From a virus, in IMG/VR virus record IMGVR_UViG_3300033145_002283, positions 1 through 63,039 of that record: DNA of 63,039 nt. One strand, given 5' to 3'. Below are positions 1 to 63,039 of the stretch, piece by piece. How positions within the stretch are numbered: the stretch's first letter is position 1; each line of letters starts with the position of its first letter. Both the position numbers and the translations under genes were made by a program. The notes beneath the pieces were generated by a model. The model was given only the letters and a program-made list of their open reading frames with translations, did not search any database and was not told where the DNA came from.

Positions 1-114
1 ATTTTTCATCTAACAAACGTAATGTTGCAGATGTAACTGCTTTATGAAAAGCAAGCATTATTTCATTTTTGCCCCATCCAGTCTTTTTTGAAATCAAACT
101 TTCAAATTCTTCTT
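1..114. repeat. 114-bp terminal direct repeat, left copy
   Basis: Bases 1-114 are identical to 62926-63039, the last bases of the window. A short minus-strand gene is cut by both window ends and becomes one intact reading frame when the copies are merged. This shows the sequence is a closed circle or circularly permuted molecule opened at an arbitrary point. It could be a genuine short terminal repeat, but a gene crossing the join favours an assembly overlap. Confidence 0.9.
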
Positions 115-142
115 TAATATATTCTATAAGCTTTTTATTCAT
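1..142 (-). CDS. Junction-spanning 50-aa protein (5' part)
   Basis: The start codon is the ATG at 142-140, preceded by a purine-rich stretch containing AAGGAA. Reading leftwards gives MNKKLIEYIKEEFESLI and continues off the window start. The frame resumes in the identical repeat at the right end and stops with TAA at 62920-62918, for 50 residues. The product is small, charged and helical and has no motif I recognise. It lies in the attC-bracketed small-gene module, and its stop falls in a GTATAA sequence like that ending the neighbouring gene. Confidence 0.6.
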   Translation of the reverse strand, partial: MNKKLIEYIKEEFESLISKKTGWGKNEIMLAFHKAVTSATLRLLDEK

Positions 143-349
143 TTCCAGTTCCTTTTCTTTTCTCCTTTATTGTTGTACGTCACGCATTCCAGTAGTTTAC
201 AAAAGCGATAAAACCCTTGCCTTTTGCCCAAAAACGAAACAAAAAACATGCTATTTGGAGTTCGAAAGATATTCCGTTTGCTTTTAGAGAATGTATGGTA
301 AACCCAATTCCAAAACTTCGTACCAAGGCTAAAGTTATTTTGTAGGTTT

Positions 350-535
350 TCATTTTATCGTTGTGCTCTTAACTTTAGTTTTATACTCTGCATTAATTAT
401 GATATTCCCATCACAATTTTTATCAAGGTCTCCCATTAATAGCTGCCTTTCGTCGTTTTCTGTGATTGTATATATTAAAATATTAGTCTCATCAGGCACA
501 TTACTGAGATAGTTTTTTAATTGTATTGCGAGCAT
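350..535 (-). CDS. Hypothetical 61-aa protein
   Basis: The start at 535 is chosen because AAAGGTGG lies four bases upstream. The protein begins MLAIQLKNYLSNVPDET and continues with a beta-strand-like, acidic sequence. I do not recognise the family. Its first 47 or so coding bases are duplicated almost exactly at the start of another short frame at 1277, so the 5' end of this gene was copied or recombined. It is part of the small-gene module between the two attC-like sites. Confidence 0.6.
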   Translation of the reverse strand: MLAIQLKNYLSNVPDETNILIYTITENDERQLLMGDLDKNCDGNIIINAEYKTKVKSTTIK

Positions 536-609
536 GTAGCCACCTTTATTCAAATTTGCTAAAACATTGTTTTGCCCATTTATCAGATGAACTGTTTTAA
601 TTATATATA

Positions 610-816
610 TTATCCGAATAAAAATAATTCGACACGTTTTCGAACATAAGACACAAGTAAATCAAGCGTTTTGGCTAAATCTGCATATTGTTCATTTGTA
701 GGAAAAACAATGCTTTTTCCTTTGTATTTCGGGTGATGCTGCAAAGTATAATACATATTTCGTCCGTCTACGAACATTTGAGCATGTTGCCTTGCCTCTT
801 GTAAGTTTGATTTCAT
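610..816 (-). CDS. Hypothetical 68-aa protein
   Basis: The start at 816 gives MKSNLQEARQHAQMFVDGRN, which looks more like a natural N-terminus than the upstream in-frame ATG at 879. The ribosome site is weak (AGGC). The protein is mostly helical, with a basic middle (HHPKYKGK) and a hydrophobic C-terminus (VELFLFG). I do not recognise the family. It belongs to the module of short minus-strand genes bracketed by attC-like sites. Confidence 0.5.
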   Translation of the reverse strand: MKSNLQEARQHAQMFVDGRNMYYTLQHHPKYKGKSIVFPTNEQYADLAKTLDLLVSYVRKRVELFLFG

Positions 817-835
817 ATTATTGCCTGTTATGAAT

Positions 836-1042
836 TTATCCAAATGAAAAACCAGATAACAATGAGTTAAATGCAGCATAATCTAAGTCTATATAATCAT
901 TAACCCCATCAAAATCTAAAGCTTTACCACAATTTCGAAAATCAACCGGCTTGCCGATGTTCCGCCAGTCGGTCAAAATTACAGCCGTGATAATGATCCC
1001 CGAAATCAATCCGAAAACATAAGTTATTATTGTCAAAATCAT
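836..1042 (-). CDS. Membrane-anchor protein with truncated LamG-like start
   Basis: The start at 1042 follows GAGGGAG and overlaps the TGA of the preceding broken frame. Residues 2-23 (ILTIITYVFGLISGIIITAV) form one transmembrane helix. Residues 39-54 (GKALDFDGVNDYIDLD) match the usual opening strand of LamG/concanavalin-like domains. Such domains need about 150 more residues, yet this frame stops after 14. The protein therefore looks like a truncated or chimeric remnant next to a duplicated sequence. The LamG resemblance is read by eye. Confidence 0.5.
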   Translation of the reverse strand: MILTIITYVFGLISGIIITAVILTDWRNIGKPVDFRNCGKALDFDGVNDYIDLDYAAFNSLLSGFSFG

Positions 1043-1182
1043 TTCTCCCTCTTTGTAGCCTTGTTATAGCTGATTATTTCAGTAAGTCGCTTGATGAGAT
1101 ATCACTGTGTGTAATTCTCGCACGGGCATTCACCTCCACAGCCAGTCATCCGAATTGCAAGATCTTGCAATTCGTCTATCAT
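1039..1182 (-). pseudogene. Broken Cys-rich protein gene, paralogue of the 19458-19733 gene
   Basis: The frame opens at ATG 1182 (MIDELQDLAIRMTGCGG), stops at TGA 1104-1102 after 26 residues, then stays open to a second TGA at 1041-1039. The part after the first stop reads YLIKRLTEIISYN and matches the C-terminus of the 91-aa protein at 19458-19733 (HLIRRLTEIINYN). Both have a CPC motif just upstream. The simplest reading is a gene disabled by one premature stop. Readthrough is possible but nothing here demonstrates it. Confidence 0.55.
1151..1174. repeat. Perfect 24-bp palindrome
   Basis: The 12 bases CGAATTGCAAGA are followed immediately by their exact reverse complement, with no loop. The palindrome lies inside the short coding frame at 1182. 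It could be a binding site for a dimeric protein or a cruciform. It sits within the attC-bracketed module, where other recombination remnants are found. Confidence 0.8.
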
Positions 1183-1277
1183 ATTGGCTGTGCTCCATTC
1201 AGTTTGTCTGCCAAGTCTTGCGCCACGGCCTCATCAGGCACATTACTGAGATAGTTTTTTAATTGTATTGCGAGCAT
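1179..1277 (-). CDS. 32-aa peptide with duplicated N-terminus
   Basis: The frame begins MLAIQLKNYLSNVPDE, identical to the start of the 350-535 gene, then diverges to AVAQDLADKLNGAQPI and a stop. AGGAAG lies upstream, immediately after the GTTAGG end of the attC-like site at 1287-1336, which is where a cassette gene would begin. It may be a real short peptide or the head of a truncated copy. Confidence 0.4.
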   Translation of the reverse strand: MLAIQLKNYLSNVPDEAVAQDLADKLNGAQPI

Positions 1278-1286
1278 AAAATCACT

Positions 1287-1336
1287 TCCTAACAGTCCGT
1301 TATGCGCTACGCCGCCGGTGAGTTTTGGCGTTAGCT
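1287..1336 (-). other. Degenerate integron attC-like site
   Basis: Read on the minus strand, it starts AGCTAAC, ends GTTAGGA and contains ACTCACCGGCGGCG, the same block as in the better attC-like site at 62498-62554. The outer CTAAC/GTTAG arms pair. The inner left arm is poorer than in the other site, so this one is degenerate or chimeric. It lies just after the stop of the 1343-1684 gene and just before the next start codon, which is the position expected for an attC. Confidence 0.45.
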
Positions 1337-1342
1337 GTAATT

Positions 1343-1684
1343 TTAAATTTTTCCTTTCATAATTGAAGGCCTGTATTTACGTAAATAAAATAGATCATAT
1401 TCGCTTGCAACAGACTCATTTAAACAACCAGATTCATCAAAAATAGATAGAGCTATTGTCGGTTGATCAAAATTTTCTATTAATCGAGCGCAAGCATAAA
1501 CAACGCCTTTTGTAAACCCGTTAATATCAATTTTTTTCTGAATTTTAGCTACTTCATCAACAGTTATTTGTTTCAACAAACGTTCTGGAATCATTATCCA
1601 ATCGTCGGCAGCTTTGCATGAATGAAAATATTTATTTGCTTCTTTTTTAATTCGTTCTATCATGATCATGTGTTTTGTATTCAT
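1343..1684 (-). CDS. Hypothetical 113-aa protein
   Basis: The start at 1684 follows AAGGATC and overlaps the stop of the upstream 1681-2034 gene by four bases, so the pair is translationally coupled. The sequence is a soluble alpha/beta type (MNTKHMIMIERIKKEANKYF to YRPSIMKGKI). I do not recognise the family. It is the last gene of the early block before the attC-bracketed module. Confidence 0.65.
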   Translation of the reverse strand: MNTKHMIMIERIKKEANKYFHSCKAADDWIMIPERLLKQITVDEVAKIQKKIDINGFTKGVVYACARLIENFDQPTIALSIFDESGCLNESVASEYDLFYLRKYRPSIMKGKI

Positions 1685-2034
1685 AATTGATCCTTCCGCT
1701 GTCGGCGTTTTTTAGCCCGGTTTTGGACGAACTCTGATATTTCCTTGTGGTAAGCGTTTTCCGGGATTTCTGCTCTCATGCTTGCGCAGGATATGGCTTT
1801 GAAAAAATCAGCCTTGGCCTGTGCAATAGCAGCAATGATATTTCCGGCCTGCCTGCAGGCCTCCCCGGCCATATTGTCTATAATTGAATTATAGACCCCG
1901 ATAAGGCTATTGTGGTAAGTTGTCCTGCGGTTCCTTGTTTCCTCACCATCTTTGTTGACCCCAATTTTCCACTCATGAAGTTTCCAGCAGAAGGAATCCT
2001 TGTCAATTTCAAAATAGTCATTGATTTTGATCAT
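1681..2034 (-). CDS. Hypothetical 117-aa protein (DUF5405-like N-terminus)
   Basis: The N-terminus (DYFEIDKDSFCWKLHEWK, then TRNRRTTYHNSLIGVYNSI) has the pattern of small phage proteins that open with a Y-x-I-x-x-D...W-x-L-x-x-W strand pair, comparable with DUF5405. The C-terminus is very basic (AKKRRQRKDQL), which suggests nucleic-acid contact. Its start overlaps the preceding stop by four bases. The function is unknown and the family link is only by eye. Confidence 0.65.
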   Translation of the reverse strand: MIKINDYFEIDKDSFCWKLHEWKIGVNKDGEETRNRRTTYHNSLIGVYNSIIDNMAGEACRQAGNIIAAIAQAKADFFKAISCASMRAEIPENAYHKEISEFVQNRAKKRRQRKDQL

Positions 2035-2546
2035 CTACGCTTCCTTTTCTTATTGGTTTGTTTCCGGATCTTATCGGCCGTTGCTCCGGATTTACGATCA
2101 GCAATTCGTTTGCCAGCGGGTATGTCCTTAGGCTCTTTGGGACCGCTGAACCAGTTGCTCACGTGAAGCTGAACCAGCATCTCCAGTGCTTTCTTTTTGT
2201 GCTCCAGGGACGAAATGACATTGGAAAATACGTTCAACCGATATGTGGCCTCGTCATAATCCTGTTTGAATTTGCCGCCTTCACTGTCGTCCGCCCCCAT
2301 TAATGATAAGATGGTTTCATTGACCGCATCATTGGTGGCTTTGGGGATTCCAAATGTTTCCGGATGAGACCGGATTTCAAGACTGGTTTGAGCTTTCCAT
2401 AATTCCAGCTTGTCTTTTGCCCCCCGCTGATCCTCAGCGGCTTGCCGCTTCAAGTCGCTGTATTTAAAATACAATGACGGTTGCGCCAGCCATTCTTCTT
2501 CCAATAGATCAGGGTCAATAGCAATGTCTTTTTCGTATTCTTTCAT
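2031..2546 (-). CDS. Conserved phage recombination-region protein, coiled coil
   Basis: The start at 2546 (MKEYEKDIAIDPD) is preceded by AAAGGAG. The protein opens with DLLEEEWLAQPSLYFKY, continues through two long charged helices separated by a loop, and ends very basic (KQTNKKRKRR). This layout matches a conserved phage family found beside replication and recombination genes. UvsY-like mediators are a possible comparison, but I cannot confirm homology. It is coupled to the genes on both sides. Confidence 0.7.
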   Translation of the reverse strand: MKEYEKDIAIDPDLLEEEWLAQPSLYFKYSDLKRQAAEDQRGAKDKLELWKAQTSLEIRSHPETFGIPKATNDAVNETILSLMGADDSEGGKFKQDYDEATYRLNVFSNVISSLEHKKKALEMLVQLHVSNWFSGPKEPKDIPAGKRIADRKSGATADKIRKQTNKKRKRR

Positions 2547-2580
2547 TTTTTCTCCTTTTGTTATACCCCATAGCGTCAAA

Positions 2581-2715
2581 TTATTTTACTTTGCCGCAAA
2601 CCGTACACCTATATTCTTTCTGCCCGGATTTTTTGCCTAACTCGTTAAAGACTCGGTTACCTTTTCCATATCTCTTGTCCTGATATTCATTTTTGCAATC
2701 ACATTTCTTGATCAT
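2581..2715 (-). CDS. 44-aa zinc-ribbon protein
   Basis: The start at 2715 has AAGGAG upstream. The peptide starts MIKKCDCKNEYQDKRYGKGN and ends YRCTVCGKVK. A CxC pair and a CxxC pair about 32 residues apart make a compact zinc ribbon. Such small ribbons are common early phage proteins of unknown role. Confidence 0.65.
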   Translation of the reverse strand: MIKKCDCKNEYQDKRYGKGNRVFNELGKKSGQKEYRCTVCGKVK

Positions 2716-2764
2716 TTATTTCTCCTTTTATTATATTATAAAACAATTTTGAATAATTATTTTT

Positions 2765-3058
2765 TCAAAACATGTACCGTGTATAATGTAAGATTACATA
2801 CCTATCACCAGCCCGGATACCGTCTTCGTATAAATTACTGCCCAAATGACGGAATTGTTCAGACAGTTCATTACATATCAACCGTTTATTGGCCCTGTCT
2901 GTGTCTTTAATAAGATAAAAATACCCACTTGCCTTGCCAGACGTAATCAAAAGCGCCCTCCCATTATGTTCATGGGCCATCCAAGTTGCGTTGGAATCAA
3001 ATAGGTATCCTAATGTATCATTTGCTGGATCCTCTGTTACTACCCCAGATATACTCAT
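2765..3058 (-). CDS. Stand-alone paralogue of a tail-protein domain
   Basis: The 97-residue protein starts at 3058 after AAAGGAC. Residues 4-92 align with the middle of the tail protein at 49967-50791: both share PANDT/PPNDT-x-GYL, HNGR-LLITSG, a D-T-D/DDAN-R-L-C stretch and LY-DG-R-GD-Y-IL-Y. A structural-type beta domain is thus encoded alone inside the early block, far from the virion genes. It may be a domain copy used for regulation or host interaction. No function is proven. Confidence 0.65.
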   Translation of the reverse strand: MSISGVVTEDPANDTLGYLFDSNATWMAHEHNGRALLITSGKASGYFYLIKDTDRANKRLICNELSEQFRHLGSNLYEDGIRAGDRYVILHYTRYMF

Positions 3059-3083
3059 TTTAATTGTCCTTTTTTTATGGTTA

Positions 3084-3272
3084 TTATTTTTTCAGAACAT
3101 ATGGATAATTTGAATTGTCTATTATGGGGCATTGGGCACATTTCCTTTCATATGCTAACTGGTATTTGGCCGCTTCTTCTTTGTAATACCTGACTTGCCG
3201 CTGTAGGTTGAATACTGTTGCTTGAGTGAAAAGTAGAGCGATTAACAAGATTATAATTATCGGTCCTTTCAT
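3084..3272 (-). CDS. Small single-pass membrane protein with CxxC
   Basis: The 62-residue protein has one N-terminal transmembrane helix (residues 4-19, PIIIILLIALLFTQAT), a short charged coiled segment and a C-AQ-C pair (KCAQCP). The start overlaps the stop of the clamp-loader gene (GGATGA). The N-in, C-out form with CxxC could be an envelope-associated protein. I do not recognise a family. Confidence 0.6.
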   Translation of the reverse strand: MKGPIIIILLIALLFTQATVFNLQRQVRYYKEEAAKYQLAYERKCAQCPIIDNSNYPYVLKK

Positions 3273-4192
3273 CCTTCAATCACCTCCAGACAGGCAAAAG
3301 CCAGGCCAGCCTGCCCATTGTAAAAATTAGGTTCCCGGAAACATTCAAAAATTAAGGCGAATATTGGATCTGGTTCGGGATTGTTCAGAATACAGGTCCG
3401 AACATATCCAATCACAGCCTGTCTCACCCGCTCAGGTTCTTCCTTCAACCCTTTCAATATCTTTGCAACATCAGACCACGCTGCCCGCTTTGCAAGCGCC
3501 CGGCAGAGATCAATTACCTGTTTGTTTTCAGATATTGACAGATTTTTGATTGCGTCATCTATTTCTTCCGGGTCGAGGTCAATGACCTGATCCAGAATTA
3601 CTAATGCTTGTCTTGGGCAGCCCTCAGATATTTCAGCGATTTTTTTAACGGCTGATTTGGGGATATCGTCAATACCTTCGCTATCTAATACTTCTACAAC
3701 AAGGCTTTCAAGCTGTCGCTCAGACAATTTTTCAACCTGGAAAATGGAACAACGATTTTTGATAGTCGTCAATAATTTCTGCGGGTCCGTGGTGCAGAGG
3801 ATAAAAAAGACATGCTTGGGGGTATCCTCTAATGCTTTCAACAATGAATTTTGGAAATCTCGTGTCCCCTGATGGACCTCATCAAGCAGATATACCCGGG
3901 AAGGCCCGTACATAGGAGACAATTGCATTTGTTTTATAATTTCCCGTGAAGTATCAATCCCCCTTGCATTTGATGCGTTTATTTCAATAAAGTCACTTCC
4001 TATGCACCCGACCAGGTCTTTAACAATCCGGGCCAATGTTGTCTTGCCACAACCGCTGGGACCGGTGAAGAGTATAGAATGAGGATAATCTTTTGATTCC
4101 CTATCAAAAATGGTTTTAAGTTTTTTGATTGTTTCTTTGTTGCCTATGACTTCTCCGAAATTTTTTGGCCGGTAATCTATGTGTAACGGCAT
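3269..4192 (-). CDS. Sliding-clamp loader ATPase (DnaX/RFC-like)
   Basis: The 307-residue protein begins MPLHIDYRPKNFGEVIGN, the usual opening of clamp-loader ATPases. The start at 4192 follows AGGAGGAAAAGAA. Visible motifs are a P-loop at 44-52 (GPSGCGKTT), Walker B (VYLLDEVHQ), sensor 1 (LCTTDP) and an arginine finger in the NRC motif. It would open and load the sliding clamp encoded at 10039-11100 for the phage polymerase. The protein is short, like RFC small subunits or minimal DnaX, with no tau extension. Confidence 0.92.
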   Translation of the reverse strand: MPLHIDYRPKNFGEVIGNKETIKKLKTIFDRESKDYPHSILFTGPSGCGKTTLARIVKDLVGCIGSDFIEINASNARGIDTSREIIKQMQLSPMYGPSRVYLLDEVHQGTRDFQNSLLKALEDTPKHVFFILCTTDPQKLLTTIKNRCSIFQVEKLSERQLESLVVEVLDSEGIDDIPKSAVKKIAEISEGCPRQALVILDQVIDLDPEEIDDAIKNLSISENKQVIDLCRALAKRAAWSDVAKILKGLKEEPERVRQAVIGYVRTCILNNPEPDPIFALIFECFREPNFYNGQAGLAFACLEVIEG

Positions 4193-4367
4193 TTCTTTTC
4201 CTCCTGGTTTTTGGTTTTGGTCTACGTGATGCTCGCTGATATTTTTTACAAGCCCTTGTCCACGAAAAGACGATATTGCCTGCAAGGCATTCGATCATCC
4301 CGCTGACTGTTTCTGCTCCGTCAATATATAGCTGGCATGTCTTGCAATATGTATTTTGTTGTGTCAT
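4116..4367 (-). CDS. Possible Cys-rich small protein overlapping the clamp loader
   Basis: The frame opens MTQQNTYCKTCQLYIDGAET and has further Cys at about 27 and 40, giving a plausible zinc site. It ends in a highly basic stretch that overlaps the 5' end of the clamp-loader gene by 77 bases. No strong ribosome site is visible. The first 45 residues look protein-like. The basic tail may simply be a shadow of the overlapping frame. Confidence 0.4.
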   Translation of the reverse strand: MTQQNTYCKTCQLYIDGAETVSGMIECLAGNIVFSWTRACKKYQRASRRPKPKTRRKRNAVTHRLPAKKFRRSHRQQRNNQKT

Positions 4368-4429
4368 GTCTTTATTATAAACAGATTTAGTAAAATATTT
4401 TATTGCCGCTAAAAAACTAAAAAAATAAG

Positions 4430-5383
4430 TTAGATCCCAAATGTTTTGGGCCTATTTTTAAGGCTTTTCAAATTTTTAACAGCAACATCATAATATGATT
4501 TTTTCAATTCGCATCCAATGAATTTACGCCCCATTTTTAATGATTCATACCCCTCTGAACCAATACCAGCGAATGGGGAAAAAACAACATCATTTTCATT
4601 AGACCATAATTCAAGACAACGTGCGATCGCATCTAATTGCAAAGGGCAAATATGTCGTTCGTCGTCTTTTTCTCTTGCCTGTCGGACATTCAACGTTCTG
4701 GTCTGGTTGATATCAAACCAGACAGGGGAGGCATATCTTCGCCATATGTTATGGCTATATTTATTCAGTCTTGGGTTATCATTTTTGGGAATATCTGGAT
4801 CAGGCATATCCCCAAAGTATCTTTCAAAACCCCGGCCGTGGCTTATGGACTCCGGATTTTCTCCTGGTTTGCGCATTGTAATGATATAATCCGGCAGGCC
4901 CATGGCGCATCTGGAACTGTCTTTTGATATCTGTTTGTGCGCAAGAGTTAATGCCTTTGTCCTGACTGCTGCCACAAGTGGATCCTTCCAAATACAGACT
5001 TCGGAATGAAAAATAAAACCGGCAGCCTGAAAAATGCGGATCAAATCTCCCCGAAAATCCTTGATTCCGATATATCCATCTTTGACAATCGAGCATTGTA
5101 TGTTGCTGCAATGAAACGAAACCAACCTGCCGGGCATTGTTATCCTGTACAATTCAGGAAGAAAATACTTAAAGTGCTCATAAAATTCCTTATCGCTCTT
5201 ACTATTGCCCATGTCTCGCTCTGAGTCAGAATATGTGAACAGTGAAGAAAACGGAGGTGAAAATATTGTATAATGGATTGAATTATCCGGCAATCCCTTT
5301 GTAATTGGAATGCAATCTCCATGATACATGGCCCAATTCTTGTGGATATCCTGATTAATTACTTTTACATTCAGTTTTTTCAT
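4430..5383 (-). CDS. DNA methyltransferase, amino type, beta order
   Basis: The 317-residue enzyme has the catalytic motif SPPF at 42-45, near the N-terminus, and the AdoMet-binding motif FSPFAGIGSEG near residue 270, followed by GRKFIGCELKKSYY. The order catalytic motif then FxGxG is that of beta-class amino methyltransferases, and SPPF is most often seen in N4-cytosine enzymes. It probably modifies phage DNA against restriction. The helicase gene lies only three bases upstream, suggesting joint expression. Confidence 0.88.
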   Translation of the reverse strand: MKKLNVKVINQDIHKNWAMYHGDCIPITKGLPDNSIHYTIFSPPFSSLFTYSDSERDMGNSKSDKEFYEHFKYFLPELYRITMPGRLVSFHCSNIQCSIVKDGYIGIKDFRGDLIRIFQAAGFIFHSEVCIWKDPLVAAVRTKALTLAHKQISKDSSRCAMGLPDYIITMRKPGENPESISHGRGFERYFGDMPDPDIPKNDNPRLNKYSHNIWRRYASPVWFDINQTRTLNVRQAREKDDERHICPLQLDAIARCLELWSNENDVVFSPFAGIGSEGYESLKMGRKFIGCELKKSYYDVAVKNLKSLKNRPKTFGI

Positions 5384-5386
5384 ATT

Positions 5387-6763
5387 TTATCCTTGTAATA
5401 AGAAATCCGGAATTTTCATTCCTGTTTTTGGTTTGTATCCGCTCATTTTCTGGGACGTATTTTCATCTTTGAAATTTTTCATTTTCATTTGTTTGACCAT
5501 ATTGGAATACATCTGGGCAGCATTTTTTTCCTTTCTTTCAATGTTTTTTACAACATTTCCTTCCCGTTCCCCGGTTATAACATAGACATTAACAGTTTCT
5601 TTTTGTCCAAACCGCCAGCACCGTCTTATTGCCTGATATAATTGTTCGTAACTGTAAGACAGCCCGACGAACGCCATGTTATGGCAATTTTGCCAGTTAA
5701 GCCCAAATCCTCCTATTCTGGGCTTGGTTACGATACATTTGATATTACCGTCCGAAAATGAAAGCATGGCTTTTTCTTTATGATCCTGGGAATTCGAACC
5801 TTTGACTTCAACAGACCCCTTGATCGATTTTGTAAGCCTTGCAGATTCTTCATCAAGATTGCACCACATAATAAATTGTTCGTCCGTGCTATTAGCAAGA
5901 TTGGCCGCTCTTTCCACTCGTTCAGGCAACGATTCTCGCATAGCTTGCCTGACTTCAGACAATGTCGCGGCATTTTCACCCAAAAGCCCTTTTTTAGGTC
6001 CATTATATGGCACGACTTCCGCAACCATATTTAATTCAGGCAGAATAAAATCACCATCGGGATACCCGATATCAGATGGCTTTCTCATCACCACCGCCCA
6101 CGAGCCGAGCCATTTCCAAAAAAGGTTATTTTTAACATGTCCCTTCAATCGCCATGTCCCGGTATGCCCAGTATCGTTGATGAAAAACATAGACAACATT
6201 TCAGTGCGTGTTATAACTCCAAGAAATTCAGCCGTGTTCCCCAATTCGGTATGGTCATTTGGTGCTGGGGTTGCGGTGCATGCCAATTTATATGGGGTGC
6301 CTCTAAAACAGTCAATTATCTGGTTTCTGATTTTTCCAGCAAAATTTTTGATGATAGAGCTTTCATCCAAAACAACTCCCCCGAATTCAGAGGCATGGAA
6401 CTTATCCAGTTTTTCGTAATTGGTGATATTTATGCCTATTTTGACATCAGATTGGTCACGGCAGATATTAACATCAATACCGAATTTAAGGCCTTCTCTT
6501 TTGGTCTGTTGTGATACAGCCAATGGCGCAAGGATCAAAACCGGTTTGCTGGTATGCCTGCAAACATTTTCGGCCCATACCAATTGTTGCAGCGTTTTCC
6601 CCAGCCCGCAGTCCTCAAACAGCGCTGATCTTCCTTTTTTAATCGCCCATATTGTTAAATCCTGTTGCCAGTCAAAGAGATTGTCGTTCAATTCATACGG
6701 TTCAAACCCATTAGGCATAGCTGCATATATTTTGTTTTTGAGATATTCTTCGTATTGTTTCAT
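5387..6763 (-). CDS. SNF2-like DNA helicase/translocase
   Basis: The 458-residue SF2 ATPase has a P-loop (CGLGKT), DESS in the Walker B position, motif III-like TATPAPND, and a C-terminal RecA lobe with GFGLNWQ and QAIRRCWRFGQ. This short SNF2/type III-like form is widespread in phages and often precedes a methyltransferase gene, as here. It likely remodels DNA during replication or recombination. There is no nuclease motif, so it is not a restriction subunit by itself. Confidence 0.85.
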   Translation of the reverse strand: MKQYEEYLKNKIYAAMPNGFEPYELNDNLFDWQQDLTIWAIKKGRSALFEDCGLGKTLQQLVWAENVCRHTSKPVLILAPLAVSQQTKREGLKFGIDVNICRDQSDVKIGINITNYEKLDKFHASEFGGVVLDESSIIKNFAGKIRNQIIDCFRGTPYKLACTATPAPNDHTELGNTAEFLGVITRTEMLSMFFINDTGHTGTWRLKGHVKNNLFWKWLGSWAVVMRKPSDIGYPDGDFILPELNMVAEVVPYNGPKKGLLGENAATLSEVRQAMRESLPERVERAANLANSTDEQFIMWCNLDEESARLTKSIKGSVEVKGSNSQDHKEKAMLSFSDGNIKCIVTKPRIGGFGLNWQNCHNMAFVGLSYSYEQLYQAIRRCWRFGQKETVNVYVITGEREGNVVKNIERKEKNAAQMYSNMVKQMKMKNFKDENTSQKMSGYKPKTGMKIPDFLLQG

Positions 6764-6791
6764 ATAATCCGCCCCAAAAAATTATTTGGAT

Positions 6792-9700
6792 TTAAAATGG
6801 CACATCGTCAATGGTGTTTATAAAATTTGATATACCGTCCTTTAATATTTCTATCCGCCTTCTTCGGTCCCTCAATACCCATGAAGGGTGGACACACCAG
6901 CAGGCCACCATATCATATTCGGGTAAATATTGGGTTGTCCCGGATAATTTCGTTATCCCTCCTTTTTGCTCTGTGAATGCAGATAACCCAATATTGCCAA
7001 ACACCAGGGCTATCTTGCATTTTATAGCCGTCAGCTCCTTCCGGAGATACGGCATACAAGCTTTAATATGTTCAGGTTTGGGCGTACCAGTTTTTGACGG
7101 ATAGCATTTGCAAATATTTGAGATATGGAATTGTCTGCGACTATATCCGTACCGTTTGAAAATAGGCCATATTAATTGCCCGGATGCGCCCACAAACCCT
7201 TTCCCGGCTTCGTCTTCATCCGGACCGGGGGCCTCCCCAATAATGGCGGCATTATATATGCCCGGGGACGGATTGACCGGGGCATTGCATTCATTTCTTA
7301 ACCCGCATAATTTACAATCTCCAATAACCATTTTGGTTCTTATCCTAGAGATATAGGGCTGTTCAATCCATATTTTTTGCTCAACTGGCTGGAATAATCC
7401 CGGTTCAAAATATTCATCAAGAATATCCTGTTCTGGTACGGCTTTTTTATCGTGCGCCAGTATAATGTCCAATATCTTAGCGGTACCTTGCGGAACATTG
7501 ATCGGGGCATATTCACTGTCATCAAAAAACCCCGATAACTTTGCTTTTTTTGGCATGCAATTATACGCCGCCTTTTCGCCTATTCCTTTGATCTCTGTAA
7601 ATGGCGCATATAAAATACGATTATCAACCCGCCATTCAATAGCATCAGATATCCCTATTTTCGGAGACATCATCTGAAGCCCGGTTTCCCGGGCCTCGTT
7701 GGCAATATCTTCTTTACCAGTCCCATATGTGAGTTCAGCAGCCATAAATTCAGCCGGATAATGATATTTCAGCCATGCCGTCCAATACGATATCAGACCG
7801 TATTCTGTGGCGTGCGCTTTGTTAAATCCGTAACTGGCCCACTCCAAAAGCCCATGCCAAAATTCTTCTGCCCGTTTCCGGGAAAATGTTTTTTGGCGCA
7901 GGCACCCACAGATGAACATTTTTTTGTATTCTTCAAACGCTGACAGGTCCCGTTTTTTGGCAATTATTTTTCTGATTTTATCAGCAGTGGTTTCGGGTAA
8001 TCCGGCCAATTTAGAAATAACTGCCATGACCTGTTCCTGATAAACCAGCAGGCCATAGGTTTCTTTTGTAATCTCTTCATATATCGGATGGTCAGGCTCC
8101 CATCTGTCGCCTTTTTTTCTTTCAATATATTCTTCTGTCATTCCTGAGTAAAACGGCCCAGGTCGGACTAGGGCCAGTATGGCCGGGATATCAGCAAACT
8201 CATTGACTCCTACGTCCTGGCATAGTTTGGTTGATGGTTTGGCTGATAATTGAAAGACCCCCGCTGTTATCCCGTCAGAAAGCATTTTGAAGACATCTTT
8301 ATCATCTAACGGGATCTGGCTGAATTTGAAATCTTTTTTGCCGATCAATTTTTTGCATTGAGATAAGACAGACAATGTATTGAGGCCTAAAATATCCAAC
8401 TTCATCAGCCCACAATATTCACTGTCCTCCATGCTCCAATTGACCATAATACGATTTGACCGGACGGATAAATTGCATCTGTCAGTATAACGCAAATCAT
8501 CATTGGAAATGACAACTGCCGCCGCATGCTGGCCTGCTCCTCTGATTTGCCCTTTCAATTTCAGTGCATTGCGGGATACCTCCGGATATTGTTTTTTGAA
8601 ATCCTGCCCTTCATCCATTTCAAAAACCTTTTCAAGGGTATCCATATCATCCCGGAACGGCTGGATCGTTTTTGCGAACTCGTTTACCTCCTTGTACGGT
8701 ACTTCAAATACCCGCCCAACATCATGGATTATGCCCCGGTCTTTCATTCTCAGGAAAGTGGAGATCCCGGCTGTATTGTATTTACCATAGGTTTTTTCAA
8801 GATATTCAATTACCTGACCCCGTTTACGGTCTTCAAAATCAATATCAATATCCGGGTAATCCAGCCGGTCGTCAGAGATAAACCGGGAAAAATACAGGCC
8901 ATATTGGATGGGGTCTGTTTCTGTTATTCCTAAAATATAAGCAATCAGACTACCGCCGACACTGCCCCGGCCCGGGCCAACCATGATATCATTATCTCTG
9001 CACCAATGAATCAGATCAATCACGATTAAGAAATATCGTGAAAATCCTTTTCTGGAAATCAGATCAAATTCGTAATCATACCGGTTTTGGTATGCCTTTT
9101 GTTTTAACAATGAGGATCTGGGACTTGCTTCGATCAGCTTTTTAAGATTAAGGTCATCATCCGCTTTTAAATTAGGCGGCTCCGGCAGAGAGATATCTTG
9201 TTTGGGAACAACAAAATCAGCGCATTGCTCGGCAATCTTGATGGTTTTATCCATTGCCTTCTGTATGATGGTATCCGGCCAATGGTCCTGCTTCTCAAAC
9301 GCTCTGATCATTTCTTTTTCAGACCGCAGATGGAGGCCCCTGAACCCAAACTTGAATCTGTTTTGGTCACTCCATTTTGCCTTCCGGTTAATGGCCAGCA
9401 GGACTTCCTGCGCTTGCCAGTCTCCCCGGTTGATATAATGGCAATCATTGGTAGCGACAAAGGGCAAGTCGTATTCAAGACTTTTGATCAAGTCATGCTG
9501 TCTTTTTTGGGCTGGGATATTATGTGGCATGATTTCATAATAGCAATCCGTCTTGTCGCACAGATCGCATAAAAAATCCGGGCCTCCATCAAGATGTAAA
9601 AAAGATCCTGCGCAGGCAGTCATAAATATCAACCCGGATAAATCCAATTCCAAAACCGATTCAAAATCGGTCCGGGGCCTATGGTAAAATCCTTTCAGAT

Positions 9701-10016
9701 TGGCTTTTGTAAGCATGCTCAGAAGGGATTTCCAACCGGACAGGTTTTTGACCAGTACGGTTACATGCCCCCGTTTTTCACCTTTATGCTTGGCATCCAT
9801 GTATGGGACGATATACATTTCGCAGCCAATAACGGGCTTAATCCCTTCTTCTTTGCAGGCTTTTTGGAACTGAATTGCGCCATCAACATTGCCATGGTCA
9901 GTTATGGCTAAATATTCAAAACCCAGTTCTTTGGCTTTTCTGGCGTAAGCACGGGGCGTGCCTACGCCGTCAAGCTGGCTGTATTCGGTGTGGTTATGCA
10001 AGTGGCAGAAACTCAT
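6792..10016 (-). CDS. DnaE-type DNA polymerase fused to family-4 uracil-DNA glycosylase
   Basis: This is the replicative polymerase. The start at 10016 gives MSFCHLHNHTEYSQLDG, the classic Pol III alpha N-terminus. A longer in-frame ATG at 10061 overlaps the clamp gene. Numbered from 10016, the PHP domain has H5/H7/H9 and DHGN at 40-43, with metal ligands apparently kept. The palm has GPGRGSVGG (348-356), catalytic D389 and D391 (PDIDIDF) and D541. Residues about 890-1074 replace the usual OB/tau-binding tail with a uracil-DNA glycosylase. That domain has CKLC (C901/C904), GEAPGPDEDEAGKGFVG, C971 and C987 as iron-sulfur ligands, and the HPS motif at 1043. It probably couples synthesis with uracil detection. 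Confidence 0.92.
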   Translation of the reverse strand: MSFCHLHNHTEYSQLDGVGTPRAYARKAKELGFEYLAITDHGNVDGAIQFQKACKEEGIKPVIGCEMYIVPYMDAKHKGEKRGHVTVLVKNLSGWKSLLSMLTKANLKGFYHRPRTDFESVLELDLSGLIFMTACAGSFLHLDGGPDFLCDLCDKTDCYYEIMPHNIPAQKRQHDLIKSLEYDLPFVATNDCHYINRGDWQAQEVLLAINRKAKWSDQNRFKFGFRGLHLRSEKEMIRAFEKQDHWPDTIIQKAMDKTIKIAEQCADFVVPKQDISLPEPPNLKADDDLNLKKLIEASPRSSLLKQKAYQNRYDYEFDLISRKGFSRYFLIVIDLIHWCRDNDIMVGPGRGSVGGSLIAYILGITETDPIQYGLYFSRFISDDRLDYPDIDIDFEDRKRGQVIEYLEKTYGKYNTAGISTFLRMKDRGIIHDVGRVFEVPYKEVNEFAKTIQPFRDDMDTLEKVFEMDEGQDFKKQYPEVSRNALKLKGQIRGAGQHAAAVVISNDDLRYTDRCNLSVRSNRIMVNWSMEDSEYCGLMKLDILGLNTLSVLSQCKKLIGKKDFKFSQIPLDDKDVFKMLSDGITAGVFQLSAKPSTKLCQDVGVNEFADIPAILALVRPGPFYSGMTEEYIERKKGDRWEPDHPIYEEITKETYGLLVYQEQVMAVISKLAGLPETTADKIRKIIAKKRDLSAFEEYKKMFICGCLRQKTFSRKRAEEFWHGLLEWASYGFNKAHATEYGLISYWTAWLKYHYPAEFMAAELTYGTGKEDIANEARETGLQMMSPKIGISDAIEWRVDNRILYAPFTEIKGIGEKAAYNCMPKKAKLSGFFDDSEYAPINVPQGTAKILDIILAHDKKAVPEQDILDEYFEPGLFQPVEQKIWIEQPYISRIRTKMVIGDCKLCGLRNECNAPVNPSPGIYNAAIIGEAPGPDEDEAGKGFVGASGQLIWPIFKRYGYSRRQFHISNICKCYPSKTGTPKPEHIKACMPYLRKELTAIKCKIALVFGNIGLSAFTEQKGGITKLSGTTQYLPEYDMVACWCVHPSWVLRDRRRRIEILKDGISNFINTIDDVPF

Positions 10017-10038
10017 TGAACCCTCATCTATAATCGGA

Positions 10039-11100
10039 TTATTTACACAGGGCGATTGCATATGAAAAAATATCAGATTTAATATTCAACATGCTTTCGT
10101 TCACCGTGATGTCATGGATCTCGCCTAAAACCCTTTTCAAGGTGATGGGATTGATCATGAATGAGAATTCCTTCTCGTTTTTTGATGTCGTGACGGTTTC
10201 AGATATCCACCCCTTGATATTTTTAGCATTAAACTCCATAGTGTTTTCCGTGATATTGATTGTAATAACCGGCGTGGAATTATCCTCATTGAAAGCCATA
10301 ACTTCCTGGCGTTCAAGAACGTCCTTGAGATTTTCAGGCAGTTCGATTGGTTCCCCTTCTGCCTCAAATAATCCCAGGACTTTATCTGTTGGGTAATCGT
10401 CCTCAGCAGATAATATTGACATAATTGCTCCATCTTCTGATTTGTAATGGTCAAGACGGCCAGAGCCTTTCTGATAAGCAACGGGATTAAATGATGATAA
10501 TATTTTGGCTGAATCAGAGGGGATCAGCCCAGATACAGGGCAATCAGTCAATTGGTATTTTGAGGCCTGATAATTATTGCAGCTTATAACCAGCCCATCA
10601 ATTATTTGGACACTTCCCAGGGCGCTTGTGTATGACCCTGTTTCTGTGGTAGGGTAGCAAAACAGCAATGCATCTGAAAAATTGGGCGGTAATTCGTCCC
10701 AATTCTCCCCAGCATCCAATTTGGGTGGGTCAACAATTTTGATATAAAACCCGGCACGGACATTCCCGGATTTGAAAATGAACTGGTTTTGATTTTCGTC
10801 AAGACTGATTTCGATTTCTTTTTCCGGGGCCTTTCTCACAAATTTGAGGAACTCATTAGCATATATACTGCCCTCAAGGCCGGTATCAAGTGGATACGAT
10901 ATGGAAATATTGTCGTTGAAGGAAAAGATCCGGTCTTTCGCGAATATCACAAGCTCGGATTGTTCCGAAAGGTCGTTGCAACCGGCAATCCCGGGTTTAA
11001 TTGTTTCCAGTGCCTTAATAATGTCCTTTTTTTCAAGAGCTCTTGACAGTGTTTCTCCTGCTTTTTTATTGGTTTTTTTGACAGTTCTTTTTCTGCTCAT
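10039..11100 (-). CDS. DNA polymerase sliding clamp (beta-clamp-like)
   Basis: The start at 11100 (MSRKRTVKKTNKK) follows AAGGAGATAACA. After a basic tail, residues of the form ALETIKPGIAG, LVIFAKDRIFSFND, ANEFLKFVRKAP and IEISLDENQNQFIFKSG follow the repeated strand-helix-strand pattern of DnaN-type clamps. The 353-residue length fits three clamp domains. It lies directly upstream of the polymerase gene, and the phage also encodes a loader at 3269-4192. Sequence identity to bacterial DnaN appears low, so the call rests on pattern and context. Confidence 0.78.
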   Translation of the reverse strand: MSRKRTVKKTNKKAGETLSRALEKKDIIKALETIKPGIAGCNDLSEQSELVIFAKDRIFSFNDNISISYPLDTGLEGSIYANEFLKFVRKAPEKEIEISLDENQNQFIFKSGNVRAGFYIKIVDPPKLDAGENWDELPPNFSDALLFCYPTTETGSYTSALGSVQIIDGLVISCNNYQASKYQLTDCPVSGLIPSDSAKILSSFNPVAYQKGSGRLDHYKSEDGAIMSILSAEDDYPTDKVLGLFEAEGEPIELPENLKDVLERQEVMAFNEDNSTPVITINITENTMEFNAKNIKGWISETVTTSKNEKEFSFMINPITLKRVLGEIHDITVNESMLNIKSDIFSYAIALCK

Positions 11101-11148
11101 TGTTATCTCCTTATTATGCTTATTTTTTATTAATGTAAGCATCAAACA

Positions 11149-12063
11149 TTATCCGACCTTTGCCAGAACTGAGCACCGTTTTTTTATGCCTTCCGCCATC
11201 TCTTTTATTTTCCCCGTATCCCCTTTGAAAAAAAATAAAACATCCTGATAATTATTCATAAGTTTTAATTTTTTTGGAAAAAAATACGCCGCGCGCATAC
11301 CGGAATTGCCGGTAATCGTGATCAATACAGCCTTATTATAAAGAATCAGCCCATATTTCTTGAACATTTTTTCGACATACCCTGACATATTGATTAATTC
11401 GTCGTTCACGCGATAGTTCCCCACAACAATTCCTGCAAAACGATTATCCTTTAATTTATCGCATGATTTTTTGATTATTTCGCCCAAGGCAGATATGAAT
11501 TTAGATTCCGACATATTTGAAAGGTCGTTTGGGGAGTCAGAATATTTTTCCAAATTGCTGTATGGCGGGCAGGTAAAAATAAAATCAGCCTTCGGAGCGT
11601 TTTGAATCTCAGTCAATGAATCCCCAACCACCCAAGATGGTTGGTTATCCGGAATGATTTTGTTTGCCTGCACATTGTTTGCTGTGACCTGTTCCTCCCG
11701 CAGGTCACAGCCCCAGTATTTATACCCAAGGACATGGGCGACAATCCCCCGCACCGATCCGCCAGCGAACGGGTCAAGAATTTGCCCGCCAGCAGGGCAA
11801 AACCATTTATAGGCGATCTCACACAGTACGGGATCAAACACGGAAGATGACCGTTCATATTGTTCATGGTTACCGTTACCGGGCTTCAGGATTATCCCCC
11901 TCTTATCCCCTTTCCAACTCTTAATGCCAAGAGAAAACCATTTTCTTTTCCTTCTTATCCAATAACCTTGCCGGGCATTGAAAACGTTGAATGGAGGGGC
12001 GATGAATCGGTCTGATAATAACCTGCTATACGATTTTTTTACGGATATGCCGAATCCTGTCAT
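11149..12063 (-). CDS. DNA methyltransferase, amino type, FxG-first order
   Basis: The 304-residue protein has the AdoMet motif DPFAGGSVRG at 97-106 and the catalytic TCPPYSN at 164-170. FxGG before PPY is the opposite order to the methyltransferase at 4430-5383. PPY is compatible with N6-adenine or N4-cytosine methylation. The phage thus carries two unrelated modification enzymes and no cognate nuclease, consistent with self-protection against host restriction. Confidence 0.85.
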   Translation of the reverse strand: MTGFGISVKKSYSRLLSDRFIAPPFNVFNARQGYWIRRKRKWFSLGIKSWKGDKRGIILKPGNGNHEQYERSSSVFDPVLCEIAYKWFCPAGGQILDPFAGGSVRGIVAHVLGYKYWGCDLREEQVTANNVQANKIIPDNQPSWVVGDSLTEIQNAPKADFIFTCPPYSNLEKYSDSPNDLSNMSESKFISALGEIIKKSCDKLKDNRFAGIVVGNYRVNDELINMSGYVEKMFKKYGLILYNKAVLITITGNSGMRAAYFFPKKLKLMNNYQDVLFFFKGDTGKIKEMAEGIKKRCSVLAKVG

Positions 12064-12085
12064 GATAATTATGGTGTCCTAATTA

Positions 12086-12817
12086 TTAGTCTTCGATTAT
12101 CATGACCTTGCCGTCCATGTGACCCTTGCCGGTGGCCTTGATAAGGCCCCAAGCCTGGTAAAATGTCTGGCTGGGTTCGTTCCAGTCCTCGCTTTTTATA
12201 TTAGCCATGGTCATGGGTTGAATTTTGATGGTCTGTGCAAAAAGGTTTCTTTTGGAGCCAATTTTAAAACCGAATTCGTCCTTGTCGTTATTGCTGGTTA
12301 CTTTCAATACGGATTTTTTTGCAGCTTTTTTTGCAGAGGTTTTCTTTTTGGCGGTTTTTTTGACCTTGGTTTTTGTGGTTGGCTTTTCGGTAGGGTCAGG
12401 ATCGGTCTCCGGAACAGGATCATCACCCTGATTGTTTTCATCATCGGCCGGGCTGTTTTCGTCCTCGCTGGTTATAGGCGATTCGTCGCTATCAGATACA
12501 GGATTTTCGTCGAAATCCGGTTCGGATTCGGGCTCACCTTCCGGTTTGCCTTCTTCATCATCAGGCTCGACCTCTGCCAATTCAGCCACCTCGCCTTCCC
12601 ATCCCATAACCTTCAGCCATTTAATGATATCATCCGTGAAAGCCTCGTCTTCCAGGTCCTCAGGCTGGATATCCAGGGAGGCATCCAGAACATCGTCAAA
12701 CAGGTCCTGGCGCTTGATTTTGCGGCCGGTCTCAATGGGTGGATCAAACCCCATAACCTTGTTCATGGCTTCAGCAATTTCTTCGATCATCTTCTTGGTT
12801 ATGTCTTTTTTCAGCAT
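12086..12817 (-). CDS. Acidic-linker protein of unknown function
   Basis: The start at 12817 (MLKKDITKKMIEEIAEAMNK) has AAGGAGAAGG upstream. The 243-residue protein has three parts. There is a helical N-terminal region (1-80), a very acidic Asp/Glu/Pro/Ser linker (about 80-145), and a Lys/Ala-rich stretch (KVKKTAKKKTSAKKAAKK) like histone H1 tails. It ends in a compact domain of about 70 residues. The layout suggests a DNA-bound adaptor in replication. I do not recognise the family. Confidence 0.7.
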   Translation of the reverse strand: MLKKDITKKMIEEIAEAMNKVMGFDPPIETGRKIKRQDLFDDVLDASLDIQPEDLEDEAFTDDIIKWLKVMGWEGEVAELAEVEPDDEEGKPEGEPESEPDFDENPVSDSDESPITSEDENSPADDENNQGDDPVPETDPDPTEKPTTKTKVKKTAKKKTSAKKAAKKSVLKVTSNNDKDEFGFKIGSKRNLFAQTIKIQPMTMANIKSEDWNEPSQTFYQAWGLIKATGKGHMDGKVMIIED

Positions 12818-12919
12818 TTCCTTCTCCTTTTTTGTTATTGTTGTTGTTACTATCAAAATTTTCTGTTGTCTATATTATAAACCATAATCAAAAAAATTAT
12901 GATTTAATTTTCGTTTTCT

Positions 12920-14464
12920 TCAAAAATCTCCTACGCAACTATCCAGATATATTTTCCCCAGATTAAGCTGTTGGGTAACGGCAATCGATTCAAACGAATC
13001 TTCTCCATGCCTGTTTTTCAGTATCCCTATTCTTGCAATTCCCCGTTTTTGATCTTCTGCGTTTTTATTGATTGCCATGGCTCCGTCAATTTTGCCCAGT
13101 TTGGAAATGTCCTCTGCCCAATCCCCTTTTTTGATGTCTTTCCCGGTCCGGGCCGTATTTGATTGGGATCCTGTTATCACCGCCATCTTACGTTCGCCCG
13201 CCAGGGCTTTGTGCCCGGCCCATACCTCAGATATCCCGTGCCGGTATTGTCCAAACTTCCCTTCCACCAGAAATTCGTCGGCGTAATCGGTGACCAGCAC
13301 ATCAGTGATAAAATCCTCATAATGTTCCAGATTGTACAGATATGCTTTGAGTTCGGTGATAGACAATGTACGGGGCGGATATTCGACCAATCTGATTTTC
13401 CCTGCCCGTTTGAGGAGTGGAGCCATCTTTTTTGCCTTTTTCAAAGCCCTGGCAGCGGTTATTTCTTCCCGGGTTACCTGCCGCCACCAGATTGCCGGTT
13501 TGAATTTATATGTACCTCTGCACCTTGTACATACAGTATATCTTTTTGGTGCTTCCTCAAATGGTAGCCGGATTGCCGGGTCACCGGGTTTCCCGTTTGG
13601 GTCTTTCACATACAATTTGAATCTGCAATCACTGTGTTTGCAATCCCCGTTTTGATTGTGCATGCAGTCAAAAACCGGTACCATGATATTGCCGGCATAT
13701 TTTTTATCAGGAAGGCCGGTAACACCGGATTGGATACGTTTTATCATCTGCCGCTCGGTCATTTCCAATGATACAAAAACCACATTGAGGCCGGCAAACG
13801 CTGCCCGTTCTGCAATCCACCATAACCACCATGTCTTCCCAATACCTTGCTCACCAACCACGGCAAACAGGTGGTTGCGCTCAAACGGCCCAATGGCATT
13901 GCCAAGATCGCCGGGGAGCCGGAAAAGGATGTCAGATGAATTTTCATTGAAAGCATTTTTGATTGCATCTGTATCCCGTAACGGGTCAACCCCTTTGGCC
14001 TGGATCCTTGCTACCCGTTCGAACCCCTTCAGTAATGCCTCAGCTTCTTCTATTCGTCCGGCCGTTACGGCCCTGGATAGCTCGTATTTGATATTTTGGA
14101 GGTGGGCCAGTCTGAAGTGTTTTTCTGCATTGTCCAGCGCATAGGCTGCGTTGAAGGTTTGTCCTCTGGAGAATTCATCGGACAAATCAAGTAACAGGTC
14201 CTCAATGCCGTCTGCCACCTCGGGGGCAATATCTGTATTTTTCTTTTCTCTGAAAATATCCTCAATATGTCGTCCTGGGGCTTTTTCGTATTGATCATAA
14301 TATTCTATGCACCACCCTGCTATTGTTTTGAGATCCTTGGCCAGCAGGCAATCGTTTGCCCACATTGATCTAATCCCGGTGATAAAATCGTCACTGATTA
14401 TCATACCCGTAACGATTTTTCGCTCAATTTTTGTGTCCGGTGGAGTCCGTCTGTTTATTGCCAT
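12920..14464 (-). CDS. DnaB-like replicative helicase with zinc insertion
   Basis: The 514-residue protein has a DnaB-like N-terminal helical domain, then a RecA-type ATPase with Walker A GEQGIGKT at 204-211, SLEM at 232-235 and a Walker B-like VTDYAD. After the first ATPase strands lies an insertion with two Cys clusters (DCMHNQNGDCKHSDC and CTRC), probably a zinc-binding insert absent from standard DnaB. It would unwind DNA ahead of the phage polymerase. A promoter-like repeat (14522-14573) sits just upstream. Confidence 0.82.
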   Translation of the reverse strand: MAINRRTPPDTKIERKIVTGMIISDDFITGIRSMWANDCLLAKDLKTIAGWCIEYYDQYEKAPGRHIEDIFREKKNTDIAPEVADGIEDLLLDLSDEFSRGQTFNAAYALDNAEKHFRLAHLQNIKYELSRAVTAGRIEEAEALLKGFERVARIQAKGVDPLRDTDAIKNAFNENSSDILFRLPGDLGNAIGPFERNHLFAVVGEQGIGKTWWLWWIAERAAFAGLNVVFVSLEMTERQMIKRIQSGVTGLPDKKYAGNIMVPVFDCMHNQNGDCKHSDCRFKLYVKDPNGKPGDPAIRLPFEEAPKRYTVCTRCRGTYKFKPAIWWRQVTREEITAARALKKAKKMAPLLKRAGKIRLVEYPPRTLSITELKAYLYNLEHYEDFITDVLVTDYADEFLVEGKFGQYRHGISEVWAGHKALAGERKMAVITGSQSNTARTGKDIKKGDWAEDISKLGKIDGAMAINKNAEDQKRGIARIGILKNRHGEDSFESIAVTQQLNLGKIYLDSCVGDF

Positions 14465-14521
14465 ATTTTCCCCGGTTGTATTTTTAAATTTTAACGCCGT
14501 ATCGGCTTTAAAATGGCTTGC

Positions 14522-14573
14522 CCTATACCATTATATACCTTTTTAATTTTACCCCATGAAAAAATGATGTAAG
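14522..14573 (-). promoter_or_regulatory. Element B, copy 1 (before helicase gene)
   Basis: Read on the minus strand, it contains TTACATCAT, a variable 12-base stretch, GGGGTAAAATTAAAAAGG and TATATAATGGTATAG. The same core occurs before three other loci (32.7, 42.8 and 55.1 kb). It points towards the helicase gene, whose start lies about 60 bases downstream. Confidence 0.6.
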
Positions 14574-14591
14574 ACGTGAGAATCGCTATAT

Positions 14592-16064
14592 TTAGGATTT
14601 ATCTATAAACCTTTTTAACAGCTCTGCCGGTTTTATATCGGTCACGCCTCTGTAATATAAAATTTCCTGGCATTCCTCCATGTATTCCCGAAACGGCCAT
14701 TTGTTTATGCCAAGCATCCATACATCGTTCAATATTATACTGGAGCCTTCAAGAAATCCTATGTACCCGGTATAATACTGTTCATACAGCCGGTAATATA
14801 CAAGCTGTCGGATATTTGGGTCTTTTGACCATCTTTGGAGATGCTCCCAGAATGATACAAGCCCATGTATGACTTTATCCAGCTCATGCTGGTTTGGGGC
14901 TTTCTCCCATATTTTTGCCTTGGTGAATTTTTCAACCAGTGACGGATATTGTATTTTTTTCATCTCAGACAGTTTTTTAGGTGGTATTTGTATAACCTGC
15001 ATAAACAATGACTTCCCATTTTCTTTATTATAAAGCAGGGCAGGTAAATTTTTTGTCCATGGGGCTTTTTCTTGGGGCCAGTAATCATTCTGGCTGAATT
15101 TGGATAAATATTCTATCCCTTGTTTAAGCTCATCAATGGAGTATTTTTTGTCTGGAATTTTGCAGCGTTTTTTCCAAGCCGGATCTAACCCGGACATTTT
15201 ACCAGCTCTGAGCTGAATAAAATACCGGTGGATTTGTTTTATTGTTTTGGAGGGTTCTTCTTTATTAATTCTATGGGAGGTTGTATTTGGATATGAATTC
15301 CACTGTTCAATCAAATCTATTACATATGGAGGGATTTTTGTTATATTTGTTTTTTGCCTGATATCTTTTCGTCTGTATTTCATTTTGGACTTTCTTTCTT
15401 CTGCTTGTAATTTGTTTCTTGTTTTTCTTTCTGTCTTGGGTTTGATTCTTTTTTCAGAATTTGAAACATTATGATTTTCGTCAGAAAATCTTATCCTTCT
15501 TTTTTTTAAAAAAGAATTAGTATTTGTGTTAGTATTTTTATTAGTATTCGTTTTAGTATTATTAGAGTCACGGTTCCATGGGGATGGGCGCCCATCCCCA
15601 TGGTTTTCATAGGTATGGTTCCCATGCTCATGGCCATAAGCGGTTATGAGATTGATTTCAGACTGCATTTTTTTAAAATTGGGTATTTCCATGTTAAGTT
15701 CTTCAAGCTTTTTTATATGGTCTGATATATCAAAATGGTTTGGTATATCAGAGTAAGCCCAAAATGACCCTTCCCATCGTTTTGTTTTTTTATTTCTGTA
15801 TTTAATACGTTTTAGGTATTTTAGGCTCTCAAGTTCAGACAAACTATTATCGATAGAGTTGAACCCATGTCCTGTTGTTTCTTTTATTGAGTCGATATAT
15901 GAAACCCATCCTTTTTTGTTTGACAATAAAGTGAAAAGTAAAATTTTAGTTCTATCTTTTACTTTGGGGTCTCGTAATAAACTATTTGGAATAATAGTGA
16001 AGTCTTCTGTAAGGCAATGAGTATTTGCATCAGACATTCTGTTGCCATAAGTTATTATCTCCAT
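14592..16064 (-). CDS. Replication initiation-type winged-helix protein
   Basis: The 490-residue protein starts after AAGGAGG. Residues about 18-125 form a winged-helix domain (TIIPNSLLRDPKVKDRTKIL, then YRNKKTKRWEGSF and PNHFDI) clearly paralogous to the whole 16092-16511 protein. A low-complexity Asn/Thr linker (about 165-185) and a basic segment follow, then a helical C-terminal domain. This resembles phage initiator/helicase-loader proteins placed next to the replicative helicase. An origin within the gene is possible but I see no iterons. Confidence 0.65.
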   Translation of the reverse strand: MEIITYGNRMSDANTHCLTEDFTIIPNSLLRDPKVKDRTKILLFTLLSNKKGWVSYIDSIKETTGHGFNSIDNSLSELESLKYLKRIKYRNKKTKRWEGSFWAYSDIPNHFDISDHIKKLEELNMEIPNFKKMQSEINLITAYGHEHGNHTYENHGDGRPSPWNRDSNNTKTNTNKNTNTNTNSFLKKRRIRFSDENHNVSNSEKRIKPKTERKTRNKLQAEERKSKMKYRRKDIRQKTNITKIPPYVIDLIEQWNSYPNTTSHRINKEEPSKTIKQIHRYFIQLRAGKMSGLDPAWKKRCKIPDKKYSIDELKQGIEYLSKFSQNDYWPQEKAPWTKNLPALLYNKENGKSLFMQVIQIPPKKLSEMKKIQYPSLVEKFTKAKIWEKAPNQHELDKVIHGLVSFWEHLQRWSKDPNIRQLVYYRLYEQYYTGYIGFLEGSSIILNDVWMLGINKWPFREYMEECQEILYYRGVTDIKPAELLKRFIDKS

Positions 16065-16091
16065 ATGATACCTCCTTAACCTACAAAAAAA

Positions 16092-16511
16092 TTAACAACC
16101 TCTCTCTTTTAACATTTTGTCAATTTCCGGACATTCAAGGCCAAGCTCTTCAATGTCTTTTGCAGGCTCGGCGATGTCAAAATGATTAGGGACCTTTGTT
16201 ATCATTGCAAAAGATCCCTCCCATTTTTTTGTTTTTTTATCCCGGTATCTAAAAAGACGAAAATACCCGGCATCTGCCAATTCGGCCACCGCTGAACGTA
16301 TTGCGGTTTCTCCATCTGTCGATGCCATTTTTAAATCTTCAAAATATGATATTTCTCTGTCTTCATCTGGGATTATTATCGCCAATGCACAATAGACGCC
16401 CTTGGCTTTGAAACTGATATTTGGGTCCATTAGTATGTTGTTTGGGATCAGGGTAATATTTTTGGAGGCACTGCAATTTATGAGTTCAATATCTGTATAA
16501 TGATTCCCCAT
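16092..16511 (-). CDS. Winged-helix protein, paralogue of the initiator N-terminus
   Basis: The 139-residue protein matches residues about 15-135 of the 14592-16064 product: NITLIPNNILMDPNISFKAKG, RYRDKKTKKWEGSF and VPNHFDIAEPAKDIEELGLE. It is likely a DNA-binding partner of the initiator that arose by tandem duplication. The start overlaps the previous stop (TAATG). Confidence 0.7.
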   Translation of the reverse strand: MGNHYTDIELINCSASKNITLIPNNILMDPNISFKAKGVYCALAIIIPDEDREISYFEDLKMASTDGETAIRSAVAELADAGYFRLFRYRDKKTKKWEGSFAMITKVPNHFDIAEPAKDIEELGLECPEIDKMLKERGC

Positions 16512-16813
16512 TATTCACCTTCCTTTCTTTTGATGGTTTCATTGATTTTTTTTATATTGAGTTTGTATTTGTTTCTTGCAGGCATCCCTTCTCTTCTGAC
16601 ATCAATAATGCCTTTCATTTTTAATCGGTCGCATATACCTCTTTGGATCAATGTTGACATACGAGTGCTTTCGCGGATTTCTTCTTGTGTCGGGGTAATC
16701 CATTTGACACCTTTTGTTGCTCCGATTGTTTCGGAATAATCAATTAGAAATTGGATAAACGTTCCGTCTTTATAACCAAATGTTTGAATTATCGCTTTTC
16801 TGTTATGTCCCAC
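16511..16813 (-). CDS. Small winged-helix DNA-binding protein (GTG start)
   Basis: The 100-residue protein starts with GTG at 16813 three bases after GGAGGG. An ATG three bases further upstream opens only a nine-codon frame. Residues 45-92 (PTQEEIRESTRMSTLIQRG, then LKMKGIIDVRREGM and ARNKYKLN) form a winged helix with recognition helix and wing. It is coupled to the next two winged-helix genes, giving a three-gene DNA-binding set before the helicase. Confidence 0.7.
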   Translation of the reverse strand: MGHNRKAIIQTFGYKDGTFIQFLIDYSETIGATKGVKWITPTQEEIRESTRMSTLIQRGICDRLKMKGIIDVRREGMPARNKYKLNIKKINETIKRKEGE

Positions 16814-16918
16814 ATACCCTCCTTTTTAAAAAAGTTTCATTGTTAAAATATAATATAATAACTTGAAATCAAAAGTCTACTAAAAAAATTAATACATTTT
16901 GTTGCCCTCGCCCGGCCA

Positions 16919-16978
16919 GCCGGGATATCGCCATAATTTTATTATAAAAAGCTTTTTAAAAATTATTTTAATCCCGGC
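16919..16978. repeat. 8-bp inverted repeat in AT-rich spacer
   Basis: GCCGGGAT at 16919-16926 and ATCCCGGC at 16971-16978 flank about 44 AT-rich bases between the membrane-protein gene and the first winged-helix gene. It could be a weak terminator or operator. No clear T-run follows, so the role is open. Confidence 0.35.
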
Positions 16979-17014
16979 CGACCCCGGGGCAAGAGCAGGT
17001 AAAATAAAAGGCCA

Positions 17015-17185
17015 TCAAGGCAATGGGAGCCCGAAAAACCCGGTCCCTGATGGGAAGAAGTAATTGGTTGACAAAAAGGCGAACAGCCGCAGCACGATAA
17101 GAAAAAGCACAAAAGACATAACCATTTTGAGCACACTGCTGAACGCATCCATAACCGCGATCATTATTCTGATTTTTTCCGACAT
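17015..17185 (-). CDS. 56-aa single-pass membrane protein
   Basis: The start at 17185 lies eight bases after AGGAGG. The sequence starts MSEKIRIMIAVMDAFSSVLK, continues with a transmembrane helix (about 21-38, MVMSFVLFLIVLRLFAF) and ends FFPSGTGFFGLPLP. There is no recognisable family. The strong ribosome site and clean frame support a real gene. Confidence 0.5.
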   Translation of the reverse strand: MSEKIRIMIAVMDAFSSVLKMVMSFVLFLIVLRLFAFLSTNYFFPSGTGFFGLPLP

Positions 17186-17219
17186 GATTTCATCCTCCTT
17201 GGTCTTGGTTATTGGGTTA

Positions 17220-17420
17220 TTAAGCCACTCTCAATTTTGCCTCAACGGCCAGTTTGTCCATGGCCCGGTGATAAATGGTATTCCACCGGTACCGGTAAGC
17301 GTCTGTATTTTTTTTGGCCTCACTGTCCGCCATGGCTTCATCGGCCATTGCGGCCGCTTTGGGTATCAGTGTGTTTATTTTCTTTTCCCGATCAATGGTA
17401 TTCATTGTTTCCCTCATCAT
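17220..17420 (-). CDS. 66-aa alanine-rich helical protein
   Basis: The start at 17420 (MMRETMNTIDREKKI) follows AAAGGAG within the end of the preceding gene (TGATG overlap). The product is an Ala/Lys-rich helix (PKAAAMADEAMADSEAKKN). It is unrecognised and translated in series with the primase genes. Confidence 0.55.
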   Translation of the reverse strand: MMRETMNTIDREKKINTLIPKAAAMADEAMADSEAKKNTDAYRYRWNTIYHRAMDKLAVEAKLRVA

Positions 17421-17566
17421 CAGATCTCCTTTCTTGTCATTGCCGGAGTCATGGTTTCGCCCCTGCATATGGGGCATTCGACCAGGTACCTGGCATATTC
17501 AAGTTTATGTTTTTTACAATATTTTTTTGGTTGTTTGCCTGCTTTTTTATCCAAATCAAAAGGCAT
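17420..17566 (-). CDS. 48-aa zinc-binding protein
   Basis: Starting at 17566, its ATG overlaps the primase stop (TAATG). The sequence has YCKKHKLEYARYLVECPICRG: a C-x2-H and a CPIC pair 13 residues apart, typical of a small treble-clef or ribbon zinc site. Coupling to primase suggests a replication accessory. The function is unknown. Confidence 0.6.
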   Translation of the reverse strand: MPFDLDKKAGKQPKKYCKKHKLEYARYLVECPICRGETMTPAMTRKEI

Positions 17567-18444
17567 TAAAGCAGGTCTCTCATCAATTCGTCCGCCTCTT
17601 TTTGTCCTAACTCTCCGGGGTCCCGCCCGGCGTCGTCTTGTAATATTATGCATTCCACACCTCTTGCGCATAATTGGTAATGTAATTTGTCGGCCTGTAA
17701 TTGGGCTTGCTCTTCAGGGTCAAAGAAAATAAAAACCCGCTTGTATTTTGATAACAATTTAACCTGGGGTTCGGAAAAACCAATACCGAACATTCCCACG
17801 GATCCCGGCCCTAACCGCCATACATCAGCCGGGCCTTCAACGGCTACACATGATTCTCTTGTTTTATCTGCCCCATAAAGAGTGTATTTGTGATGGTAGA
17901 TTTCTTTATTGTCGGGGCATGATTTATATTTGGGCTGCTGGTTATTGGTGATTGCCCTGGTTGTGAAACTCACCATCCGGCCTTTATGAATCACAGGGAT
18001 GAAAATTCTGAATGAATAATTCCCGGTATGCCCGGTGGATTTCAAACCCCATATTGCGGCCAATTTCATAGGGTCATAACCCCGTCCCTCAAGATATTTT
18101 TTTGCTATGGGCGTGAGCGGTTGTATTTCAGGTAGCTCCAATCTGTCGACATATTTCCTTGTTTTGAATTTAGGGCCTTCATCCCCGGACGAATATTTTT
18201 TGATGGTTTCTTTGGCTTCCGGATAATTTTTCCCGGTCAAAGCCATCACCACATCAGCCAGGCGGTGGCTCCCACATCTCCAGCAGGCATAATACCCACC
18301 AGAGATGTTGAACCCACCATGCCAGCCGTAATGCCCGGAGCAGAATGGGCAGTGGATCTGAACCCATCCTGGCCGGGAATGTTTGGGATCATGATCTGTA
18401 TGATCAATCCCAAAATTCTCAAGGAATATTTTGGCATCAAACAT
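17566..18444 (-). CDS. DNA primase with CHC2 zinc finger and TOPRIM domain
   Basis: The 292-residue protein has an N-terminal zinc finger (C32-x2-C35 and C54-x2-C57, HCPFC and ACWRC). The TOPRIM core has the acidic motif VAVEGPADVWRLG and a strand RVFIFFDPEEQAQ. It is compact compared with DnaG (about 600 residues), as in many phages, and lacks a fused helicase domain. It would synthesise RNA primers for the phage polymerase. The start overlaps the previous gene by eight bases. Confidence 0.88.
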   Translation of the reverse strand: MFDAKIFLENFGIDHTDHDPKHSRPGWVQIHCPFCSGHYGWHGGFNISGGYYACWRCGSHRLADVVMALTGKNYPEAKETIKKYSSGDEGPKFKTRKYVDRLELPEIQPLTPIAKKYLEGRGYDPMKLAAIWGLKSTGHTGNYSFRIFIPVIHKGRMVSFTTRAITNNQQPKYKSCPDNKEIYHHKYTLYGADKTRESCVAVEGPADVWRLGPGSVGMFGIGFSEPQVKLLSKYKRVFIFFDPEEQAQLQADKLHYQLCARGVECIILQDDAGRDPGELGQKEADELMRDLL

Positions 18445-18661
18445 TGTCAGCCTTCATCATTTGTTTGATGCGGTCGGTTATTGAAAGGCTTGATGAGACC
18501 ACCCGGCCAGCCCGCACGGCTCCTTTTTTGCCGACAAAGTAGAAAAAGCCTTCTTTTCTGGATTTGAACCGCCGGTATTTCACGGTTGTCGGTTTAACTT
18601 CTTCAAATCCTCTACCTACCAGCCATTCGCATATTTTCTCTTGGACTGTCTGTTTTGCCAT
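18437..18661 (-). CDS. Hypothetical 74-aa basic protein
   Basis: It starts after AAAGGAGG and reads MAKQTVQEKICEWLVGRGFE, then a basic beta-like stretch (KYRRFKSRKEGFFYFVGKKG) and a helix. The size and basic surface suggest nucleic-acid binding beside primase. The family is unrecognised. Confidence 0.6.
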   Translation of the reverse strand: MAKQTVQEKICEWLVGRGFEEVKPTTVKYRRFKSRKEGFFYFVGKKGAVRAGRVVSSSLSITDRIKQMMKADNV

Positions 18662-18725
18662 GTTATCCTCCTTTGCCCGGCCTTTCGACCGGGCTGTGTT
18701 GTTGATTTTTGATTATTTAGAGAGA

Positions 18726-19127
18726 TCAGCGAATATATAAATATCGTTGTAGGGGTATGATGATTTCATACCGTTCGCCTGGTCTTAATTGGGGCAGGCC
18801 GTCACCAAATTGACCCTTCCCAAATTGATAATCATGTTCATCTTCTAAAGAGGATGAATACTCGCCGAAAACTGTGAGGTATTGAACCGGCGGGAGAGTC
18901 GCGATCTGCCGAAATACCGGCAGGGCCTCATGCCGGAAATCAGGGACTATGCTATCTCCTGATTTATCATTAATTTCTTGATCAAGTTCAATGCACCCAC
19001 CATCCACCAAAGTGGTTGTTACTTTCACCTCATGGCGCCGACCACCGGCCGTACATGAGTAGGACTCCATAAATGGAGTAAGTTCCAGTACATCTTTTTT
19101 GGTTTTTTCATTTGTTACTATTATCAT
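18726..19127 (-). CDS. Hypothetical 133-aa protein
   Basis: A strong AGGAGGAGG site precedes the start. The protein is mainly beta-stranded and acidic (TTTLVDGGCIELDQEINDK and RPGERYEIIIPLQRYLYIR). I do not recognise a motif. It lies alone between the primase operon and the small membrane gene. Confidence 0.6.
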   Translation of the reverse strand: MIIVTNEKTKKDVLELTPFMESYSCTAGGRRHEVKVTTTLVDGGCIELDQEINDKSGDSIVPDFRHEALPVFRQIATLPPVQYLTVFGEYSSSLEDEHDYQFGKGQFGDGLPQLRPGERYEIIIPLQRYLYIR

Positions 19128-19162
19128 TTCCTCCTCCTTTTATGTATATTATAAAGATATTA

Positions 19163-19303
19163 TTAATTATCTTTCGGTTTAAAAACAAAAACCAATGAAA
19201 AAATTCCTAACCCCAGAAAGTTCCACATCCACGATGTTGTTTCTGCCCCGGCCAGGCAGAGGCCAAAGCAGAAGCAACATCCACACAATATATTCCTGAT
19301 CAT
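19163..19303 (-). CDS. 46-aa membrane protein, Cys-rich N-terminus
   Basis: The ATG at 19303 overlaps the preceding TGA (ATGA). The peptide starts MIRNILCGCCFCFGLCLAGA and has a second hydrophobic stretch (FLGLGIFSLVFVF). Two short membrane segments and four to five Cys are visible. It is unrecognised and could be a small envelope-acting early protein. Confidence 0.45.
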   Translation of the reverse strand: MIRNILCGCCFCFGLCLAGAETTSWMWNFLGLGIFSLVFVFKPKDN

Positions 19304-19461
19304 TTGCTCTCCTCATTGCATGGTGAAGGTTGCTGATTTTCTAACTCATATAATTGTGTCTTCATAGATTCCCAATCTTTGGCGGCTTTTAAAGTCCGGA
19401 ATTTACGGGTTTCGCCCCATATTGTAACATGCCATTGATTGTCTTTTCCGATCTTAATCAT
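19300..19461 (-). CDS. Hypothetical 53-aa protein
   Basis: Its ATG at 19461 overlaps the stop of the 19458-19733 gene, and its stop overlaps the next start, so it is embedded in a chain of coupled genes. The sequence MIKIGKDNQWHVTIWGETRK, followed by KAAKDWESMKTQLYELE, looks like a small beta-beta-alpha fold. No family is recognised. Confidence 0.5.
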   Translation of the reverse strand: MIKIGKDNQWHVTIWGETRKFRTLKAAKDWESMKTQLYELENQQPSPCNEESK

Positions 19462-19733
19462 TTGTCCTCCTCGTTGTAATTGATAATTTCAGTCAACCGC
19501 CGAATGAGGTGTTTTTTGTTTTTGTAAGCATAGCACGGACAAGTGGTTACTATGTCGATTTTGGGGAATAGTTCTTTGCAGATTTCACAACCGTATCTGG
19601 GTTTATCATCTTGTGAAATAGCAAAGTGAGACCATTCCGGGCACCTCACCGTACTATTATTGTTTTCAATTTCGTTACGGATAATTCTCAGGTATTCGAC
19701 CCCATCTTCATTCAATTTTATGAATTTTCTCAT
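19458..19733 (-). CDS. Small Cys-rich phage protein
   Basis: The 91-residue protein has Cys pairs suited to zinc binding (CPEWSHF, CEIC, CPC). Its C-terminus HLIRRLTEIINYNEEDK is shared with the broken frame at 1039-1182. It starts inside the helicase stop (ATGA). The function is unknown. Its intact state shows what the paralogue lost. Confidence 0.65.
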   Translation of the reverse strand: MRKFIKLNEDGVEYLRIIRNEIENNNSTVRCPEWSHFAISQDDKPRYGCEICKELFPKIDIVTTCPCYAYKNKKHLIRRLTEIINYNEEDK

Positions 19734-21760
19734 TTTTTATCCTCCAGTTTTTTAATCAATTCGGTTAATAATGATCCTCCTGAAACCTCTTCCCCATCTA
19801 ATATCTGATTGAGAACCTCCATTTTTTTGTCAAGCAAGCCAGCAATATCTTCTTCAATGGTGTTTTGGGCGATCAGATAATAGGCGAAAACAGAATCTGC
19901 TTCCTGCCCAATCCTATGAACTCGGTCTTCAGCCTGGCTATGTTCTGCTGGTTTCCAGGCAAGCTCAATGGTTGCTGTGGCGTTCGCTGCTGTCAGGGTC
20001 AACCCTGTCCCGGCAGCCTTTACATTACCAATTAACAATTTGATTTTGGGATCTTCTTGAAAAGCCTCGACATTTTTATTCCGTTTTTTCAACGATGTTT
20101 TGCCGTATATTGAAACGGCCTTTTCCCCGAAATGTTCCATCAATATTTCAATGATTTTGGTATGAACGCAGAAGACGACCAGCTTATTATTGTTTTCAAG
20201 GTAACCCTCAATCCATTCAATACAGGCGTTGATTTTCCCTTTGATAGCCAGCTGTTTCAATTTTTCAATTGCGACCAGATGTTCAGCTTCGCTTGCCTTG
20301 TCAGCCGCCTTGTCTCCGCTGGTTTCCCTGATGTATGATATGATATCGCTGGCGGCATCATCGTATTCCCGCCGGTTATTTATTTCGAGGGAAATGACCA
20401 TGCGGTTTTTGGGCGGCAGCTCCGGCAATACATTTTTTTTCAGCCGCCTGATCATGACCGTTTTTGCTAATTTGTCGTGCAATTCCTTTGTGTTGGTCGC
20501 TCCGGTAAAATCCCATCCAAACCCGTTGTGGGTGGCCCCGCAGTATTTCTGTGCATAATTCCAGTATGACGGGAAAATGGTCGGGTTGATAATTTTGATT
20601 GGTGTATAAAATTCAATCGGCCGGTTTTCAATGGGCGTTCCTGATAAACCTACAATATATGGGATCTTCTTTGCCAGCCTATTGCAGGCTTTGCCTCTAT
20701 GGGTCTTCAGATTTTTCAGGTACTGGATTTCATCAAAACAAATGAATTCCGGCTTGATTTTTGCAAGATGGTCACCCCAACCGGTATTTTTTTGCTCAAC
20801 TGATTTTGTCTTGCCGGTATATTCGTCTTTGACTTTTTTGTATTTGTTGCTGACAACGTCATAATTGATAACAATGATTCCGTCATCTGGTATTGCCTTG
20901 TTTTTTGACCATCTGCCGGATAATGTATGTACCGTTTCCCCGGGCAGCCACTTATTGATTTCTTTTTTCCAATTCGCTTTCAGCGAGGCGGGACAGACAA
21001 TGATTGCCGGCCGAGCTTCCGGATGAAGATGCAGCCAGCACAGGGCCTGAATAGTTTTTCCGAGGCCCATCTCATCTCCTATCAATGCCCGACCATGTCT
21101 GGATTCGATATATTCCACCCCTTCCATCTGATATGGCCGGGGTTTCAGCCCAGCAGGCAGCCCGGGTATTTTTTTCAGATCAATATCTTTGTACTGGTTT
21201 TTCTTTTCCCAGTCCAGAATATCTTGGGACAGTTCAAACCCCCATTCCCTCAATTTTTCAATATTTTCAAGGGATATTGGGGCTGACCATTTTTTTGTTT
21301 CACTATTGAACCGCCGTTCTTCAAGAGATTTTACCTTTCCAAGATATTCCTGAAACCGGGTATCGCCTATTGGGAAGGAAAATTTGATAATCATGTTCAG
21401 ACCCTTGAGGGTTGCCTCCAGAACAGGCGGCCTGAATTTTTTTTCTTCTTTAACGATATCATCAGCCGTTTCAATCCCGATTTTTTCAACCCCGGATCTC
21501 ACAGCCTGTCCGGCATACTTCATCATATTCCGCCGGACATACACCATCTGCTTTTCCGAAAGTTTCCCCCATTTCAGAAAATTCTTTGCCAGGGAAGTCA
21601 TGAAGTTTGCATCAGAAGAATTAAATCCAATACCGTTTTCATAAACGGTATTCTCAATTATCTGTTCATCATCTTCCTGATTGTAATAAACCGTTATCAG
21701 GGCCTTGATGGCCCATCTGTCGTCTGTCTCAATTAATTTTTTTAATTCATCCGAAGTCAT
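19730..21760 (-). CDS. SNF2/SMARCAL1-like DNA helicase
   Basis: The 676-residue protein has a HARP-like segment at about 120-180 (RRFNSETKKWSAPISLENIE) before the SF2 core. The core has GDEMGLGKT at 228-236, Walker B FDEIQ, LSGTPIENRP, VVFCVHTK, and the C-lobe motif EDRVHRIGQ. HARP-SNF2 proteins anneal or remodel forked DNA, so a role at phage replication forks is likely. It is the second SNF2-type enzyme in this genome and clearly distinct from the one at 5387-6763. Confidence 0.9.
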   Translation of the reverse strand: MTSDELKKLIETDDRWAIKALITVYYNQEDDEQIIENTVYENGIGFNSSDANFMTSLAKNFLKWGKLSEKQMVYVRRNMMKYAGQAVRSGVEKIGIETADDIVKEEKKFRPPVLEATLKGLNMIIKFSFPIGDTRFQEYLGKVKSLEERRFNSETKKWSAPISLENIEKLREWGFELSQDILDWEKKNQYKDIDLKKIPGLPAGLKPRPYQMEGVEYIESRHGRALIGDEMGLGKTIQALCWLHLHPEARPAIIVCPASLKANWKKEINKWLPGETVHTLSGRWSKNKAIPDDGIIVINYDVVSNKYKKVKDEYTGKTKSVEQKNTGWGDHLAKIKPEFICFDEIQYLKNLKTHRGKACNRLAKKIPYIVGLSGTPIENRPIEFYTPIKIINPTIFPSYWNYAQKYCGATHNGFGWDFTGATNTKELHDKLAKTVMIRRLKKNVLPELPPKNRMVISLEINNRREYDDAASDIISYIRETSGDKAADKASEAEHLVAIEKLKQLAIKGKINACIEWIEGYLENNNKLVVFCVHTKIIEILMEHFGEKAVSIYGKTSLKKRNKNVEAFQEDPKIKLLIGNVKAAGTGLTLTAANATATIELAWKPAEHSQAEDRVHRIGQEADSVFAYYLIAQNTIEEDIAGLLDKKMEVLNQILDGEEVSGGSLLTELIKKLEDKK

Positions 21761-21800
21761 AACCCAGCTCCTTTTATGGTTTTATGGGTGGTTGATAATA

Positions 21801-22247
21801 TTATTCGTTGAGGGTTTTGTGGGCGAGATCAAAAATATCTGTTGCAACTTTTAATATTTTGTCTCTCATAATGTTGTTTTTTTCTTCGTTTTGGAGCATT
21901 TTGTTTTTCATATGATTATTTTTGAGACGTTCTTGCAAGACGAGCTGATTGCTTTTGGTCAGCTCACATTCCGTATCTTCCAACCGGTCTTTCATTTTTT
22001 TCAATTCGGTTTTGAGCCTTTCGATCTCGGTATTCTGCTCCATGATTTTAATTTCCATATCACAAGGCAGGGTCGGAAAGAAATCATTTTTGATTTTGTT
22101 TCTTAACCACTGTATATTCCGTCCGGTAAAATATTTATACAGGTAATTATCCGGGCATGTCAGGTATTCTTTTTCCAGACGGTCAATAATGGCGATTTCG
22201 TCGGCTTTACACATATTGTCTTCAATTTTCAGCATGAATTTTTTCAT
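21801..22247 (-). CDS. Coiled-coil protein of unknown function
   Basis: The start at 22247 (MKKFMLKIEDNMCKADEIA) follows GAGGAG. The central and C-terminal parts (about 70-135) form a long heptad coiled coil (TEIERLKTELKKMKDRLEDT). It sits between the sigma-like factor and the helicase and is probably co-transcribed. It may be a partner or anti-factor for the sigma-like protein, but this is positional inference only. Confidence 0.6.
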   Translation of the reverse strand: MKKFMLKIEDNMCKADEIAIIDRLEKEYLTCPDNYLYKYFTGRNIQWLRNKIKNDFFPTLPCDMEIKIMEQNTEIERLKTELKKMKDRLEDTECELTKSNQLVLQERLKNNHMKNKMLQNEEKNNIMRDKILKVATDIFDLAHKTLNE

Positions 22248-22249
22248 CG

Positions 22250-22744
22250 TTAACTCCTCACTATTTCTTGTATTGTTGACAATGCCCGCTGGGCGCGGGC
22301 GGGCTTCCATCCGGAATTTGTTACCAGATATCGGGTTAACCGCCGCCTGGTAACTTTGGGGCAGGACACTTCATTGCACATGGCGGCCAGCCGTTCCGGC
22401 ATGTTAAAAATTAAATTGATAATTGTAACCACATCATCCCCTGATTTTTCAAGGATATCCTTAAAGGCGACTCGTCTCTGTTGGTTGTAATTGTCTTTTG
22501 ACATATTGTCTGTAATAGGGCTGTTATCAATGGACGGTTTTGTAAAATTGTGCAGGTGCCCGTTGACAGTATTATACAGGTGGGTACAGAATTTGCTTTT
22601 ATCAGGGTTGAAAGTTTTGCACGCCCGAACATAAGCCCAATTGGCTTCAGAAAGAAGTTCGTCAAACTCATAACCGATCCGGGCATATCGCCAGACCAGT
22701 TTGTATATCATTTTTTTGTATTTGTTGTATTTGTTGTCCATCAT
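22250..22744 (-). CDS. Sigma-70 region 2-like transcription factor
   Basis: The 164-residue protein begins MMDNKYNKYKKMIYKLVWRY, then GYEFDELLSEANWAYVRACK and TFNPDKSKFCTHLYNTVNGH. This is the D-L-x-x-E-x-x-x-A...F-D/N-P...K-F-x-T-x-x pattern of sigma region 2 (core binding and -10 recognition). The C-terminal half has a basic HTH-like stretch (KVTRRRLTRYLVTNSGW) that could be a reduced region 4. It likely redirects host RNA polymerase. Element B is a candidate promoter for it. Confidence 0.72.
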   Translation of the reverse strand: MMDNKYNKYKKMIYKLVWRYARIGYEFDELLSEANWAYVRACKTFNPDKSKFCTHLYNTVNGHLHNFTKPSIDNSPITDNMSKDNYNQQRRVAFKDILEKSGDDVVTIINLIFNMPERLAAMCNEVSCPKVTRRRLTRYLVTNSGWKPARAQRALSTIQEIVRS

Positions 22745-22944
22745 AAAAGATCCTTTATGTTTTGAAAAGCCAGGGTTTTGGTTTTCAGGTTTAAGGCATC
22801 TTGCAATGCCAGGGTCTTGGTCAGGCGTGGAGTATGAGATATTTTTTCTGAAAGCAGTCTACCATTTTTATATACCTTGATGGCTCCTTGGTATACCCGG
22901 GCGCCAAAAAGCCTGTTTTTGATAAAACTACAATGGATTTTCAT
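22741..22944 (-). CDS. Hypothetical 67-aa protein
   Basis: The start at 22944 (MKIHCSFIKNRLFGARVYQG) follows AAAGGAG, and the stop overlaps the sigma-like gene start (ATGATG). The product is small and basic, of beta-hairpin type. No family is recognised. Coupling suggests joint expression with the sigma-like factor. Confidence 0.5.
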   Translation of the reverse strand: MKIHCSFIKNRLFGARVYQGAIKVYKNGRLLSEKISHTPRLTKTLALQDALNLKTKTLAFQNIKDLL

Positions 22945-23003
22945 ATCGTCTCCTTTCAATAAAAAAAAGCCATACCCTTCGCATGAGAGATACGGCCTTG
23001 AAA

Positions 23004-23489
23004 TTATAATCCTGCCTTCCGCAATGCTTCGGCCAAGGCACCGTCTGGTTCCGGGAGATCCGGTTCCACGGGTTCTTTTTCCTCGACCGGTAGCAGGCCC
23101 ATTGCCGCCATTACACCAGTAGGTAGGTCAATTGGCTCGCCATTTTTAAACGCTACAATATGAGCAGATCGGCGGGCATATCCAAAAATACGAAGCGCCG
23201 AAAAAGGCGAAAGCGCCCAAAGGTTTACAGCATTGTTGCTTTGTAAACCAATAGAGCATATATTAACTGCCCCAGCTAAGGTCTCGGAATCTCCGCAAAC
23301 ATAATACCAGTTACCCTTGATATTCTCATGATCTGTTGGGGTGAACTGATATGTTCGATGTCCCTCGAGTTTTCCAAGGTACACCATTTCTCCGTATTGT
23401 GGGGAGTTCCAATCAATTTCGTCAGGGGCTACGATTGCCAAGCCCCAGCGATTATTTGTTGATGTCCAGCGTTTTTCCGTAAGCATCAT
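23004..23489 (-). CDS. Hypothetical 161-aa protein
   Basis: It starts MMLTEKRWTSTNNRWGLAIV after GGAAGGA. The middle has mixed alpha/beta character with AGAVNICSIGLQSNN, and the C-terminus is acidic and Pro-rich (VEEKEPVEPDLPEPDG). There is no known motif. It lies in the accessory stretch just downstream of the divergent control region, where host-takeover genes are typical. Confidence 0.55.
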   Translation of the reverse strand: MMLTEKRWTSTNNRWGLAIVAPDEIDWNSPQYGEMVYLGKLEGHRTYQFTPTDHENIKGNWYYVCGDSETLAGAVNICSIGLQSNNAVNLWALSPFSALRIFGYARRSAHIVAFKNGEPIDLPTGVMAAMGLLPVEEKEPVEPDLPEPDGALAEALRKAGL

Positions 23490-23534
23490 AAATTCCTTCC
23501 GGGCAGTTTAACGCCTTGCCTGGGCCTCAAAAGT

Positions 23535-23864
23535 TTAAACCAGCTCCCAACCTTCGGGAGCAACGGTATGCACTACACGGCCACCGGGCAACTCCTTGGC
23601 CACCCTGCAGTCGTTGTGCATAACCCACACATTGACGCCCGCCCTACTGCCGGCGAGCATCAGAATGAGGGCAGGGATTGGAGAAACGAAGACGACGGGC
23701 CGGTCTCCGATTTCCGGTAGGACTTCATCCCGCATTTCTGCGAGAGTCCATCCCCCGGCAGGGACAGGGAAAAGCTCCCAGGGTCCCCGCAATTCCTCGT
23801 TTAGCACTCTTTTCTGATCAGGCAAGAGAGAGTGCTGTTCGTTGATTATAATTAATGTTGTCAT
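23535..23864 (-). CDS. Small Rossmann-like protein, weakly Csx15/16/20-like
   Basis: The start at 23864 is set by AGGAGG five bases upstream, giving 109 residues. The fold pattern is a strand LIIINEQHSLLPDQKRVL, a central strand PVVFVSPIPALILML, a strand NVWVMHND and a C-terminal GGRVVHTVAPEGWELV. This order, with an opening H-x-L-x-P-x-Q and late DGR/GGRV-V...E-x-W, is reminiscent of small CRISPR-associated Csx15/Csx16/Csx20 ring nucleases. The likeness is by eye only. A phage-borne cyclic-oligonucleotide-degrading counter-defence is the testable idea. Confidence 0.35.
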   Translation of the reverse strand: MTTLIIINEQHSLLPDQKRVLNEELRGPWELFPVPAGGWTLAEMRDEVLPEIGDRPVVFVSPIPALILMLAGSRAGVNVWVMHNDCRVAKELPGGRVVHTVAPEGWELV

Positions 23865-24071
23865 GATTTCCTCCTCTATTTGTTTTGGACATGATTTTTC
23901 TAACAAGGTCATGCCCGTTTGCCTTGCCGGCTGCATGTTTTTCCGCCTGCCGGGGGCGCTCGTGGTCACGTCGTTTCCTATTGTGCTGCCACGTCAGCAC
24001 ATTTCACTATATTTTAACAGCCGTGAAATTAGGCTGGCCTATGTGCCCTATCCCCTTAAGGATTCGTGACG

Positions 24072-24509
24072 CTATTTTATTTTGATGCGGTCTAATCTCC
24101 TTGTTCCAGGGTTGAGATAAAAAACAGGACATGAATATTCTGCTGCAAATCTGGAAACAGCTTGCAGGGCTGTTTGTGAGATTTTCGTGCTTTTTAGCAC
24201 GACACCGAGATATTCTGGGCGGCAGAATACTTCAGTATGATTACTAATAGCTATATCAGGACGGCGTGTTTTTCGGAGTGTCCCGTTAGAGTTATACTCA
24301 CTCCACACGTCGCCCGAATATTTTTTTACAACAGCGGAATTTTTGACAAGCAAGCCAACTTTTGCGTGTTGAATGAAACTCCGCCCATGTTGCAGTTTTT
24401 CAGCGGCAATATGTTTGCGCTGGATCTGCTTAATTTCAAAACAGAGTGCAGAGTATAGTCCTCTGCTTTCTCTATTTTTTCTAAAAGCGCCCAACCAGCG
24501 GATGATCAT
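24072..24509 (-). CDS. Hypothetical 145-aa basic protein
   Basis: It starts after GGAGGAGATC and is strongly basic. The order (helical N-terminus, KTRRPDIAISN, strand YLGVVLKS, helix, strand PVFYLNPG) is compatible with an alpha/beta fold, perhaps nuclease-like, but I see no complete PD-(D/E)xK set. It is the second gene out of the divergent region and probably early expressed. Confidence 0.5.
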   Translation of the reverse strand: MIIRWLGAFRKNRESRGLYSALCFEIKQIQRKHIAAEKLQHGRSFIQHAKVGLLVKNSAVVKKYSGDVWSEYNSNGTLRKTRRPDIAISNHTEVFCRPEYLGVVLKSTKISQTALQAVSRFAAEYSCPVFYLNPGTRRLDRIKIK

Positions 24510-24556
24510 GATCTCCTCCTTTGCCCGGCCTTGCGACCGGGCTGTGTTGTTGTTGG

Positions 24557-24808
24557 TTATATTTCCTCGATTTGACCGGCCTCGATCATCTTGACCAAAG
24601 CGAGCCTGGTGGTTGTTTGGCCCTGATCCGTTGTGATGCTAATGTTGTGAGTATCCAAGTTATAGGTAATGGTTGTAATGGTGGCTACCATCGTTCCGGC
24701 CTTAAGTTTTTGCCCTACTTCTGGGCAAAGGTTATTATTTTCTTTCAAAAAAATTTCGTTTTTTTCATATCCGCTTATTTCTTTGTACATTTCTTTAACT
24801 TTTTTCAT
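24557..24808 (-). CDS. Hypothetical 83-aa early protein
   Basis: The start at 24808 (MKKVKEMYKEISGYEKNEIF) is fixed by AAGGAGG five bases upstream. An in-frame ATG ten codons earlier lacks a site. A charged helix is followed by a Thr-rich beta region (GTMVATITTITYNLDTHNIS). It is the first gene of the leftward early block. The family is unrecognised. Confidence 0.6.
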   Translation of the reverse strand: MKKVKEMYKEISGYEKNEIFLKENNNLCPEVGQKLKAGTMVATITTITYNLDTHNISITTDQGQTTTRLALVKMIEAGQIEEI

Positions 24809-25282
24809 AACATCCTCCTTTTTAATGGTTAAGTTCATTTAAGCCCAAAAAGTAATTTTTGAACTTGAATCAAATCAACCATAATTCTTAATTTCAAATC
24901 AAATTGGCTTGCCGGATTCGGTAGCGGCTTCTTAAGATCCCGGTCAGTTTGCGTTGGCTCACCCTTTCGGGCTTTCGGGGCCGGGCTCCCAGGGTATTTC
25001 CCCGGGCAGGCTGTGGGGCTTTCTGATTTCTCCCCCAACCTTGACTATAAATATATAGGGAAAAATAAAGAAAATAAAGGTAAAAAATATTATGGAAACT
25101 ATTATAATCATTACCTTTATTTATACCTTGAAAAATATCTAATAAAATAAACCCTTTATAAAACCAGAAAAACAATATATACTTTCAAAAAAAATTATTT
25201 TTTATGAAAAAAGCCTGATCATAAACAAAAAACCAGCAAAAAAGTTCTTTAGGTACGGTTTTGAAAAACAGGATATAGAAAA
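24809..25282. promoter_or_regulatory. Divergent control region between early and late blocks
   Basis: About 474 bases separate the leftward early genes from the rightward terminase genes. The left part (24930-25030) is unusually GC-rich, with pairing stretches such as CCCAGGG and CCCCGGG. The right part is very AT-rich and holds a perfect 12-bp inverted repeat plus TATAAT at 25103-25108. Promoters for both directions must lie here, but I cannot fix -35/-10 pairs. No credible gene is present. Confidence 0.65.
25072..25122. promoter_or_regulatory. 12-bp inverted repeat, candidate operator
   Basis: AAATAAAGGTAA (25072-25083) is mirrored by TTACCTTTATTT (25111-25122), with 27 bases between and a TATAAT in the gap. 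Perfect arms around a -10-like box in the divergent region suggest a repressor or activator site controlling the early/late switch. Which protein binds is unknown. Confidence 0.55.
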
Positions 25283-25996
25283 ATGGCAAATAAAAAACGG
25301 CAACGAACAAAAAATATCCCCAATAAGAAACCTAAGCATACATCCAAGTACCGTACATCAAAAATCCCATATAGAATACGGCATACAGAACCACTGCCGG
25401 ACATAGACCTAAACAATATAGATCAATATGATAAAGAACAGCTCAAACAGGTAATACTGTTGAACAGGGATAAGAACGGTAAACCAACAAAGTGGGGCCG
25501 CCCTACTGATTACAAACCTGAATATGATTATATGGCATATACCCTAATCAAGACCCATGGTATTACTATTGATGAACTGGCTGATGCATTTGGAACAACC
25601 TCTGCCGGGATCAAGAGATGGCGGGATACATACCCAAATTTTAATAATGCCATCATAAAAGGCCGGGACGAATTTGACAATGAACGGGTGAAGAAAACAC
25701 TGCGGGCCAGGGCACTGGGATACGAGTATGAGGAAAAGACGGTCAAGTATAAACGGTTCCCTGTGAAAGATAAAGATGACAAGGTCATCAGATGGGAAAT
25801 GAGACCTGTTGAAAGAACGGTTTACAAGAAAGCAATGCCCCCTGATGTTGGGGCTATTGCATGGTGGCAGAAAAATAGGGACTCGGCCCGCTGGAAAGAC
25901 CGCAAAGCAGTTGAGATTTCCGGGCCTGATGGCCAGCCCATGGAGCATAATGTCCATGTTTATATCCCGGAAAATGGTAGGGAAAAGGATAAATGA
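25283..25996 (+). CDS. Terminase small subunit
   Basis: The 237-residue protein has a very basic N-terminal tail, then an HTH (ITIDELADAFGTTSAGIKRW) like TerS DNA-binding domains, and a helical oligomerisation and C-terminal region. It ends four bases into the large-terminase gene. It would recognise the packaging site and stimulate the large subunit. The site itself cannot be located by eye. Confidence 0.82.
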   Translation: MANKKRQRTKNIPNKKPKHTSKYRTSKIPYRIRHTEPLPDIDLNNIDQYDKEQLKQVILLNRDKNGKPTKWGRPTDYKPEYDYMAYTLIKTHGITIDELADAFGTTSAGIKRWRDTYPNFNNAIIKGRDEFDNERVKKTLRARALGYEYEEKTVKYKRFPVKDKDDKVIRWEMRPVERTVYKKAMPPDVGAIAWWQKNRDSARWKDRKAVEISGPDGQPMEHNVHVYIPENGREKDK

Positions 25997-27375
25997 CAGG
26001 TACAGGAACCATAATCCGGCCACAATCAGGGCCGCAGACGGCTTTTTTGGAAACACCTGCTGATATTGCTTTTTATGGTGGTGCAGCAGGTGGCGGAAAG
26101 ACCTTCGCCCTGTTGATGGAACCATTACGGCATATTCAGAACCCGAAATTTTCTGCTGTCATCTTCCGGCGGGAATCAACACAGGTTACTAATGAGGGTG
26201 GATTGTGGGATACGGCGTCTGAGATATATCCGGGTATCGGAGGCGCCCCAAATGAGAATAAATTGAAGTTCACATTTCCTAAGGGTTCCAGGGTCAGATT
26301 TGCACATTTACAACATGAGAAAAGCAAACATAACTGGCAAGGGGCGCAGGTTCCGTTTTTTGGGTTTGATGAGCTCACCCATTTTACATGGACGCAATTT
26401 ACATATATGTTGTCCAGAAATAGATCAACCTGCGGGGTCGTCCCATATATACGTGCAGGGTGCAATCCTGATCCTGATAGCTGGGTGAGGGATTTCATTG
26501 ACTGGTGGATTGGTGATGATGGTTTTGCTATTGATGAGCGGTCAGGGGTTATCAGATGGTTTATTGTATTGGGCAACGAGGTTATTTGGGCAAACAGTAA
26601 AGGATACCTGATCAAAAAATATGGTAAAGATATTGATGGCGAAGATGAAGCCATACAACCTAAATCGTTCACATTTATCAAATCCAATGTATATGACAAT
26701 AAAATTCTTCTCAAACAGAATCCTGAATACCTGGCAAACCTGATGGCCATGCCCCGGGTTGATCGGGAACGGCTGCTGGGTGGTAATTGGGATATCAGAC
26801 CGGTATCAGGGTTGTTTTTCCAGCGTGCATGGATTGAGATTGTTGATGAGTTACCGCCCAGGGATGAATTGGAAACAATACGGTACTGGGACAGGGCGGC
26901 AACGGAAAAAACTCCTGATAATGATCCATCATGGACGGCGGGAGTAAAACAATCGTATCATGAAACATCCGGGATCACGTTTATTGAACATGTTGAGAAA
27001 TTTCAGGGCACCCCTGCAACGGTCAGGAACAATGTTAAAAACCTGGCTATACAGGATACCGTTAATTGCATTGTAGGGATAGAACAGGACCCCGGCCAGG
27101 CCGGGAAGGCGGAGGCCGAGTCATATTTGGACCTGTTACCCCAGTTCAATGTCAAGATCAATGTTGTCAGAGAGTCCAAGGCCAACCGGGCGAAGCCAGT
27201 ATCCGCCCAGGCTGAACATGGGAGGTTGAAATTGCTGAGAGGCCCGTGGAATAAGGCGTTCCTGGACAAACTGGAATCATTCGATGGTACTGATAAAGGG
27301 CATATGGATGAGGTAGATGCAATGTCCGGTGGATATTATGTGTTGCACAACAAATCAAGGGTGGGGGTATGGTGA
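25993..27375 (+). CDS. Terminase large subunit
   Basis: The 460-residue packaging motor has Walker A YGGAAGGGKT (28-37) and Walker B FFGFDELTHF (D126/E127). A C-terminal RNase H-like nuclease begins near IRYWDRAATEK, followed by GIEQDPGQAGK and a late acidic DAMSGG region. It cuts concatemers and pumps DNA into proheads. The length is normal, and a circularly permuted genome would fit headful packaging. Confidence 0.93.
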   Translation: MTGTGTIIRPQSGPQTAFLETPADIAFYGGAAGGGKTFALLMEPLRHIQNPKFSAVIFRRESTQVTNEGGLWDTASEIYPGIGGAPNENKLKFTFPKGSRVRFAHLQHEKSKHNWQGAQVPFFGFDELTHFTWTQFTYMLSRNRSTCGVVPYIRAGCNPDPDSWVRDFIDWWIGDDGFAIDERSGVIRWFIVLGNEVIWANSKGYLIKKYGKDIDGEDEAIQPKSFTFIKSNVYDNKILLKQNPEYLANLMAMPRVDRERLLGGNWDIRPVSGLFFQRAWIEIVDELPPRDELETIRYWDRAATEKTPDNDPSWTAGVKQSYHETSGITFIEHVEKFQGTPATVRNNVKNLAIQDTVNCIVGIEQDPGQAGKAEAESYLDLLPQFNVKINVVRESKANRAKPVSAQAEHGRLKLLRGPWNKAFLDKLESFDGTDKGHMDEVDAMSGGYYVLHNKSRVGVW

Positions 27376-27638
27376 TGAACATAGATCTGACCAAGGCGTA
27401 TGCAGTTATTAACAAGGAAGAGGGCGAAGCCATTGTCTATACCGCCCAGGATTTTATTGTCCTGAATACTGAGGACATCCGTAAATTGTATTATGCGGTT
27501 TTGGGCATTGAAATGCCTGATACAACCATAAAAAAACAAATTGCCAATCAGCGCATGACGTCAACGATCAGTGTTGATGTACCGGAGGATATCTTGCTGG
27601 TTGAAAAGATTATTGAGGATAAAGAAATAAATAATTAA
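27369..27638 (+). CDS. Hypothetical 89-aa protein between terminase and portal
   Basis: It overlaps the terminase end by seven bases; the second ATG at 27375 is an equally good start. The sequence NIDLTKAYAVINKEEGEAIV, with LNTEDIRKLYYAVLG, is a soluble alpha/beta type. Its last codons run into the first copy of the 187-bp repeat. The function is unknown. Confidence 0.6.
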   Translation: MVMNIDLTKAYAVINKEEGEAIVYTAQDFIVLNTEDIRKLYYAVLGIEMPDTTIKKQIANQRMTSTISVDVPEDILLVEKIIEDKEINN

Positions 27639-27812
27639 TAAAATCAATAGGTTATAAAACATGATTTCAACGAAATACATGAATATTGATAACTACTTGA
27701 TTTTATTACAAAAACATGTCCTTAAATTTAAACGATCTTTACATGGTGTATATAATTGTATTGATCAAAAATTATTGTTTAAATATGGGCGAATAAGAAG
27801 GTTGAAAAAATG
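27626..27812 (+). promoter_or_regulatory. Element A (187-bp repeat), copy 1, before portal
   Basis: It is nearly identical (about six differences) to copies at 37308-37493 and, inverted, 51528-51714. Every copy ends with the same AGAAGG ribosome site and the ATG of a gene. It contains AATAAAATCAA mirrored by TTGATTTTATT, ATTTAAACGAT facing an imperfect ATTGTTTAAAT, and TATAAT. It is likely a promoter plus leader for the portal gene. Confidence 0.75.
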
Positions 27813-29195
27813 ACGGAGATCAATGAAAACGTGTTGAATCAGCTGATAGCTGCAACATCAGCGATGGTTACCAGAGCAGAGCTTGCAGCCAAACTGGGCA
27901 AGTCGTTTGATGGTGATCGGGATTTGTATGAGGCCCTTGGGTACAAGGTGAGCCCGGACTTCAACGATTTTATGGCCCGGTATACCCGCCAGGATATTGC
28001 CAAGGCGGTGATTGATAAACCGGTTAACGCCTCCTGGCGGCTGAAGCCGGTTATCACGGAATCAGACGATGCAGAAAGCACCCCGTTTGAAAAAGCATGG
28101 AATGATCTGGTCAAAGACAGAAAGGTTTTTCACTATCTCCGTAGGGTTGACCGATTGTCCAGAATAGGCCAGTACGGTGTTTTGATGATGGGGTTCGATG
28201 ACGTTGAGGACACCAGTGATTTCAAGCTGCCAGTTGAGGGTGAACGAAGATTGTTATACCTGCGGCCATATACGCAAGGTAATGCAGTGGTCGAAAGCCG
28301 GGTGATTGATAAATCAGATGAACGGTATGGTCTCCCGGAAACGTATAAAATCACAACTAAAAATCTGGGAACATTATCTGGTTCTGGCACCTCAAATATA
28401 ATCGTCCATCATACCAGGGTATTGCATATTGCCGAGGACCTGGTCGAAGACGATGAGAGCGCCGAACCGGCGTTAAAGGTCATTCTCAACAGACTGCATG
28501 ATCTGGAGCTATTGTCGGGCGGCAGTGCTGAAATGTTCTGGCGTGGTGCTTTTCCGGGCATGGCTTTCATGATGGACAAAGATGCAAACCCGGCCGCTCA
28601 GACATTGGCCGATATAAAAGACAATATTGAAGATTATGTTCATAAACTCCAGAGGTCATTGAGGTTGCAAGGTATTGATGTTAAGCAATTGGCCCCTGCT
28701 GTAGCAGACCCGTCCAACCATATTGATGTACAATTAACATTGATATCAGCGGCGACCGGGATCCCCAAACGGATATTGCTGGGATCAGAACGTGGGGAAT
28801 TGGCATCCAGCCAGGATGAACGTAATTGGAACATGCGGGTTGATGAACGTAGATCTGATTATGTTGAGCCCATGATTTTACGGCCGTTCATAGACCGAAT
28901 GATTGAATACGGGGTATTGCCGGAGCCCGCTGACGGATATGATGTTGAATGGCCTGAACTGTCCAGCCCGACTGAAAAAGAGAAAGCCGAGGTTTCCAAA
29001 CAGAAAACCGATACATTGGTTGCATACAGTAATAGTGCAAATGCCCAGCTGATTATCCCCCAGGATGTATACCTGAGAAAAATTATGGGTTTTGACCAGG
29101 AAGAAATGGCAGCCATTGAGGAAATTCAGGGCGAAATAGAGAAACAGTTAACAACCGAACCGGGCATGACCCCGGGCCAGGGGGCTGAGGAATAA
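27810..29195 (+). CDS. Portal protein (PF06381/DUF1073 type)
   Basis: The 461-residue protein reads GYKVSPDFNDFMARYTRQDI, AVIDKPVNASWRLKP and IGQYGVLMMGFDD, then LYLRPY, ISAATGIPKRILLGSERGEL and SSQDERNWN. This is the pattern of the DUF1073 portal family. The dodecameric portal forms the DNA channel. Its position between terminase and the MuF protein is standard. The stop overlaps the next start (TAATG). Confidence 0.88.
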   Translation: MTEINENVLNQLIAATSAMVTRAELAAKLGKSFDGDRDLYEALGYKVSPDFNDFMARYTRQDIAKAVIDKPVNASWRLKPVITESDDAESTPFEKAWNDLVKDRKVFHYLRRVDRLSRIGQYGVLMMGFDDVEDTSDFKLPVEGERRLLYLRPYTQGNAVVESRVIDKSDERYGLPETYKITTKNLGTLSGSGTSNIIVHHTRVLHIAEDLVEDDESAEPALKVILNRLHDLELLSGGSAEMFWRGAFPGMAFMMDKDANPAAQTLADIKDNIEDYVHKLQRSLRLQGIDVKQLAPAVADPSNHIDVQLTLISAATGIPKRILLGSERGELASSQDERNWNMRVDERRSDYVEPMILRPFIDRMIEYGVLPEPADGYDVEWPELSSPTEKEKAEVSKQKTDTLVAYSNSANAQLIIPQDVYLRKIMGFDQEEMAAIEEIQGEIEKQLTTEPGMTPGQGAEE

Positions 29196-31054
29196 TGGCA
29201 AAGGGCGCACTCATAGCGGTTGCAAACATGACCATGCGGGATAAAGACCCCACCATGACCCTGACGTTACGGGCAAAATTTGTGGCTCAGATGAATAAAC
29301 GGTTCCGGGCGCTCAAAGGAGCAATAAACAAGTCTATTATTGATAACGATTGTTTCGCTATTAAGAAAACTGTTGCAAATGTTGCATTGACTCCGCTTGG
29401 GGCAAAGACGTTCCAGTACACTAAAGACCCGGAAAAGATTAAGGGGTTCATGACGTGGCTGAAGGGCGAAGAAGAAAAAGGCATATTGGAGATTTCCATG
29501 GTGCCGTCTATGATGGGGCCTACCGGCGTGCCCTGGACCAATGTTTATATCCAGTCCGCATATCAGAAAGGTATAGCGCAGGCCCGGATTGATATGAAAC
29601 AGGGTGGGGCACCAATTGATACGTATACCGATCAGACCCTTAACATGGCATTTTATCAGCCGTTCCATGCTGACAGGGTGGCGCTGATTTATACCCGGGC
29701 ATATAATGAGCTGAAAGGTGTAACCGAAGCCATGAACCAGCAGATCAGCCGGGAGCTGGCATTGGGGATGGCCCGGGGTGATGGCCCGTACAGAATAGCC
29801 CAACTGTTGAACGACCGTGTTGATAAAATAGGGATTGTACGTGCAAGGTTGATCGCTCGCACAGAAACAGTCCATGCCCTGAACGAAGCAGCCTTGAATG
29901 AATATGAGCTGTTGGAAAACATGGTTGGTGAAACGGTAAAGGTAAAGTGGTGGACGGCCCTTGATGAACGGGTTAGATCTCAACATGCAGCGTGGCATGG
30001 AAAAGTGATGACCCGAAAGGTCGGCCGGGCAAGAATAGGTGCTCCTAATTGCCGTTGCGCTCTGCGCCCGTGGCTGGATAGTTGGGACGAAGAAGAGCAG
30101 GAGCTTGCAGGTATTACAGGTCCAAAGCCAATGTCGTCCATTGGCCGTTTTGGTAAATGCCTTGTTTCCAGAATTGCTAATATTTTCAATCGTAAAACAG
30201 CAGTAAAACCGCAGGCATGTAGGGATTATGTGCGGGATAAAAAAGGTAATTGGTATCTGAATGGAGAAAAGGTTAAAGGGGATGCTTTTGACAGGCTTAA
30301 AAAAATGAGGATCCCGCCTGCATGGAAAAACGTTGTCGTGGCGGTTGATACTTCAATGGATATACAGGCCATTGGGCGGGACGCCGCAGGGCGATGGCAA
30401 TATCGGTATTCCGCCGAGCATGTTGCCAAAAAGGCAAGAGAGAAATTCGACCGCTTGAAATCCTTTACCCGGAATATGCCTTCAATGCGACGTAAAATAG
30501 CGGATGATATGGCGGCCGGGGACGATAGGGCAATGTTGTTGCATCTTGAGGACAAGACCGCTATCAGGGCAGGATCGAAAACAGATTTCAAGGCCAAGAA
30601 AAAAGCGTATGGGCTGACGACATTGAAAAGCAGGCATGTATCCGTATCTGGCGATAAGATAACTCTGGATTTCACAGCCAAGGAAGGAATAGCAGCTCAT
30701 TATGAACTTGAAGATGACGTTTTGGCTGAATGGCTGACTGAAAGAAAAGCGTCCGTGGGTATTGACGATGATTTGTTCCCGGATTTGAGCGCACAGAAAA
30801 TGAACAAATACATCAAAGAACTATCCAATGGTGAAAAGTTTACTCTTAAGGATTTCCGAACATACCATGGGACACGGATTGCATATGATGAGATAAAACA
30901 ATATGCCGGAATGGAATTGGACACCAAGAAGAAAAAAGAAATACTTCAGGAGGTGTCCAAAAAAGCAAGCGACTTCTTGCACAATACCCCAACCATGGCG
31001 AGGAACAGCTATATTGATCCGATGGTCTGGGAGTTTATAGGTGGAATAAGATGA
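29195..31054 (+). CDS. MuF head-morphogenesis protein fused to type IB DNA topoisomerase
   Basis: Residues about 155-295 of this 619-residue protein are a Mu gpF-type minor head domain (ARTETVHALNEAA, DERVRSQHAAWHG, APNCRCALRPW). Residues about 340-619 are a complete topoisomerase IB: IPPAWKNV, QAIGRDAAGRWQYRY, then catalytic R458 (IRAG), K496, R555 (KDFRTYHGT), N597 and Y606 (NTPTMARNSYIDP). N-to-Y spacing is nine residues, as in Deinococcus TopIB. MuF proteins sit near the portal and may be ejected with DNA, so the enzyme could relax DNA during packaging or on entry. The fusion is the most unusual gene here. Confidence 0.9.
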   Translation: MAKGALIAVANMTMRDKDPTMTLTLRAKFVAQMNKRFRALKGAINKSIIDNDCFAIKKTVANVALTPLGAKTFQYTKDPEKIKGFMTWLKGEEEKGILEISMVPSMMGPTGVPWTNVYIQSAYQKGIAQARIDMKQGGAPIDTYTDQTLNMAFYQPFHADRVALIYTRAYNELKGVTEAMNQQISRELALGMARGDGPYRIAQLLNDRVDKIGIVRARLIARTETVHALNEAALNEYELLENMVGETVKVKWWTALDERVRSQHAAWHGKVMTRKVGRARIGAPNCRCALRPWLDSWDEEEQELAGITGPKPMSSIGRFGKCLVSRIANIFNRKTAVKPQACRDYVRDKKGNWYLNGEKVKGDAFDRLKKMRIPPAWKNVVVAVDTSMDIQAIGRDAAGRWQYRYSAEHVAKKAREKFDRLKSFTRNMPSMRRKIADDMAAGDDRAMLLHLEDKTAIRAGSKTDFKAKKKAYGLTTLKSRHVSVSGDKITLDFTAKEGIAAHYELEDDVLAEWLTERKASVGIDDDLFPDLSAQKMNKYIKELSNGEKFTLKDFRTYHGTRIAYDEIKQYAGMELDTKKKKEILQEVSKKASDFLHNTPTMARNSYIDPMVWEFIGGIR

Positions 31055-31185
31055 TATACGACATTGATAAAAAAAGTGAAACCGAATTTAATGAATGGTT
31101 GGAATCCATCAGCTTTGTGGACAGTGATGGATCTGTTTTACCAGTTAAAAATCACCCTGATCCTGATCCTGATCCCGGTGATTAA
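31051..31185 (+). CDS. 44-aa acidic protein
   Basis: The ATG at 31051 overlaps the previous TGA. The peptide MIYDIDKKSETEFNEWLESI continues to a Pro-Asp repeat tail (NHPDPDPDPGD). It is coupled to the MuF-topoisomerase gene and precedes the protease. The function is unknown. The tail is encoded by short tandem repeats (CCTGAT). Confidence 0.45.
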   Translation: MIYDIDKKSETEFNEWLESISFVDSDGSVLPVKNHPDPDPDPGD

Positions 31186-31200
31186 AACAACGGAGGGAAT

Positions 31201-32673
31201 ATGCGAGTTGTAAATCAAATACTGGCTAATTACCAGACGCAGGAAAGGACATTTGAGGGCCGGGAATACCTGGTGGCCCCAGTGGTGATGCTGAAAGAAG
31301 GAGTGCATAACGGCTCCGCCGGGCCGCTGTATTACCCGCCTGATGTCATCAAGAATTCGGCAGACAGGTGGGAGAACGTTCCAGTCACGATCCCGCACCC
31401 GGAAAATGATGGGGAATTGATTTCTGTATCTGACCCGGGCGGTGACCGTTTTATTGCCGGGCATGTTCGGAACGTCCAAACTCAGGATGATGAGCTGAAA
31501 GCTCAGGTATGGCTGGATATTGACCGTACTAACCAGATCAATCCTGCTGTTATCCCCGCAATTCGCAATCATAATCCGGTTGAGGTTTCCACAGGGCTGG
31601 GAGGGGCGTTTGAGCCGGAGCAGGGGACCTGGAACAATGAAACATATGATGCCATGGTGAAAGATATCGCCCCTGATCATCTGGCCCTGCTGCCGGGCGC
31701 CGTTGGCGCATGCAGCTGGGACGATGGTTGCGGTATCAGAAATGAAGAGAAAGGAGGGTTTGTGAAAAATATAAAAGACCGTATTCTGAATCAGTTTGGT
31801 GTGATACTTGAAAAGCTGGGGCTGACGGATATTGACAACAGTGCCAGTTTTGGGGATATTCAGACAGCGCTTCAGTTGTTGGTTGATGCTCTGGATAATG
31901 ACACGTATTACCATTATATCAACGATGTGTACGACGATTACTTTATTTACCGGGCAATGCCGAGGGAGAGGGAAGAGCGGGGGATTGGATCAAATGCCGT
32001 GTCTACCCTTTATAAACAAGGCTATTCCAAGATCGACGACAAGGTTGAGTTTGTAGGCGAGCCCGTGGAAGTTATAATGACCAAGGAATACAAACCAGTT
32101 GCAAATGACAATAGTGGACAAAAAATTAAAAACAAACAGGAGGACAAGAAAATGGCATGTTGCGAAGAAAGAGTTGAGGCATTGATCAAGAATGAGAAAA
32201 CCACCTTCACTGAGGATGATAAGGAATGGCTGAACAATCTTGATCAGGAACAGTACGAGCGGGTGGAGACAACGGCCCTGCGGTTTCATGAGGTTGATAA
32301 CAAAGTGGATGAGCCTGAAAAAAAGGAGACTGTTGACAATCAGGATCCGGCCACAGAGGACAAAAAACCCATTACTACGGAGGATTACATCAAACAGGCT
32401 CCGCCTGAAATTCAGAGCGTTCTGAATGAGAGCCTGGCTCTCCACAACCAGAAACGGCAGACCCTGATTGAAGGGCTGATGGCGAATGAAAGGAATAAAT
32501 TCACCAAGGAACAGCTTGAGGAGATGGACACCATCCAGCTGGAACAGATCGCGGCCCTGGCGGATATTCCCGTCAAGGCAAATTATGCGGCCAACTCCGG
32601 TGGCAAGGTTGATGGCAACGGGGCGGGTGAGCCGCTTGTACCGCCCAGGATAGAACCGGCGAAATCAAAATAA
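31201..32673 (+). CDS. DUF2213-type head maturation protease/scaffold
   Basis: The 490-residue protein starts after GGAGGGAAT. The N-terminal domain (LVAPVVMLKEGVHNGSAGPL, VPVTIPHPENDG, PVEVSTGLGG, DIAPDHLALLPG and ACSWDDGCG) matches DUF2213 prohead proteases. Candidate catalytic Ser is in VSTG and His in PDHLALL. The long C-terminal half is acidic and coiled, as expected for a scaffold fused to the protease. It lies immediately before decoration and capsid genes. Confidence 0.82.
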   Translation: MRVVNQILANYQTQERTFEGREYLVAPVVMLKEGVHNGSAGPLYYPPDVIKNSADRWENVPVTIPHPENDGELISVSDPGGDRFIAGHVRNVQTQDDELKAQVWLDIDRTNQINPAVIPAIRNHNPVEVSTGLGGAFEPEQGTWNNETYDAMVKDIAPDHLALLPGAVGACSWDDGCGIRNEEKGGFVKNIKDRILNQFGVILEKLGLTDIDNSASFGDIQTALQLLVDALDNDTYYHYINDVYDDYFIYRAMPREREERGIGSNAVSTLYKQGYSKIDDKVEFVGEPVEVIMTKEYKPVANDNSGQKIKNKQEDKKMACCEERVEALIKNEKTTFTEDDKEWLNNLDQEQYERVETTALRFHEVDNKVDEPEKKETVDNQDPATEDKKPITTEDYIKQAPPEIQSVLNESLALHNQKRQTLIEGLMANERNKFTKEQLEEMDTIQLEQIAALADIPVKANYAANSGGKVDGNGAGEPLVPPRIEPAKSK

Positions 32674-32678
32674 AGCAT

Positions 32679-32757
32679 CGTTTTTTGATGGGGCCGGGTA
32701 ATAAACTTATATCCTTATACCCTTTTTAAATTTTACCCCGTAAAAAAACGATGTAAG
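32679..32757. promoter_or_regulatory. Element B, copy 2 (before decoration/capsid genes)
   Basis: The minus strand of 32709-32757 carries the shared core (TTACATCGTT, GGGGTAAAATTTAAAAAGGG, TATAAGGATATA). A plus-oriented half copy (CATCGTTTTTTGATGGGGCCGGG) begins at about 32680. The two arms CATCGTTTTTT and AAAAAAACGATG pair. This is the only copy with both orientations, lying between protease and decoration genes. Confidence 0.5.
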
Positions 32758-32793
32758 GGTGTAAGAACGGTTATGGTTATATGATAGATAAAC

Positions 32794-32828
32794 TGTAAAT
32801 TATAACAGGAGGAATGAAAAATGAGTGA
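32794..32828 (+). promoter_or_regulatory. Duplicated leader with strong ribosome site (decoration gene)
   Basis: These 35 bases, including AGGAGGA and the first codons ATGAGTGA, are identical to 33320-33354 before the capsid gene. Both high-copy head proteins therefore share one translation-start cassette. Confidence 0.75.
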
Positions 32829-33288
32829 GAATGCAAGAAATACGATTACAATCAAAGGAACCCCTGTGTTTGGGGAGGCTCTGGCTTCTGGCACAATCAA
32901 GCCTGGTTATCTGCTTGAACGTACCAGCGCTGCAACCGATACGGTACAGGCGCATGCCACTGCTGGTGGAAGGGCTCTGGCCATGTTTGCCTTGGAGGAT
33001 GATCTCCAGGGTAATGACATTGATGATAACTACAGCAGCGGGGACCTGACCCAGTTCGGCATTTTCAGGGCAGGTGATGAGGTGCTGGCGTGGATTGCGA
33101 ACGGTGAGGCGATTGCCAAAGCGGATGCGCTTGTATCCAATGGGGATGGGACTCTGAAAGAAGCCAGCCCGGATTCATCTGGAACTATTATTGAGGAGTT
33201 TGTACTGGCCTATGCCCGTGAGGCTTGTGATATGTCAAGCTCCAGCTCTGTTGATCCGTCCGGTCGTTGTATTGTGGAAATCATATAA
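32821..33288 (+). CDS. Head decoration protein
   Basis: The 155-residue protein (TITIKGTPVFGEALASGTIK, then GYLLERTSAA, ALAMFALEDDLQG and GDEVLAWIANGEAI) has the small beta-rich, gpD/DUF2190-like pattern of capsid-stabilising proteins. It has a very strong ribosome site and lies directly before the major capsid gene, the usual place for a decoration protein. Confidence 0.75.
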   Translation: MSENARNTITIKGTPVFGEALASGTIKPGYLLERTSAATDTVQAHATAGGRALAMFALEDDLQGNDIDDNYSSGDLTQFGIFRAGDEVLAWIANGEAIAKADALVSNGDGTLKEASPDSSGTIIEEFVLAYAREACDMSSSSSVDPSGRCIVEII

Positions 33289-33319
33289 TCCAGGGATGTT
33301 GACCGGGTTATATCAAAAA

Positions 33320-33354
33320 TGTAAATTATAACAGGAGGAATGAAAAATGAGTGA
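33320..33354 (+). promoter_or_regulatory. Duplicated leader with strong ribosome site (capsid gene)
   Basis: Second exact copy of the 35-base leader seen at 32794-32828, again ending in ATGAGTGA. It supports the start at 33347 and suggests equal high-level translation of the two capsid-shell proteins. Confidence 0.75.
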
Positions 33355-34405
33355 AATGAATGTTGATTTTATTGCAAATGGTGAGGCGATTGGCAATACA
33401 GCACAGCGCCTGCTGGCGAACGGGATGGACCCCATGGCCCTGCGGCCCTATATCGGCAATGATGGCAAGCCGTACATGACCAAGATGATCGGCAACAAGG
33501 CCGTGGCTGTACCGGTTTCGAACGCTACCTTGCAGAAGGATGAATGGCTCCAGTTTGACGAGGCTGTTCTGAAAGCATATCAGAACCGGCTTGTTGGGGT
33601 GAAAGATCTTTATGATCGTAATCTGGTTTATCGGATTGGTAATGGGCTTGGCACCACTGTGCTTGAGTACCAGACCATGACTGATATCCAAGGGGCGCAG
33701 GTGAGCATGGACGCAGCTACCCGGGGAAGGAAAGACCGGCCTGAGTTCGACAGTGCGTATTTACCCCTGCCCATTGTTCATATGGATTTTTCTTTCAACA
33801 TACGTCAGCTGACGGCTTCCAGATCCAAGGGATCTCCGCTGGATACGACCATGGCTGAGCAGTGTGCTCGGAAATGTGCGGAAAAGGTTGAGGAACATCT
33901 TTTTAATGGGGCTGACGCGTATTCGTTTGGTGGTGGTACCATTCGTGGCTATCTCGATCATGCCAGCCGTAATACCGGATCGCTGAACCCGGCATGGACC
34001 GGCTCTGCTGCTACTGGCGCGACCATTGTTGATGACGTGAGGGCAATGAAACAGGCTGCCATCAATGACCGTGCTTTTGGGCCGTATGTTCTGTATGTAC
34101 CCACGGCATATGAGACCGTTCTGGATGATGATTATGTTTCCGGTTATCCTAAGACTATCCGCACCCGGATTCTTGAGATCTCCGGAATCGAGGATGTCAA
34201 GGTTTCTGATACCCTGACCGCTGCAAATGTGGTTCTGGTGCAGATGACCTCTGATGTTATCCGAATGGTTGAAGGGCTGGGAATCACGGTTGTTGAGTGG
34301 AGCACGGAAGGTGGCATGGTTCTGAATTACAAGGTCATGGTCATCCAGGTCCCGCAGGTACGGGCTGATTCCGAAGGCCGTTCCGGCATTCAGCATTGGT
34401 CTTAA
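33347..34405 (+). CDS. Major capsid protein
   Basis: The 352-residue protein has the helical N-arm, an extended loop (GVKDLYDRNLVYRIGNG) and a C-terminal domain (AAINDRAFGPYVLYVPTAYE, VLVQMTSDVIRMVEGLGITV) like HK97-fold capsid proteins close to the encapsulin-like/DUF6260 group. The strong start site, position after protease and decoration genes and size support the call. I see no long cleaved delta domain, so scaffolding probably comes from the protease protein. Confidence 0.82.
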   Translation: MSEMNVDFIANGEAIGNTAQRLLANGMDPMALRPYIGNDGKPYMTKMIGNKAVAVPVSNATLQKDEWLQFDEAVLKAYQNRLVGVKDLYDRNLVYRIGNGLGTTVLEYQTMTDIQGAQVSMDAATRGRKDRPEFDSAYLPLPIVHMDFSFNIRQLTASRSKGSPLDTTMAEQCARKCAEKVEEHLFNGADAYSFGGGTIRGYLDHASRNTGSLNPAWTGSAATGATIVDDVRAMKQAAINDRAFGPYVLYVPTAYETVLDDDYVSGYPKTIRTRILEISGIEDVKVSDTLTAANVVLVQMTSDVIRMVEGLGITVVEWSTEGGMVLNYKVMVIQVPQVRADSEGRSGIQHWS

Positions 34406-34455
34406 TCAATAATTTTTGGGATTAACCATATCTCAAAAACGGCAAAGGAGGAATT

Positions 34456-34812
34456 ATGAAGAGGTACAGACTCAAAGAAGGATGTGGGTCACATTATACA
34501 AGGGACGGCAGACGGCTGGAGGCCGGTGATTATATCGAGGTTAATGGGGATTGGGAGCTGGGCAGCGCCATTGATAAATTTGAAGAGGTTGTTTCCCGGC
34601 GCAGATCAAAGGCGCCCGAGCCGGTCAAAGCCAAGGTTGCAGAACCTGAACCAGATAAAGAACCTGAACCGGAAGACAAACAGGACGAAGCGGAACTCCA
34701 AATGGTTCATCATGGTGGTGGCCGTTACAATGTTGTCAATTCTGTGACGGATGAAATTATTAATGACGGCTGGTTGACCAAGGAAGAAGCAGAAGCATTG
34801 GTGAATGGATAA
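34456..34812 (+). CDS. Hypothetical 118-aa head-region protein
   Basis: It starts after AAAGGAGGAATT. A small N-terminal beta domain (MKRYRLKEGCGSHYTRDGRR, DYIEVNGDWELG) is followed by a Pro/Glu/Lys linker of repeats (EPEPDKEPEPEDK) and a short C-terminal domain (GGGRYNVVNSVTDEIINDGW). It could be a minor head or neck protein. No family assignment is possible. Confidence 0.6.
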   Translation: MKRYRLKEGCGSHYTRDGRRLEAGDYIEVNGDWELGSAIDKFEEVVSRRRSKAPEPVKAKVAEPEPDKEPEPEDKQDEAELQMVHHGGGRYNVVNSVTDEIINDGWLTKEEAEALVNG

Positions 34813-35444
34813 TGGGCTGGATCGCACCTAAAATATGGCCCGGCAGAACCGCCTATATTTTAGGCGGTGGGCCAAGCCTGAACGATGTTGATTTGAATCT
34901 GCTGAAAGGCAAAAAGATGATTGGTGTTAATAACTCCAGTTTTCTGTTGCCGGAAATCAATGTCTGCTATTTTGGAGATTATAAGTGGGTCATGCGGTAC
35001 CGGGAGCGGCTTGAGAGATTTGGAGGCCTGATTCTTACCAGCTGTTATGAGAAATGGTTTAAACGGGATTCATGGTTGGCTGGGCATGTTAAAAAATTAA
35101 CCCGGGGCAAGCCAAAGGGCATTGAAATCGAACCGGGGGTTATTGCGTGGAACAAATGCTCAGGGCTGTCGGCGATAAACCTTGCACACCATTTTGGATG
35201 TTCCAAGGTTGTGTTGCTCGGTTTTGATATGCGGGTTGTGGGAGGTAAGAAAAATTTCCATGATGAGTATATTGGTTGGGAGAATACCCCGCATGATATT
35301 TACGAAAAGTATCTGCAGTGCATCCCATATATTGCTCGGGATGCTGAGAAAATAGGGTTAGAAATTTACAATGCAACGCCTGACAGTGCAATAACTGAAT
35401 TTAAACAAATAACCATTGAGGAGACGGTGTCATGGCAAAATTGA
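34812..35444 (+). CDS. Glycosyltransferase-like Rossmann protein (GGGPSL motif)
   Basis: The 210-residue protein has AYILGGGPSLNDVDLNLL at 14-31 and VNNSSFLLPEINVCYFGD, the opening seen in DUF115/MAF and Cst-type sialyltransferase-like enzymes. Later SAINLAHHFGCSKVVLLGFD and KKNFHDEYIG follow. It likely transfers a sugar from a nucleotide donor or is a nucleotide-binding relative. It is the first of four surface-chemistry genes placed between capsid and connector genes. The exact reaction is unknown. Confidence 0.65.
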   Translation: MGWIAPKIWPGRTAYILGGGPSLNDVDLNLLKGKKMIGVNNSSFLLPEINVCYFGDYKWVMRYRERLERFGGLILTSCYEKWFKRDSWLAGHVKKLTRGKPKGIEIEPGVIAWNKCSGLSAINLAHHFGCSKVVLLGFDMRVVGGKKNFHDEYIGWENTPHDIYEKYLQCIPYIARDAEKIGLEIYNATPDSAITEFKQITIEETVSWQN

Positions 35445-36007
35445 AAGCAAATATGAAGGTTAATTTCAACCAGCAATACATTGATCCGTCAGTAAAAGTA
35501 ATGCCCGGGGCCAGAATCGGTATTGGGGTGTATATTGATGAAAATGTGATAATTGGGGAAGACGTTTTTATCGGTCATAATACGGTCATTAGATCCGGTG
35601 TGAGGATTGGTGACGGAACTGTGATCGGCCATCTATGCGTAATTGAACGGGACACAGTAATTGGAGAAAAGACAACAATACAGTCCAACTCTCATATTAC
35701 GGCCGAGGCCCGGATTGGGGATAAATGCTATTTCGGCCCGGGCGTGGTTATGATTAATGAAGGCCGGATTACCGCAATGCGGGATTCGATGCTACAGAAT
35801 CTTCAAGGCCCGGTGATTGGAAATGGTTGCCGGATTGGGGCGAGAGCATTAATCATGCCCGGGGTTAGGATCGGCCATAACGCCGAAATCGGCGCAGGGG
35901 CTATAATCACAACTGGTCGGGTAATTGGGGATAACGAAGTTTGGTATAATCCTGAAACCCAGGCTGCTTTTCAAGGCCATGTACCGGAGGAACAATGGAT
36001 AAAATGA
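35432..36007 (+). CDS. Left-handed beta-helix (hexapeptide) acyltransferase
   Basis: The 191-residue protein is almost entirely hexapeptide repeats ([IV]-G-x-x-[TV]-x: VIIGEDVFIGHNTVIRSGVR, IGDGTVIGHLCVIERDTVI), the left-handed beta-helix of acyl/acetyltransferases. His in CVIERD/SHITAEAR-type turns could be catalytic. It probably acetylates an amino-sugar. It overlaps the glycosyltransferase-like gene, so the two likely act on the same glycan. Confidence 0.85.
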   Translation: MAKLKANMKVNFNQQYIDPSVKVMPGARIGIGVYIDENVIIGEDVFIGHNTVIRSGVRIGDGTVIGHLCVIERDTVIGEKTTIQSNSHITAEARIGDKCYFGPGVVMINEGRITAMRDSMLQNLQGPVIGNGCRIGARALIMPGVRIGHNAEIGAGAIITTGRVIGDNEVWYNPETQAAFQGHVPEEQWIK

Positions 36008-36648
36008 TAAAATTCGTTGTCGTTCTTAATTCCGGCGGTGATTATACCTCTGATGACGTGATAACATTAGCCAGGCAGGTTGGGAGGAATTTGCATTGTC
36101 CTTATGTGTTCTTCTGCCTAACTGATGTCAGGATAAATCACGGAATGGTCATAGATATTCCGCTTGAGACTCCTGAATGGAAGCCTAAATGGTGGTCGGT
36201 TCAGGAAATGTTCAGGATTCAAGGGCCGGTGCTCGCCACTGGGCTGGATACGGTTATAGTAGGGGATATTACCCCCATGGCTGAAGAGGTTTTGAAACTG
36301 AATACAAATCAATTCCTGCTTATGCAGCCATTCAGAAAAACAGCTCCTTGGCCTTGGATCAATGGGTTCATGGGTTGGAATGGTGATTTTGGTTGGATTT
36401 ATGATGAGTTTAAAAAAGATCCTGAAAAATATATCAGCCAATTCCGTTCTGAAATGCTGTATACTCAGAACAGGTTGATGTCACATGGATATGAAATATT
36501 GGCATGGCAGGACAAGGTGAACGGGTTGTACAGTTATAAATGGCAGTGCAAACCAAAACCGCCTGAAGACATCAGAGTGGCAATATTTCATGGACAGCCA
36601 AGACCTGGGGACGTGAACGATAAATGGATAAAGGATGCCAGGCTATGA
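35995..36648 (+). CDS. Glycosyltransferase-like protein
   Basis: The 217-residue protein shows a GT-A-like pattern: FVVVLNSGGDYTSDDVITLA, CPYVFFCLTD, a central TGLDTVIVGDI in place of DxD, and FLLMQPFRKTAPWPWINGFM. A Met three codons in (MIKFVV) is an alternative start. Proteins of this type are common in marine and metagenomic phages and are annotated as putative glycosyltransferases. The metal-binding DxD is not clear, so activity is uncertain. Confidence 0.55.
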   Translation: MDKMIKFVVVLNSGGDYTSDDVITLARQVGRNLHCPYVFFCLTDVRINHGMVIDIPLETPEWKPKWWSVQEMFRIQGPVLATGLDTVIVGDITPMAEEVLKLNTNQFLLMQPFRKTAPWPWINGFMGWNGDFGWIYDEFKKDPEKYISQFRSEMLYTQNRLMSHGYEILAWQDKVNGLYSYKWQCKPKPPEDIRVAIFHGQPRPGDVNDKWIKDARL

Positions 36649-37316
36649 TCGAACCGATCCTTATAACGGGCTGTGCCCGGTCCGGGACATCAATGACGGC
36701 CGGGATAATTAATCAGGCAGGTGCCTGGGGCGGGGATATGTACCCGGCGCAGAAGGAGAATAAGAAAGGGATGTTTGAGAATATTACCTTTCGGGACCGG
36801 CTCGTAAAACCGTTTATCAAGTCAATTGGTGCCGACCCCATGGCGCAGAATCCTTTGCCTGATATTGACTCTTGTAAATTGGTGTCTGAACAGGCCGTTG
36901 ATAACTGGCGGCAGATTGTGCTTCATGAAATCAGGCATCAGGGTTACAAATCCGGCCCGTGGTTTTACAAAGATCCCAAGATGTGCATAATCTGGCCGGT
37001 TTGGGCGAGGGCCTTCCCGAACGCCAGATGGATTATTGTCCGGCGGGCAAGCGGGGATATTGTCAGGTCATGTCTGAAAACCAGATTTATGAGGGCTTAT
37101 GCTGATGAAATTGGATGGCTGAAATGGGTGGATCATCATAAAGAGTGCTTTTTGCAGATGTCCCATGCAGGCTTAAATATACAATATGCCTGGCCTCAGG
37201 AATGGATTGACCGGGATTATACCGGTATCAGAGCTATATTGATAAGACTGGGGCTTGAGTATGATAAGAATAAAATTGAATCGTTTATTGAACCGGCTCT
37301 TTGGTCGAATAAATAG
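36645..37316 (+). CDS. Sulfotransferase family protein
   Basis: The start at 36645 (MIEPILITGCARSGTSM) overlaps the previous stop (ATGA) and places the PAPS 5'-phosphosulfate loop GCARSGTS at 9-16. The 3'-phosphate motif is WIIVRRASGDIVRSC. The 223-residue length is typical of minimal sulfotransferases. With the preceding glycosyl- and acyltransferases it suggests building a sulfated glycan, either on the virion or on a host structure. Confidence 0.8.
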   Translation: MIEPILITGCARSGTSMTAGIINQAGAWGGDMYPAQKENKKGMFENITFRDRLVKPFIKSIGADPMAQNPLPDIDSCKLVSEQAVDNWRQIVLHEIRHQGYKSGPWFYKDPKMCIIWPVWARAFPNARWIIVRRASGDIVRSCLKTRFMRAYADEIGWLKWVDHHKECFLQMSHAGLNIQYAWPQEWIDRDYTGIRAILIRLGLEYDKNKIESFIEPALWSNK

Positions 37317-37493
37317 TTAATAAAATCAATAGGTTATAAAACATGATTTCAACAAAATACATGAATATTGATAACTACTTGATTTTATTATAAAAACATG
37401 TCTTTAAATTTAAACGATCTTTGTATGATGTATATAATTGTATTGATCAAAAATTATCGTTTAAATATGGGCGAATAAGAAGGTCAAAAAATG
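37308..37493 (+). promoter_or_regulatory. Element A (187-bp repeat), copy 2, before connector
   Basis: Almost identical to the copy before the portal gene, including AATAAAATCAA/TTGATTTTATT arms and perfect ATTTAAACGAT/ATCGTTTAAAT arms. It ends at the ATG at 37491. It lies right after the transferase island, so it restarts expression of structural genes there. Confidence 0.75.
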
Positions 37494-37847
37494 GCACGGG
37501 TATCAGATAACGAAGTAAAAGAGATCATTGAAACTGATGTAACGACTACTCCCTTCATTACCATTGCCAATTTACTGGTGACTGATTTATTGGGCGATTC
37601 GGGGTTGTCGGACGCTATGTTGAAGGAAATTGAAAGGTGGTTATCAGCCCATTTTGTTGCCATCAGAGATCCTCGTGAAAAAATCATCAAGACCGGGGAT
37701 GCCGGGGCGACATTTTTTCTTGGCAAAGAAGGTAAAGGGTTGGAGTCAACTCCGTATGGCCTTCAGGCTATGGCTATGGATACAACCGGTACGCTTGCCA
37801 ATTTAGGCAAACGGGCCGCAAAACTTGATGTAATTGATTGGTTATGA
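37491..37847 (+). CDS. Head-tail connector (adaptor) protein
   Basis: The 118-residue helical protein (ARVSDNEVKEIIETDVTTTP, then ANLLVTDLLGDSGLSDAMLK, EIERWLSAHFVAIRD) matches the phage head-tail adaptor pattern of conserved LLGDSGLS and WLAAHF helices. The C-terminal ALxTTGTLANLGKRAA segment is also typical. It would dock under the portal. It is separated from the other joining genes (41.6-42.8 kb) by secreted-protein and lysis genes. Confidence 0.68.
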   Translation: MARVSDNEVKEIIETDVTTTPFITIANLLVTDLLGDSGLSDAMLKEIERWLSAHFVAIRDPREKIIKTGDAGATFFLGKEGKGLESTPYGLQAMAMDTTGTLANLGKRAAKLDVIDWL

Positions 37848-37858
37848 GGAGGAGAATA

Positions 37859-38365
37859 ATGAAATTTTTAAGGGTGTTTTTAGGGGTTCTGTTACTTTTT
37901 CTGTTTTGCGGTTCCGTATATGCTGCTGGTTCAGTAGTAGAACAGAGCAGAACTTGGACCATAAATGGGGACGATGTGGTCATAACGGTGAAACTGCTTT
38001 GTACTGGCGATGCGTCTGCAGGTACGGTGCCGGATTTTACTTTCACTAATCTTGATCCGAACCGCCTAACCCCCAGCTCATTATCCCGGCGGTTAAGCTT
38101 GCGGGGATCATATATAATTAGGGTGGAAACATGGCCTGGGAGCCCAGCGCCTAATGCGTATACACTGAAATTCTATTCCTCCCGAGGTGGCATTGAAGGA
38201 GCGTTGCTGTTGGATATCCCGGCACGCTCGGCCACTGATAAAGAGACAGAAACAGGATCGTACACATTAGGCGACTGGCCTCCCATTGATGATGGTTTGA
38301 TTATGAAAACCGGGGATCTTGGGACTGATAAAACCACAACTGTTTATGTGACTTTTGCAAAATAA
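37859..38365 (+). CDS. Secreted protein with Sec signal peptide
   Basis: The start at 37859 follows GAGGAGGAG. Residues 1-23 (MKFLRVFLGVLLLFLFCGSV, then YA) form a Sec signal peptide with an AxA-like cleavage site (VYA). The mature part of about 145 residues is beta-rich and Thr/Ser/Asp-rich. Secreted proteins are unusual inside a virion operon. Possible roles are envelope decoration, superinfection exclusion or receptor masking. The family is unknown. Confidence 0.7.
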   Translation: MKFLRVFLGVLLLFLFCGSVYAAGSVVEQSRTWTINGDDVVITVKLLCTGDASAGTVPDFTFTNLDPNRLTPSSLSRRLSLRGSYIIRVETWPGSPAPNAYTLKFYSSRGGIEGALLLDIPARSATDKETETGSYTLGDWPPIDDGLIMKTGDLGTDKTTTVYVTFAK

Positions 38366-38377
38366 CGAGGTGAAGTT

Positions 38378-39928
38378 ATGAAAAAAATATTATGCCTGTT
38401 TTTGATTCTGCTTTTTTCGGCAACAGCCGTTTATGCCGATCCGCCTGACAAAGCAGAAAAATGGAAATATGATTCTTCAGGTGATTTAGAACCTGTTGGA
38501 TCTGATGCAAAGATTCCCGCAGAACACGTAGGATTAAATAAGCTTGGTACACCGACATATGAAGATCTCCAGGCCATTATCAATACCTATATGTCCGCAG
38601 GCAAATTCACAGGCGGCGGATTTACAGACAACGGCGATGGCTCTATAACGGTAGCGGCCGGAACCGGGCTGATCAAGAGCACGGACAGCGACACCGGCGC
38701 CCTGTATTCTTTCGATTGGGCAGAGAACACTAATGCAACCCTCACTGATAACTCGATCAATTTCATCTATGTTGATTATAATTTCGGTACTCCACAGATC
38801 GGTGTAGCCACCTCAAGCCCTACAGATCATAATACCAAAGTTTTGCTTGGCCTCGTATATCGCTCAGGCACAACTCTCCATATGACCAATGCCGGACAGC
38901 TTATTGCGAACTATTCGGCTAAGACTTGTTGGAAAGACATGGAAGTCAACGGCAAGTTTCAATGGGTGTCTGGTGTCAAACCTTCCGAAACAGGCACCCG
39001 GTATCTTAAACTTTCTGAAGGCACCATCTATGCCGGATTAACGAAGAAATCCATTTCTGCTTATGATTCCACAAGCACAGCATTAACTGCCTATTACAGT
39101 GATGGCGGAACTGGCTGGAACACTGCATCTGTGCAGCAGATTGACAATCAGTATTATGATGACGGCTCAGGAACACTTGCAAGCCTGACAGCAGATTACA
39201 AGACCTGCCGATACATCTATATAGATCCAGACGGACATGTGTATATGGTCTATGGCACATCTCAGTACAGTAAGCTTGCAGACGCCATTGAAGAGGAAGC
39301 TCCGACATCTCTGCCTGATATGCTTGGCAATATCGGCATGCTGGTTGGCAAGGTCATTGTCAAAGAAGGGGAAACTAATTTTAAGAGAGTTTATAGCTAT
39401 CTTGGCCAAAAGGCCCCTGCCGGAACGGTTGCAGATCATCAGGATCTTGGAGGTATTCCAGGTAATTCGGAAGGATATCATCTGTCTGGGAATGACTATA
39501 CCGAACTCACGGAATGGTTGGACAATGTTACGCTTGGAAGTGATGGATCGATAACTACACCAGCAGCTATTAGTGGCGGAATTGATGTCGCTACTACAAT
39601 TAGCTCGGACACAACGCTAACAGCTGTTGCAATTAATGGTGGGATAATTCCCCTTTCTGGAGATGGCACGACTGTCACATTGCCTGATGTTACAACGCTT
39701 ACAGTTGGAGCATTTATTTCTTTTTGGGTTACCGATGCAACAGCAAAACATGTCAAACCTTATGCAAATGATAAATTTACTTTATTGGGCACAGCTCTTG
39801 ATGATGGAGATAAATTATCATGCGCTATAGACAAAGCCGGTGATGTTATAACATTGTATTATCTTGAGGCAACAGGATGGCAGGCATTGCATGGAACATC
39901 AACAGCATGGTCTGATGGCGGTGTATGA
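38378..39928 (+). CDS. Exported tail-fibre-like protein with signal peptide
   Basis: The 516-residue protein begins with a Sec signal (KKILCLFLILLFSATAVYAD). The mature part resembles tail-fibre/receptor-binding proteins: a GGGFTDNGDGSITVAAGTGL repeat-type domain, PTDHNTKVLLGLVYRSGTTL, and a C-terminal beta region. Virion proteins do not normally carry signal peptides. It may be exported to block the receptor or be a fibre routed to the envelope. It follows another secreted protein. Confidence 0.7.
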   Translation: MKKILCLFLILLFSATAVYADPPDKAEKWKYDSSGDLEPVGSDAKIPAEHVGLNKLGTPTYEDLQAIINTYMSAGKFTGGGFTDNGDGSITVAAGTGLIKSTDSDTGALYSFDWAENTNATLTDNSINFIYVDYNFGTPQIGVATSSPTDHNTKVLLGLVYRSGTTLHMTNAGQLIANYSAKTCWKDMEVNGKFQWVSGVKPSETGTRYLKLSEGTIYAGLTKKSISAYDSTSTALTAYYSDGGTGWNTASVQQIDNQYYDDGSGTLASLTADYKTCRYIYIDPDGHVYMVYGTSQYSKLADAIEEEAPTSLPDMLGNIGMLVGKVIVKEGETNFKRVYSYLGQKAPAGTVADHQDLGGIPGNSEGYHLSGNDYTELTEWLDNVTLGSDGSITTPAAISGGIDVATTISSDTTLTAVAINGGIIPLSGDGTTVTLPDVTTLTVGAFISFWVTDATAKHVKPYANDKFTLLGTALDDGDKLSCAIDKAGDVITLYYLEATGWQALHGTSTAWSDGGV

Positions 39929-39952
39929 TGCCTATTGGCATAAAGGCCGGAG

Positions 39953-40189
39953 ATGAAAAAGTTATCATTAATCATAATACTGCTATTTATGACAGGCTGT
40001 GTGGTAACAACAACGTATCAGACGCCCGATGGGCTGACATATGTCGTCAAATCAAAAAGTGACGCCTTGGTCACGGTCAAAACGGAATCGCACGAGATCA
40101 CGGTTGATAACCGTGGCCGGCCGAGTGCGTTTGAGCTGATATTGCCGGCGTTATTGAACAAATCGCCTGATGTTCATGTAGGCGATTAA
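39953..40189 (+). CDS. Small lipoprotein (possible outer spanin)
   Basis: The 78-residue protein has a signal peptide ending in the lipobox-like FMTGC (lipid on Cys 16) and a mature part of about 60 residues. Immediately before holin and endolysin, such a lipoprotein could be the outer-membrane spanin (Rz1 type). It is not Pro-rich, however, so another envelope role is possible. Confidence 0.6.
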   Translation: MKKLSLIIILLFMTGCVVTTTYQTPDGLTYVVKSKSDALVTVKTESHEITVDNRGRPSAFELILPALLNKSPDVHVGD

Positions 40190-40208
40190 TACAAAAGGAG
40201 GTGTTGAT

Positions 40209-40664
40209 ATGGGACTCGATCTTACAGGCATAGGCTCAGTGGCCGATTTTGCGGACACACTAATTAAACGGTTTTTTCCTGCAAAAATGACGGATGCGGA
40301 AAAGGCTCAGGCACAGATCCAGATTCAGGGAATGCTCGACCAGCGGGAAACCTCTCTGCTCGAATCGCAAAAATCAATCATCATGTCAGAGATGAGCCAG
40401 GGCGATAACTTCACCAAGCGGGCGCGGCCATGCATCGTCTATTTCGGCCTGATCGCAATCGGCCTTGTGCACGTGATCCTTCCGATGACCGCATGGCTTG
40501 CGCTGATCGCGACCGGCAAGCCGCTGTCCGACATGCCGTCGATTGTCCTGCCCGGCGAATTTTGGGCCACATGGGGCGGAGTCTGCTCGATATGGGTTAT
40601 TGGCAGGTCGGCGGAAAAACGGGGTGTTGCAAACAAACTGGTCAGCATGATTACAGGCAAATAA
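40209..40664 (+). CDS. Holin of the 3-TM GTA type
   Basis: The 151-residue protein starts after AAAGGAGGTGTT. An N-terminal amphipathic/coiled part is followed by ARPCIVYFGLIAIGLVHVIL, MTAWLALIATG and a third membrane segment WATWGGVCSIWVIGRSAEKR. The ARPCIVY...GRSAEKRG pattern fits GTA-type three-TM holins. It would form the inner-membrane lesion releasing or activating the amidase. Confidence 0.8.
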   Translation: MGLDLTGIGSVADFADTLIKRFFPAKMTDAEKAQAQIQIQGMLDQRETSLLESQKSIIMSEMSQGDNFTKRARPCIVYFGLIAIGLVHVILPMTAWLALIATGKPLSDMPSIVLPGEFWATWGGVCSIWVIGRSAEKRGVANKLVSMITGK

Positions 40665-40742
40665 AATACTGCGAAAGTTTGGAGATATTATTTCAAAAAT
40701 ATACGGCTGCTTTGCAACTGAAAAGATATGAGGAGGCGGAAG

Positions 40743-41000
40743 ATGGCTTGGACTGATCCTGATCGATGGCTGACAGTACCTGTTATCGGGGCGATGATGG
40801 GGTTTTTCTGGAGTGGAATTTCGAAAAAGAAACGATCTATCGACAAGGCCCTTGAGAGTTATGTGGACAAGCCATATTGTGAAATGAAGCAGGAGAACAT
40901 GACTTTACGCCTTGAGGCCACAATCAGGACAGAGATTGGAACGCTTAAAGATGAGATATTCGAACATATGCGGGCAATCGAAAGGGCAATGAAACAATGA
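40743..41000 (+). CDS. Inner-membrane coiled-coil protein (possible inner spanin)
   Basis: The start at 40743 ([20 protein letters not shown]) follows AGGAGG. One N-terminal membrane helix (about 10-26) is followed by a charged coiled coil ([20 protein letters not shown]). The topology matches an Rz-like inner spanin paired with the lipoprotein upstream. It lies between holin and amidase. Sequence evidence alone is weak. Confidence 0.6.
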
Positions 41001-41437
41001 CACCTAAATATATTATAATTCACCACAGTTTGACAAAAGATTCAGGCACCGTATCCTGGGACGCAATTCGACGATATCATACCGTGCAGCTCGGCTGGCG
41101 TGATATTGGGTACCACTTTGGCATCGAATTGGTGGGGGATCATTATGAAATATTGACCGGCAGAATGATGGATGAAATTGGTGCCCATTGCAAAGAAGAT
41201 AGAATGAATTATAAATCGATTGGCGTATGTTTTGTCGGCAATTACGACCTCGGGCCGGTTCCGGATGCTATGTGGACGCTGGGGGTTCGTTTTATTTCAA
41301 GTCTGTGTAAAACCCTGGCTATCGATCCGAACCGAATATATCCCCATTCTTTACTTGCGGATAAGACATGTCCAGGAACGCAATTTGATATTGATAGATT
41401 CACAAACGCAGTTGCTAAAAATCTGTCATACAGATAA
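40997..41437 (+). CDS. N-acetylmuramoyl-L-alanine amidase endolysin
   Basis: The 146-residue protein is an Amidase_2/PGRP-like zinc amidase: YIIIHHSLT (Zn ligand H9), [11 protein letters not shown], and [16 protein letters not shown] supplying the other His and Cys ligands. It cleaves the stem-peptide bond of peptidoglycan. There is no signal or wall-binding domain, so release depends on the holin. It overlaps the preceding gene by four bases. Confidence 0.9.
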
Positions 41438-41455
41438 ATAAAGGGAGAAAATATA

Positions 41456-41605
41456 ATGGCACTTACTCTCATTGCAACAGCCGGTGACGCAAGCGCAAAT
41501 ACATATGCAACACTCGAAGAAGCTGAAGCATATTTTGAGGGCGTGCTGGAGTGCAATTTGGTTGATGGGGTACTTGCAATGGTAGATGAACTGGAGCCAA
41601 AATGA
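41456..41605 (+). CDS. 49-aa truncated connector-like protein
   Basis: It begins MALTLIATAGDASANTYATL then EEAEAYFEGV, the standard opening of DnaT-like/head-tail connector proteins of about 150 residues. It stops after 49 residues, with VDGVLAMVDELEPK replacing the usual helical domain. AAGGGAG lies upstream and the stop overlaps the next start. It is either a reduced functional form or the remnant left by an internal deletion. Confidence 0.55.
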   Translation: MALTLIATAGDASANTYATLEEAEAYFEGVLECNLVDGVLAMVDELEPK

Positions 41606-41952
41606 GCTGGATAACAAGAAATCTGCGACAGACAATGGTATGGTGGGACAGGTCTGGTAAAAATAAATTCAACAAGCCCACGTTTTCAGCTCCTGTTGAA
41701 AAATCATGCCGGTGGGAGGACAAAGAAGAACTTTTTATTGATACGGATGGTATGGAGACGAAATCTCAAGGTGTGATTTATACAGCGCATGATATGACCT
41801 CTGGGGATTATGTTTATCTTGGTGAACTGGCAGATCTCAGCTCGTCTGACGAAGCGGATCCCACGGCTGTATTAACTGCATATGAGGTGCGGGCATTCCG
41901 CAAGGTGCCGGGAATTAAGAATAATGAGAGCGAAAGGAAGGCCTGGATATGA
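41602..41952 (+). CDS. Head-tail stopper-like protein
   Basis: The 116-residue beta-rich protein (MVWWDRSGKNKFNKPTFSAP, then VEKSCRWEDKEELFIDTDG and DMTSGDYVYLGELADLSS) fits the small SH3/beta-barrel head-completion (stopper) family. Order and coupling with the gp10-like and terminator genes support this. It overlaps neighbours on both sides by four bases. Confidence 0.65.
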   Translation: MSWITRNLRQTMVWWDRSGKNKFNKPTFSAPVEKSCRWEDKEELFIDTDGMETKSQGVIYTAHDMTSGDYVYLGELADLSSSDEADPTAVLTAYEVRAFRKVPGIKNNESERKAWI

Positions 41953-42392
41953 CAACCCCAGTTGTAGGCATTGAAGATGTCGTGAAAAACCTTACCAAAG
42001 AGATCAGGAAGATCCGGGGCCGGACCGCCGGCGGTGTGCTTGCCGCCGCACAATATGTTAAGGGCGAATCACAGGCCGAATGCCCGGTTGTTACTGGCGC
42101 CCTTAAAAATAGTGCATATGTCAAACCGTTTGGGACACAAAGAAAGCCTGGGGCCTTGGTTGGATATTCAGCAGTATATGCAAGATCGGTTCATGAAAAC
42201 CCTCGGGCCGGGGCCACGGAGGGATTCAGCCCATCTGGCAGGCCATACCGGGCGCCACTGTTGCCATCGGGAAGGAGGTCAAAACAAAAGGTTTTTTCAA
42301 CGGTTGGTAAGTGGAAATTTCTTGAGGATCCATTAAGGCAGAGCGCAGATAAAATTTTGGAGATTATCAGAAGAAAGGCAAAAATCAGATGA
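41949..42392 (+). CDS. HK97 gp10-like tail-joining protein
   Basis: The 147-residue protein has AAQYVKGESQAECPVVTGAL, LKNSAYVK, GYSAVYARSVHENP and RPYRAPLLPS, the HK97_gp10 pattern (V-x-T-G-x-L...Y-A-x-x-V-H). It acts in tail completion at the head-proximal end. It is coupled to the terminator gene. Confidence 0.82.
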   Translation: MTTPVVGIEDVVKNLTKEIRKIRGRTAGGVLAAAQYVKGESQAECPVVTGALKNSAYVKPFGTQRKPGALVGYSAVYARSVHENPRAGATEGFSPSGRPYRAPLLPSGRRSKQKVFSTVGKWKFLEDPLRQSADKILEIIRRKAKIR

Positions 42393-42790
42393 ATTCTGTA
42401 GCTGTGGACATAGCAGATATATTGGTATTGTCGTCTTCCGGGTTGAGCTTGACCTTGGCGACAGACCTTTTCATAGGACAGGAACCCAAAACTCCGAACG
42501 AATGCGTAACAATATATGATCGGCCGGGCTTTGCCCCAACTCCTGTTGCTGAAACGTATGATCAGCCTGGGTTTATGATCCGGGTGAGAGGGAACAGGAA
42601 CGATTATGCCGGGGCATATGAGATAGCACAGGACATAAAAGCATATCTGCATAAGATGGCATCTCAATCGGTTGGATCAACCAGGTATGTTCAAATTTTG
42701 GCAGAAGGCGATTCGAACTTTATTGGATACGATGATAACCAAAGGCCTGTTTTCACCCTTAATTTTTTATGTCATAGGACCGGGACATAA
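42389..42790 (+). CDS. Tail terminator
   Basis: The 133-residue protein (ADILVLSSSGLSLTLATDLF, then NECVTIYDRPG, PGFMIRVRGNRNDYAGAYEI and YDDNQRPVFTLNF) fits the phage minor-capsid/tail-terminator family (PF12691-like). It caps the tail tube. Element B lies just downstream, before the tube gene. Confidence 0.72.
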   Translation: MNSVAVDIADILVLSSSGLSLTLATDLFIGQEPKTPNECVTIYDRPGFAPTPVAETYDQPGFMIRVRGNRNDYAGAYEIAQDIKAYLHKMASQSVGSTRYVQILAEGDSNFIGYDDNQRPVFTLNFLCHRTGT

Positions 42791-42802
42791 CCGATCTGAC
42801 AA

Positions 42803-42884
42803 TTTACATCGTTAATAGGCCGGGTAAAATTAAAAAAGGGTATAACGGTATAGATTTTAAATTTTAACATTGAGAAAACGATAG
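42803..42884 (+). promoter_or_regulatory. Element B, copy 3 (before tail tube gene)
   Basis: This 82-bp copy differs at only two positions from the inverted copy at 55046-55127. The core is TTTACATCGTTAATAGG, CCGGGTAAAATTAAAAAAGG and GTATAACGGTATAG. It points at the tail tube gene. No consensus -35 lies at the right distance from either TATA-like box, so a non-sigma-70 reader is likely. Confidence 0.7.
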
Positions 42885-42903
42885 AAACACAGGAGGAAAA
42901 AAG

Positions 42904-43338
42904 ATGGCGATAAGTAATGCAATATCAGGATTAGGAGTTGAGTTTAAGAGAGGGGATGGGACGTCCAGCGAAACATTCACCAAAATTGCTGAATTGGTGG
43001 ATATCAAAGGGCCGAATATGTCCAGGGACACCACGGAGGTTACAAACCACGATAACAACCAGAGCGGATACAAGGAGTTTCTAGGGTTGTTACGGGATGC
43101 AGGGGATATCACCTTGACTGTTCATTTCACTTATTCCGGATACAATGATATGGTGACGGATTTTGAGAATGACGATACTGTTAATTATCAATTGGAGTTG
43201 CCTGATGCCGGGAATACCACCTGGGAATTTGCCGGGCTGGTTACAGGGTTATCTCTGGCCCCGCCGCTCAATGATAAAATCACCCATGACGTGACGATCA
43301 AAGTGAGCGGGAAACCGACCCTCACCAATACACCTTAA
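42904..43338 (+). CDS. Major tail tube protein
   Basis: The 144-residue protein starts after AGGAGGAAAAAAG. It has the opening VEFKRGDGTSSETFTKIAEL, GPNMSRDTTEVTNHDNNQS, DITLTVHFTYSG, TTWEFAGLVTGLSL and ITHDVTIKVSGKP, the lambda gpV-like tube pattern. It forms hexameric rings along the tail. Confidence 0.88.
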   Translation: MAISNAISGLGVEFKRGDGTSSETFTKIAELVDIKGPNMSRDTTEVTNHDNNQSGYKEFLGLLRDAGDITLTVHFTYSGYNDMVTDFENDDTVNYQLELPDAGNTTWEFAGLVTGLSLAPPLNDKITHDVTIKVSGKPTLTNTP

Positions 43339-43383
43339 AATTTATTTGAAATTCATTAACCAGTAACAAGGAGGGAAACAAAA

Positions 43384-43743
43384 ATGGAATTAACCAAAGA
43401 TCTTATTTTTCAGGCAGACGACATTAAAAAAGAGAAAGTCCATGTCCCAGAATGGAATGGGGATGTTTATGTTAAAATGATGACCGCCGCGGAGCGGGAC
43501 CGGTTCGAGTCTGATATGTTTGAAATTAAAAACGGCAAGGCGATTACAAAAAATATTGAATATATGAGGTCCCGACTGGTTGCCGTTACTGCTTGCAGCA
43601 GCGATGGTGTGCTTCTGTTTTCTCTTGATGATATTCCAAAGCTTGCTGACAAATCAGCAGCAGCAGTTGACCGGTTGTTTTCGGTGGCGCAGAGGTTGAA
43701 TAAATTAACAAAAGAAGACGTGGATGAATTAACAAAAAACTGA
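43384..43743 (+). CDS. Tail assembly chaperone (G)
   Basis: The 119-residue protein (HVPEWNGDVYVKMMTAAERD, then RFESDM, KNIEYMRSRLVAVTAC and LADKSAAAVDRLFSVAQRLN) is the typical siphovirus G chaperone. It ends at TGA 43741-43743, directly after a slippery heptamer. Most ribosomes make this short form, and a minority shift to make the G-T fusion. Confidence 0.88.
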   Translation: MELTKDLIFQADDIKKEKVHVPEWNGDVYVKMMTAAERDRFESDMFEIKNGKAITKNIEYMRSRLVAVTACSSDGVLLFSLDDIPKLADKSAAAVDRLFSVAQRLNKLTKEDVDELTKN

Positions 43744-44063
43744 TTCAAAGGCCGGAGCGACAATTCATCTTCCGGTTGGCTCTGGCGCTTGGCATGACAG
43801 TCAAGAAATTGTTGCGGGAGATGAGTTCGGAAGAATTATCTGAATGGATGGCGTTTACCCGGGTCCAACCATTTGGGTTTGGTGAGGATGCGAATAATAA
43901 CCGGGCGGCGCTGATAGCGCAGGCGGTTTACAACTCAGCTGGGAAGTCATTAAAGCGGGATATAAAATTTACTGATCTGATCCCGCAGACGCCTGCAAAA
44001 GCAATAGCACCAGATAAGGATGAATTGATAAAGAAAATCAATGCTGTTTTTGGACGATTTTGA
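43384..44063 (+). CDS. Tail assembly chaperone GT fusion by -1 frameshift
   Basis: A -1 shift at A AAA AAC (43734-43740) joins the G frame to LIQRPERQFIFRLALALGM, TVKKLLREMSSEELSEWMAF and the rest of T, for about 226 residues. The T frame has no ATG before the conserved LIQRPERQF segment and only a TTG in its middle, so frameshifting is the sensible way to make it. GT recruits tail tube subunits around the tape measure. Confidence 0.85.
43734..43740 (+). promoter_or_regulatory. Slippery heptamer for -1 frameshift
   Basis: The bases A AAA AAC are in the correct phase (zero frame ACA AAA AAC TGA), a canonical X XXY YYZ site permitting simultaneous -1 slippage. It lies directly before the G stop codon, which itself helps pausing. 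Confidence 0.85.
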
Positions 44064-44075
44064 TATGGAGGGTTT

Positions 44076-46034
44076 ATGGCGACAATAGGCAGTTTACTGG
44101 CGTATATCGGAGTTGACACCAAAGGGCTCGATAAAGGGCTCGCTCATTCCGAAAAAGCCATGAAGACCTCTACCAAAAAGATGGGTGATTCCTTACGCAC
44201 TTTGAAACGTGTTGCTGTCGCTGCTTTTGCTGGTTGGGGTGTGAAACGGCTTGCGGAGAGTTTCATCGAAGCCGGTATTGCCATGGATGCAATGAATAAG
44301 TCAATGGCTGCGGCAATGGGCTCTGCAGAAGATGCCGCCATGGCTCAAACATGGTTACGGCAGGAGTCAGAACGGCTTGGACTTGTTTTTCAGGATCAGG
44401 TAAAAGATTTTATAAAGCTGGCCGCCGCTGCCCGGGGTACAAATCTTGAAGGACAAAAGACGATTGAAATATATCAGGCGGTAGCAGAAGCGTCAACGGC
44501 CTTGCATTTGTCTTCTGAAGAAACGTCAGGAGCTTTAACAGCGATTAATCAGATTATGTCCAAAGGAAAAGTTCAGGCTGAAGAATTAAGAGGACAGTTA
44601 GGCGAGCGATTACCTGGCGCATTCCAGCTTGCCGCTAAGGCTATGGAAATGACAACCGCTGAATTATCCAAAGCTCTTGAAATGGGGGAAGTATACGCAG
44701 ATGATTTCCTTCCCAAGTTCGCAAAAGCATTGAAAGAAAGATATGCGGATGCAGCGGTTGAGTCTTCCAAATCAGCGCAAGCGGCGCTTAATAGGCTCAT
44801 TAATGCATGGTACAGTCTGCGGACAAAGGTCATGGAGTCAGGTGTTTTAGAAGTTTTCACAAGCATGGTCACTGCGATAACAGACACAATCAATGTAAAC
44901 GCAACGGCTATATCCATATTTGTGCTATCTGCATTTAAAACGATGATTTCGGCAGCCAAGGTAATCGTTGAAACATTTTATAAAATCAGATCAACCTTTG
45001 GGGAAATTGTTGTAGCCCATGCTGTCATTAGGCTTGATGTGTTGAATAAGAAGTTCCTCGATGTTCTTGAGAAACTCAAAAAAGCCAAGGAATTAGAGAG
45101 AGAAGAAGGCGCAGGTGTCAGAACGTCTAAATCCATTAAATATGAGATGGAATTGGACAGGATTAATAAAAAGCGTGAGGAATACAACCTTCTTATCAAA
45201 GCTGGGACAATGCAGACGGAAGAAGAACAGCAGAAAATATCTGGCGTTATTGATATGCTGGACACAATGATTGATAAGGTTAAACTTGTACAGCCTATAT
45301 CAACAGAAGTACTTCCGTCAATGTTTGGGGGTAGCGATCAAGGCGAAGAAGAAGATCCTTATGGTGCCCATGTTGATAAAATGGCGAAAAAAGACGCTGA
45401 ATATATGGATTTTTGGCAACTTCAGCAACAGGAAAAATATGAAGTCCTGTCAAGGGCATATCAATATGAAATTGACCTTGAAAATAGCAAGGCCAAAATC
45501 CAAAAACAGGTTGCCAGGGGCATGGTTGCTAATTGGTCCGCGGCATTTGCGGAATTTGGCAGGCATAGCAAAGTTGCTTTTCGAATTTGGCAAGGTATAC
45601 AGATTGCCGAAGCCGTGGCAGCAACTGCCAAAAACGCTGTAACCGCATGGGGCATGGGTATGGCTGCCGGCGGCCCGTTTGGTGGACCTGCTTTGGCGGC
45701 TGCTTATGCTGCTTCAGCCATCGCATTTGGGGCTGCTCAAATAGCGTCAATATTGTCAGCCAGTCCCTCTGGCGGTTCAACATCTTCGGGAACATCAGGT
45801 GGCGTTATTTCTGGTACGGAAGGTGGCGGGGCTGATTACACTATGCCCGAAACCGGCATAACTGAAGATGATTATGAAAAGAAAAGGGATCTGACCATAA
45901 TATTTGAAGGGGATGTCCGTATTGAGGATGAAGCATATATTGAGGAGCTTGCTGAAAAAATCAATGAAGCGGTTGAGGACCGGGAAGTTACGCTTATCGC
46001 TTCCCGTGCTAAGTTTGCGGAGGGTCTGGCATGA
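44076..46034 (+). CDS. Tape measure protein
   Basis: The 652-residue protein has a tape-measure N-terminal domain (AYIGVDTKGLDKGLAHSEKA, then QIMSKGKVQAEELRGQLGER, LPGAFQLAAKAMGM-like). A coiled and hydrophobic middle is followed by a Gly/Ser-rich segment (PSGGSTSSGTSGGVISGTEG) and an acidic tail. At roughly 0.15 nm per residue a tail near 100 nm is expected. It starts 12 bases after the T stop. Confidence 0.9.
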   Translation: MATIGSLLAYIGVDTKGLDKGLAHSEKAMKTSTKKMGDSLRTLKRVAVAAFAGWGVKRLAESFIEAGIAMDAMNKSMAAAMGSAEDAAMAQTWLRQESERLGLVFQDQVKDFIKLAAAARGTNLEGQKTIEIYQAVAEASTALHLSSEETSGALTAINQIMSKGKVQAEELRGQLGERLPGAFQLAAKAMEMTTAELSKALEMGEVYADDFLPKFAKALKERYADAAVESSKSAQAALNRLINAWYSLRTKVMESGVLEVFTSMVTAITDTINVNATAISIFVLSAFKTMISAAKVIVETFYKIRSTFGEIVVAHAVIRLDVLNKKFLDVLEKLKKAKELEREEGAGVRTSKSIKYEMELDRINKKREEYNLLIKAGTMQTEEEQQKISGVIDMLDTMIDKVKLVQPISTEVLPSMFGGSDQGEEEDPYGAHVDKMAKKDAEYMDFWQLQQQEKYEVLSRAYQYEIDLENSKAKIQKQVARGMVANWSAAFAEFGRHSKVAFRIWQGIQIAEAVAATAKNAVTAWGMGMAAGGPFGGPALAAAYAASAIAFGAAQIASILSASPSGGSTSSGTSGGVISGTEGGGADYTMPETGITEDDYEKKRDLTIIFEGDVRIEDEAYIEELAEKINEAVEDREVTLIASRAKFAEGLA

Positions 46035-46657
46035 CAATTAGAATAACCTATGATTCAATTAATATCGATATATCATATACTTCTCCTGCCGGGCTGAAGC
46101 TCAATTGGAAACAGGAGTACAACCAAAACAAATCTGGGTCCGGCAAAATTGAGCAAATCAATCAATATGGCATACAGGAGATGTCTATTGATCTATATCT
46201 TGATGAGTCAACCTATTATGATATGATCGCCTTTTGGAGTTGGGCCAGGCAAGGCAAGCCGTTTTCTCTCGCCATGGATTCAACCAAAACCTTCAGTTCA
46301 ACGCTCGACGATGCTGCGGCCGCAGGCCAAAAAGTCATCCCATTAACGGTAACAGAAGGGCTTACGGTAGGCGATATTTGCGTGATCGAAACAGATGCGG
46401 ACAATCAGTTTGAGATCGTTGAGATCGCCTCCATATCAGCGGGCGTGTCGGTTACAATAGTTGACAATCTAAAGCAGGCATATGCATTAGGGGATAAATT
46501 AAGGCATTTTGAATATTATCCTGATCTGATTAGTCTAGACAAGAATTTTAATCCGCCGAAATTGGGAAAATATTATCGACACACGTTCAAATTTGCGGAG
46601 ATTAAGGGCGGTTTTGTTGGACTTTTGGACACAGGGGAAGGATTTTTGAAATTATGA
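46031..46657 (+). CDS. Distal tail-like protein
   Basis: The 208-residue protein (MTIRITYDSINIDISYTSPA, KWKQEYNQNKSGSGK-like, YDMIAFWSWARQGKPFSLAM, then YYPDLISLDKNFNPPKLGKY) is placed right after the tape measure. It has the beta-rich pattern of small distal-tail/DUF2460-like proteins. It overlaps both neighbours by four bases. The assignment rests mainly on order. Confidence 0.6.
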   Translation: MTIRITYDSINIDISYTSPAGLKLNWKQEYNQNKSGSGKIEQINQYGIQEMSIDLYLDESTYYDMIAFWSWARQGKPFSLAMDSTKTFSSTLDDAAAAGQKVIPLTVTEGLTVGDICVIETDADNQFEIVEIASISAGVSVTIVDNLKQAYALGDKLRHFEYYPDLISLDKNFNPPKLGKYYRHTFKFAEIKGGFVGLLDTGEGFLKL

Positions 46658-48492
46658 ATAAAAATATGGAAGAACTCGATTCATTATTAACGATTGTTCC
46701 GAGCGAAGATTTGTTATTGATCCGGGATGCAAGTGCAGATACAACGAATAAAATCATAGTCAATGATATTTTAGGCGCAGTTAATGTCAGCGCCTGGGGT
46801 GGGCTTGAGGCGGCGGTGACGGCTATTGGCGCCACTAAAATGGGTGTTTGCATCACCAATACTCAGACATTGACCGGCGATCTGACCATCCCTTCAACAC
46901 TTGCGCTTGTAATTGAGCAAGGCGGTAGCATAGACCTAAACGGCTACACCCTTACCATCAACGGCTCTTTCTCTGCTGGGCTCTATCAGGTGTTTAGTGG
47001 GGATGGGAGAATTGTTTTTGAATCGGGAAGTACAGATAAAATCCCTGTTATTTGGCGTGGTGTAGTTGGAGATGGTACAGATACAACTACTGAAATGCAG
47101 TCATTATTGTTAGATATGAAAAGTAGTACAGTTAAACGATGTGAATTTGGTTTTGGTGAATATCTCTTTACGGACACTCTTAATGTATATGCAGGGATGA
47201 TATTAGAGGGCCAAAATAAGTTTTCGGTTTCAGACTTTCAGGATGGTATGAGAACGGCTGAAATTCCAACACAGATTACATTTGCACCTACTGCAGAAAA
47301 GTCTCTCTTTCATATAATCAACGATACGGCTGATTCTTATTCATCAAAAGTACACATATCAGGATTGTATCTCAAGGGGAATACAACTGAAGGCGTAACT
47401 TATAGTAAGTATGGTTTACACCTTGAGGAAAGTGCTCGATCTATATTTGAAAATATGGGAATAGAGCACTTTCAGGTTGGACTTCATTGTGATTTCACGA
47501 TGACAAATGCCTACGAAAATATATACATTGGTGCGTGTTCATCTTCTTGTGTGGATATAAGTACTGATATAAATACTACCGATACTTTTACTAATTGTAT
47601 TTTTAGGGAATCTCCTTGGGGCGTAGTTGTCAGGAGAAGTATCACTATTAGGTTTGTTTCTTGTTTATTTGAATCTCTAAGTGTAGGTGGTGTAAGGCTA
47701 TATCGGGAGGCTGGAGCAGATTTTATTACATGTTATAGTGAAAACGTACCATCAGGAGCAGATGGAGCAGATTATGGAATGTTTTATATAGGCCATGATG
47801 GAACTACTACTCAACACAGTATAAATATTATTGGCGGCTTTTATGGTGGGTGTAATGGCGGAACAGTGTATGGTTCATTTGTTGATGCAGATTATCTTAA
47901 TTATTATTCTGGAATATGTATATCAAATGTTAATATACAGAGATTTGTCAATGGGATTAAGGCAAATCAAAACAATACTGATGCACATAGTATTTTAGTA
48001 AATAATCTTTCATTTGCTTCTGTTACGAATGTTACAGTTAACCCAGATAAAACAACAGGGACAAGATATCCTATTATTGTAGGCTTTTACCCAACTACTG
48101 TTTCAACTCCACCTCAATTACATGTGCGGAGCATATACAGTACTTTTTTAACACTAAATGATGACAATGGATATGGTTCAACTCGATTACGTGGAATGTC
48201 GGAGGCAAACCTCGAAAGATTATCTGACTTAGTTTTGACAAATTTTTCATCTTCAACTGCTTGTCTCCTTCTTGTTACTGGTAGTGATAATTCTGCATTG
48301 CATGAAGCCGGATTATTTTCGGTTGCGACAGATGCGGATGGGAATACTTCAGTGGTAAAAGTAGCTGGTACTGCTAATATTACTATAACTAATACGGATA
48401 ACAATTTATGTGTTTATCCTTCTACAACGACCGTAAGGGTAAGAAATTTATTGACCTCAACAATTAAATGTAAAATATTAAGGATTCAATAA
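46654..48492 (+). CDS. Right-handed beta-helix tailspike
   Basis: The 612-residue protein has an N-terminal anchor (about 1-130) and then a long parallel beta-helix (KVHISGLYLKGNTT, FENMGIEHFQVGLH, NAYENIYIGACSSSCVDIST, FTNCIFRESPWG, IRFVSCLFESLSVGGVRLYR), typical of polysaccharide-binding or -degrading spikes. A small C-terminal beta domain follows. From about 47,030 the gene is visibly more AT-rich than its neighbours, suggesting an exchanged receptor domain. The catalytic residues are not identifiable by eye. Confidence 0.78.
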   Translation: MNKNMEELDSLLTIVPSEDLLLIRDASADTTNKIIVNDILGAVNVSAWGGLEAAVTAIGATKMGVCITNTQTLTGDLTIPSTLALVIEQGGSIDLNGYTLTINGSFSAGLYQVFSGDGRIVFESGSTDKIPVIWRGVVGDGTDTTTEMQSLLLDMKSSTVKRCEFGFGEYLFTDTLNVYAGMILEGQNKFSVSDFQDGMRTAEIPTQITFAPTAEKSLFHIINDTADSYSSKVHISGLYLKGNTTEGVTYSKYGLHLEESARSIFENMGIEHFQVGLHCDFTMTNAYENIYIGACSSSCVDISTDINTTDTFTNCIFRESPWGVVVRRSITIRFVSCLFESLSVGGVRLYREAGADFITCYSENVPSGADGADYGMFYIGHDGTTTQHSINIIGGFYGGCNGGTVYGSFVDADYLNYYSGICISNVNIQRFVNGIKANQNNTDAHSILVNNLSFASVTNVTVNPDKTTGTRYPIIVGFYPTTVSTPPQLHVRSIYSTFLTLNDDNGYGSTRLRGMSEANLERLSDLVLTNFSSSTACLLLVTGSDNSALHEAGLFSVATDADGNTSVVKVAGTANITITNTDNNLCVYPSTTTVRVRNLLTSTIKCKILRIQ

Positions 48493-48595
48493 TAGGATAG
48501 ACGTAGTTCTTGTTCTAAATATAACAAAAGCAAAACACAGCAAGAACTCATGAAAGCAATGCAAAACTTCTGATAGGCGGCATGGAGAATAAATA

Positions 48596-49957
48596 ATGTT
48601 ATCGACCAATACAAATTTTGATAACAAGCACGATCTTGATTACAAGACGCCGATGTACCTTATCCATTTCGACGGGGAAACAAAAGACTATTGCAATCAT
48701 AAACCCGTGTCTCCGTCAAATACCCTCAAACAATATCTTATTGATATCAGAGGCAATTCTCAAAAGGTGATCCCTGAGGAAGGCAAAGGCAGCATTGGCG
48801 GGGTAACAGTCACAATACAGGATTATAACGATGAGATAACCGCACTACTTGCAACGGACAATTATTTTTTCCACAGGCGGAAAACCACCATCAAGGCCGG
48901 ATATCTCGGTATGGCCGAGGCTGATATGCTCGATGTTTCGGTCGGTTGGGTGACAGGGCTCAAACTCTCTAAAGACGGCTTGTCTTATATTTTCGATGTG
49001 ACCGATCCGCAGAAATGGTTACAGCGGAAAATATTCCGGGATGCGTCAGACTCCAATGTTGTTACATTGCAGGGCAATCCGCTTAATATTTATCTTGCTG
49101 TGCTTATTTCAACGGGCAACGGCACAAATGGAGATTATGATTATCTTGATGAGTCTTGGGGCCTTGGTATCGATGACGATAATATCAATGTGACGAATAT
49201 CGAAACGGTCAGGGACGATTATTTCCCGGGTGACTCACATTATATGAAATTCCAAATAACCGACAAGATTAAAGCAAAAGATTTCCTTGAAACAGAGATT
49301 CTGAAGGTGCTGAATTGCTATCCCACCATTGACGGCGATGGCAAGATAAACATTACGCCGTTCAAACCGCCCATAGTCACGTCGAAAACAGTGCAGTCAT
49401 TTTCAGAGGACAACATAATCGGCACCCCATCATGGGACGCTAACTTGGCCGCAACAATCAACGAAATTGAACTGCATTACAATTACGATCATGTTGATGA
49501 CGAATTCGATAACGAAGACGATTACATTGACACAATATCTCTTAACAATCGAGGCCCGGGCAAGAAGCCCCTTGTAATAAAAACAAAGGGCTTGCACACA
49601 GATTTAGGCACAAGCTCAATATCAGGCCAACGGGCAGAGGACGTACTTGAGCGCCGGAAAAACCGGATCTTTGGAAGATTTGCGACACCTCCGTCAAAGA
49701 TAGTTATATCGTGTTTTTTCAGCCGGTGGTTATCTGAAGCAGGAGACATAGTCCCGTTCACCCACTCTAAACTGCCGGATATTGTGACAGGCACAAGAGG
49801 ATTTACTGCAAAGCGCATAGAAATCATTGACCGCACCATTGACTGGAAAAAAGGCCGGGTAAAAATCACCCTGCTTGATACCGGGTTCGACAAGGGCGAT
49901 TATGTTGCGATTAGAGATGATTCTCTTATCAAAACCACAAACCTTATTATGCCATAA
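48596..49957 (+). CDS. Baseplate hub-like tail protein
   Basis: The 453-residue protein (VTVTIQDYNDEITALLATDN, then FHRRKTTIKAGYLGM, VGWVTGLKLSKDGLSYIFDV, LETEILKVLNCYPTIDGDGK and KGRVKITLLDTGF) has the hub-like layout of siphovirus tail-tip proteins similar to gp27/Tal. It begins about 100 bases after the spike gene. Confidence 0.65.
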   Translation: MLSTNTNFDNKHDLDYKTPMYLIHFDGETKDYCNHKPVSPSNTLKQYLIDIRGNSQKVIPEEGKGSIGGVTVTIQDYNDEITALLATDNYFFHRRKTTIKAGYLGMAEADMLDVSVGWVTGLKLSKDGLSYIFDVTDPQKWLQRKIFRDASDSNVVTLQGNPLNIYLAVLISTGNGTNGDYDYLDESWGLGIDDDNINVTNIETVRDDYFPGDSHYMKFQITDKIKAKDFLETEILKVLNCYPTIDGDGKINITPFKPPIVTSKTVQSFSEDNIIGTPSWDANLAATINEIELHYNYDHVDDEFDNEDDYIDTISLNNRGPGKKPLVIKTKGLHTDLGTSSISGQRAEDVLERRKNRIFGRFATPPSKIVISCFFSRWLSEAGDIVPFTHSKLPDIVTGTRGFTAKRIEIIDRTIDWKKGRVKITLLDTGFDKGDYVAIRDDSLIKTTNLIMP

Positions 49958-49966
49958 GGAGCAAAT

Positions 49967-50791
49967 ATGTCTTTTTTTGATTTATCAGCATTACGAGCAA
50001 TTCTTACAACCGAAACAGACGCAGACTCGCCCATAAATGAAGAGCTGATGTCCCAAATTCGAGAGAACCTTGAGGCAATCCTGATCCTGCTTGCCAGCAC
50101 CGGTATAACCGGATCGGCAACATCAGATCCCCCGAACGACACAACCGGCTACCTCACGGACACAGCCTCAACGTGGAGCAATGACGATCATAACGGGCGT
50201 ACATTATTGATTACCTCCGGCCTTGCAAAAGGCAACATGTACACCATTGACGATACGGACGACGCAAACAATCGGCTTGTCTGCACCGGGGACAATCTTT
50301 ATGCCGACGGCGTGCGATCCGGGGATACGTACCTGATCCTGTATGATGTCAAAAACAACACTGACGGGCACGATCATGACGGGGTTAATTCCAAATGGGT
50401 GCAAAATCGGCCAACAATTGCAGCTGATACCGTATGTATCGCGTACGACGATAATGAGCACAGAACCAATATGGAAACATATACAAAAAAAGCTGAAGCA
50501 TATATAGCGCAAGAAGGTTCATTGAGAATTAAATTTAAATTAAAAAATGACGATATTGGTTCCGTTAATGTTTATGGCAGAATATATCGTAATGGTGTGG
50601 CTATTGGCACAGAACGCGTTACTCAAAGTACAAGCTATGTTGAATATTCAGAGGATATAGCCGGTTGGTCGATAGGTGATCTCTGTCAGATATATCTTAA
50701 GACCAGTTCAAGCGCCCAACAAAGTAATATGACCGATTTTGAATTATGGGCTGATTTGAGTTCGGTTACATGTATAAACCCCATTTGGTAA
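49967..50791 (+). CDS. Tail protein with the domain copied in the early region
   Basis: The 274-residue protein starts after AAGGAG. A helical N-terminus (DSPINEELMSQIRENLEAIL) precedes a beta domain (PPNDTTGYLTDTASTW, HNGRTLLITSGLAKGN, DNLYADGVRSGDTYLILYD) that is paralogous to the 2765-3058 protein. The C-terminal part is a jelly-roll-like region. It is probably a tail-tip or fibre-base component. Confidence 0.65.
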   Translation: MSFFDLSALRAILTTETDADSPINEELMSQIRENLEAILILLASTGITGSATSDPPNDTTGYLTDTASTWSNDDHNGRTLLITSGLAKGNMYTIDDTDDANNRLVCTGDNLYADGVRSGDTYLILYDVKNNTDGHDHDGVNSKWVQNRPTIAADTVCIAYDDNEHRTNMETYTKKAEAYIAQEGSLRIKFKLKNDDIGSVNVYGRIYRNGVAIGTERVTQSTSYVEYSEDIAGWSIGDLCQIYLKTSSSAQQSNMTDFELWADLSSVTCINPIW

Positions 50792-50802
50792 AGGAATCAA
50801 CT

Positions 50803-51159
50803 ATGTGGATATTAATAAAAGACAATAACCCAATAGGGCTATTTCAAACCGAATCACAAGCCAAGGCCGCAACCGGGGAAGGCGATCATTTTCTAATTCC
50901 GGTTAAAACGGGCCGCCTTTACGACTCGCTGATTGACACGGGATTGCCGGGGACGATTGCATACAAAAAGGTTAGCCCGGATCTGGAAGAGGTGACTGCC
51001 GAGATCAATAATCTGAGAGCGCAGTTGACAGAAAAAGAAAACCATCTTACGATACTTGAGGAGCGGGTCACAGAAAAAGAAAATCAGATTATGATACTTG
51101 AGGATCGGGTGGCGGTGATTGAAAGCAAAGACAAAGATGCGGTCAAGGAAGAAGTTTAA
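50803..51159 (+). CDS. Coiled-coil tail-end protein
   Basis: The start at 50803 (MWILIKDNNPIGLFQTESQA) follows AAAGGAA. The 118-residue protein has a small N-terminal domain and a coiled coil made of two near-identical units (LTEKENHLTILEERV and VTEKENQIMILEDRV), the product of a tandem duplication. Its TAA overlaps the stop of the convergent HTH gene. It may be a fibre chaperone or trimerisation element. Confidence 0.6.
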   Translation: MWILIKDNNPIGLFQTESQAKAATGEGDHFLIPVKTGRLYDSLIDTGLPGTIAYKKVSPDLEEVTAEINNLRAQLTEKENHLTILEERVTEKENQIMILEDRVAVIESKDKDAVKEEV

Positions 51160-51530
51160 CGGTCTTTTTTGTACTTAGGCCCTTTTTTGTACTTATATCC
51201 AAACTTGTTGAATATATCCCGGGCCTGGTTGACAGAACAGCCGATCAGGCCAGCGGCCTCTTTGGCTGTCATATCTTTGAACCTATCTTTACGGTATTTT
51301 AGGATTTTATTTTGGACCGGGGTTAGATGAGGGTATCCACGAGGTTGCATTTTAACCCCGTACTCCTTTAATTTTTTTTGGATTGTGGTATGGGACACAA
51401 GCAAGATATCCCCCAGCTTGTTGGTCGAGCGGTATTTTTCATAAAGGTCAATCAGCAGGCTACGTTCTGATTCGTAATCGGCCCCGTGCTTGTCATTATA
51501 TTTTTGAACCAATAAATACCAGTCAATCAT
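51156..51530 (-). CDS. HTH DNA-binding regulator candidate
   Basis: The 124-residue protein contains two HTH-like units: LGDILLVSHTTIQKKLKEYG and MTAKEAAGLIGCSVNQARDI followed by FNKFGYKYKKG. The tail is strongly basic. Its start codon is the end of the inverted third copy of element A, and the other two copies precede the portal and connector genes. Autoregulation plus late-gene control through element A is a natural hypothesis. It could alternatively be a homing-type or terminase-like HTH protein. Confidence 0.7.
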   Translation of the reverse strand: MIDWYLLVQKYNDKHGADYESERSLLIDLYEKYRSTNKLGDILLVSHTTIQKKLKEYGVKMQPRGYPHLTPVQNKILKYRKDRFKDMTAKEAAGLIGCSVNQARDIFNKFGYKYKKGPKYKKDR

Positions 51531-51714
51531 TTTTTCAACCTTCTTATTCGCCCATATTTAAACGATAATTTTTGATCAATACAATTATATACACCATACA
51601 AAGATCGTTTAAATTTAAGGACAAGTTTTTATAATAAAATCAAGTAGTTATCAATATTCATGTATTTCGTTGAAATCATGTTTTATAACCTATTGATTTT
51701 ATTAATTATTTATT
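51528..51714 (-). promoter_or_regulatory. Element A (187-bp repeat), copy 3, before HTH gene
   Basis: An inverted copy of the 27626-27812 and 37308-37493 elements, running from AATAAATAATT to the ATG of the HTH gene. It has both sets of inverted arms, including perfect ATTTAAACGAT/ATCGTTTAAAT. The only other content upstream (51715-51779) is an 18-codon frame at 51727-51783 whose start overlaps the 51780 gene stop. Confidence 0.75.
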
Positions 51715-51779
51715 TGATGGCATCTCTTAGCGTTGCAGGTATGGTAATCTCATAATTCCTCCTTCGGCATCTATATCGG

Positions 51780-51980
51780 TCATGGGCGGCGGTTAAGTCT
51801 CTTTTTCCCCGGTGCTACCGGTCTAAGCCGGATAATTGTGTACCTCACATTAAAACCAGTCTGTTTTCCTATGTTTTCGTGTTCAAGCGCGTATTCGGTG
51901 GCATCCTCAACACTAGAGAAATACGGCATTCCATCTAAAATCGGGTGATCGTTTAACCACTTAACCACGCCATATAACAT
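51780..51980 (-). CDS. Hypothetical 66-aa protein
   Basis: The start at 51980 (MLYGVVKWLNDHPILDGMPY) is chosen for GAGGA six bases upstream. In-frame ATGs at 52067 and 52055 overlap the previous gene and lack a good site. The protein is an alpha/beta type with SSVEDATEYALEHENIGKQT and a basic tail. No family is recognised. Confidence 0.55.
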   Translation of the reverse strand: MLYGVVKWLNDHPILDGMPYFSSVEDATEYALEHENIGKQTGFNVRYTIIRLRPVAPGKKRLNRRP

Positions 51981-52041
51981 GTTTTTCCTCACAGATAATT
52001 GATTGGTTATATGTTTTTTAAACCTGAACTCCTGTATTTTT

Positions 52042-52472
<431 letters not shown>

Positions 52473-52476
<4 letters not shown>

Positions 52477-52661
52477 TTTGTGCCTCCTTTACAATCTTTA
52501 TAATTATTTGTCCGATTTTCAGGACATCTCCCCAGTTCATACAACCGGCAGATTTTTATCCCATTGCCGGAAAACGGGATAAAACACTCTCTGTTGTAAC
52601 AATCCTCTTCCCAGACCTGGTATTTTCTTTTTTCTTTTTTAGTCATTATTATTTCATTCAT
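52473..52661 (-). CDS. Hypothetical 62-aa Cys-containing protein
   Basis: It starts after AAGGAGG. Cys at DCYNREC, ICRLYELGRC and KDCKGG could bind zinc. It overlaps the next start by four bases. The family is unknown. Confidence 0.55.
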
Positions 52662-52700
52662 AAGTCCTCCTTGTTATCTTGATTTTCGTTCTTTACCTTC

Positions 52701-52898
52701 TTATATGAAGATAGTTAAAAAACAAAACAAGGCCGTTAGCCAAATCAAAGCAATACCCCAGCAGCAAATTGTTATCCACCGTTCTTTTTCATCAAAAACA
52801 GGGTCAATAATCTCCAGGTAACATATACGGGTTGCCTTTACAAACCCTGTAGCTCCAAAGATCAATAATCCTAGAAGGAAGGTTTGATATATTGTCAT
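52701..52898 (-). CDS. 65-aa two-pass membrane protein
   Basis: Two hydrophobic segments (about 4-21 IYQTFLLGLLIFGATGF and 42-63 WITICCWGIALIWLTALFCF) are separated by an acidic loop. AAAGGA lies upstream. It may be a small envelope protein expressed early. No family is recognised. Confidence 0.55.
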   Translation of the reverse strand: MTIYQTFLLGLLIFGATGFVKATRICYLEIIDPVFDEKERWITICCWGIALIWLTALFCFLTIFI

Positions 52899-52903
52899 GC
52901 TTT

Positions 52904-53071
52904 TTATCCTTTTGTTATTTTTACAACAATTGCCTTTCTAAGCCAATATCCGAATTTATTAAAATTCAATTCAATATCGCTATCAAACATCCTGCTGATA
53001 CGTAAAAAATGCTTAATCAATGGGAGGTATAAACAAACAAACCACCATTTAAGACTTAATTTTGCTTTCAT
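52904..53071 (-). CDS. 55-aa small basic protein
   Basis: The frame starts MKAKLSLKWWFVCLYLPLIK and ends FGYWLRKAIVVKITKG, overlapping the end of the HNH gene. AAAGGG lies upstream. Many short phage proteins have this aromatic/basic amphipathic character. The role is unknown. Confidence 0.45.
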   Translation of the reverse strand: MKAKLSLKWWFVCLYLPLIKHFLRISRMFDSDIELNFNKFGYWLRKAIVVKITKG

Positions 53072-53423
53072 TTCTTACCCTTTCAAAGTAAAACAATCCA
53101 TCCCATTTTTGGAATTTCACAATCCCATAGTCCCGGGCTATTTTGATCATGTACTGTTTTTTCAGTCGTCTGTGGAGGGTTTCCATTTTTGATCTGAACC
53201 GTTCCGGCAGCAGGGCTTTCTTATACAGGTTGCACCTGCGACAGGAAGGCATAAGGTTCTGGAAATCATTAACGCTTTTTAACCCAAATTTGATTGCATA
53301 CCCTGATCGCCTTTTGGCAATAAAATGGTCAATCTGCATCTCTTCAAATTTTATTTTTCTACCACAATAGGCGCACCGGCCACCATATTTTTTATACACC
53401 TTCAGCCTTTTCTTTCTGGTCAT
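53049..53423 (-). CDS. HNH endonuclease
   Basis: The 124-residue protein has the beta-beta-alpha-metal pattern: CAYCGRKI, MQIDHFIAKRRSG and NLMPSCRRCNLYKKAL (two CxxC pairs plus D-H and N). It may be a free-standing homing-type nuclease or act in packaging. It is translated in series with the small GTG-start gene (TAATG). Confidence 0.85.
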   Translation of the reverse strand: MTRKKRLKVYKKYGGRCAYCGRKIKFEEMQIDHFIAKRRSGYAIKFGLKSVNDFQNLMPSCRRCNLYKKALLPERFRSKMETLHRRLKKQYMIKIARDYGIVKFQKWDGLFYFERVRNESKIKS

Positions 53424-53572
53424 TACAAAGTACCTTTCCGGATCAGTAACAACAGCAAAGCATCAAAATTATTGTCAAGGCCTTTGTCAATCTGGATTTG
53501 CTGGAGCTTTCGTTTGATATCTTCCAGCTTGCACAATTCAGTCAATTCCCATTCTTTGTATTCGCCTTTCAC
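53423..53572 (-). CDS. 49-aa helical protein with GTG start
   Basis: It starts with GTG at 53572 after GAGGTACG; this GTGA overlaps the previous stop. The sequence opens with KGEYKEWELTELCKLEDIKR and ends DNNFDALLLLLIRKGTL, a helical hairpin. Perfect coupling on both sides supports a real gene. Confidence 0.5.
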   Translation of the reverse strand: MKGEYKEWELTELCKLEDIKRKLQQIQIDKGLDNNFDALLLLLIRKGTL

Positions 53573-53814
53573 CGTACCTCCCAATATCTAATACCGTTTT
53601 CAATAATCATTTTCCGTCCGTCCTCAAGCGTAATCTCCCCATCCATTCGCCCATGCCCACAACAGCTTGCAACCGTTTTGATATTGGCCGCATTCAACGC
53701 GGCGACTATATCAGCAATACAATAATCAATACCCCGCACCCGGCCATTTATCGGCATGGGTGTCTGGCATTCGTACGTTCCAACTTTGCAACATTTTTTT
53801 GGTTGTATGTTCAT
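53569..53814 (-). CDS. Small Cys/His phage protein
   Basis: The 81-residue protein reads GRVRGIDYCIADIVAALNAA, then NIKTVASCCGHGRMDGEITL and ENGIRYWEV. The SCCGHG element recurs in a widespread phage family that looks like a small enzyme-like alpha/beta fold. The function is unknown. It starts after GAGGAG. Confidence 0.65.
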   Translation of the reverse strand: MNIQPKKCCKVGTYECQTPMPINGRVRGIDYCIADIVAALNAANIKTVASCCGHGRMDGEITLEDGRKMIIENGIRYWEVR

Positions 53815-53815
53815 T

Positions 53816-54085
53816 TTATCTCCTCACTTTAGTAGCCGTCGAGGTCAATTGCTCAACCGGGAAATCTGTTTCAGGAATTGAAACAGGATCTTTATCCATT
53901 GCCTCGGCAAGCTTTATTCTGTATTTGCAATTTTGGCATTTCTCCCGGAGTTTCGATATTCTTTTGGCTGTCAGGATGGGGGCTTGCTTACTGCCCAATA
54001 AACGACATAATTCATCTTCTATCCCATAGGGGCAATGATGGCAAGGTGATTTATATCCGGAATCAAAAGGCCCATCAATTGGCAT
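53816..54085 (-). CDS. Cys-rich zinc-binding protein
   Basis: The 89-residue protein has CHHCPYGIEDELC and CQNCKYRIKLAE clusters separated by about 30 residues, suggesting one zinc or iron-sulfur site. It overlaps the Rad50 C-terminal gene by 11 bases. It may assist the neighbouring repair ATPase. No family is assigned. Confidence 0.6.
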   Translation of the reverse strand: MPIDGPFDSGYKSPCHHCPYGIEDELCRLLGSKQAPILTAKRISKLREKCQNCKYRIKLAEAMDKDPVSIPETDFPVEQLTSTATKVRR

Positions 54086-54698
54086 GGCTTATCCCTCCGC
54101 TGATCGTCATATATATGATCTTATCGGCCCCTTTTTCAATCTCTTCAAATGGGACCCGCTCATCATTAACCATAATAACCTGTAATGGTGGGTCCAGCCG
54201 CTGGCTGATTTCCTTGACCATTTGTATAACCCGGATATTTTCTTTTCTGCCCCGCAGATGCTTGAACGGTTCGTCTAACAATAAAATATATGCAGGCCGT
54301 GGCCGGGCCATTGCAAGACAGGAGATTCGCAAACCAAACCCGGCCACATCCACTGCCCCCAAACCGGAAGCGTACATGGGAGCAAGTGTGTTGCCTTGTC
54401 GTTTGAACCTGATATCTGCCTCAATCTTATCCCTGCGTGGAGTAAAATTTACAACCAGTTCATAAGGATCATCAAAAACAGATTTCAGGGCCAATGTAAC
54501 AGGCTCAGATAATTTGTATTGAAGTGTTTCCTGTGTTTCCTGGGCGATGGCTTTTATGATAATCAATGCTGCTTCATCAACCCGGAGGGCCTTCTCCGTT
54601 TGGACAATGTCCTTTTCGGCTTGGGCAATCTGTTTTTTTATCCGATTGCGTTCGCCTTTAGCCCTCTCAATTCTATTTGTTATTTCAGATAAGTTCAT
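54075..54698 (-). CDS. SbcC/Rad50-like ATPase, C-terminal half
   Basis: The 207-residue protein begins with a coiled coil (ERAKGERNRIKKQIAQAEKD). It then has an ABC signature-like YASGLGAVDVAGFGLRISCL and Walker B YILLLDEPFKHL with a distal MVNDE switch. There is no P-loop; that is in the 56494-57681 protein. Together they reconstitute one SMC/Rad50 head. It pairs with the Mre11-like nuclease at 55148-56101. Confidence 0.82.
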   Translation of the reverse strand: MNLSEITNRIERAKGERNRIKKQIAQAEKDIVQTEKALRVDEAALIIIKAIAQETQETLQYKLSEPVTLALKSVFDDPYELVVNFTPRRDKIEADIRFKRQGNTLAPMYASGLGAVDVAGFGLRISCLAMARPRPAYILLLDEPFKHLRGRKENIRVIQMVKEISQRLDPPLQVIMVNDERVPFEEIEKGADKIIYMTISGGISHAN

Positions 54699-54792
54699 CA
54701 GAAATCCACCAGTAAAGAATGGTTATGGTGGCAATCGTGTAACAAGCGAACGCCACAAGAAGATATCCATACCGCCTTATAAACCGTTTCAT
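54685..54792 (-). CDS. 35-aa single-pass membrane peptide
   Basis: The start overlaps the upstream stop (ATGA). The sequence opens MKRFIRRYGYLLVAFACYTI and ends ILYWWISDELI, giving one transmembrane helix with a basic N-terminus. It overlaps the start of the Rad50 C-half by 14 bases. Confidence 0.45.
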   Translation of the reverse strand: MKRFIRRYGYLLVAFACYTIATITILYWWISDELI

Positions 54793-55031
54793 GGGATCAT
54801 ACCCTCCAGTTTGTCCAATCCTTTTTCAAGCCGTATCTCCATCTTGTCAAGATCAGCTTCCATCTGATCCAGGGCATCCTCGGCTGCTTCAAGATTATCA
54901 AACCCAAACTCGTCTTTGAGCTGTTTTGATAACTGCTCCATAACGCCCTTGAGCTTTGCCAGCTCCTGGCTGGCATCGTCAATTTTTCTTTTCAGTTTCG
55001 CCAACCTATCTGTGTTGTCTGTATTTGCCAT
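54789..55031 (-). CDS. 80-aa coiled-coil protein in the SbcCD locus
   Basis: It starts after AAGGAGAAATA. It is almost entirely coiled coil (DRLAKLKRKIDDASQELAKL, then EDALDQMEADLDKMEIRLEK). It lies between the nuclease gene and the C-terminal ATPase half and could supply or bridge missing coil. Element B directs its expression. Confidence 0.65.
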   Translation of the reverse strand: MANTDNTDRLAKLKRKIDDASQELAKLKGVMEQLSKQLKDEFGFDNLEAAEDALDQMEADLDKMEIRLEKGLDKLEGMIP

Positions 55032-55045
55032 TATTTCTCCTTACT

Positions 55046-55127
55046 CTATCGTTTTCTCAATGTTGAAATTTAAAATCTATACCGTTATACCCTTTTTTAA
55101 TTTCACCCGGCCTATTAACGATGTAAA
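55046..55127 (-). promoter_or_regulatory. Element B, copy 4 (inside the SbcCD locus)
   Basis: This 82-bp sequence is inverted relative to, and 80/82 identical with, the copy before the tail tube gene. It points leftwards at the coiled-coil and Rad50 C-half genes, giving this early locus the same promoter as a late structural gene. Confidence 0.7.
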
Positions 55128-55147
55128 GGTGGAAGAATCGTTATGGT

Positions 55148-56101
55148 TTAAATATCATCCGAGTCTATAATCTCCCAAACCCGGGCTTTTATATTTTTTC
55201 TTACCCGGTTGTTTTCAAAATACCGTTTAACATTTTCTTTGAAATCAATTGTCACTGATTGGTCTTGTTTTTCCTTCAGATTTTCAATCACTGCATCAAA
55301 CCGTTTTTTATATGCCTCGGTGTCAATCACGGATTCTTTAATAACATCTTTTGCAATGGGCAGGTATTCAGGCACGACCTTGTTGTTTTCAGCATCATAC
55401 AAATAAACCCGGGGCCGGTGCCCAGCCTGGTCGGAATTGGAGCGCATCATTGAACCGGGGTTAACCAGCAATTTGTTTTTGTATTGAACCACGAATGGTT
55501 TGTGGTTATCCCCGCTCAGAATCAGATCGTAGTCATTGTTTTTCAGCAGGTTAACTGCCTTGGTGCCTTCCTGACCTTTGTATTCCGGCCGGTCCTCAAT
55601 AACCATTTGGTGGGTTATGGCAATATTGCGATTCAATCCATCGGTACCTGACAAAGCGTGTATCTGCTTGGTATCAGATACCATATCGAAAGGGGATATT
55701 ATTTCTTTTCCAAATGGGAACCCAAATACATTGATTTTCCCCACCCCCACTTTATAGCCGTTATCCAAAACAGTGATCATCTTTGTCATTGCTGATATCC
55801 CCATTGGGGCGTCGTCCATTTTGTCAAGTTTATGATTGGGAAGGTCGTGTTGCCCAGGAATACAGATAATATCGGATTTGTATTTTTTCACCACTCGAAT
55901 AAACCAGGAATACAAAGGCCAGGGCCATGTCGGCCGGTGGCCGATATCCCCTGCTATCAGAATTGGGCAGTTATATTTCGTACCCAGCTTGAGAATATAT
56001 TCAAATTTATTCTGTAACGCCGTAGGAAAATTATCAATCCTGTTACGTGGGGTATCAGCCCGGATATGAGTATCGGCGCATAATATAGCATCAACGGTCA
56101 T
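55148..56101 (-). CDS. SbcD/Mre11-like metallophosphoesterase nuclease
   Basis: The 317-residue protein has the dimetal motifs CADTHIRAD (D10, H12), AGDIGHR (D52), PGQHDLPN (H85/D86), THQ (H164) and SGDNHKP (D198/H200). The N-to-D-Q change in the GNHD motif (GQHD) is a variant. It would process double-strand ends with the split Rad50. It overlaps the MazG gene by 11 bases. Confidence 0.88.
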   Translation of the reverse strand: MTVDAILCADTHIRADTPRNRIDNFPTALQNKFEYILKLGTKYNCPILIAGDIGHRPTWPWPLYSWFIRVVKKYKSDIICIPGQHDLPNHKLDKMDDAPMGISAMTKMITVLDNGYKVGVGKINVFGFPFGKEIISPFDMVSDTKQIHALSGTDGLNRNIAITHQMVIEDRPEYKGQEGTKAVNLLKNNDYDLILSGDNHKPFVVQYKNKLLVNPGSMMRSNSDQAGHRPRVYLYDAENNKVVPEYLPIAKDVIKESVIDTEAYKKRFDAVIENLKEKQDQSVTIDFKENVKRYFENNRVRKNIKARVWEIIDSDDI

Positions 56102-56480
56102 CGCCCGACCCTCCCAGTGTTCCTGCAGCCTTGCGCTTCATAAGTTTGGAATGATTTATATCCCCGATCATTTCGAGGTTATATCTCAGTTCGGCAGCAC
56201 ATCGCGACAAATACCAAAATACATCTCCCAGTTCGTGAGCCAATTTGGCCCTCTTTTTCAATGTGATTATCCCGCCATCATCCCGGAGGATTTTTTTGAC
56301 TTTATCGGCAAATTCACCGCATTCGCCTGCAAGCCCAAGCGCGGTGTAAAGCAGTCCAGTTATATCCCCGGCCAGAACCTGCTGGTGTGTCTCCGGAATA
56401 ACCTTAAACATAAGCCCGTCAACTCCAGGGTAAATGGCGGTTTCTTTTACTCCTTTTTCAAATTCTTCAAGTGTTTTCAT
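56091..56480 (-). CDS. MazG-type nucleotide pyrophosphohydrolase
   Basis: The 129-residue protein has the MazG helices GLAGECGEFADKVKKILRDD and LAHELGDVFWYLSRCAAELR (EGE/EFxDxxK and E-x-x-D metal ligands) and the C-terminal SKLMKRKAAGTLGGSGDDR. Phage MazG enzymes hydrolyse dNTPs or (p)ppGpp-like nucleotides and may keep host metabolism active. It starts after AAGGATTAT. Confidence 0.88.
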   Translation of the reverse strand: MKTLEEFEKGVKETAIYPGVDGLMFKVIPETHQQVLAGDITGLLYTALGLAGECGEFADKVKKILRDDGGIITLKKRAKLAHELGDVFWYLSRCAAELRYNLEMIGDINHSKLMKRKAAGTLGGSGDDR

Positions 56481-56493
56481 ATAATCCTTTTCC

Positions 56494-57681
56494 TTATTGT
56501 TCCTTGCCGCAAAGCGGGCAGATATCAGGCATTAACCGGTCAAACTCGGTCTGCATCTTTTTCAATTCCTGTTCCTTTTTCTCCAGTTTTTCTTCGTTGT
56601 CGGAAATAGCCTCTGTTATGTCCAAAATAGAGTTAAATGATTCCGTTGTCTCTTTTATATTATAATCGAGAGATAATAATTTTTTTAATTTAATTTCAGC
56701 CGCCGGCGGCGGTAAATTCCCAATTCTGTCTTCACAGTCGGCCAACCGGTTAGTGATACTGCTCAATGAATCAAATTCATCTTGTTTGTCTTTTAACCGG
56801 GTTAATTCATTATCCAGTTCGCGGGTTTCTTTAACTGCCTTGGATAGCCATCTGTATTTTTTGATTTTGGTTTTGCTGGATTCAAGATGGTCGCATACCC
56901 GGGATAAATCCCGCCTTTTTCCTTTTGCTTGTTTAATACTGTCCATGATCTCTACCGCTTTATCAGCAGAACGGGCGGCACTATCAACCCACCGAAATGA
57001 TTCAAGCTTGGGTTTGCGGTTTTTTATTTCATTGATCAGTCTGGACAATTGGTTGTACTGGGATCTGGTTTTGTTTATTCTGTTTTGTAACGATTTCAGT
57101 TCTTCCAGATATCCGTCAGCATTATCAATCCAATTGAATTCTTTTATTTCTTCTTTCCGGTCTACAAGGTCGTCTTCCAATTTCCCCAGTTGCCGCTTGC
57201 GCCGTTTCACGGCAAGGTTGGCCCGGGCCATGCTTTGTTGCATGATATCCAATTTGGCTATTTGATTGATATAATTAGCGACCTTTCCGGATGTTTCAGA
57301 TAACAAAAATGGGCTGTCAGGCTGTCTGTGAATATTTACATCCTGGATATTGATGATTTTTTGAACGTCTTCCGGAACACCTTGTCCAAATGCCCGGTAT
57401 GGATCATTGTCATCAACCTGATATGAATTTTCTGACTTTGTTCTCTTTCTGATTATCTTCCGCCCGTTTATCCCGATTTCAACGGTTGTGCTTTCCTTCC
57501 CGGCCGTCCACGAAACAAACTCATCACCAGCTGGTTTGTTATTAATTACCCAATCAAGCGCTTTCATCACGGCGCTTTTGCCGGAATCGGAATCTCCGAT
57601 AATGGCGTTCACGCCGTGAGAAAATCTGATATTGGTGTTTTTGTGGGATAAGAAATTTTTGATTTTGATGTATTCAATCAT
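56494..57681 (-). CDS. SbcC/Rad50-like ATPase, N-terminal half with terminal zinc hook
   Basis: The 395-residue protein has an N-terminal ATPase lobe (EYIKIKNFLSHKNTNIRF, Walker A GDSDSGKS at 29-36) and a Q-loop region (INIQDVNIHRQPDSPFLLSE). A coiled coil of about 220 residues ends in CPLCGKEQ at the very C-terminus. In normal Rad50 the CPxC zinc hook is mid-protein. Here the chain ends there and the returning half is a separate gene at 54075-54698. Hook dimerisation would still be possible. Confidence 0.85.
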   Translation of the reverse strand: MIEYIKIKNFLSHKNTNIRFSHGVNAIIGDSDSGKSAVMKALDWVINNKPAGDEFVSWTAGKESTTVEIGINGRKIIRKRTKSENSYQVDDNDPYRAFGQGVPEDVQKIINIQDVNIHRQPDSPFLLSETSGKVANYINQIAKLDIMQQSMARANLAVKRRKRQLGKLEDDLVDRKEEIKEFNWIDNADGYLEELKSLQNRINKTRSQYNQLSRLINEIKNRKPKLESFRWVDSAARSADKAVEIMDSIKQAKGKRRDLSRVCDHLESSKTKIKKYRWLSKAVKETRELDNELTRLKDKQDEFDSLSSITNRLADCEDRIGNLPPPAAEIKLKKLLSLDYNIKETTESFNSILDITEAISDNEEKLEKKEQELKKMQTEFDRLMPDICPLCGKEQ

Positions 57682-57887
57682 TTTTGTTTCCCTGGTTTTG
57701 TAAAATAGAAGCGGATATTATTTGGGGCTGCTACCTGAGCAATAAAATCAAGCATACTCATTTTTTCAAGAACTTCGATAGATATAAATGCGGAAGCAGC
57801 GCCTCCCGCGTCCTCAATGGCTATTAGCAAAGACATCGTGGCTTCAATGGTATTTTTGACAAGTTTTTTTCTTTGTTTATCATCCAT
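57678..57887 (-). CDS. Hypothetical 69-aa protein
   Basis: It starts after GGAGGT and overlaps the Rad50 N-half by four bases. It is a helical protein (KNTIEATMSLLIAIEDAGGA, then LEKMSMLDFIAQVAAPNNIR) with no recognised motif. Coupling implies a repair or replication role. Confidence 0.55.
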   Translation of the reverse strand: MDDKQRKKLVKNTIEATMSLLIAIEDAGGAASAFISIEVLEKMSMLDFIAQVAAPNNIRFYFTKPGKQK

Positions 57888-57889
57888 TT

Positions 57890-58399
57890 TTAGACCTCCT
57901 TTTTTGTCTTCAATCCTGCTTCAGCGGAAAGCAATTTATCGTCAACCAGATTATGCATATCTTTTAGGACCAAGGTCCAGCGGATAACTCCGTCTGCTGT
58001 TTCATAGGTTTTTTTGTTTCCCGACAATGCCTCCCCAAGTATTTCACTGATACCTTCTTTGATGTCGGACGCTAATTTATTGTGCTCGATATACTCTTCG
58101 TAGAATTTCTTAACGTCTGCCCACTGGACATAGCAGGCTGGCCAGCTGTTGATAGTGCCTGCACAGATACAGAACTCGCCCTGTTTTTCGTTAAAGGGCA
58201 GAAGTCCGTCCAGATAATATGCCTCATGACCAGTTGGGCCGCCTATGAAATGAAGGACAGTATTGCTACGTAGGTCTTGAAAGATCTCCATCTCAATCTG
58301 TCGTTCGAATTCCTCAGTGGTGCGATCTGTAAAAGTTTGGAGATCTTCACTCCAGCAGCCTTTTTCAATCACCCACCTACTGTTGATCTGCTTTTTCAT
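57890..58399 (-). CDS. Hypothetical 169-aa protein
   Basis: It starts after AAGGAGGGATT. The sequence is alpha/beta (VLHFIGGPTGHEAYYLDGLL, CICAGTINSWPACYVQWADV) with a helical C-terminus. It is unrecognised and co-directional with the repair genes. Confidence 0.6.
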   Translation of the reverse strand: MKKQINSRWVIEKGCWSEDLQTFTDRTTEEFERQIEMEIFQDLRSNTVLHFIGGPTGHEAYYLDGLLPFNEKQGEFCICAGTINSWPACYVQWADVKKFYEEYIEHNKLASDIKEGISEILGEALSGNKKTYETADGVIRWTLVLKDMHNLVDDKLLSAEAGLKTKKEV

Positions 58400-58442
58400 A
58401 ATCCCTCCTTTTTTATATTATAAGTAGACGGAGGTTTTTTAT

Positions 58443-58859
58443 TTAACCATGATGAATTTCAAATTTTTCTATCACGCTGATGGCTTTCAATTTTATCTCC
58501 TCACATTTACGCCATGCTACCACATTAATTTTGGGGCGTCTTTTAACAAAAGAATTAATCCATCTGAGCATGCTTTGTTCGTTGCCAAAAACCTTGAATC
58601 CGGAATTTGCTTTGGGCGGATACGCACCGGGATCAGTCCAATAAAGGATATGATTTGTTGTAGGCGTTTTTGGCAGTTTTACAGATGGCGTCTCTGTTTT
58701 TGTATTTGTCTTAATCATCTTTTCTTCTCCTGGTATCTGTTTATTCATATTTTTGATCTTTCTTATGGTATCAGAAATGGCCGACAAATCATTTTTGCAT
58801 TCGTCCGAAACCTTCATCACGATTCCGTGCAATCTCAAAATTATTTCGGCTTCGTTCAT
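58443..58859 (-). CDS. Hypothetical 138-aa protein
   Basis: A helical N-terminus (RLHGIVMKVSDECKNDLSAI) and a Thr/Lys linker precede a small domain (YWTDPGAYPPKANSGFKVFG, then SMLRWINSFVKRRPKINVVA). It starts after AAAGGTATATAATA. The family is unknown. Confidence 0.55.
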   Translation of the reverse strand: MNEAEIILRLHGIVMKVSDECKNDLSAISDTIRKIKNMNKQIPGEEKMIKTNTKTETPSVKLPKTPTTNHILYWTDPGAYPPKANSGFKVFGNEQSMLRWINSFVKRRPKINVVAWRKCEEIKLKAISVIEKFEIHHG

Positions 58860-58861
58860 TA

Positions 58862-59059
58862 TTATATACCTTTTTTTACGCGCCTTCTATGCGATTTCGT
58901 TCGGCCACAAAGAGGGCACCTATACCAACGATATATCCATTTGCCGATTTGTTCGTCATCAGCTTTGATCATTTTTACCGGCTTAAATGAACACTCATTA
59001 CAATATATATTCGCATATCCCTTGCCGATATTTTTAATTATCTTTGTTTTTCTATTCAT
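58862..59059 (-). CDS. 65-aa zinc-ribbon protein
   Basis: C-x2-C (YCNECSF) and CPLC (RCPLCGR) pairs about 25 residues apart, with a strongly basic tail, suggest a nucleic-acid-binding zinc ribbon. The ribosome site is weak. Confidence 0.6.
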   Translation of the reverse strand: MNRKTKIIKNIGKGYANIYCNECSFKPVKMIKADDEQIGKWIYRWYRCPLCGRTKSHRRRVKKGI

Positions 59060-59073
59060 TGCCGCTGTTTTCT

Positions 59074-59334
59074 TTAATATGAATGCCCCATGGATAAATC
59101 CGCATCTAAGAACTGGGCTTTATATCGCTGCTGGGTTCGTTTGACGCCTTCCCTGTACCCTTTTGACTCGGCCGCCCGGCGTGCTTTTTTAGCACAGTGG
59201 AGGCAGATCGGGACGGATATTTTGACATCATTTTCATCATCCTTCCAATTGGGAATGATAGCATCAGTCTCTTTTACAATATTTCCACATTCTTCGCAGA
59301 TCAGAACCAAATGAATATACGGTAATTTTTTCAT
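59074..59334 (-). CDS. 86-aa zinc-binding protein
   Basis: CEEC and CLHC pairs flank an acidic loop (NIVKETDAIIPNWKDDENDV). A basic helical tail follows. It starts after AGGAGGGTAAC, directly after the RuvC-like gene, and may act with it. Confidence 0.65.
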   Translation of the reverse strand: MKKLPYIHLVLICEECGNIVKETDAIIPNWKDDENDVKISVPICLHCAKKARRAAESKGYREGVKRTQQRYKAQFLDADLSMGHSY

Positions 59335-59335
59335 G

Positions 59336-59842
59336 TTACCCTCCTTTATGGTATTGCTGACGTCTCCAATATGCGATCATGGCTGCAGCGCACCGATCTG
59401 TTTTAATTCCTCCCCTGGGACCAGAGAAATAAGCCCGGTCATCCGGGAAAATCTGGCAGACAATAGCCAGATGTGCTTTTTTTGCATCCCCATTATATTT
59501 CTTTTTTACGACCAGCCCTTTCATCCATGCCTGCGGAGTGGGGTTCAGATAGGATATTCCGTTTGCTGCCAGAACCATTTTCCACATCCCGTAATTTTCA
59601 CCAAAAGTGAACATGGATGTCACGCCCTGGTGCGGCATGGCATGGACCTTTTCAAGAGCAGCAAATATCTTGAACTCCCCAGTATTCCACCATGAGCAAT
59701 AATCTCTGATCAATTCAGCGCATAACAATTCATTTCCAGGCCAGTCTTTCACATCAAGAATATTCAAATCAAAATCAATAACGGCAATGGCTCCGGTCTT
59801 CCCCGGGTCGATACCAATAAAAATGGGTTGTATTTTTTTCAT
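59336..59842 (-). CDS. RuvC-like Holliday junction resolvase
   Basis: The 168-residue RNase H-fold nuclease has IGIDPGKTGAIAV (D12), ALEKV (E64), a PTPQAWMKGL segment and KTDRCAAAMIAYW (D149), with an additional D119. It would resolve recombination intermediates before packaging. Its start overlaps the RecA stop (ATGA). Confidence 0.92.
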   Translation of the reverse strand: MKKIQPIFIGIDPGKTGAIAVIDFDLNILDVKDWPGNELLCAELIRDYCSWWNTGEFKIFAALEKVHAMPHQGVTSMFTFGENYGMWKMVLAANGISYLNPTPQAWMKGLVVKKKYNGDAKKAHLAIVCQIFPDDRAYFSGPRGGIKTDRCAAAMIAYWRRQQYHKGG

Positions 59843-60996
59843 GAATATTTCCTTTTCCGATAGGACAGTTTGATTTCCTCTTCAATCCGCAACCATGTTT
59901 CCCCGCATAATTTTTTAATATCGGTTTCGGCGCAATCTTTTTCAATCATTTCTACAAGTTCTTTCTTTTGAAAGACCTTTTTAACTGTGCTATACCCTAC
60001 AGGGTTTATCCACGCCCCGTTTTTCTTCCATTGTTTGGATTTACATAAATAATCAACACAGGAGGAGATATCATCAATGCCATAATCAGTATAAACATCA
60101 AATTCGATCTCCCTAAGCTTGCCAGTTATTTTGTTTTTGGTGACCTCAGCCTTAACTTTATTGCCTATCTTCAGGCCATGGTCGCTATCTTTGATTTGGG
60201 TGATTTTGTTCAGCCATACCTGGTGAGAGGAATAAAAAAACGGGGCATTGCCTCCGGATGTCGTTGTTTGCCTTCCAAAAGTCACACCTATTTTTTGCCG
60301 GATTTGCTGGATAATAAACAGGGCCGAATTTGTCTTTTTTATAGCCCCATTGATCATCCGCAATGATTCTCCCATGATTTTGGCTTTTTCTGTTTTGTAA
60401 CTGCCCGTCAGTTCTTTAACAGCAGACGGATCCTTCATTCGTTTGATTGCAGCAGCGTATTCTTTTTCAAGTTCCTCGTCAGTCGTCAGGGAATCCATGG
60501 AGTCAAGCACATAAATAAATGGCTTACCAGCTTTGCACTTGGTGAGGATATTCATTTTGAAATCCTGAATGGTGTTGGAATAAACCGGCATCCCATCATC
60601 GTCCTCGCCACCCGGCGGCAATAGCCGTTCCCCAAGACGCCCAAATAGGTATTCCATATCAAATGCGAGGGCTTCCTCACAGTCGTCATAATAGAAATCA
60701 TAATCATCAAACCGGTTGTCTTCTGCCATTTCGGCCATGGCCGTCAGCATCAGGATCGTTTTGCCGGATGACGACGAACCTGGCACAGTTACAATTTTAC
60801 CCATCTGATATGCGGCAAAAGGATTATCAGAGCATGCCAGGTTCAGCATTGTAGACCCGGATGGAATGAGAATTTCGGTTGGAATCTCCTTTTTGGAAGG
60901 ATGGGCAATAGACTTCTCAATATCCCTGACCATTGCCCGGGTCCTCCTTTTCTGTTTTTTATCTGTAGTTGTCCGCCTTTGCTTTGTCCTGTTCAT
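59839..60996 (-). CDS. RecA/UvsX-like recombinase
   Basis: The 385-residue protein has a basic N-terminal tail, Walker A GSSSSGKT at 73-80, FDDYDFYYDDCEEA, Walker B FIYVLDSMDSL, and FIIQQIRQKIGVTFG as the L2-like/DNA-contact region. It mediates strand exchange. Its neighbours (ssDNA-binding protein and RuvC) make a complete recombination module. Confidence 0.88.
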   Translation of the reverse strand: MNRTKQRRTTTDKKQKRRTRAMVRDIEKSIAHPSKKEIPTEILIPSGSTMLNLACSDNPFAAYQMGKIVTVPGSSSSGKTILMLTAMAEMAEDNRFDDYDFYYDDCEEALAFDMEYLFGRLGERLLPPGGEDDDGMPVYSNTIQDFKMNILTKCKAGKPFIYVLDSMDSLTTDEELEKEYAAAIKRMKDPSAVKELTGSYKTEKAKIMGESLRMINGAIKKTNSALFIIQQIRQKIGVTFGRQTTTSGGNAPFFYSSHQVWLNKITQIKDSDHGLKIGNKVKAEVTKNKITGKLREIEFDVYTDYGIDDISSCVDYLCKSKQWKKNGAWINPVGYSTVKKVFQKKELVEMIEKDCAETDIKKLCGETWLRIEEEIKLSYRKRKYS

Positions 60997-60999
60997 TTT

Positions 61000-61194
61000 T
61001 TATCTCCCGTGACGCAGAAAATCTTTAAATGCCCGTTCATCAATATACCACCGGCCGCCCACCTTAATTCCAAGGCTGTATTTTTTGGCCCAGGACGTGA
61101 TTGTAGGACGGCTGGGGCGGCCAAGGCCCATGTAAAAGGTTAGATCAATGGCCTTGGTGACCCCTATATATTTTTTGTTTGGATCGATCTTCAT
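61000..61194 (-). CDS. Excisionase-like small HTH protein
   Basis: The 64-residue winged HTH (KKYIGVTKAIDLTFYMGLGR, PTITSWAKKYSLGIKVGGRW, then YIDERAFKDFL) has the MerR/AlpA/excisionase pattern with a W-Y-I-D-x-x-A-F-x-x-F-L end. It lies between ssDNA-binding protein and RecA and overlaps the former. No integrase is present, so a regulatory or structural role is more likely than excision. Confidence 0.72.
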   Translation of the reverse strand: MKIDPNKKYIGVTKAIDLTFYMGLGRPSRPTITSWAKKYSLGIKVGGRWYIDERAFKDFLRHGR

Positions 61195-62360
61195 CTGCGC
61201 CGTCTCACCCGCCTTGATTTTTCCTCGGGTTCTGCCTTTGCCTTTCTGGGCCTTCGCCTTGCGGCCGCAGGCCGTTCAGCCTCTTCCTCGTCATCGTCTT
61301 TGTCTTTTTTGGGCCGGCGGCGGGATGTCTTTTTCTTTTCCATTTCATCCTGTTTCTTGGCACAGGCCGTAAAAACATCATCAGGGCAATCCTCACAGGC
61401 CGGATCAGAATCACAGTCAACCCCAAATTCCAATCCAAATGGGCAGTCTTCATCAAACGGAGCATCATCAGCTTTTTCTTCCTCGTCCGGTTCGGGTTTG
61501 GCCTTTGCCTTTCTGGGCCTTCGCCTTGCGGCCGCAGGCCGTTCAGCCTCTTCCTCGTCATTGTCTTCGTTGTCAATATCCAAACCGAGGAACACTGCTG
61601 TAAATTCTTCCGGGGTTGGGACAACGAGCATGGCATCCAGCGGATATGTATCCTCCACAATATCGTCACTGTATGGTTCCCGGTCTTCGAAATCGATTTG
61701 GCTGACCTCAACATACGAGTTGCCGGCCTTGCCAAAATTTTTCTCCCTGCCCTTGAATCGGAGGGTTTTGCCCTCTTCAACATCTGAAAATAGGACAATG
61801 CCGTCTTCGTCATTTTCGGCTTCTTCCAGCAGGGTGGCTTCAAAAAGGTATCTGGAGTAATCCCAGATCTGAATGTCTTTTTCCGGTTCGTTGTAGTCGT
61901 ACACATTATACAGACACCGCCAGGTGGGCTTCAGGGCGTCCAGGACCTTTTCATCCGGATCGTCTTTCTGATATTCAGCGTCACGCTGGGCGCAGGCTTC
62001 GCAAGGCTGACCGAACATTTCCCGCAGGCACAGCATATTTTTCTTTTCCGGGCCGACATTGCGATGGACAGCATACTCAACCTTGTATTCCTCATCCCCG
62101 GACTCAAGACCAACCGGTTTGCCGTTGAATGTTCTGAGCTTGGAATACCATTTCTGGGAAACGACGAACGGTAAGATATCAATCACATTCTTTTTCTTGC
62201 CTGATTGCACCTTGTACATATTGACCTTCCCTTTTTTCCCGGATTTGGAAAGGTCCAGCACATCATTACCACCATACTTGGACACGTCCCGGTTTCTGAC
62301 CGCCCCTTGCGTCCTCCGCTTTAAAGCGGCTCTTCGTTCTTCTTTTGATTTTCTTGCCAT
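61191..62360 (-). CDS. gp32-like single-stranded DNA-binding protein
   Basis: The start at 62360 (MARKSKEERRAALKRRTQGA) follows AAGGAGGTAAAG. The OB-like core has VIDILPFVVSQKWY, a zinc site (CLREMFGQPCEACAQRD) and KPTWRCLYNVYDYNE, as in T4 gp32-type proteins. The C-terminus alternates acidic and Arg/Lys/Ala-rich blocks and has a Cys-rich insert (CPFGLEFGVDCDSDPACEDC). A duplicated EEEAERPAAARRRPRKAKA unit is notable, since gp32 tails are usually only acidic. Confidence 0.8.
   Translation of the reverse strand: MARKSKEERRAALKRRTQGAVRNRDVSKYGGNDVLDLSKSGKKGKVNMYKVQSGKKKNVIDILPFVVSQKWYSKLRTFNGKPVGLESGDEEYKVEYAVHRNVGPEKKNMLCLREMFGQPCEACAQRDAEYQKDDPDEKVLDALKPTWRCLYNVYDYNEPEKDIQIWDYSRYLFEATLLEEAENDEDGIVLFSDVEEGKTLRFKGREKNFGKAGNSYVEVSQIDFEDREPYSDDIVEDTYPLDAMLVVPTPEEFTAVFLGLDIDNEDNDEEEAERPAAARRRPRKAKAKPEPDEEEKADDAPFDEDCPFGLEFGVDCDSDPACEDCPDDVFTACAKKQDEMEKKKTSRRRPKKDKDDDEEEAERPAAARRRPRKAKAEPEEKSRRVRRRR
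61234..61293. repeat. 60-bp direct repeat in ssDNA-binding gene, copy 1
   Basis: Exactly identical to 61501-61560 and in the same frame, encoding an acidic-then-basic segment. The copies are 267 bases apart, so recombination between them would delete 89 codons in frame. Confidence 0.9.
61501..61560. repeat. 60-bp direct repeat in ssDNA-binding gene, copy 2
   Basis: Second exact copy of the 60-base unit at 61234-61293. Perfect identity implies recent duplication or gene conversion. Confidence 0.9.
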
Positions 62361-62389
62361 AATCTTTACCTCCTTATGTTTCAAGATTT

Positions 62390-62482
62390 CTATCTATTGA
62401 CAATGACAATGTTATGCGGGGTTAATGGTAGCTTGCCTCTGTCCTCGGATAGGCTTGGGCGTCTGATTCTACAGATAGCCAT
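62390..62482 (-). CDS. Possible 30-aa peptide after attC
   Basis: The frame starts MAICRIRRPSLSEDRGKLPL eleven bases after the GTTATGC end of the attC-like site, with GGAAGG as ribosome site. Cassette genes usually begin this close. It is very short and lies in a region that can fold, so it may be fortuitous. Confidence 0.3.
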   Translation of the reverse strand: MAICRIRRPSLSEDRGKLPLTPHNIVIVNR

Positions 62483-62504
62483 TATTTTTCCTTCCCCGCA
62501 TAAC
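62411..62504. repeat. 11-bp inverted repeat sharing the attC end
   Basis: GTTATGCGGGG at 62411-62421 is mirrored by CCCCGCATAAC at 62494-62504, the second of which is the right core of the attC-like site plus four bases. TAATGG and CCATTA pair inside. The two arms may mark past recombination points. Confidence 0.7.
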
Positions 62505-62554
62505 AATCCACTGCACCGGACGGCTTCGCCGCCGGTGAGCTATGGCCGTTATAC
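62498..62554 (-). other. Integron attC-like recombination site
   Basis: Read on the minus strand: R'' GTATAAC, a 10-base spacer, arm CACCGGCGGC, loop GAA, arm GCCGTCCGGTG with one unpaired extra base, a 9-base spacer and R' GTTATGC. Total 57 bp. Paired cores, near-equal spacers and a single extrahelical base are the hallmarks of attC. The stop codon of the preceding gene lies in R'', as in cassettes. No integron integrase is encoded here. Confidence 0.7.
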
Positions 62555-62824
62555 AGCTTCATAGGTTTTTTCGAAAATATCAGGCTTGCAGGGATATACT
62601 TCACCTGCAACACCTTTTATGATGTAGTCGCCAACAGACGCCATATGTGTTCCTTCAAGGGTGAAAATTTTTAAGCCTTCTTTCTTGACAAGTGCTTCGT
62701 ATTCTTCCCAAGAAAAATGCTTGGCTGAATTATTTAACCCTGTAAAATTAATTATTTCTCTAAGGTTTTCCCCCGTCCACTGTATTGCCTCTATCACAAC
62801 AGGACGTTTTTTGTATTTTGCCAT
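62549..62824 (-). CDS. Widespread small phage protein
   Basis: The start at 62824 (MAKYKKRPVVIEAIQWTGEN) follows AAAGGAG. Residues to the end (LEGTHMASVGDYIIKGVAGE, VYPCKPDIFEKTYEAV) match a very common phage/prophage family of unknown function. Its TAA lies in the attC-like site, so it behaves like a cassette gene. Confidence 0.78.
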   Translation of the reverse strand: MAKYKKRPVVIEAIQWTGENLREIINFTGLNNSAKHFSWEEYEALVKKEGLKIFTLEGTHMASVGDYIIKGVAGEVYPCKPDIFEKTYEAV

Positions 62825-62843
62825 CACCAAATCTCCTTTCTTA

Positions 62844-62925
62844 CTGTATAACAATCTGTTTCATTAGTTTTATAAGTTTTGCTCATACTATTACTTTCTC
62901 CAATCATATGAGCTGTATTATACAG
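62844..62925 (-). repeat. Nested inverted repeats, weak attC-like structure
   Basis: CTGTATAA (62844-62851) pairs with TTATACAG (62918-62925). Inside, GCTCATA pairs with TATGAGC. The right end is also a 13-bp palindrome (62913-62925). The stop of the 50-aa junction gene lies in the outer arm. Spacers are unequal (about 4 and 21), so this is at best a poor attC. It could be a terminator-like fold. Confidence 0.4.
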
Positions 62926-63039
62926 ATTTTTCATCTAACAAACGTAATGTTGCAGATGTAACTGCTTTATGAAAAGCAAGCATTATTTCATTTTTGCCCC
63001 ATCCAGTCTTTTTTGAAATCAAACTTTCAAATTCTTCTT
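62918..63039 (-). CDS. Junction-spanning 50-aa protein (3' part)
   Basis: Continuation of the gene starting at 142. The right-hand repeat carries the middle of the frame, which ends with ATLRLLDEKSV and TAA at 62920-62918. Only by joining the window ends is the gene complete. Confidence 0.6.
   Translation of the reverse strand, partial: EEFESLISKKTGWGKNEIMLAFHKAVTSATLRLLDEKSV
62926..63039. repeat. 114-bp terminal direct repeat, right copy
   Basis: Identical to bases 1-114. It should be counted once when the circular map is drawn. Confidence 0.9.

What the first reader, a model, noticed from the sequence alone, without database searches (positions are those of the whole stretch)
29195..31054. 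Virion morphogenesis protein carrying a complete type IB topoisomerase
The N-terminal half is a MuF/gp7-type minor head protein in its normal place after the portal gene. The C-terminal half is a full TopIB with R458, K496, R555, N597 and Y606. All five catalytic positions are present, with the N/Y spacing of bacterial TopIB. MuF proteins are known to carry C-terminal effector domains and to sit near the portal. Inference: a relaxing enzyme is built into the head, to handle supercoils during packaging or to act on DNA just after ejection. I do not know of a described MuF-TopIB system.
Basis: partly seen in the sequence, partly recalled or inferred. Interest (0 to 1): 0.95.

Follow-up and report, generated by a model that had tools for sequence, protein, structure and literature searches.

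The report
Phage head protein fused to topoisomerase
This uncultured virus of bacteria or archaea has joined a DNA-untwisting enzyme (type IB topoisomerase) to a protein that sits inside its head next to the DNA gate, and dozens of other phages have made similar joins with different head proteins, so many phages probably carry this enzyme in the particle and bring it into the cell with their DNA.

Summary
Window 29195-31054 (+) is one unbroken 619-aa ORF: a MuF/SPP1-gp7 head protein (14-292), a disordered linker (300-343) and a complete type IB topoisomerase (344-616) with R458, K496, R555, N597 and Y606. It lies directly after the portal gene in a complete packaging/head cluster. It is not a one-off. 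Scans of IMG/VR and bacterial genomes gave 113 distinct TopIB ORFs related to it. Of these, 52 are fused to a head protein: MuF 25, portal 24 (three portal families), portal+MuF 1, DUF2213 head protease 2. Another 35 have head or packaging genes nearby. The catalytic residues are intact in 110 of 113, TopIB dN/dS is about 0.06-0.14, and the partner has been swapped repeatedly. In many relatives a short 'EHPRDEDGKF' tag sits at the module boundary; the same tag precedes ADP-ribosyltransferase and other effectors, including in a cultured Pseudomonas phage portal. Best reading: a virion-borne, portal-anchored TopIB cargo, most likely carried into the cell with the DNA. Action during packaging is not excluded. 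Enzyme-MuF and enzyme-portal fusions are a known kind; I found no published topoisomerase among them.

The parts
29195..31054 (+). MuF-TopIB fusion gene, 619 aa
   Evidence: single ORF; Pfam
29234..30070 (+). MuF / SPP1 gp7-type head protein region (residues 14-292; Pfam core 182-290)
   Evidence: Pfam Phage_Mu_F 2.2e-13, PHROG 758 6e-42
30092..30223 (+). disordered linker, residues 300-343
   Evidence: pLDDT 34-37 over 301-340
30128..30160 (+). linker motif PMSSIGRFGKC (residues 312-322), recognisable in most MuF-TopIB relatives of the window's clade, and at the C-terminus of the MuF gene in the two split relatives L003 and L005
30224..31042 (+). type IB topoisomerase (residues 344-616; N-terminal domain 357-396, catalytic core 412-602)
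   Evidence: Pfam; HMM; Foldseek and VIA-align
30566..30568 (+). catalytic Arg458
   Evidence: R in 112/112 aligned
30680..30682 (+). catalytic Lys496
   Evidence: K in 113/113
30857..30859 (+). catalytic Arg555
   Evidence: R in 111/111
30983..30985 (+). Asn597 (His in eukaryotic and pox enzymes)
   Evidence: N 110, H 1 of 111
31010..31012 (+). nucleophile Tyr606
   Evidence: Y in 111/111
29187..29191 (+). GAGGA ribosome-binding site of the fusion gene
   Evidence: sequence
25283..25996 (+). terminase small subunit
   Evidence: PHROG 309 1.2e-27
25993..27375 (+). terminase large subunit
   Evidence: Pfam, PHROG 979, 50% identical to Rhizobium phage RHph_TM3_3_3 TerL
27810..29195 (+). portal protein; its stop overlaps the start of the fusion gene by one base
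   Evidence: Phage_portal_3 3.6e-37, PHROG 146 3e-70
31201..32673 (+). DUF2213 protein, probable head maturation protease / scaffold
   Evidence: DUF2213 4e-6, PHROG 530 2.6e-9
32821..33288 (+). head decoration protein
   Evidence: PHROG 766 2.2e-11
33347..34405 (+). major capsid protein
   Evidence: DUF6260 1.4e-25, Linocin_M18 1.5e-10; PHROG 771 virion structural protein 3.9e-28

Best explanation
The protein is a virion-borne type IB topoisomerase. The MuF half docks it inside the procapsid on the portal ring, as gp7 does in SPP1, so one or a few copies sit at the DNA gate on a flexible linker (inferred from the family). The TopIB half is catalytically complete and needs no cofactor (family knowledge). 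It most likely leaves the head with, or ahead of, the genome and relaxes DNA in the cell in the first minutes, before phage genes are expressed. The likely substrate is the incoming phage DNA, which is topologically held at the portal and membrane while the first transcription and replication twist it. Host DNA is a possible alternative target. Shown: domains, catalytic residues, head-gene context, recurrence of the fusion, purifying selection. Inferred: presence in the virion, delivery, substrate.
For: Domain, fold and catalytic residues. Place between portal and head protease/capsid genes. 52 of 113 related TopIB ORFs are fused to head proteins of different families and 35 more have head or packaging genes in the flanks. 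In seven portal-TopIB contigs the fused portal is the only Phage_portal_3 portal detected, and each of 12 contigs tested has one TopIB. dN/dS 0.06-0.14. Repeated partner exchange on the tree and in pairs: at least 8 changes among MuF/portal/protease labels; L064/L065 portals 44% identical but TopIBs 90%. TopIB shares polypeptides with ART, InPase, Acb1, GNAT and 2H-like domains, and shares a boundary tag with ART and other effectors. In SPP1, gp7 is carried in the procapsid by the portal and only about 25% of virions lacking it are infectious (PMC6316719). Literature reads MuF- and portal-fused enzymes as injected effectors (PMC5512222, PMC9503650).
Against: No virion proteomics or activity data. 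No close relative among 50,697 phage records carries the fusion, so nothing has been tested. Portals stay in the particle, so portal-fused copies could enter a cell only after proteolysis, which was not shown. Enzymes at the portal could equally work during packaging.
Confidence: 0.55

Rival explanations
1. A portal-side swivel for packaging. TopIB held at the inner mouth of the portal nicks and reseals DNA as it is pumped in, releasing twist that builds up during translocation or from supercoiled replication intermediates. It works inside the head and is not delivered.
For: TopIB is fused not only to MuF but directly to the C-terminus of portals, the end generally held to face the head interior (family knowledge); the fused portal is the only Phage_portal_3 portal found in 7 of 7 contigs, so every subunit of the ring would carry one. 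TopIB needs no ATP or metal.
Against: Many fusions place ART, pyrophosphatase, Acb1 or protease-like domains in the same chain, which have no packaging role. Many relatives have TopIB as a separate gene. Most tailed phages package without it.
Confidence: 0.2
2. A host-directed effector. The injected enzyme relaxes or nicks the host chromosome, or defeats a defence that senses DNA topology, and is one more item in the phage's injected set.
For: Shared tag and shared polypeptides with ART, Acb1 (anti-CBASS) and metallopeptidase-like domains; MuF proteins are known carriers of toxins (PMC5576092).
Against: TopIB is not a known toxin. The gene after the window's fusion is the head protease, not an immunity gene, and no integrase was found, whereas MuF toxins are typical of temperate phages (PMC5576092).
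Confidence: 0.17
3. The TopIB fold is kept as a DNA clamp or genome-end holder in the head, not as a relaxing enzyme.
For: SPP1 gp7 is described as a DNA-binding protein bound to the portal (PMC6316719 reference list).
Against: All five catalytic positions, including the nucleophile, are kept in 110 of 113 ORFs, which a simple clamp would not need.
Confidence: 0.05
4. Accidental fusion or assembly artefact.
For: Two relatives have the halves as adjacent genes.
Against: The fused form recurs in many independent metagenomes with several partner families and low dN/dS.
Confidence: 0.01

Closest known systems
MuF / SPP1 gp7 minor head proteins and MuF polymorphic toxins (PMC5576092)
   Same: N-terminal MuF domain, gene directly after the portal, C-terminal enzyme
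   Different: The C-terminal part is a topoisomerase, not a toxin; no immunity gene follows; no integrase found in the record; relatives insert effectors between MuF and TopIB
Polyvalent proteins with MuF or portal fusions to 2H, PBECR, InPase, Nudix, ART and PRTase (PMC5512222, PMC9503650)
   Same: Head-protein fusion to enzymes proposed to be packaged and injected; some of our relatives carry InPase or ART in the same chain as TopIB
   Different: No topoisomerase is named in the passages read or in the main text of PMC5512222 (its only 'topoisomerase' is a reference title); TopIB acts on DNA topology
Bacterial and poxviral type IB topoisomerases (Deinococcus 2f4q, variola 2h7f)
   Same: Fold, domain order, five catalytic residues
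   Different: About 30% identity to bacterial enzymes, 21% to variola; those are separate proteins, not tied to a portal or head protein. Vaccinia's enzyme (H6R) is listed as required for morphogenesis (PMC11980589)
Stand-alone phage TopIBs (Bacteroides phage BS162P1 top1E, jumbo phages RHph_N46, Motura)
   Same: TopIB encoded by a phage
   Different: Distant (22-30% identity); annotated as separate genes, and in BS162P1 with only hypothetical proteins alongside in the stretch read

Membership tests
MuF (Phage_Mu_F / SPP1 gp7) head proteins | MuF domain by profile | tested here: met
   Pfam PF04233 51.3 bits against cut-off 29.6; TIGR01641 31.8 bits, below its cut-off 39.65
MuF (Phage_Mu_F / SPP1 gp7) head proteins | gene directly downstream of the portal gene | tested here: met
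   portal 27810-29195 overlaps the start at 29195
MuF (Phage_Mu_F / SPP1 gp7) head proteins | present in the virion, bound to the portal | not testable with these tools
   uncultured virus; needs proteomics
Type IB topoisomerase | N-terminal and catalytic domains in order | tested here: met
   PF21338 and PF01028; fold match over 341-619
Type IB topoisomerase | catalytic R-K-R-(H/N)-Y | tested here: met
   R458, K496, R555, N597, Y606
Type IB topoisomerase | relaxes supercoiled DNA | not testable with these tools
   needs assay
MuF polymorphic toxins | C-terminal toxin domain | tested here: not met
   C-terminus is TopIB
MuF polymorphic toxins | immunity gene downstream | tested here: not met
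   next gene is DUF2213 head protease
MuF polymorphic toxins | temperate phage | tested here: inconclusive
   no tyrosine integrase in the record, but the record may be a fragment and other integrase types were not sought
Polyvalent / head-fused injected effectors | two or more domains, fused to a head protein, encoded in the virion module | tested here: met
Polyvalent / head-fused injected effectors | injected and acts early in the host | not testable with these tools
   inferred only

The most novel reading that the evidence does not exclude
Many tailed phages carry a ring or a few copies of active TopIB fixed at the portal as a built-in swivel, so that DNA torsion is managed at the gate during packaging and/or ejection. 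That would be a component of the packaging vertex not seen in model phages.
Probability: 0.2. Interest if true: 0.93.

Novelty: new variant of a known kind. Interest (0 to 1): 0.8.

Why it matters
Enzymes carried in phage heads are so far mostly toxins, RNases, ARTs and polymerases. A DNA topoisomerase joined repeatedly to portal, MuF and head-protease genes implies that controlling DNA torsion at or just after the gate is worth an enzyme in many phages. It makes the old question of whether DNA twist matters in packaging and ejection directly testable with a one-residue mutant (Y to F). The shared boundary tag also gives a way to find further head-borne effectors.

Tried and rejected
Artefact: rejected by recurrence and intact frames. 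Degenerate TopIB: rejected. Tyrosine recombinase rather than TopIB: TopIB structures score Z 18-22 against about 13 and lower for recombinases, and the TopIB N-terminal domain is present. Internal start at Met313 to make a free TopIB: the Met is conserved in the motif, but no well-spaced ribosome-binding site precedes it, and in the split relatives the motif lies on the MuF side, so not favoured. Stop-codon readthrough in L003/L005 (MuF stop TAA or TAG followed at once, in frame, by the TopIB ATG) is possible but plain reinitiation explains it. The first genome-collection scan found no relative; the second gave two phage-like loci, one MuF-TopIB (L036) and one TopIB with a portal gene about 3.3 kb upstream (L037), three chromosomal TopIB loci (Lysobacter, two Streptomyces) and a truncated one. 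One query failed on a frame error. No match of the N-terminal 1-180 region to a solved fold was seen; the model there is poor, so this means nothing.

Full report
What is there. The ORF at 29195-31054 on the + strand encodes 619 residues without a stop. Residues 10-292 match head-morphogenesis PHROG 758 (6e-42) and residues 182-290 match Pfam Phage_Mu_F (2.2e-13); residues 357-396 and 412-602 match the two bacterial TopIB models (5e-10 and 7e-25). In the PDB the best sequence match is Deinococcus radiodurans TopIB (1.7e-34), then variola topoisomerase. An AlphaFold model built on 18 related sequences gives a confident TopIB half, a fair MuF core and a disordered linker at 300-340. Foldseek and VIA-align put bacterial, human and pox TopIBs on top (1e-15; Z 21.6 and 18.9 for bacterial and variola), with tyrosine recombinases well below.

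Surroundings. Upstream are the small and large terminase subunits and the portal, whose stop overlaps the fusion's start by one base. Downstream are a DUF2213 protein (probable head protease/scaffold), a decoration protein and the major capsid protein. The rest of the 63-kb virus record encodes its own replisome (DnaE fused to a uracil-DNA glycosylase, clamp, clamp loader, DnaB, DnaG-like primase), SNF2 helicases, methylases and a tape measure protein, and has no tyrosine integrase. It is a tailed phage, probably virulent, host unknown. The TerL is closest to Rhizobium phages and a Methanoculleus virus (49-50%), and the MuF half is closest to the haloarchaeal virus Hardycor1 (41%). There is one TopIB in the record.

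It recurs. Scanning IMG/VR with the TopIB half and with alignments of its relatives, plus two scans of bacterial and archaeal genomes, gave 113 distinct TopIB ORFs; two of them are pieces of one broken gene, and five ORFs, including bacterial chromosomal enzymes, come from genome contigs. With profile searches on the same ORFs, 25 are fused to MuF, 24 to a portal, one (L016) to portal plus MuF in a single 1066-aa chain, and two to the DUF2213 head protease. Pfam and PHROGs confirm examples of each: Phage_portal_3-TopIB (L030, L031, L027), Phage_portal-MuF-TopIB (L016), PHROG 113 and PHROG 21 portal-TopIB (L099; L107, L055), DUF2213-TopIB (L058, L067), MuF with long effector insertions (L002, L024). 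A further 35 have portal, MuF, terminase or DUF2213 genes within the fetched flank; 26 have no head gene detected, with limited flanks and limited profiles. These counts describe the set reached by the search patterns, which were seeded from the MuF-TopIB family. They are not frequencies among all phages.

Selection and shuffling. The pattern R-K-R-N-Y is complete in 110 of 113; two exceptions are truncated and one has His for Asn, as in eukaryotic enzymes. Pairwise dN/dS for TopIB is 0.06-0.14. On a quick maximum-likelihood tree the phage enzymes lie apart from the bacterial ones, and the labels MuF, portal and protease need at least eight changes; many inner branches are weak, so the number is rough. 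Direct cases are clearer. L064 and L065 have portals 44% identical but TopIBs 90% identical. L070 (portal-fused) and L037 (no portal part) share tag and TopIB. L095 and L096 have unrelated N-termini but share tag and TopIB. In L003 and L005 the MuF and TopIB halves are separate genes, with the MuF stop codon immediately followed, in frame, by the TopIB ATG.

A boundary tag. In 37 of 104 proteins (48 with a looser pattern) a motif like F-x-E-S-E-H-P-R-D-E-D-G-K-F followed by glycines lies within 140 residues before TopIB; the same tight motif is in 20 of 3101 other ORFs and in 0.04% of shuffled segments. Most of those other ORFs are neighbouring genes, several with ADP-ribosyltransferase domains and one DUF2213-Nudix protein. 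A blind search of all IMG/VR contigs for one DNA back-translation of the tag found 23 loci; TopIB follows the tag in four, and by eye the rest look like portals, ART-like and other polyvalent proteins. In cultured Pseudomonas phage Orimi01 the order is portal-tag-ART, and in a Helicobacter prophage portal-tag-LPD3. No paper in the library describes the tag. The window itself lacks this tag; its clade has the linker motif PMSSIGRFxxC instead. Whether the two are related (both have P-x4-G-[KR]-F) is only a guess.

How it probably works. SPP1 gp7 is pulled into the procapsid by the portal in few copies and helps start infection: only about 25% of virions without it are infectious (PMC6316719). 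MuF- and portal-fused enzymes are generally read as injected effectors (PMC5512222, PMC9503650, PMC5576092). TopIB here shares chains and the tag with such effectors: ART-PolyVal, Acb1, InPase, GNAT, 2H-like. The best reading is therefore a head-borne TopIB delivered with the genome to relax it, or host DNA, early. The portal fusions keep a second reading open: in seven contigs the only Phage_portal_3 portal detected carries TopIB, which would put an enzyme on every portal subunit and suit a swivel at the gate. No sequence evidence here separates the two; proteomics of virions and ghosts would.

Novelty. Enzyme fusions to MuF and portal are known. A topoisomerase among them was not found: 'topoisomerase' appears in the main text of the polyvalent-protein paper only as a reference title and not at all in the MuF-toxin paper, and no paper in the library combines MuF or portal protein with topoisomerase IB and phage. 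Supplementary tables, figures and subscription papers were not searched. I call it a new variant of a known kind.

Noticed in passing
L143, L130, L113, L037, L101, L125, L136, L099, L126, L166 (Orimi01 portal) and 23 loci L167-L189: A short tag 'x-E-S-E-H-P-R-D-E-x-G-K-F + Gly-rich' marks module boundaries in phage portal-effector and polyvalent proteins (TopIB, ART, DUF2213-Nudix, others); 37 of 104 TopIB proteins against 20 of 3101 other ORFs. Possibly a head-targeting or protease-processing signal, or a recombination handle.
   Followed up: partly
L003:2522-2527 and L005:2809-2814: MuF and TopIB as two genes in the same frame, with the MuF stop (TAA, TAG) immediately followed by the TopIB ATG in both; readthrough could make a fusion.
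   Followed up: partly
L032:840-3545: MuF-TopIB whose MuF domain appears to be interrupted by an intein-like insert (NC-FLPGTKI ... SNC); read by eye.
   Followed up: no
L016:6631-9831 (also L017, L018): Portal, MuF and TopIB in one 1066-aa polypeptide.
   Followed up: yes
L119, L049, L057, L103: InPase (inorganic pyrophosphatase) and TopIB in one chain, after a portal domain in the first three.
   Followed up: partly
window:6792-10061 (-): DNA polymerase III alpha fused at its C-terminus to a uracil-DNA glycosylase domain, in a phage that also has clamp, clamp loader, DnaB and a DnaG-like primase.
   Followed up: no
window:34812-37316 (+): Between capsid and tail genes lie an MptE-like protein, a hexapeptide acyltransferase-like protein, an unassigned protein and a sulfotransferase; perhaps modification of a surface glycan or of the virion.
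   Followed up: no
window:4430-5383 and 11149-12063 (-); 5387-6763 and 19730-21760 (-): Two N6/N4 DNA methylases and two SNF2-type helicases in the early region.
   Followed up: no
PHROG 23460: A PHROG of unknown function whose positions of about 285-546 match the TopIB domain of this family; it could be re-annotated as TopIB.
   Followed up: partly
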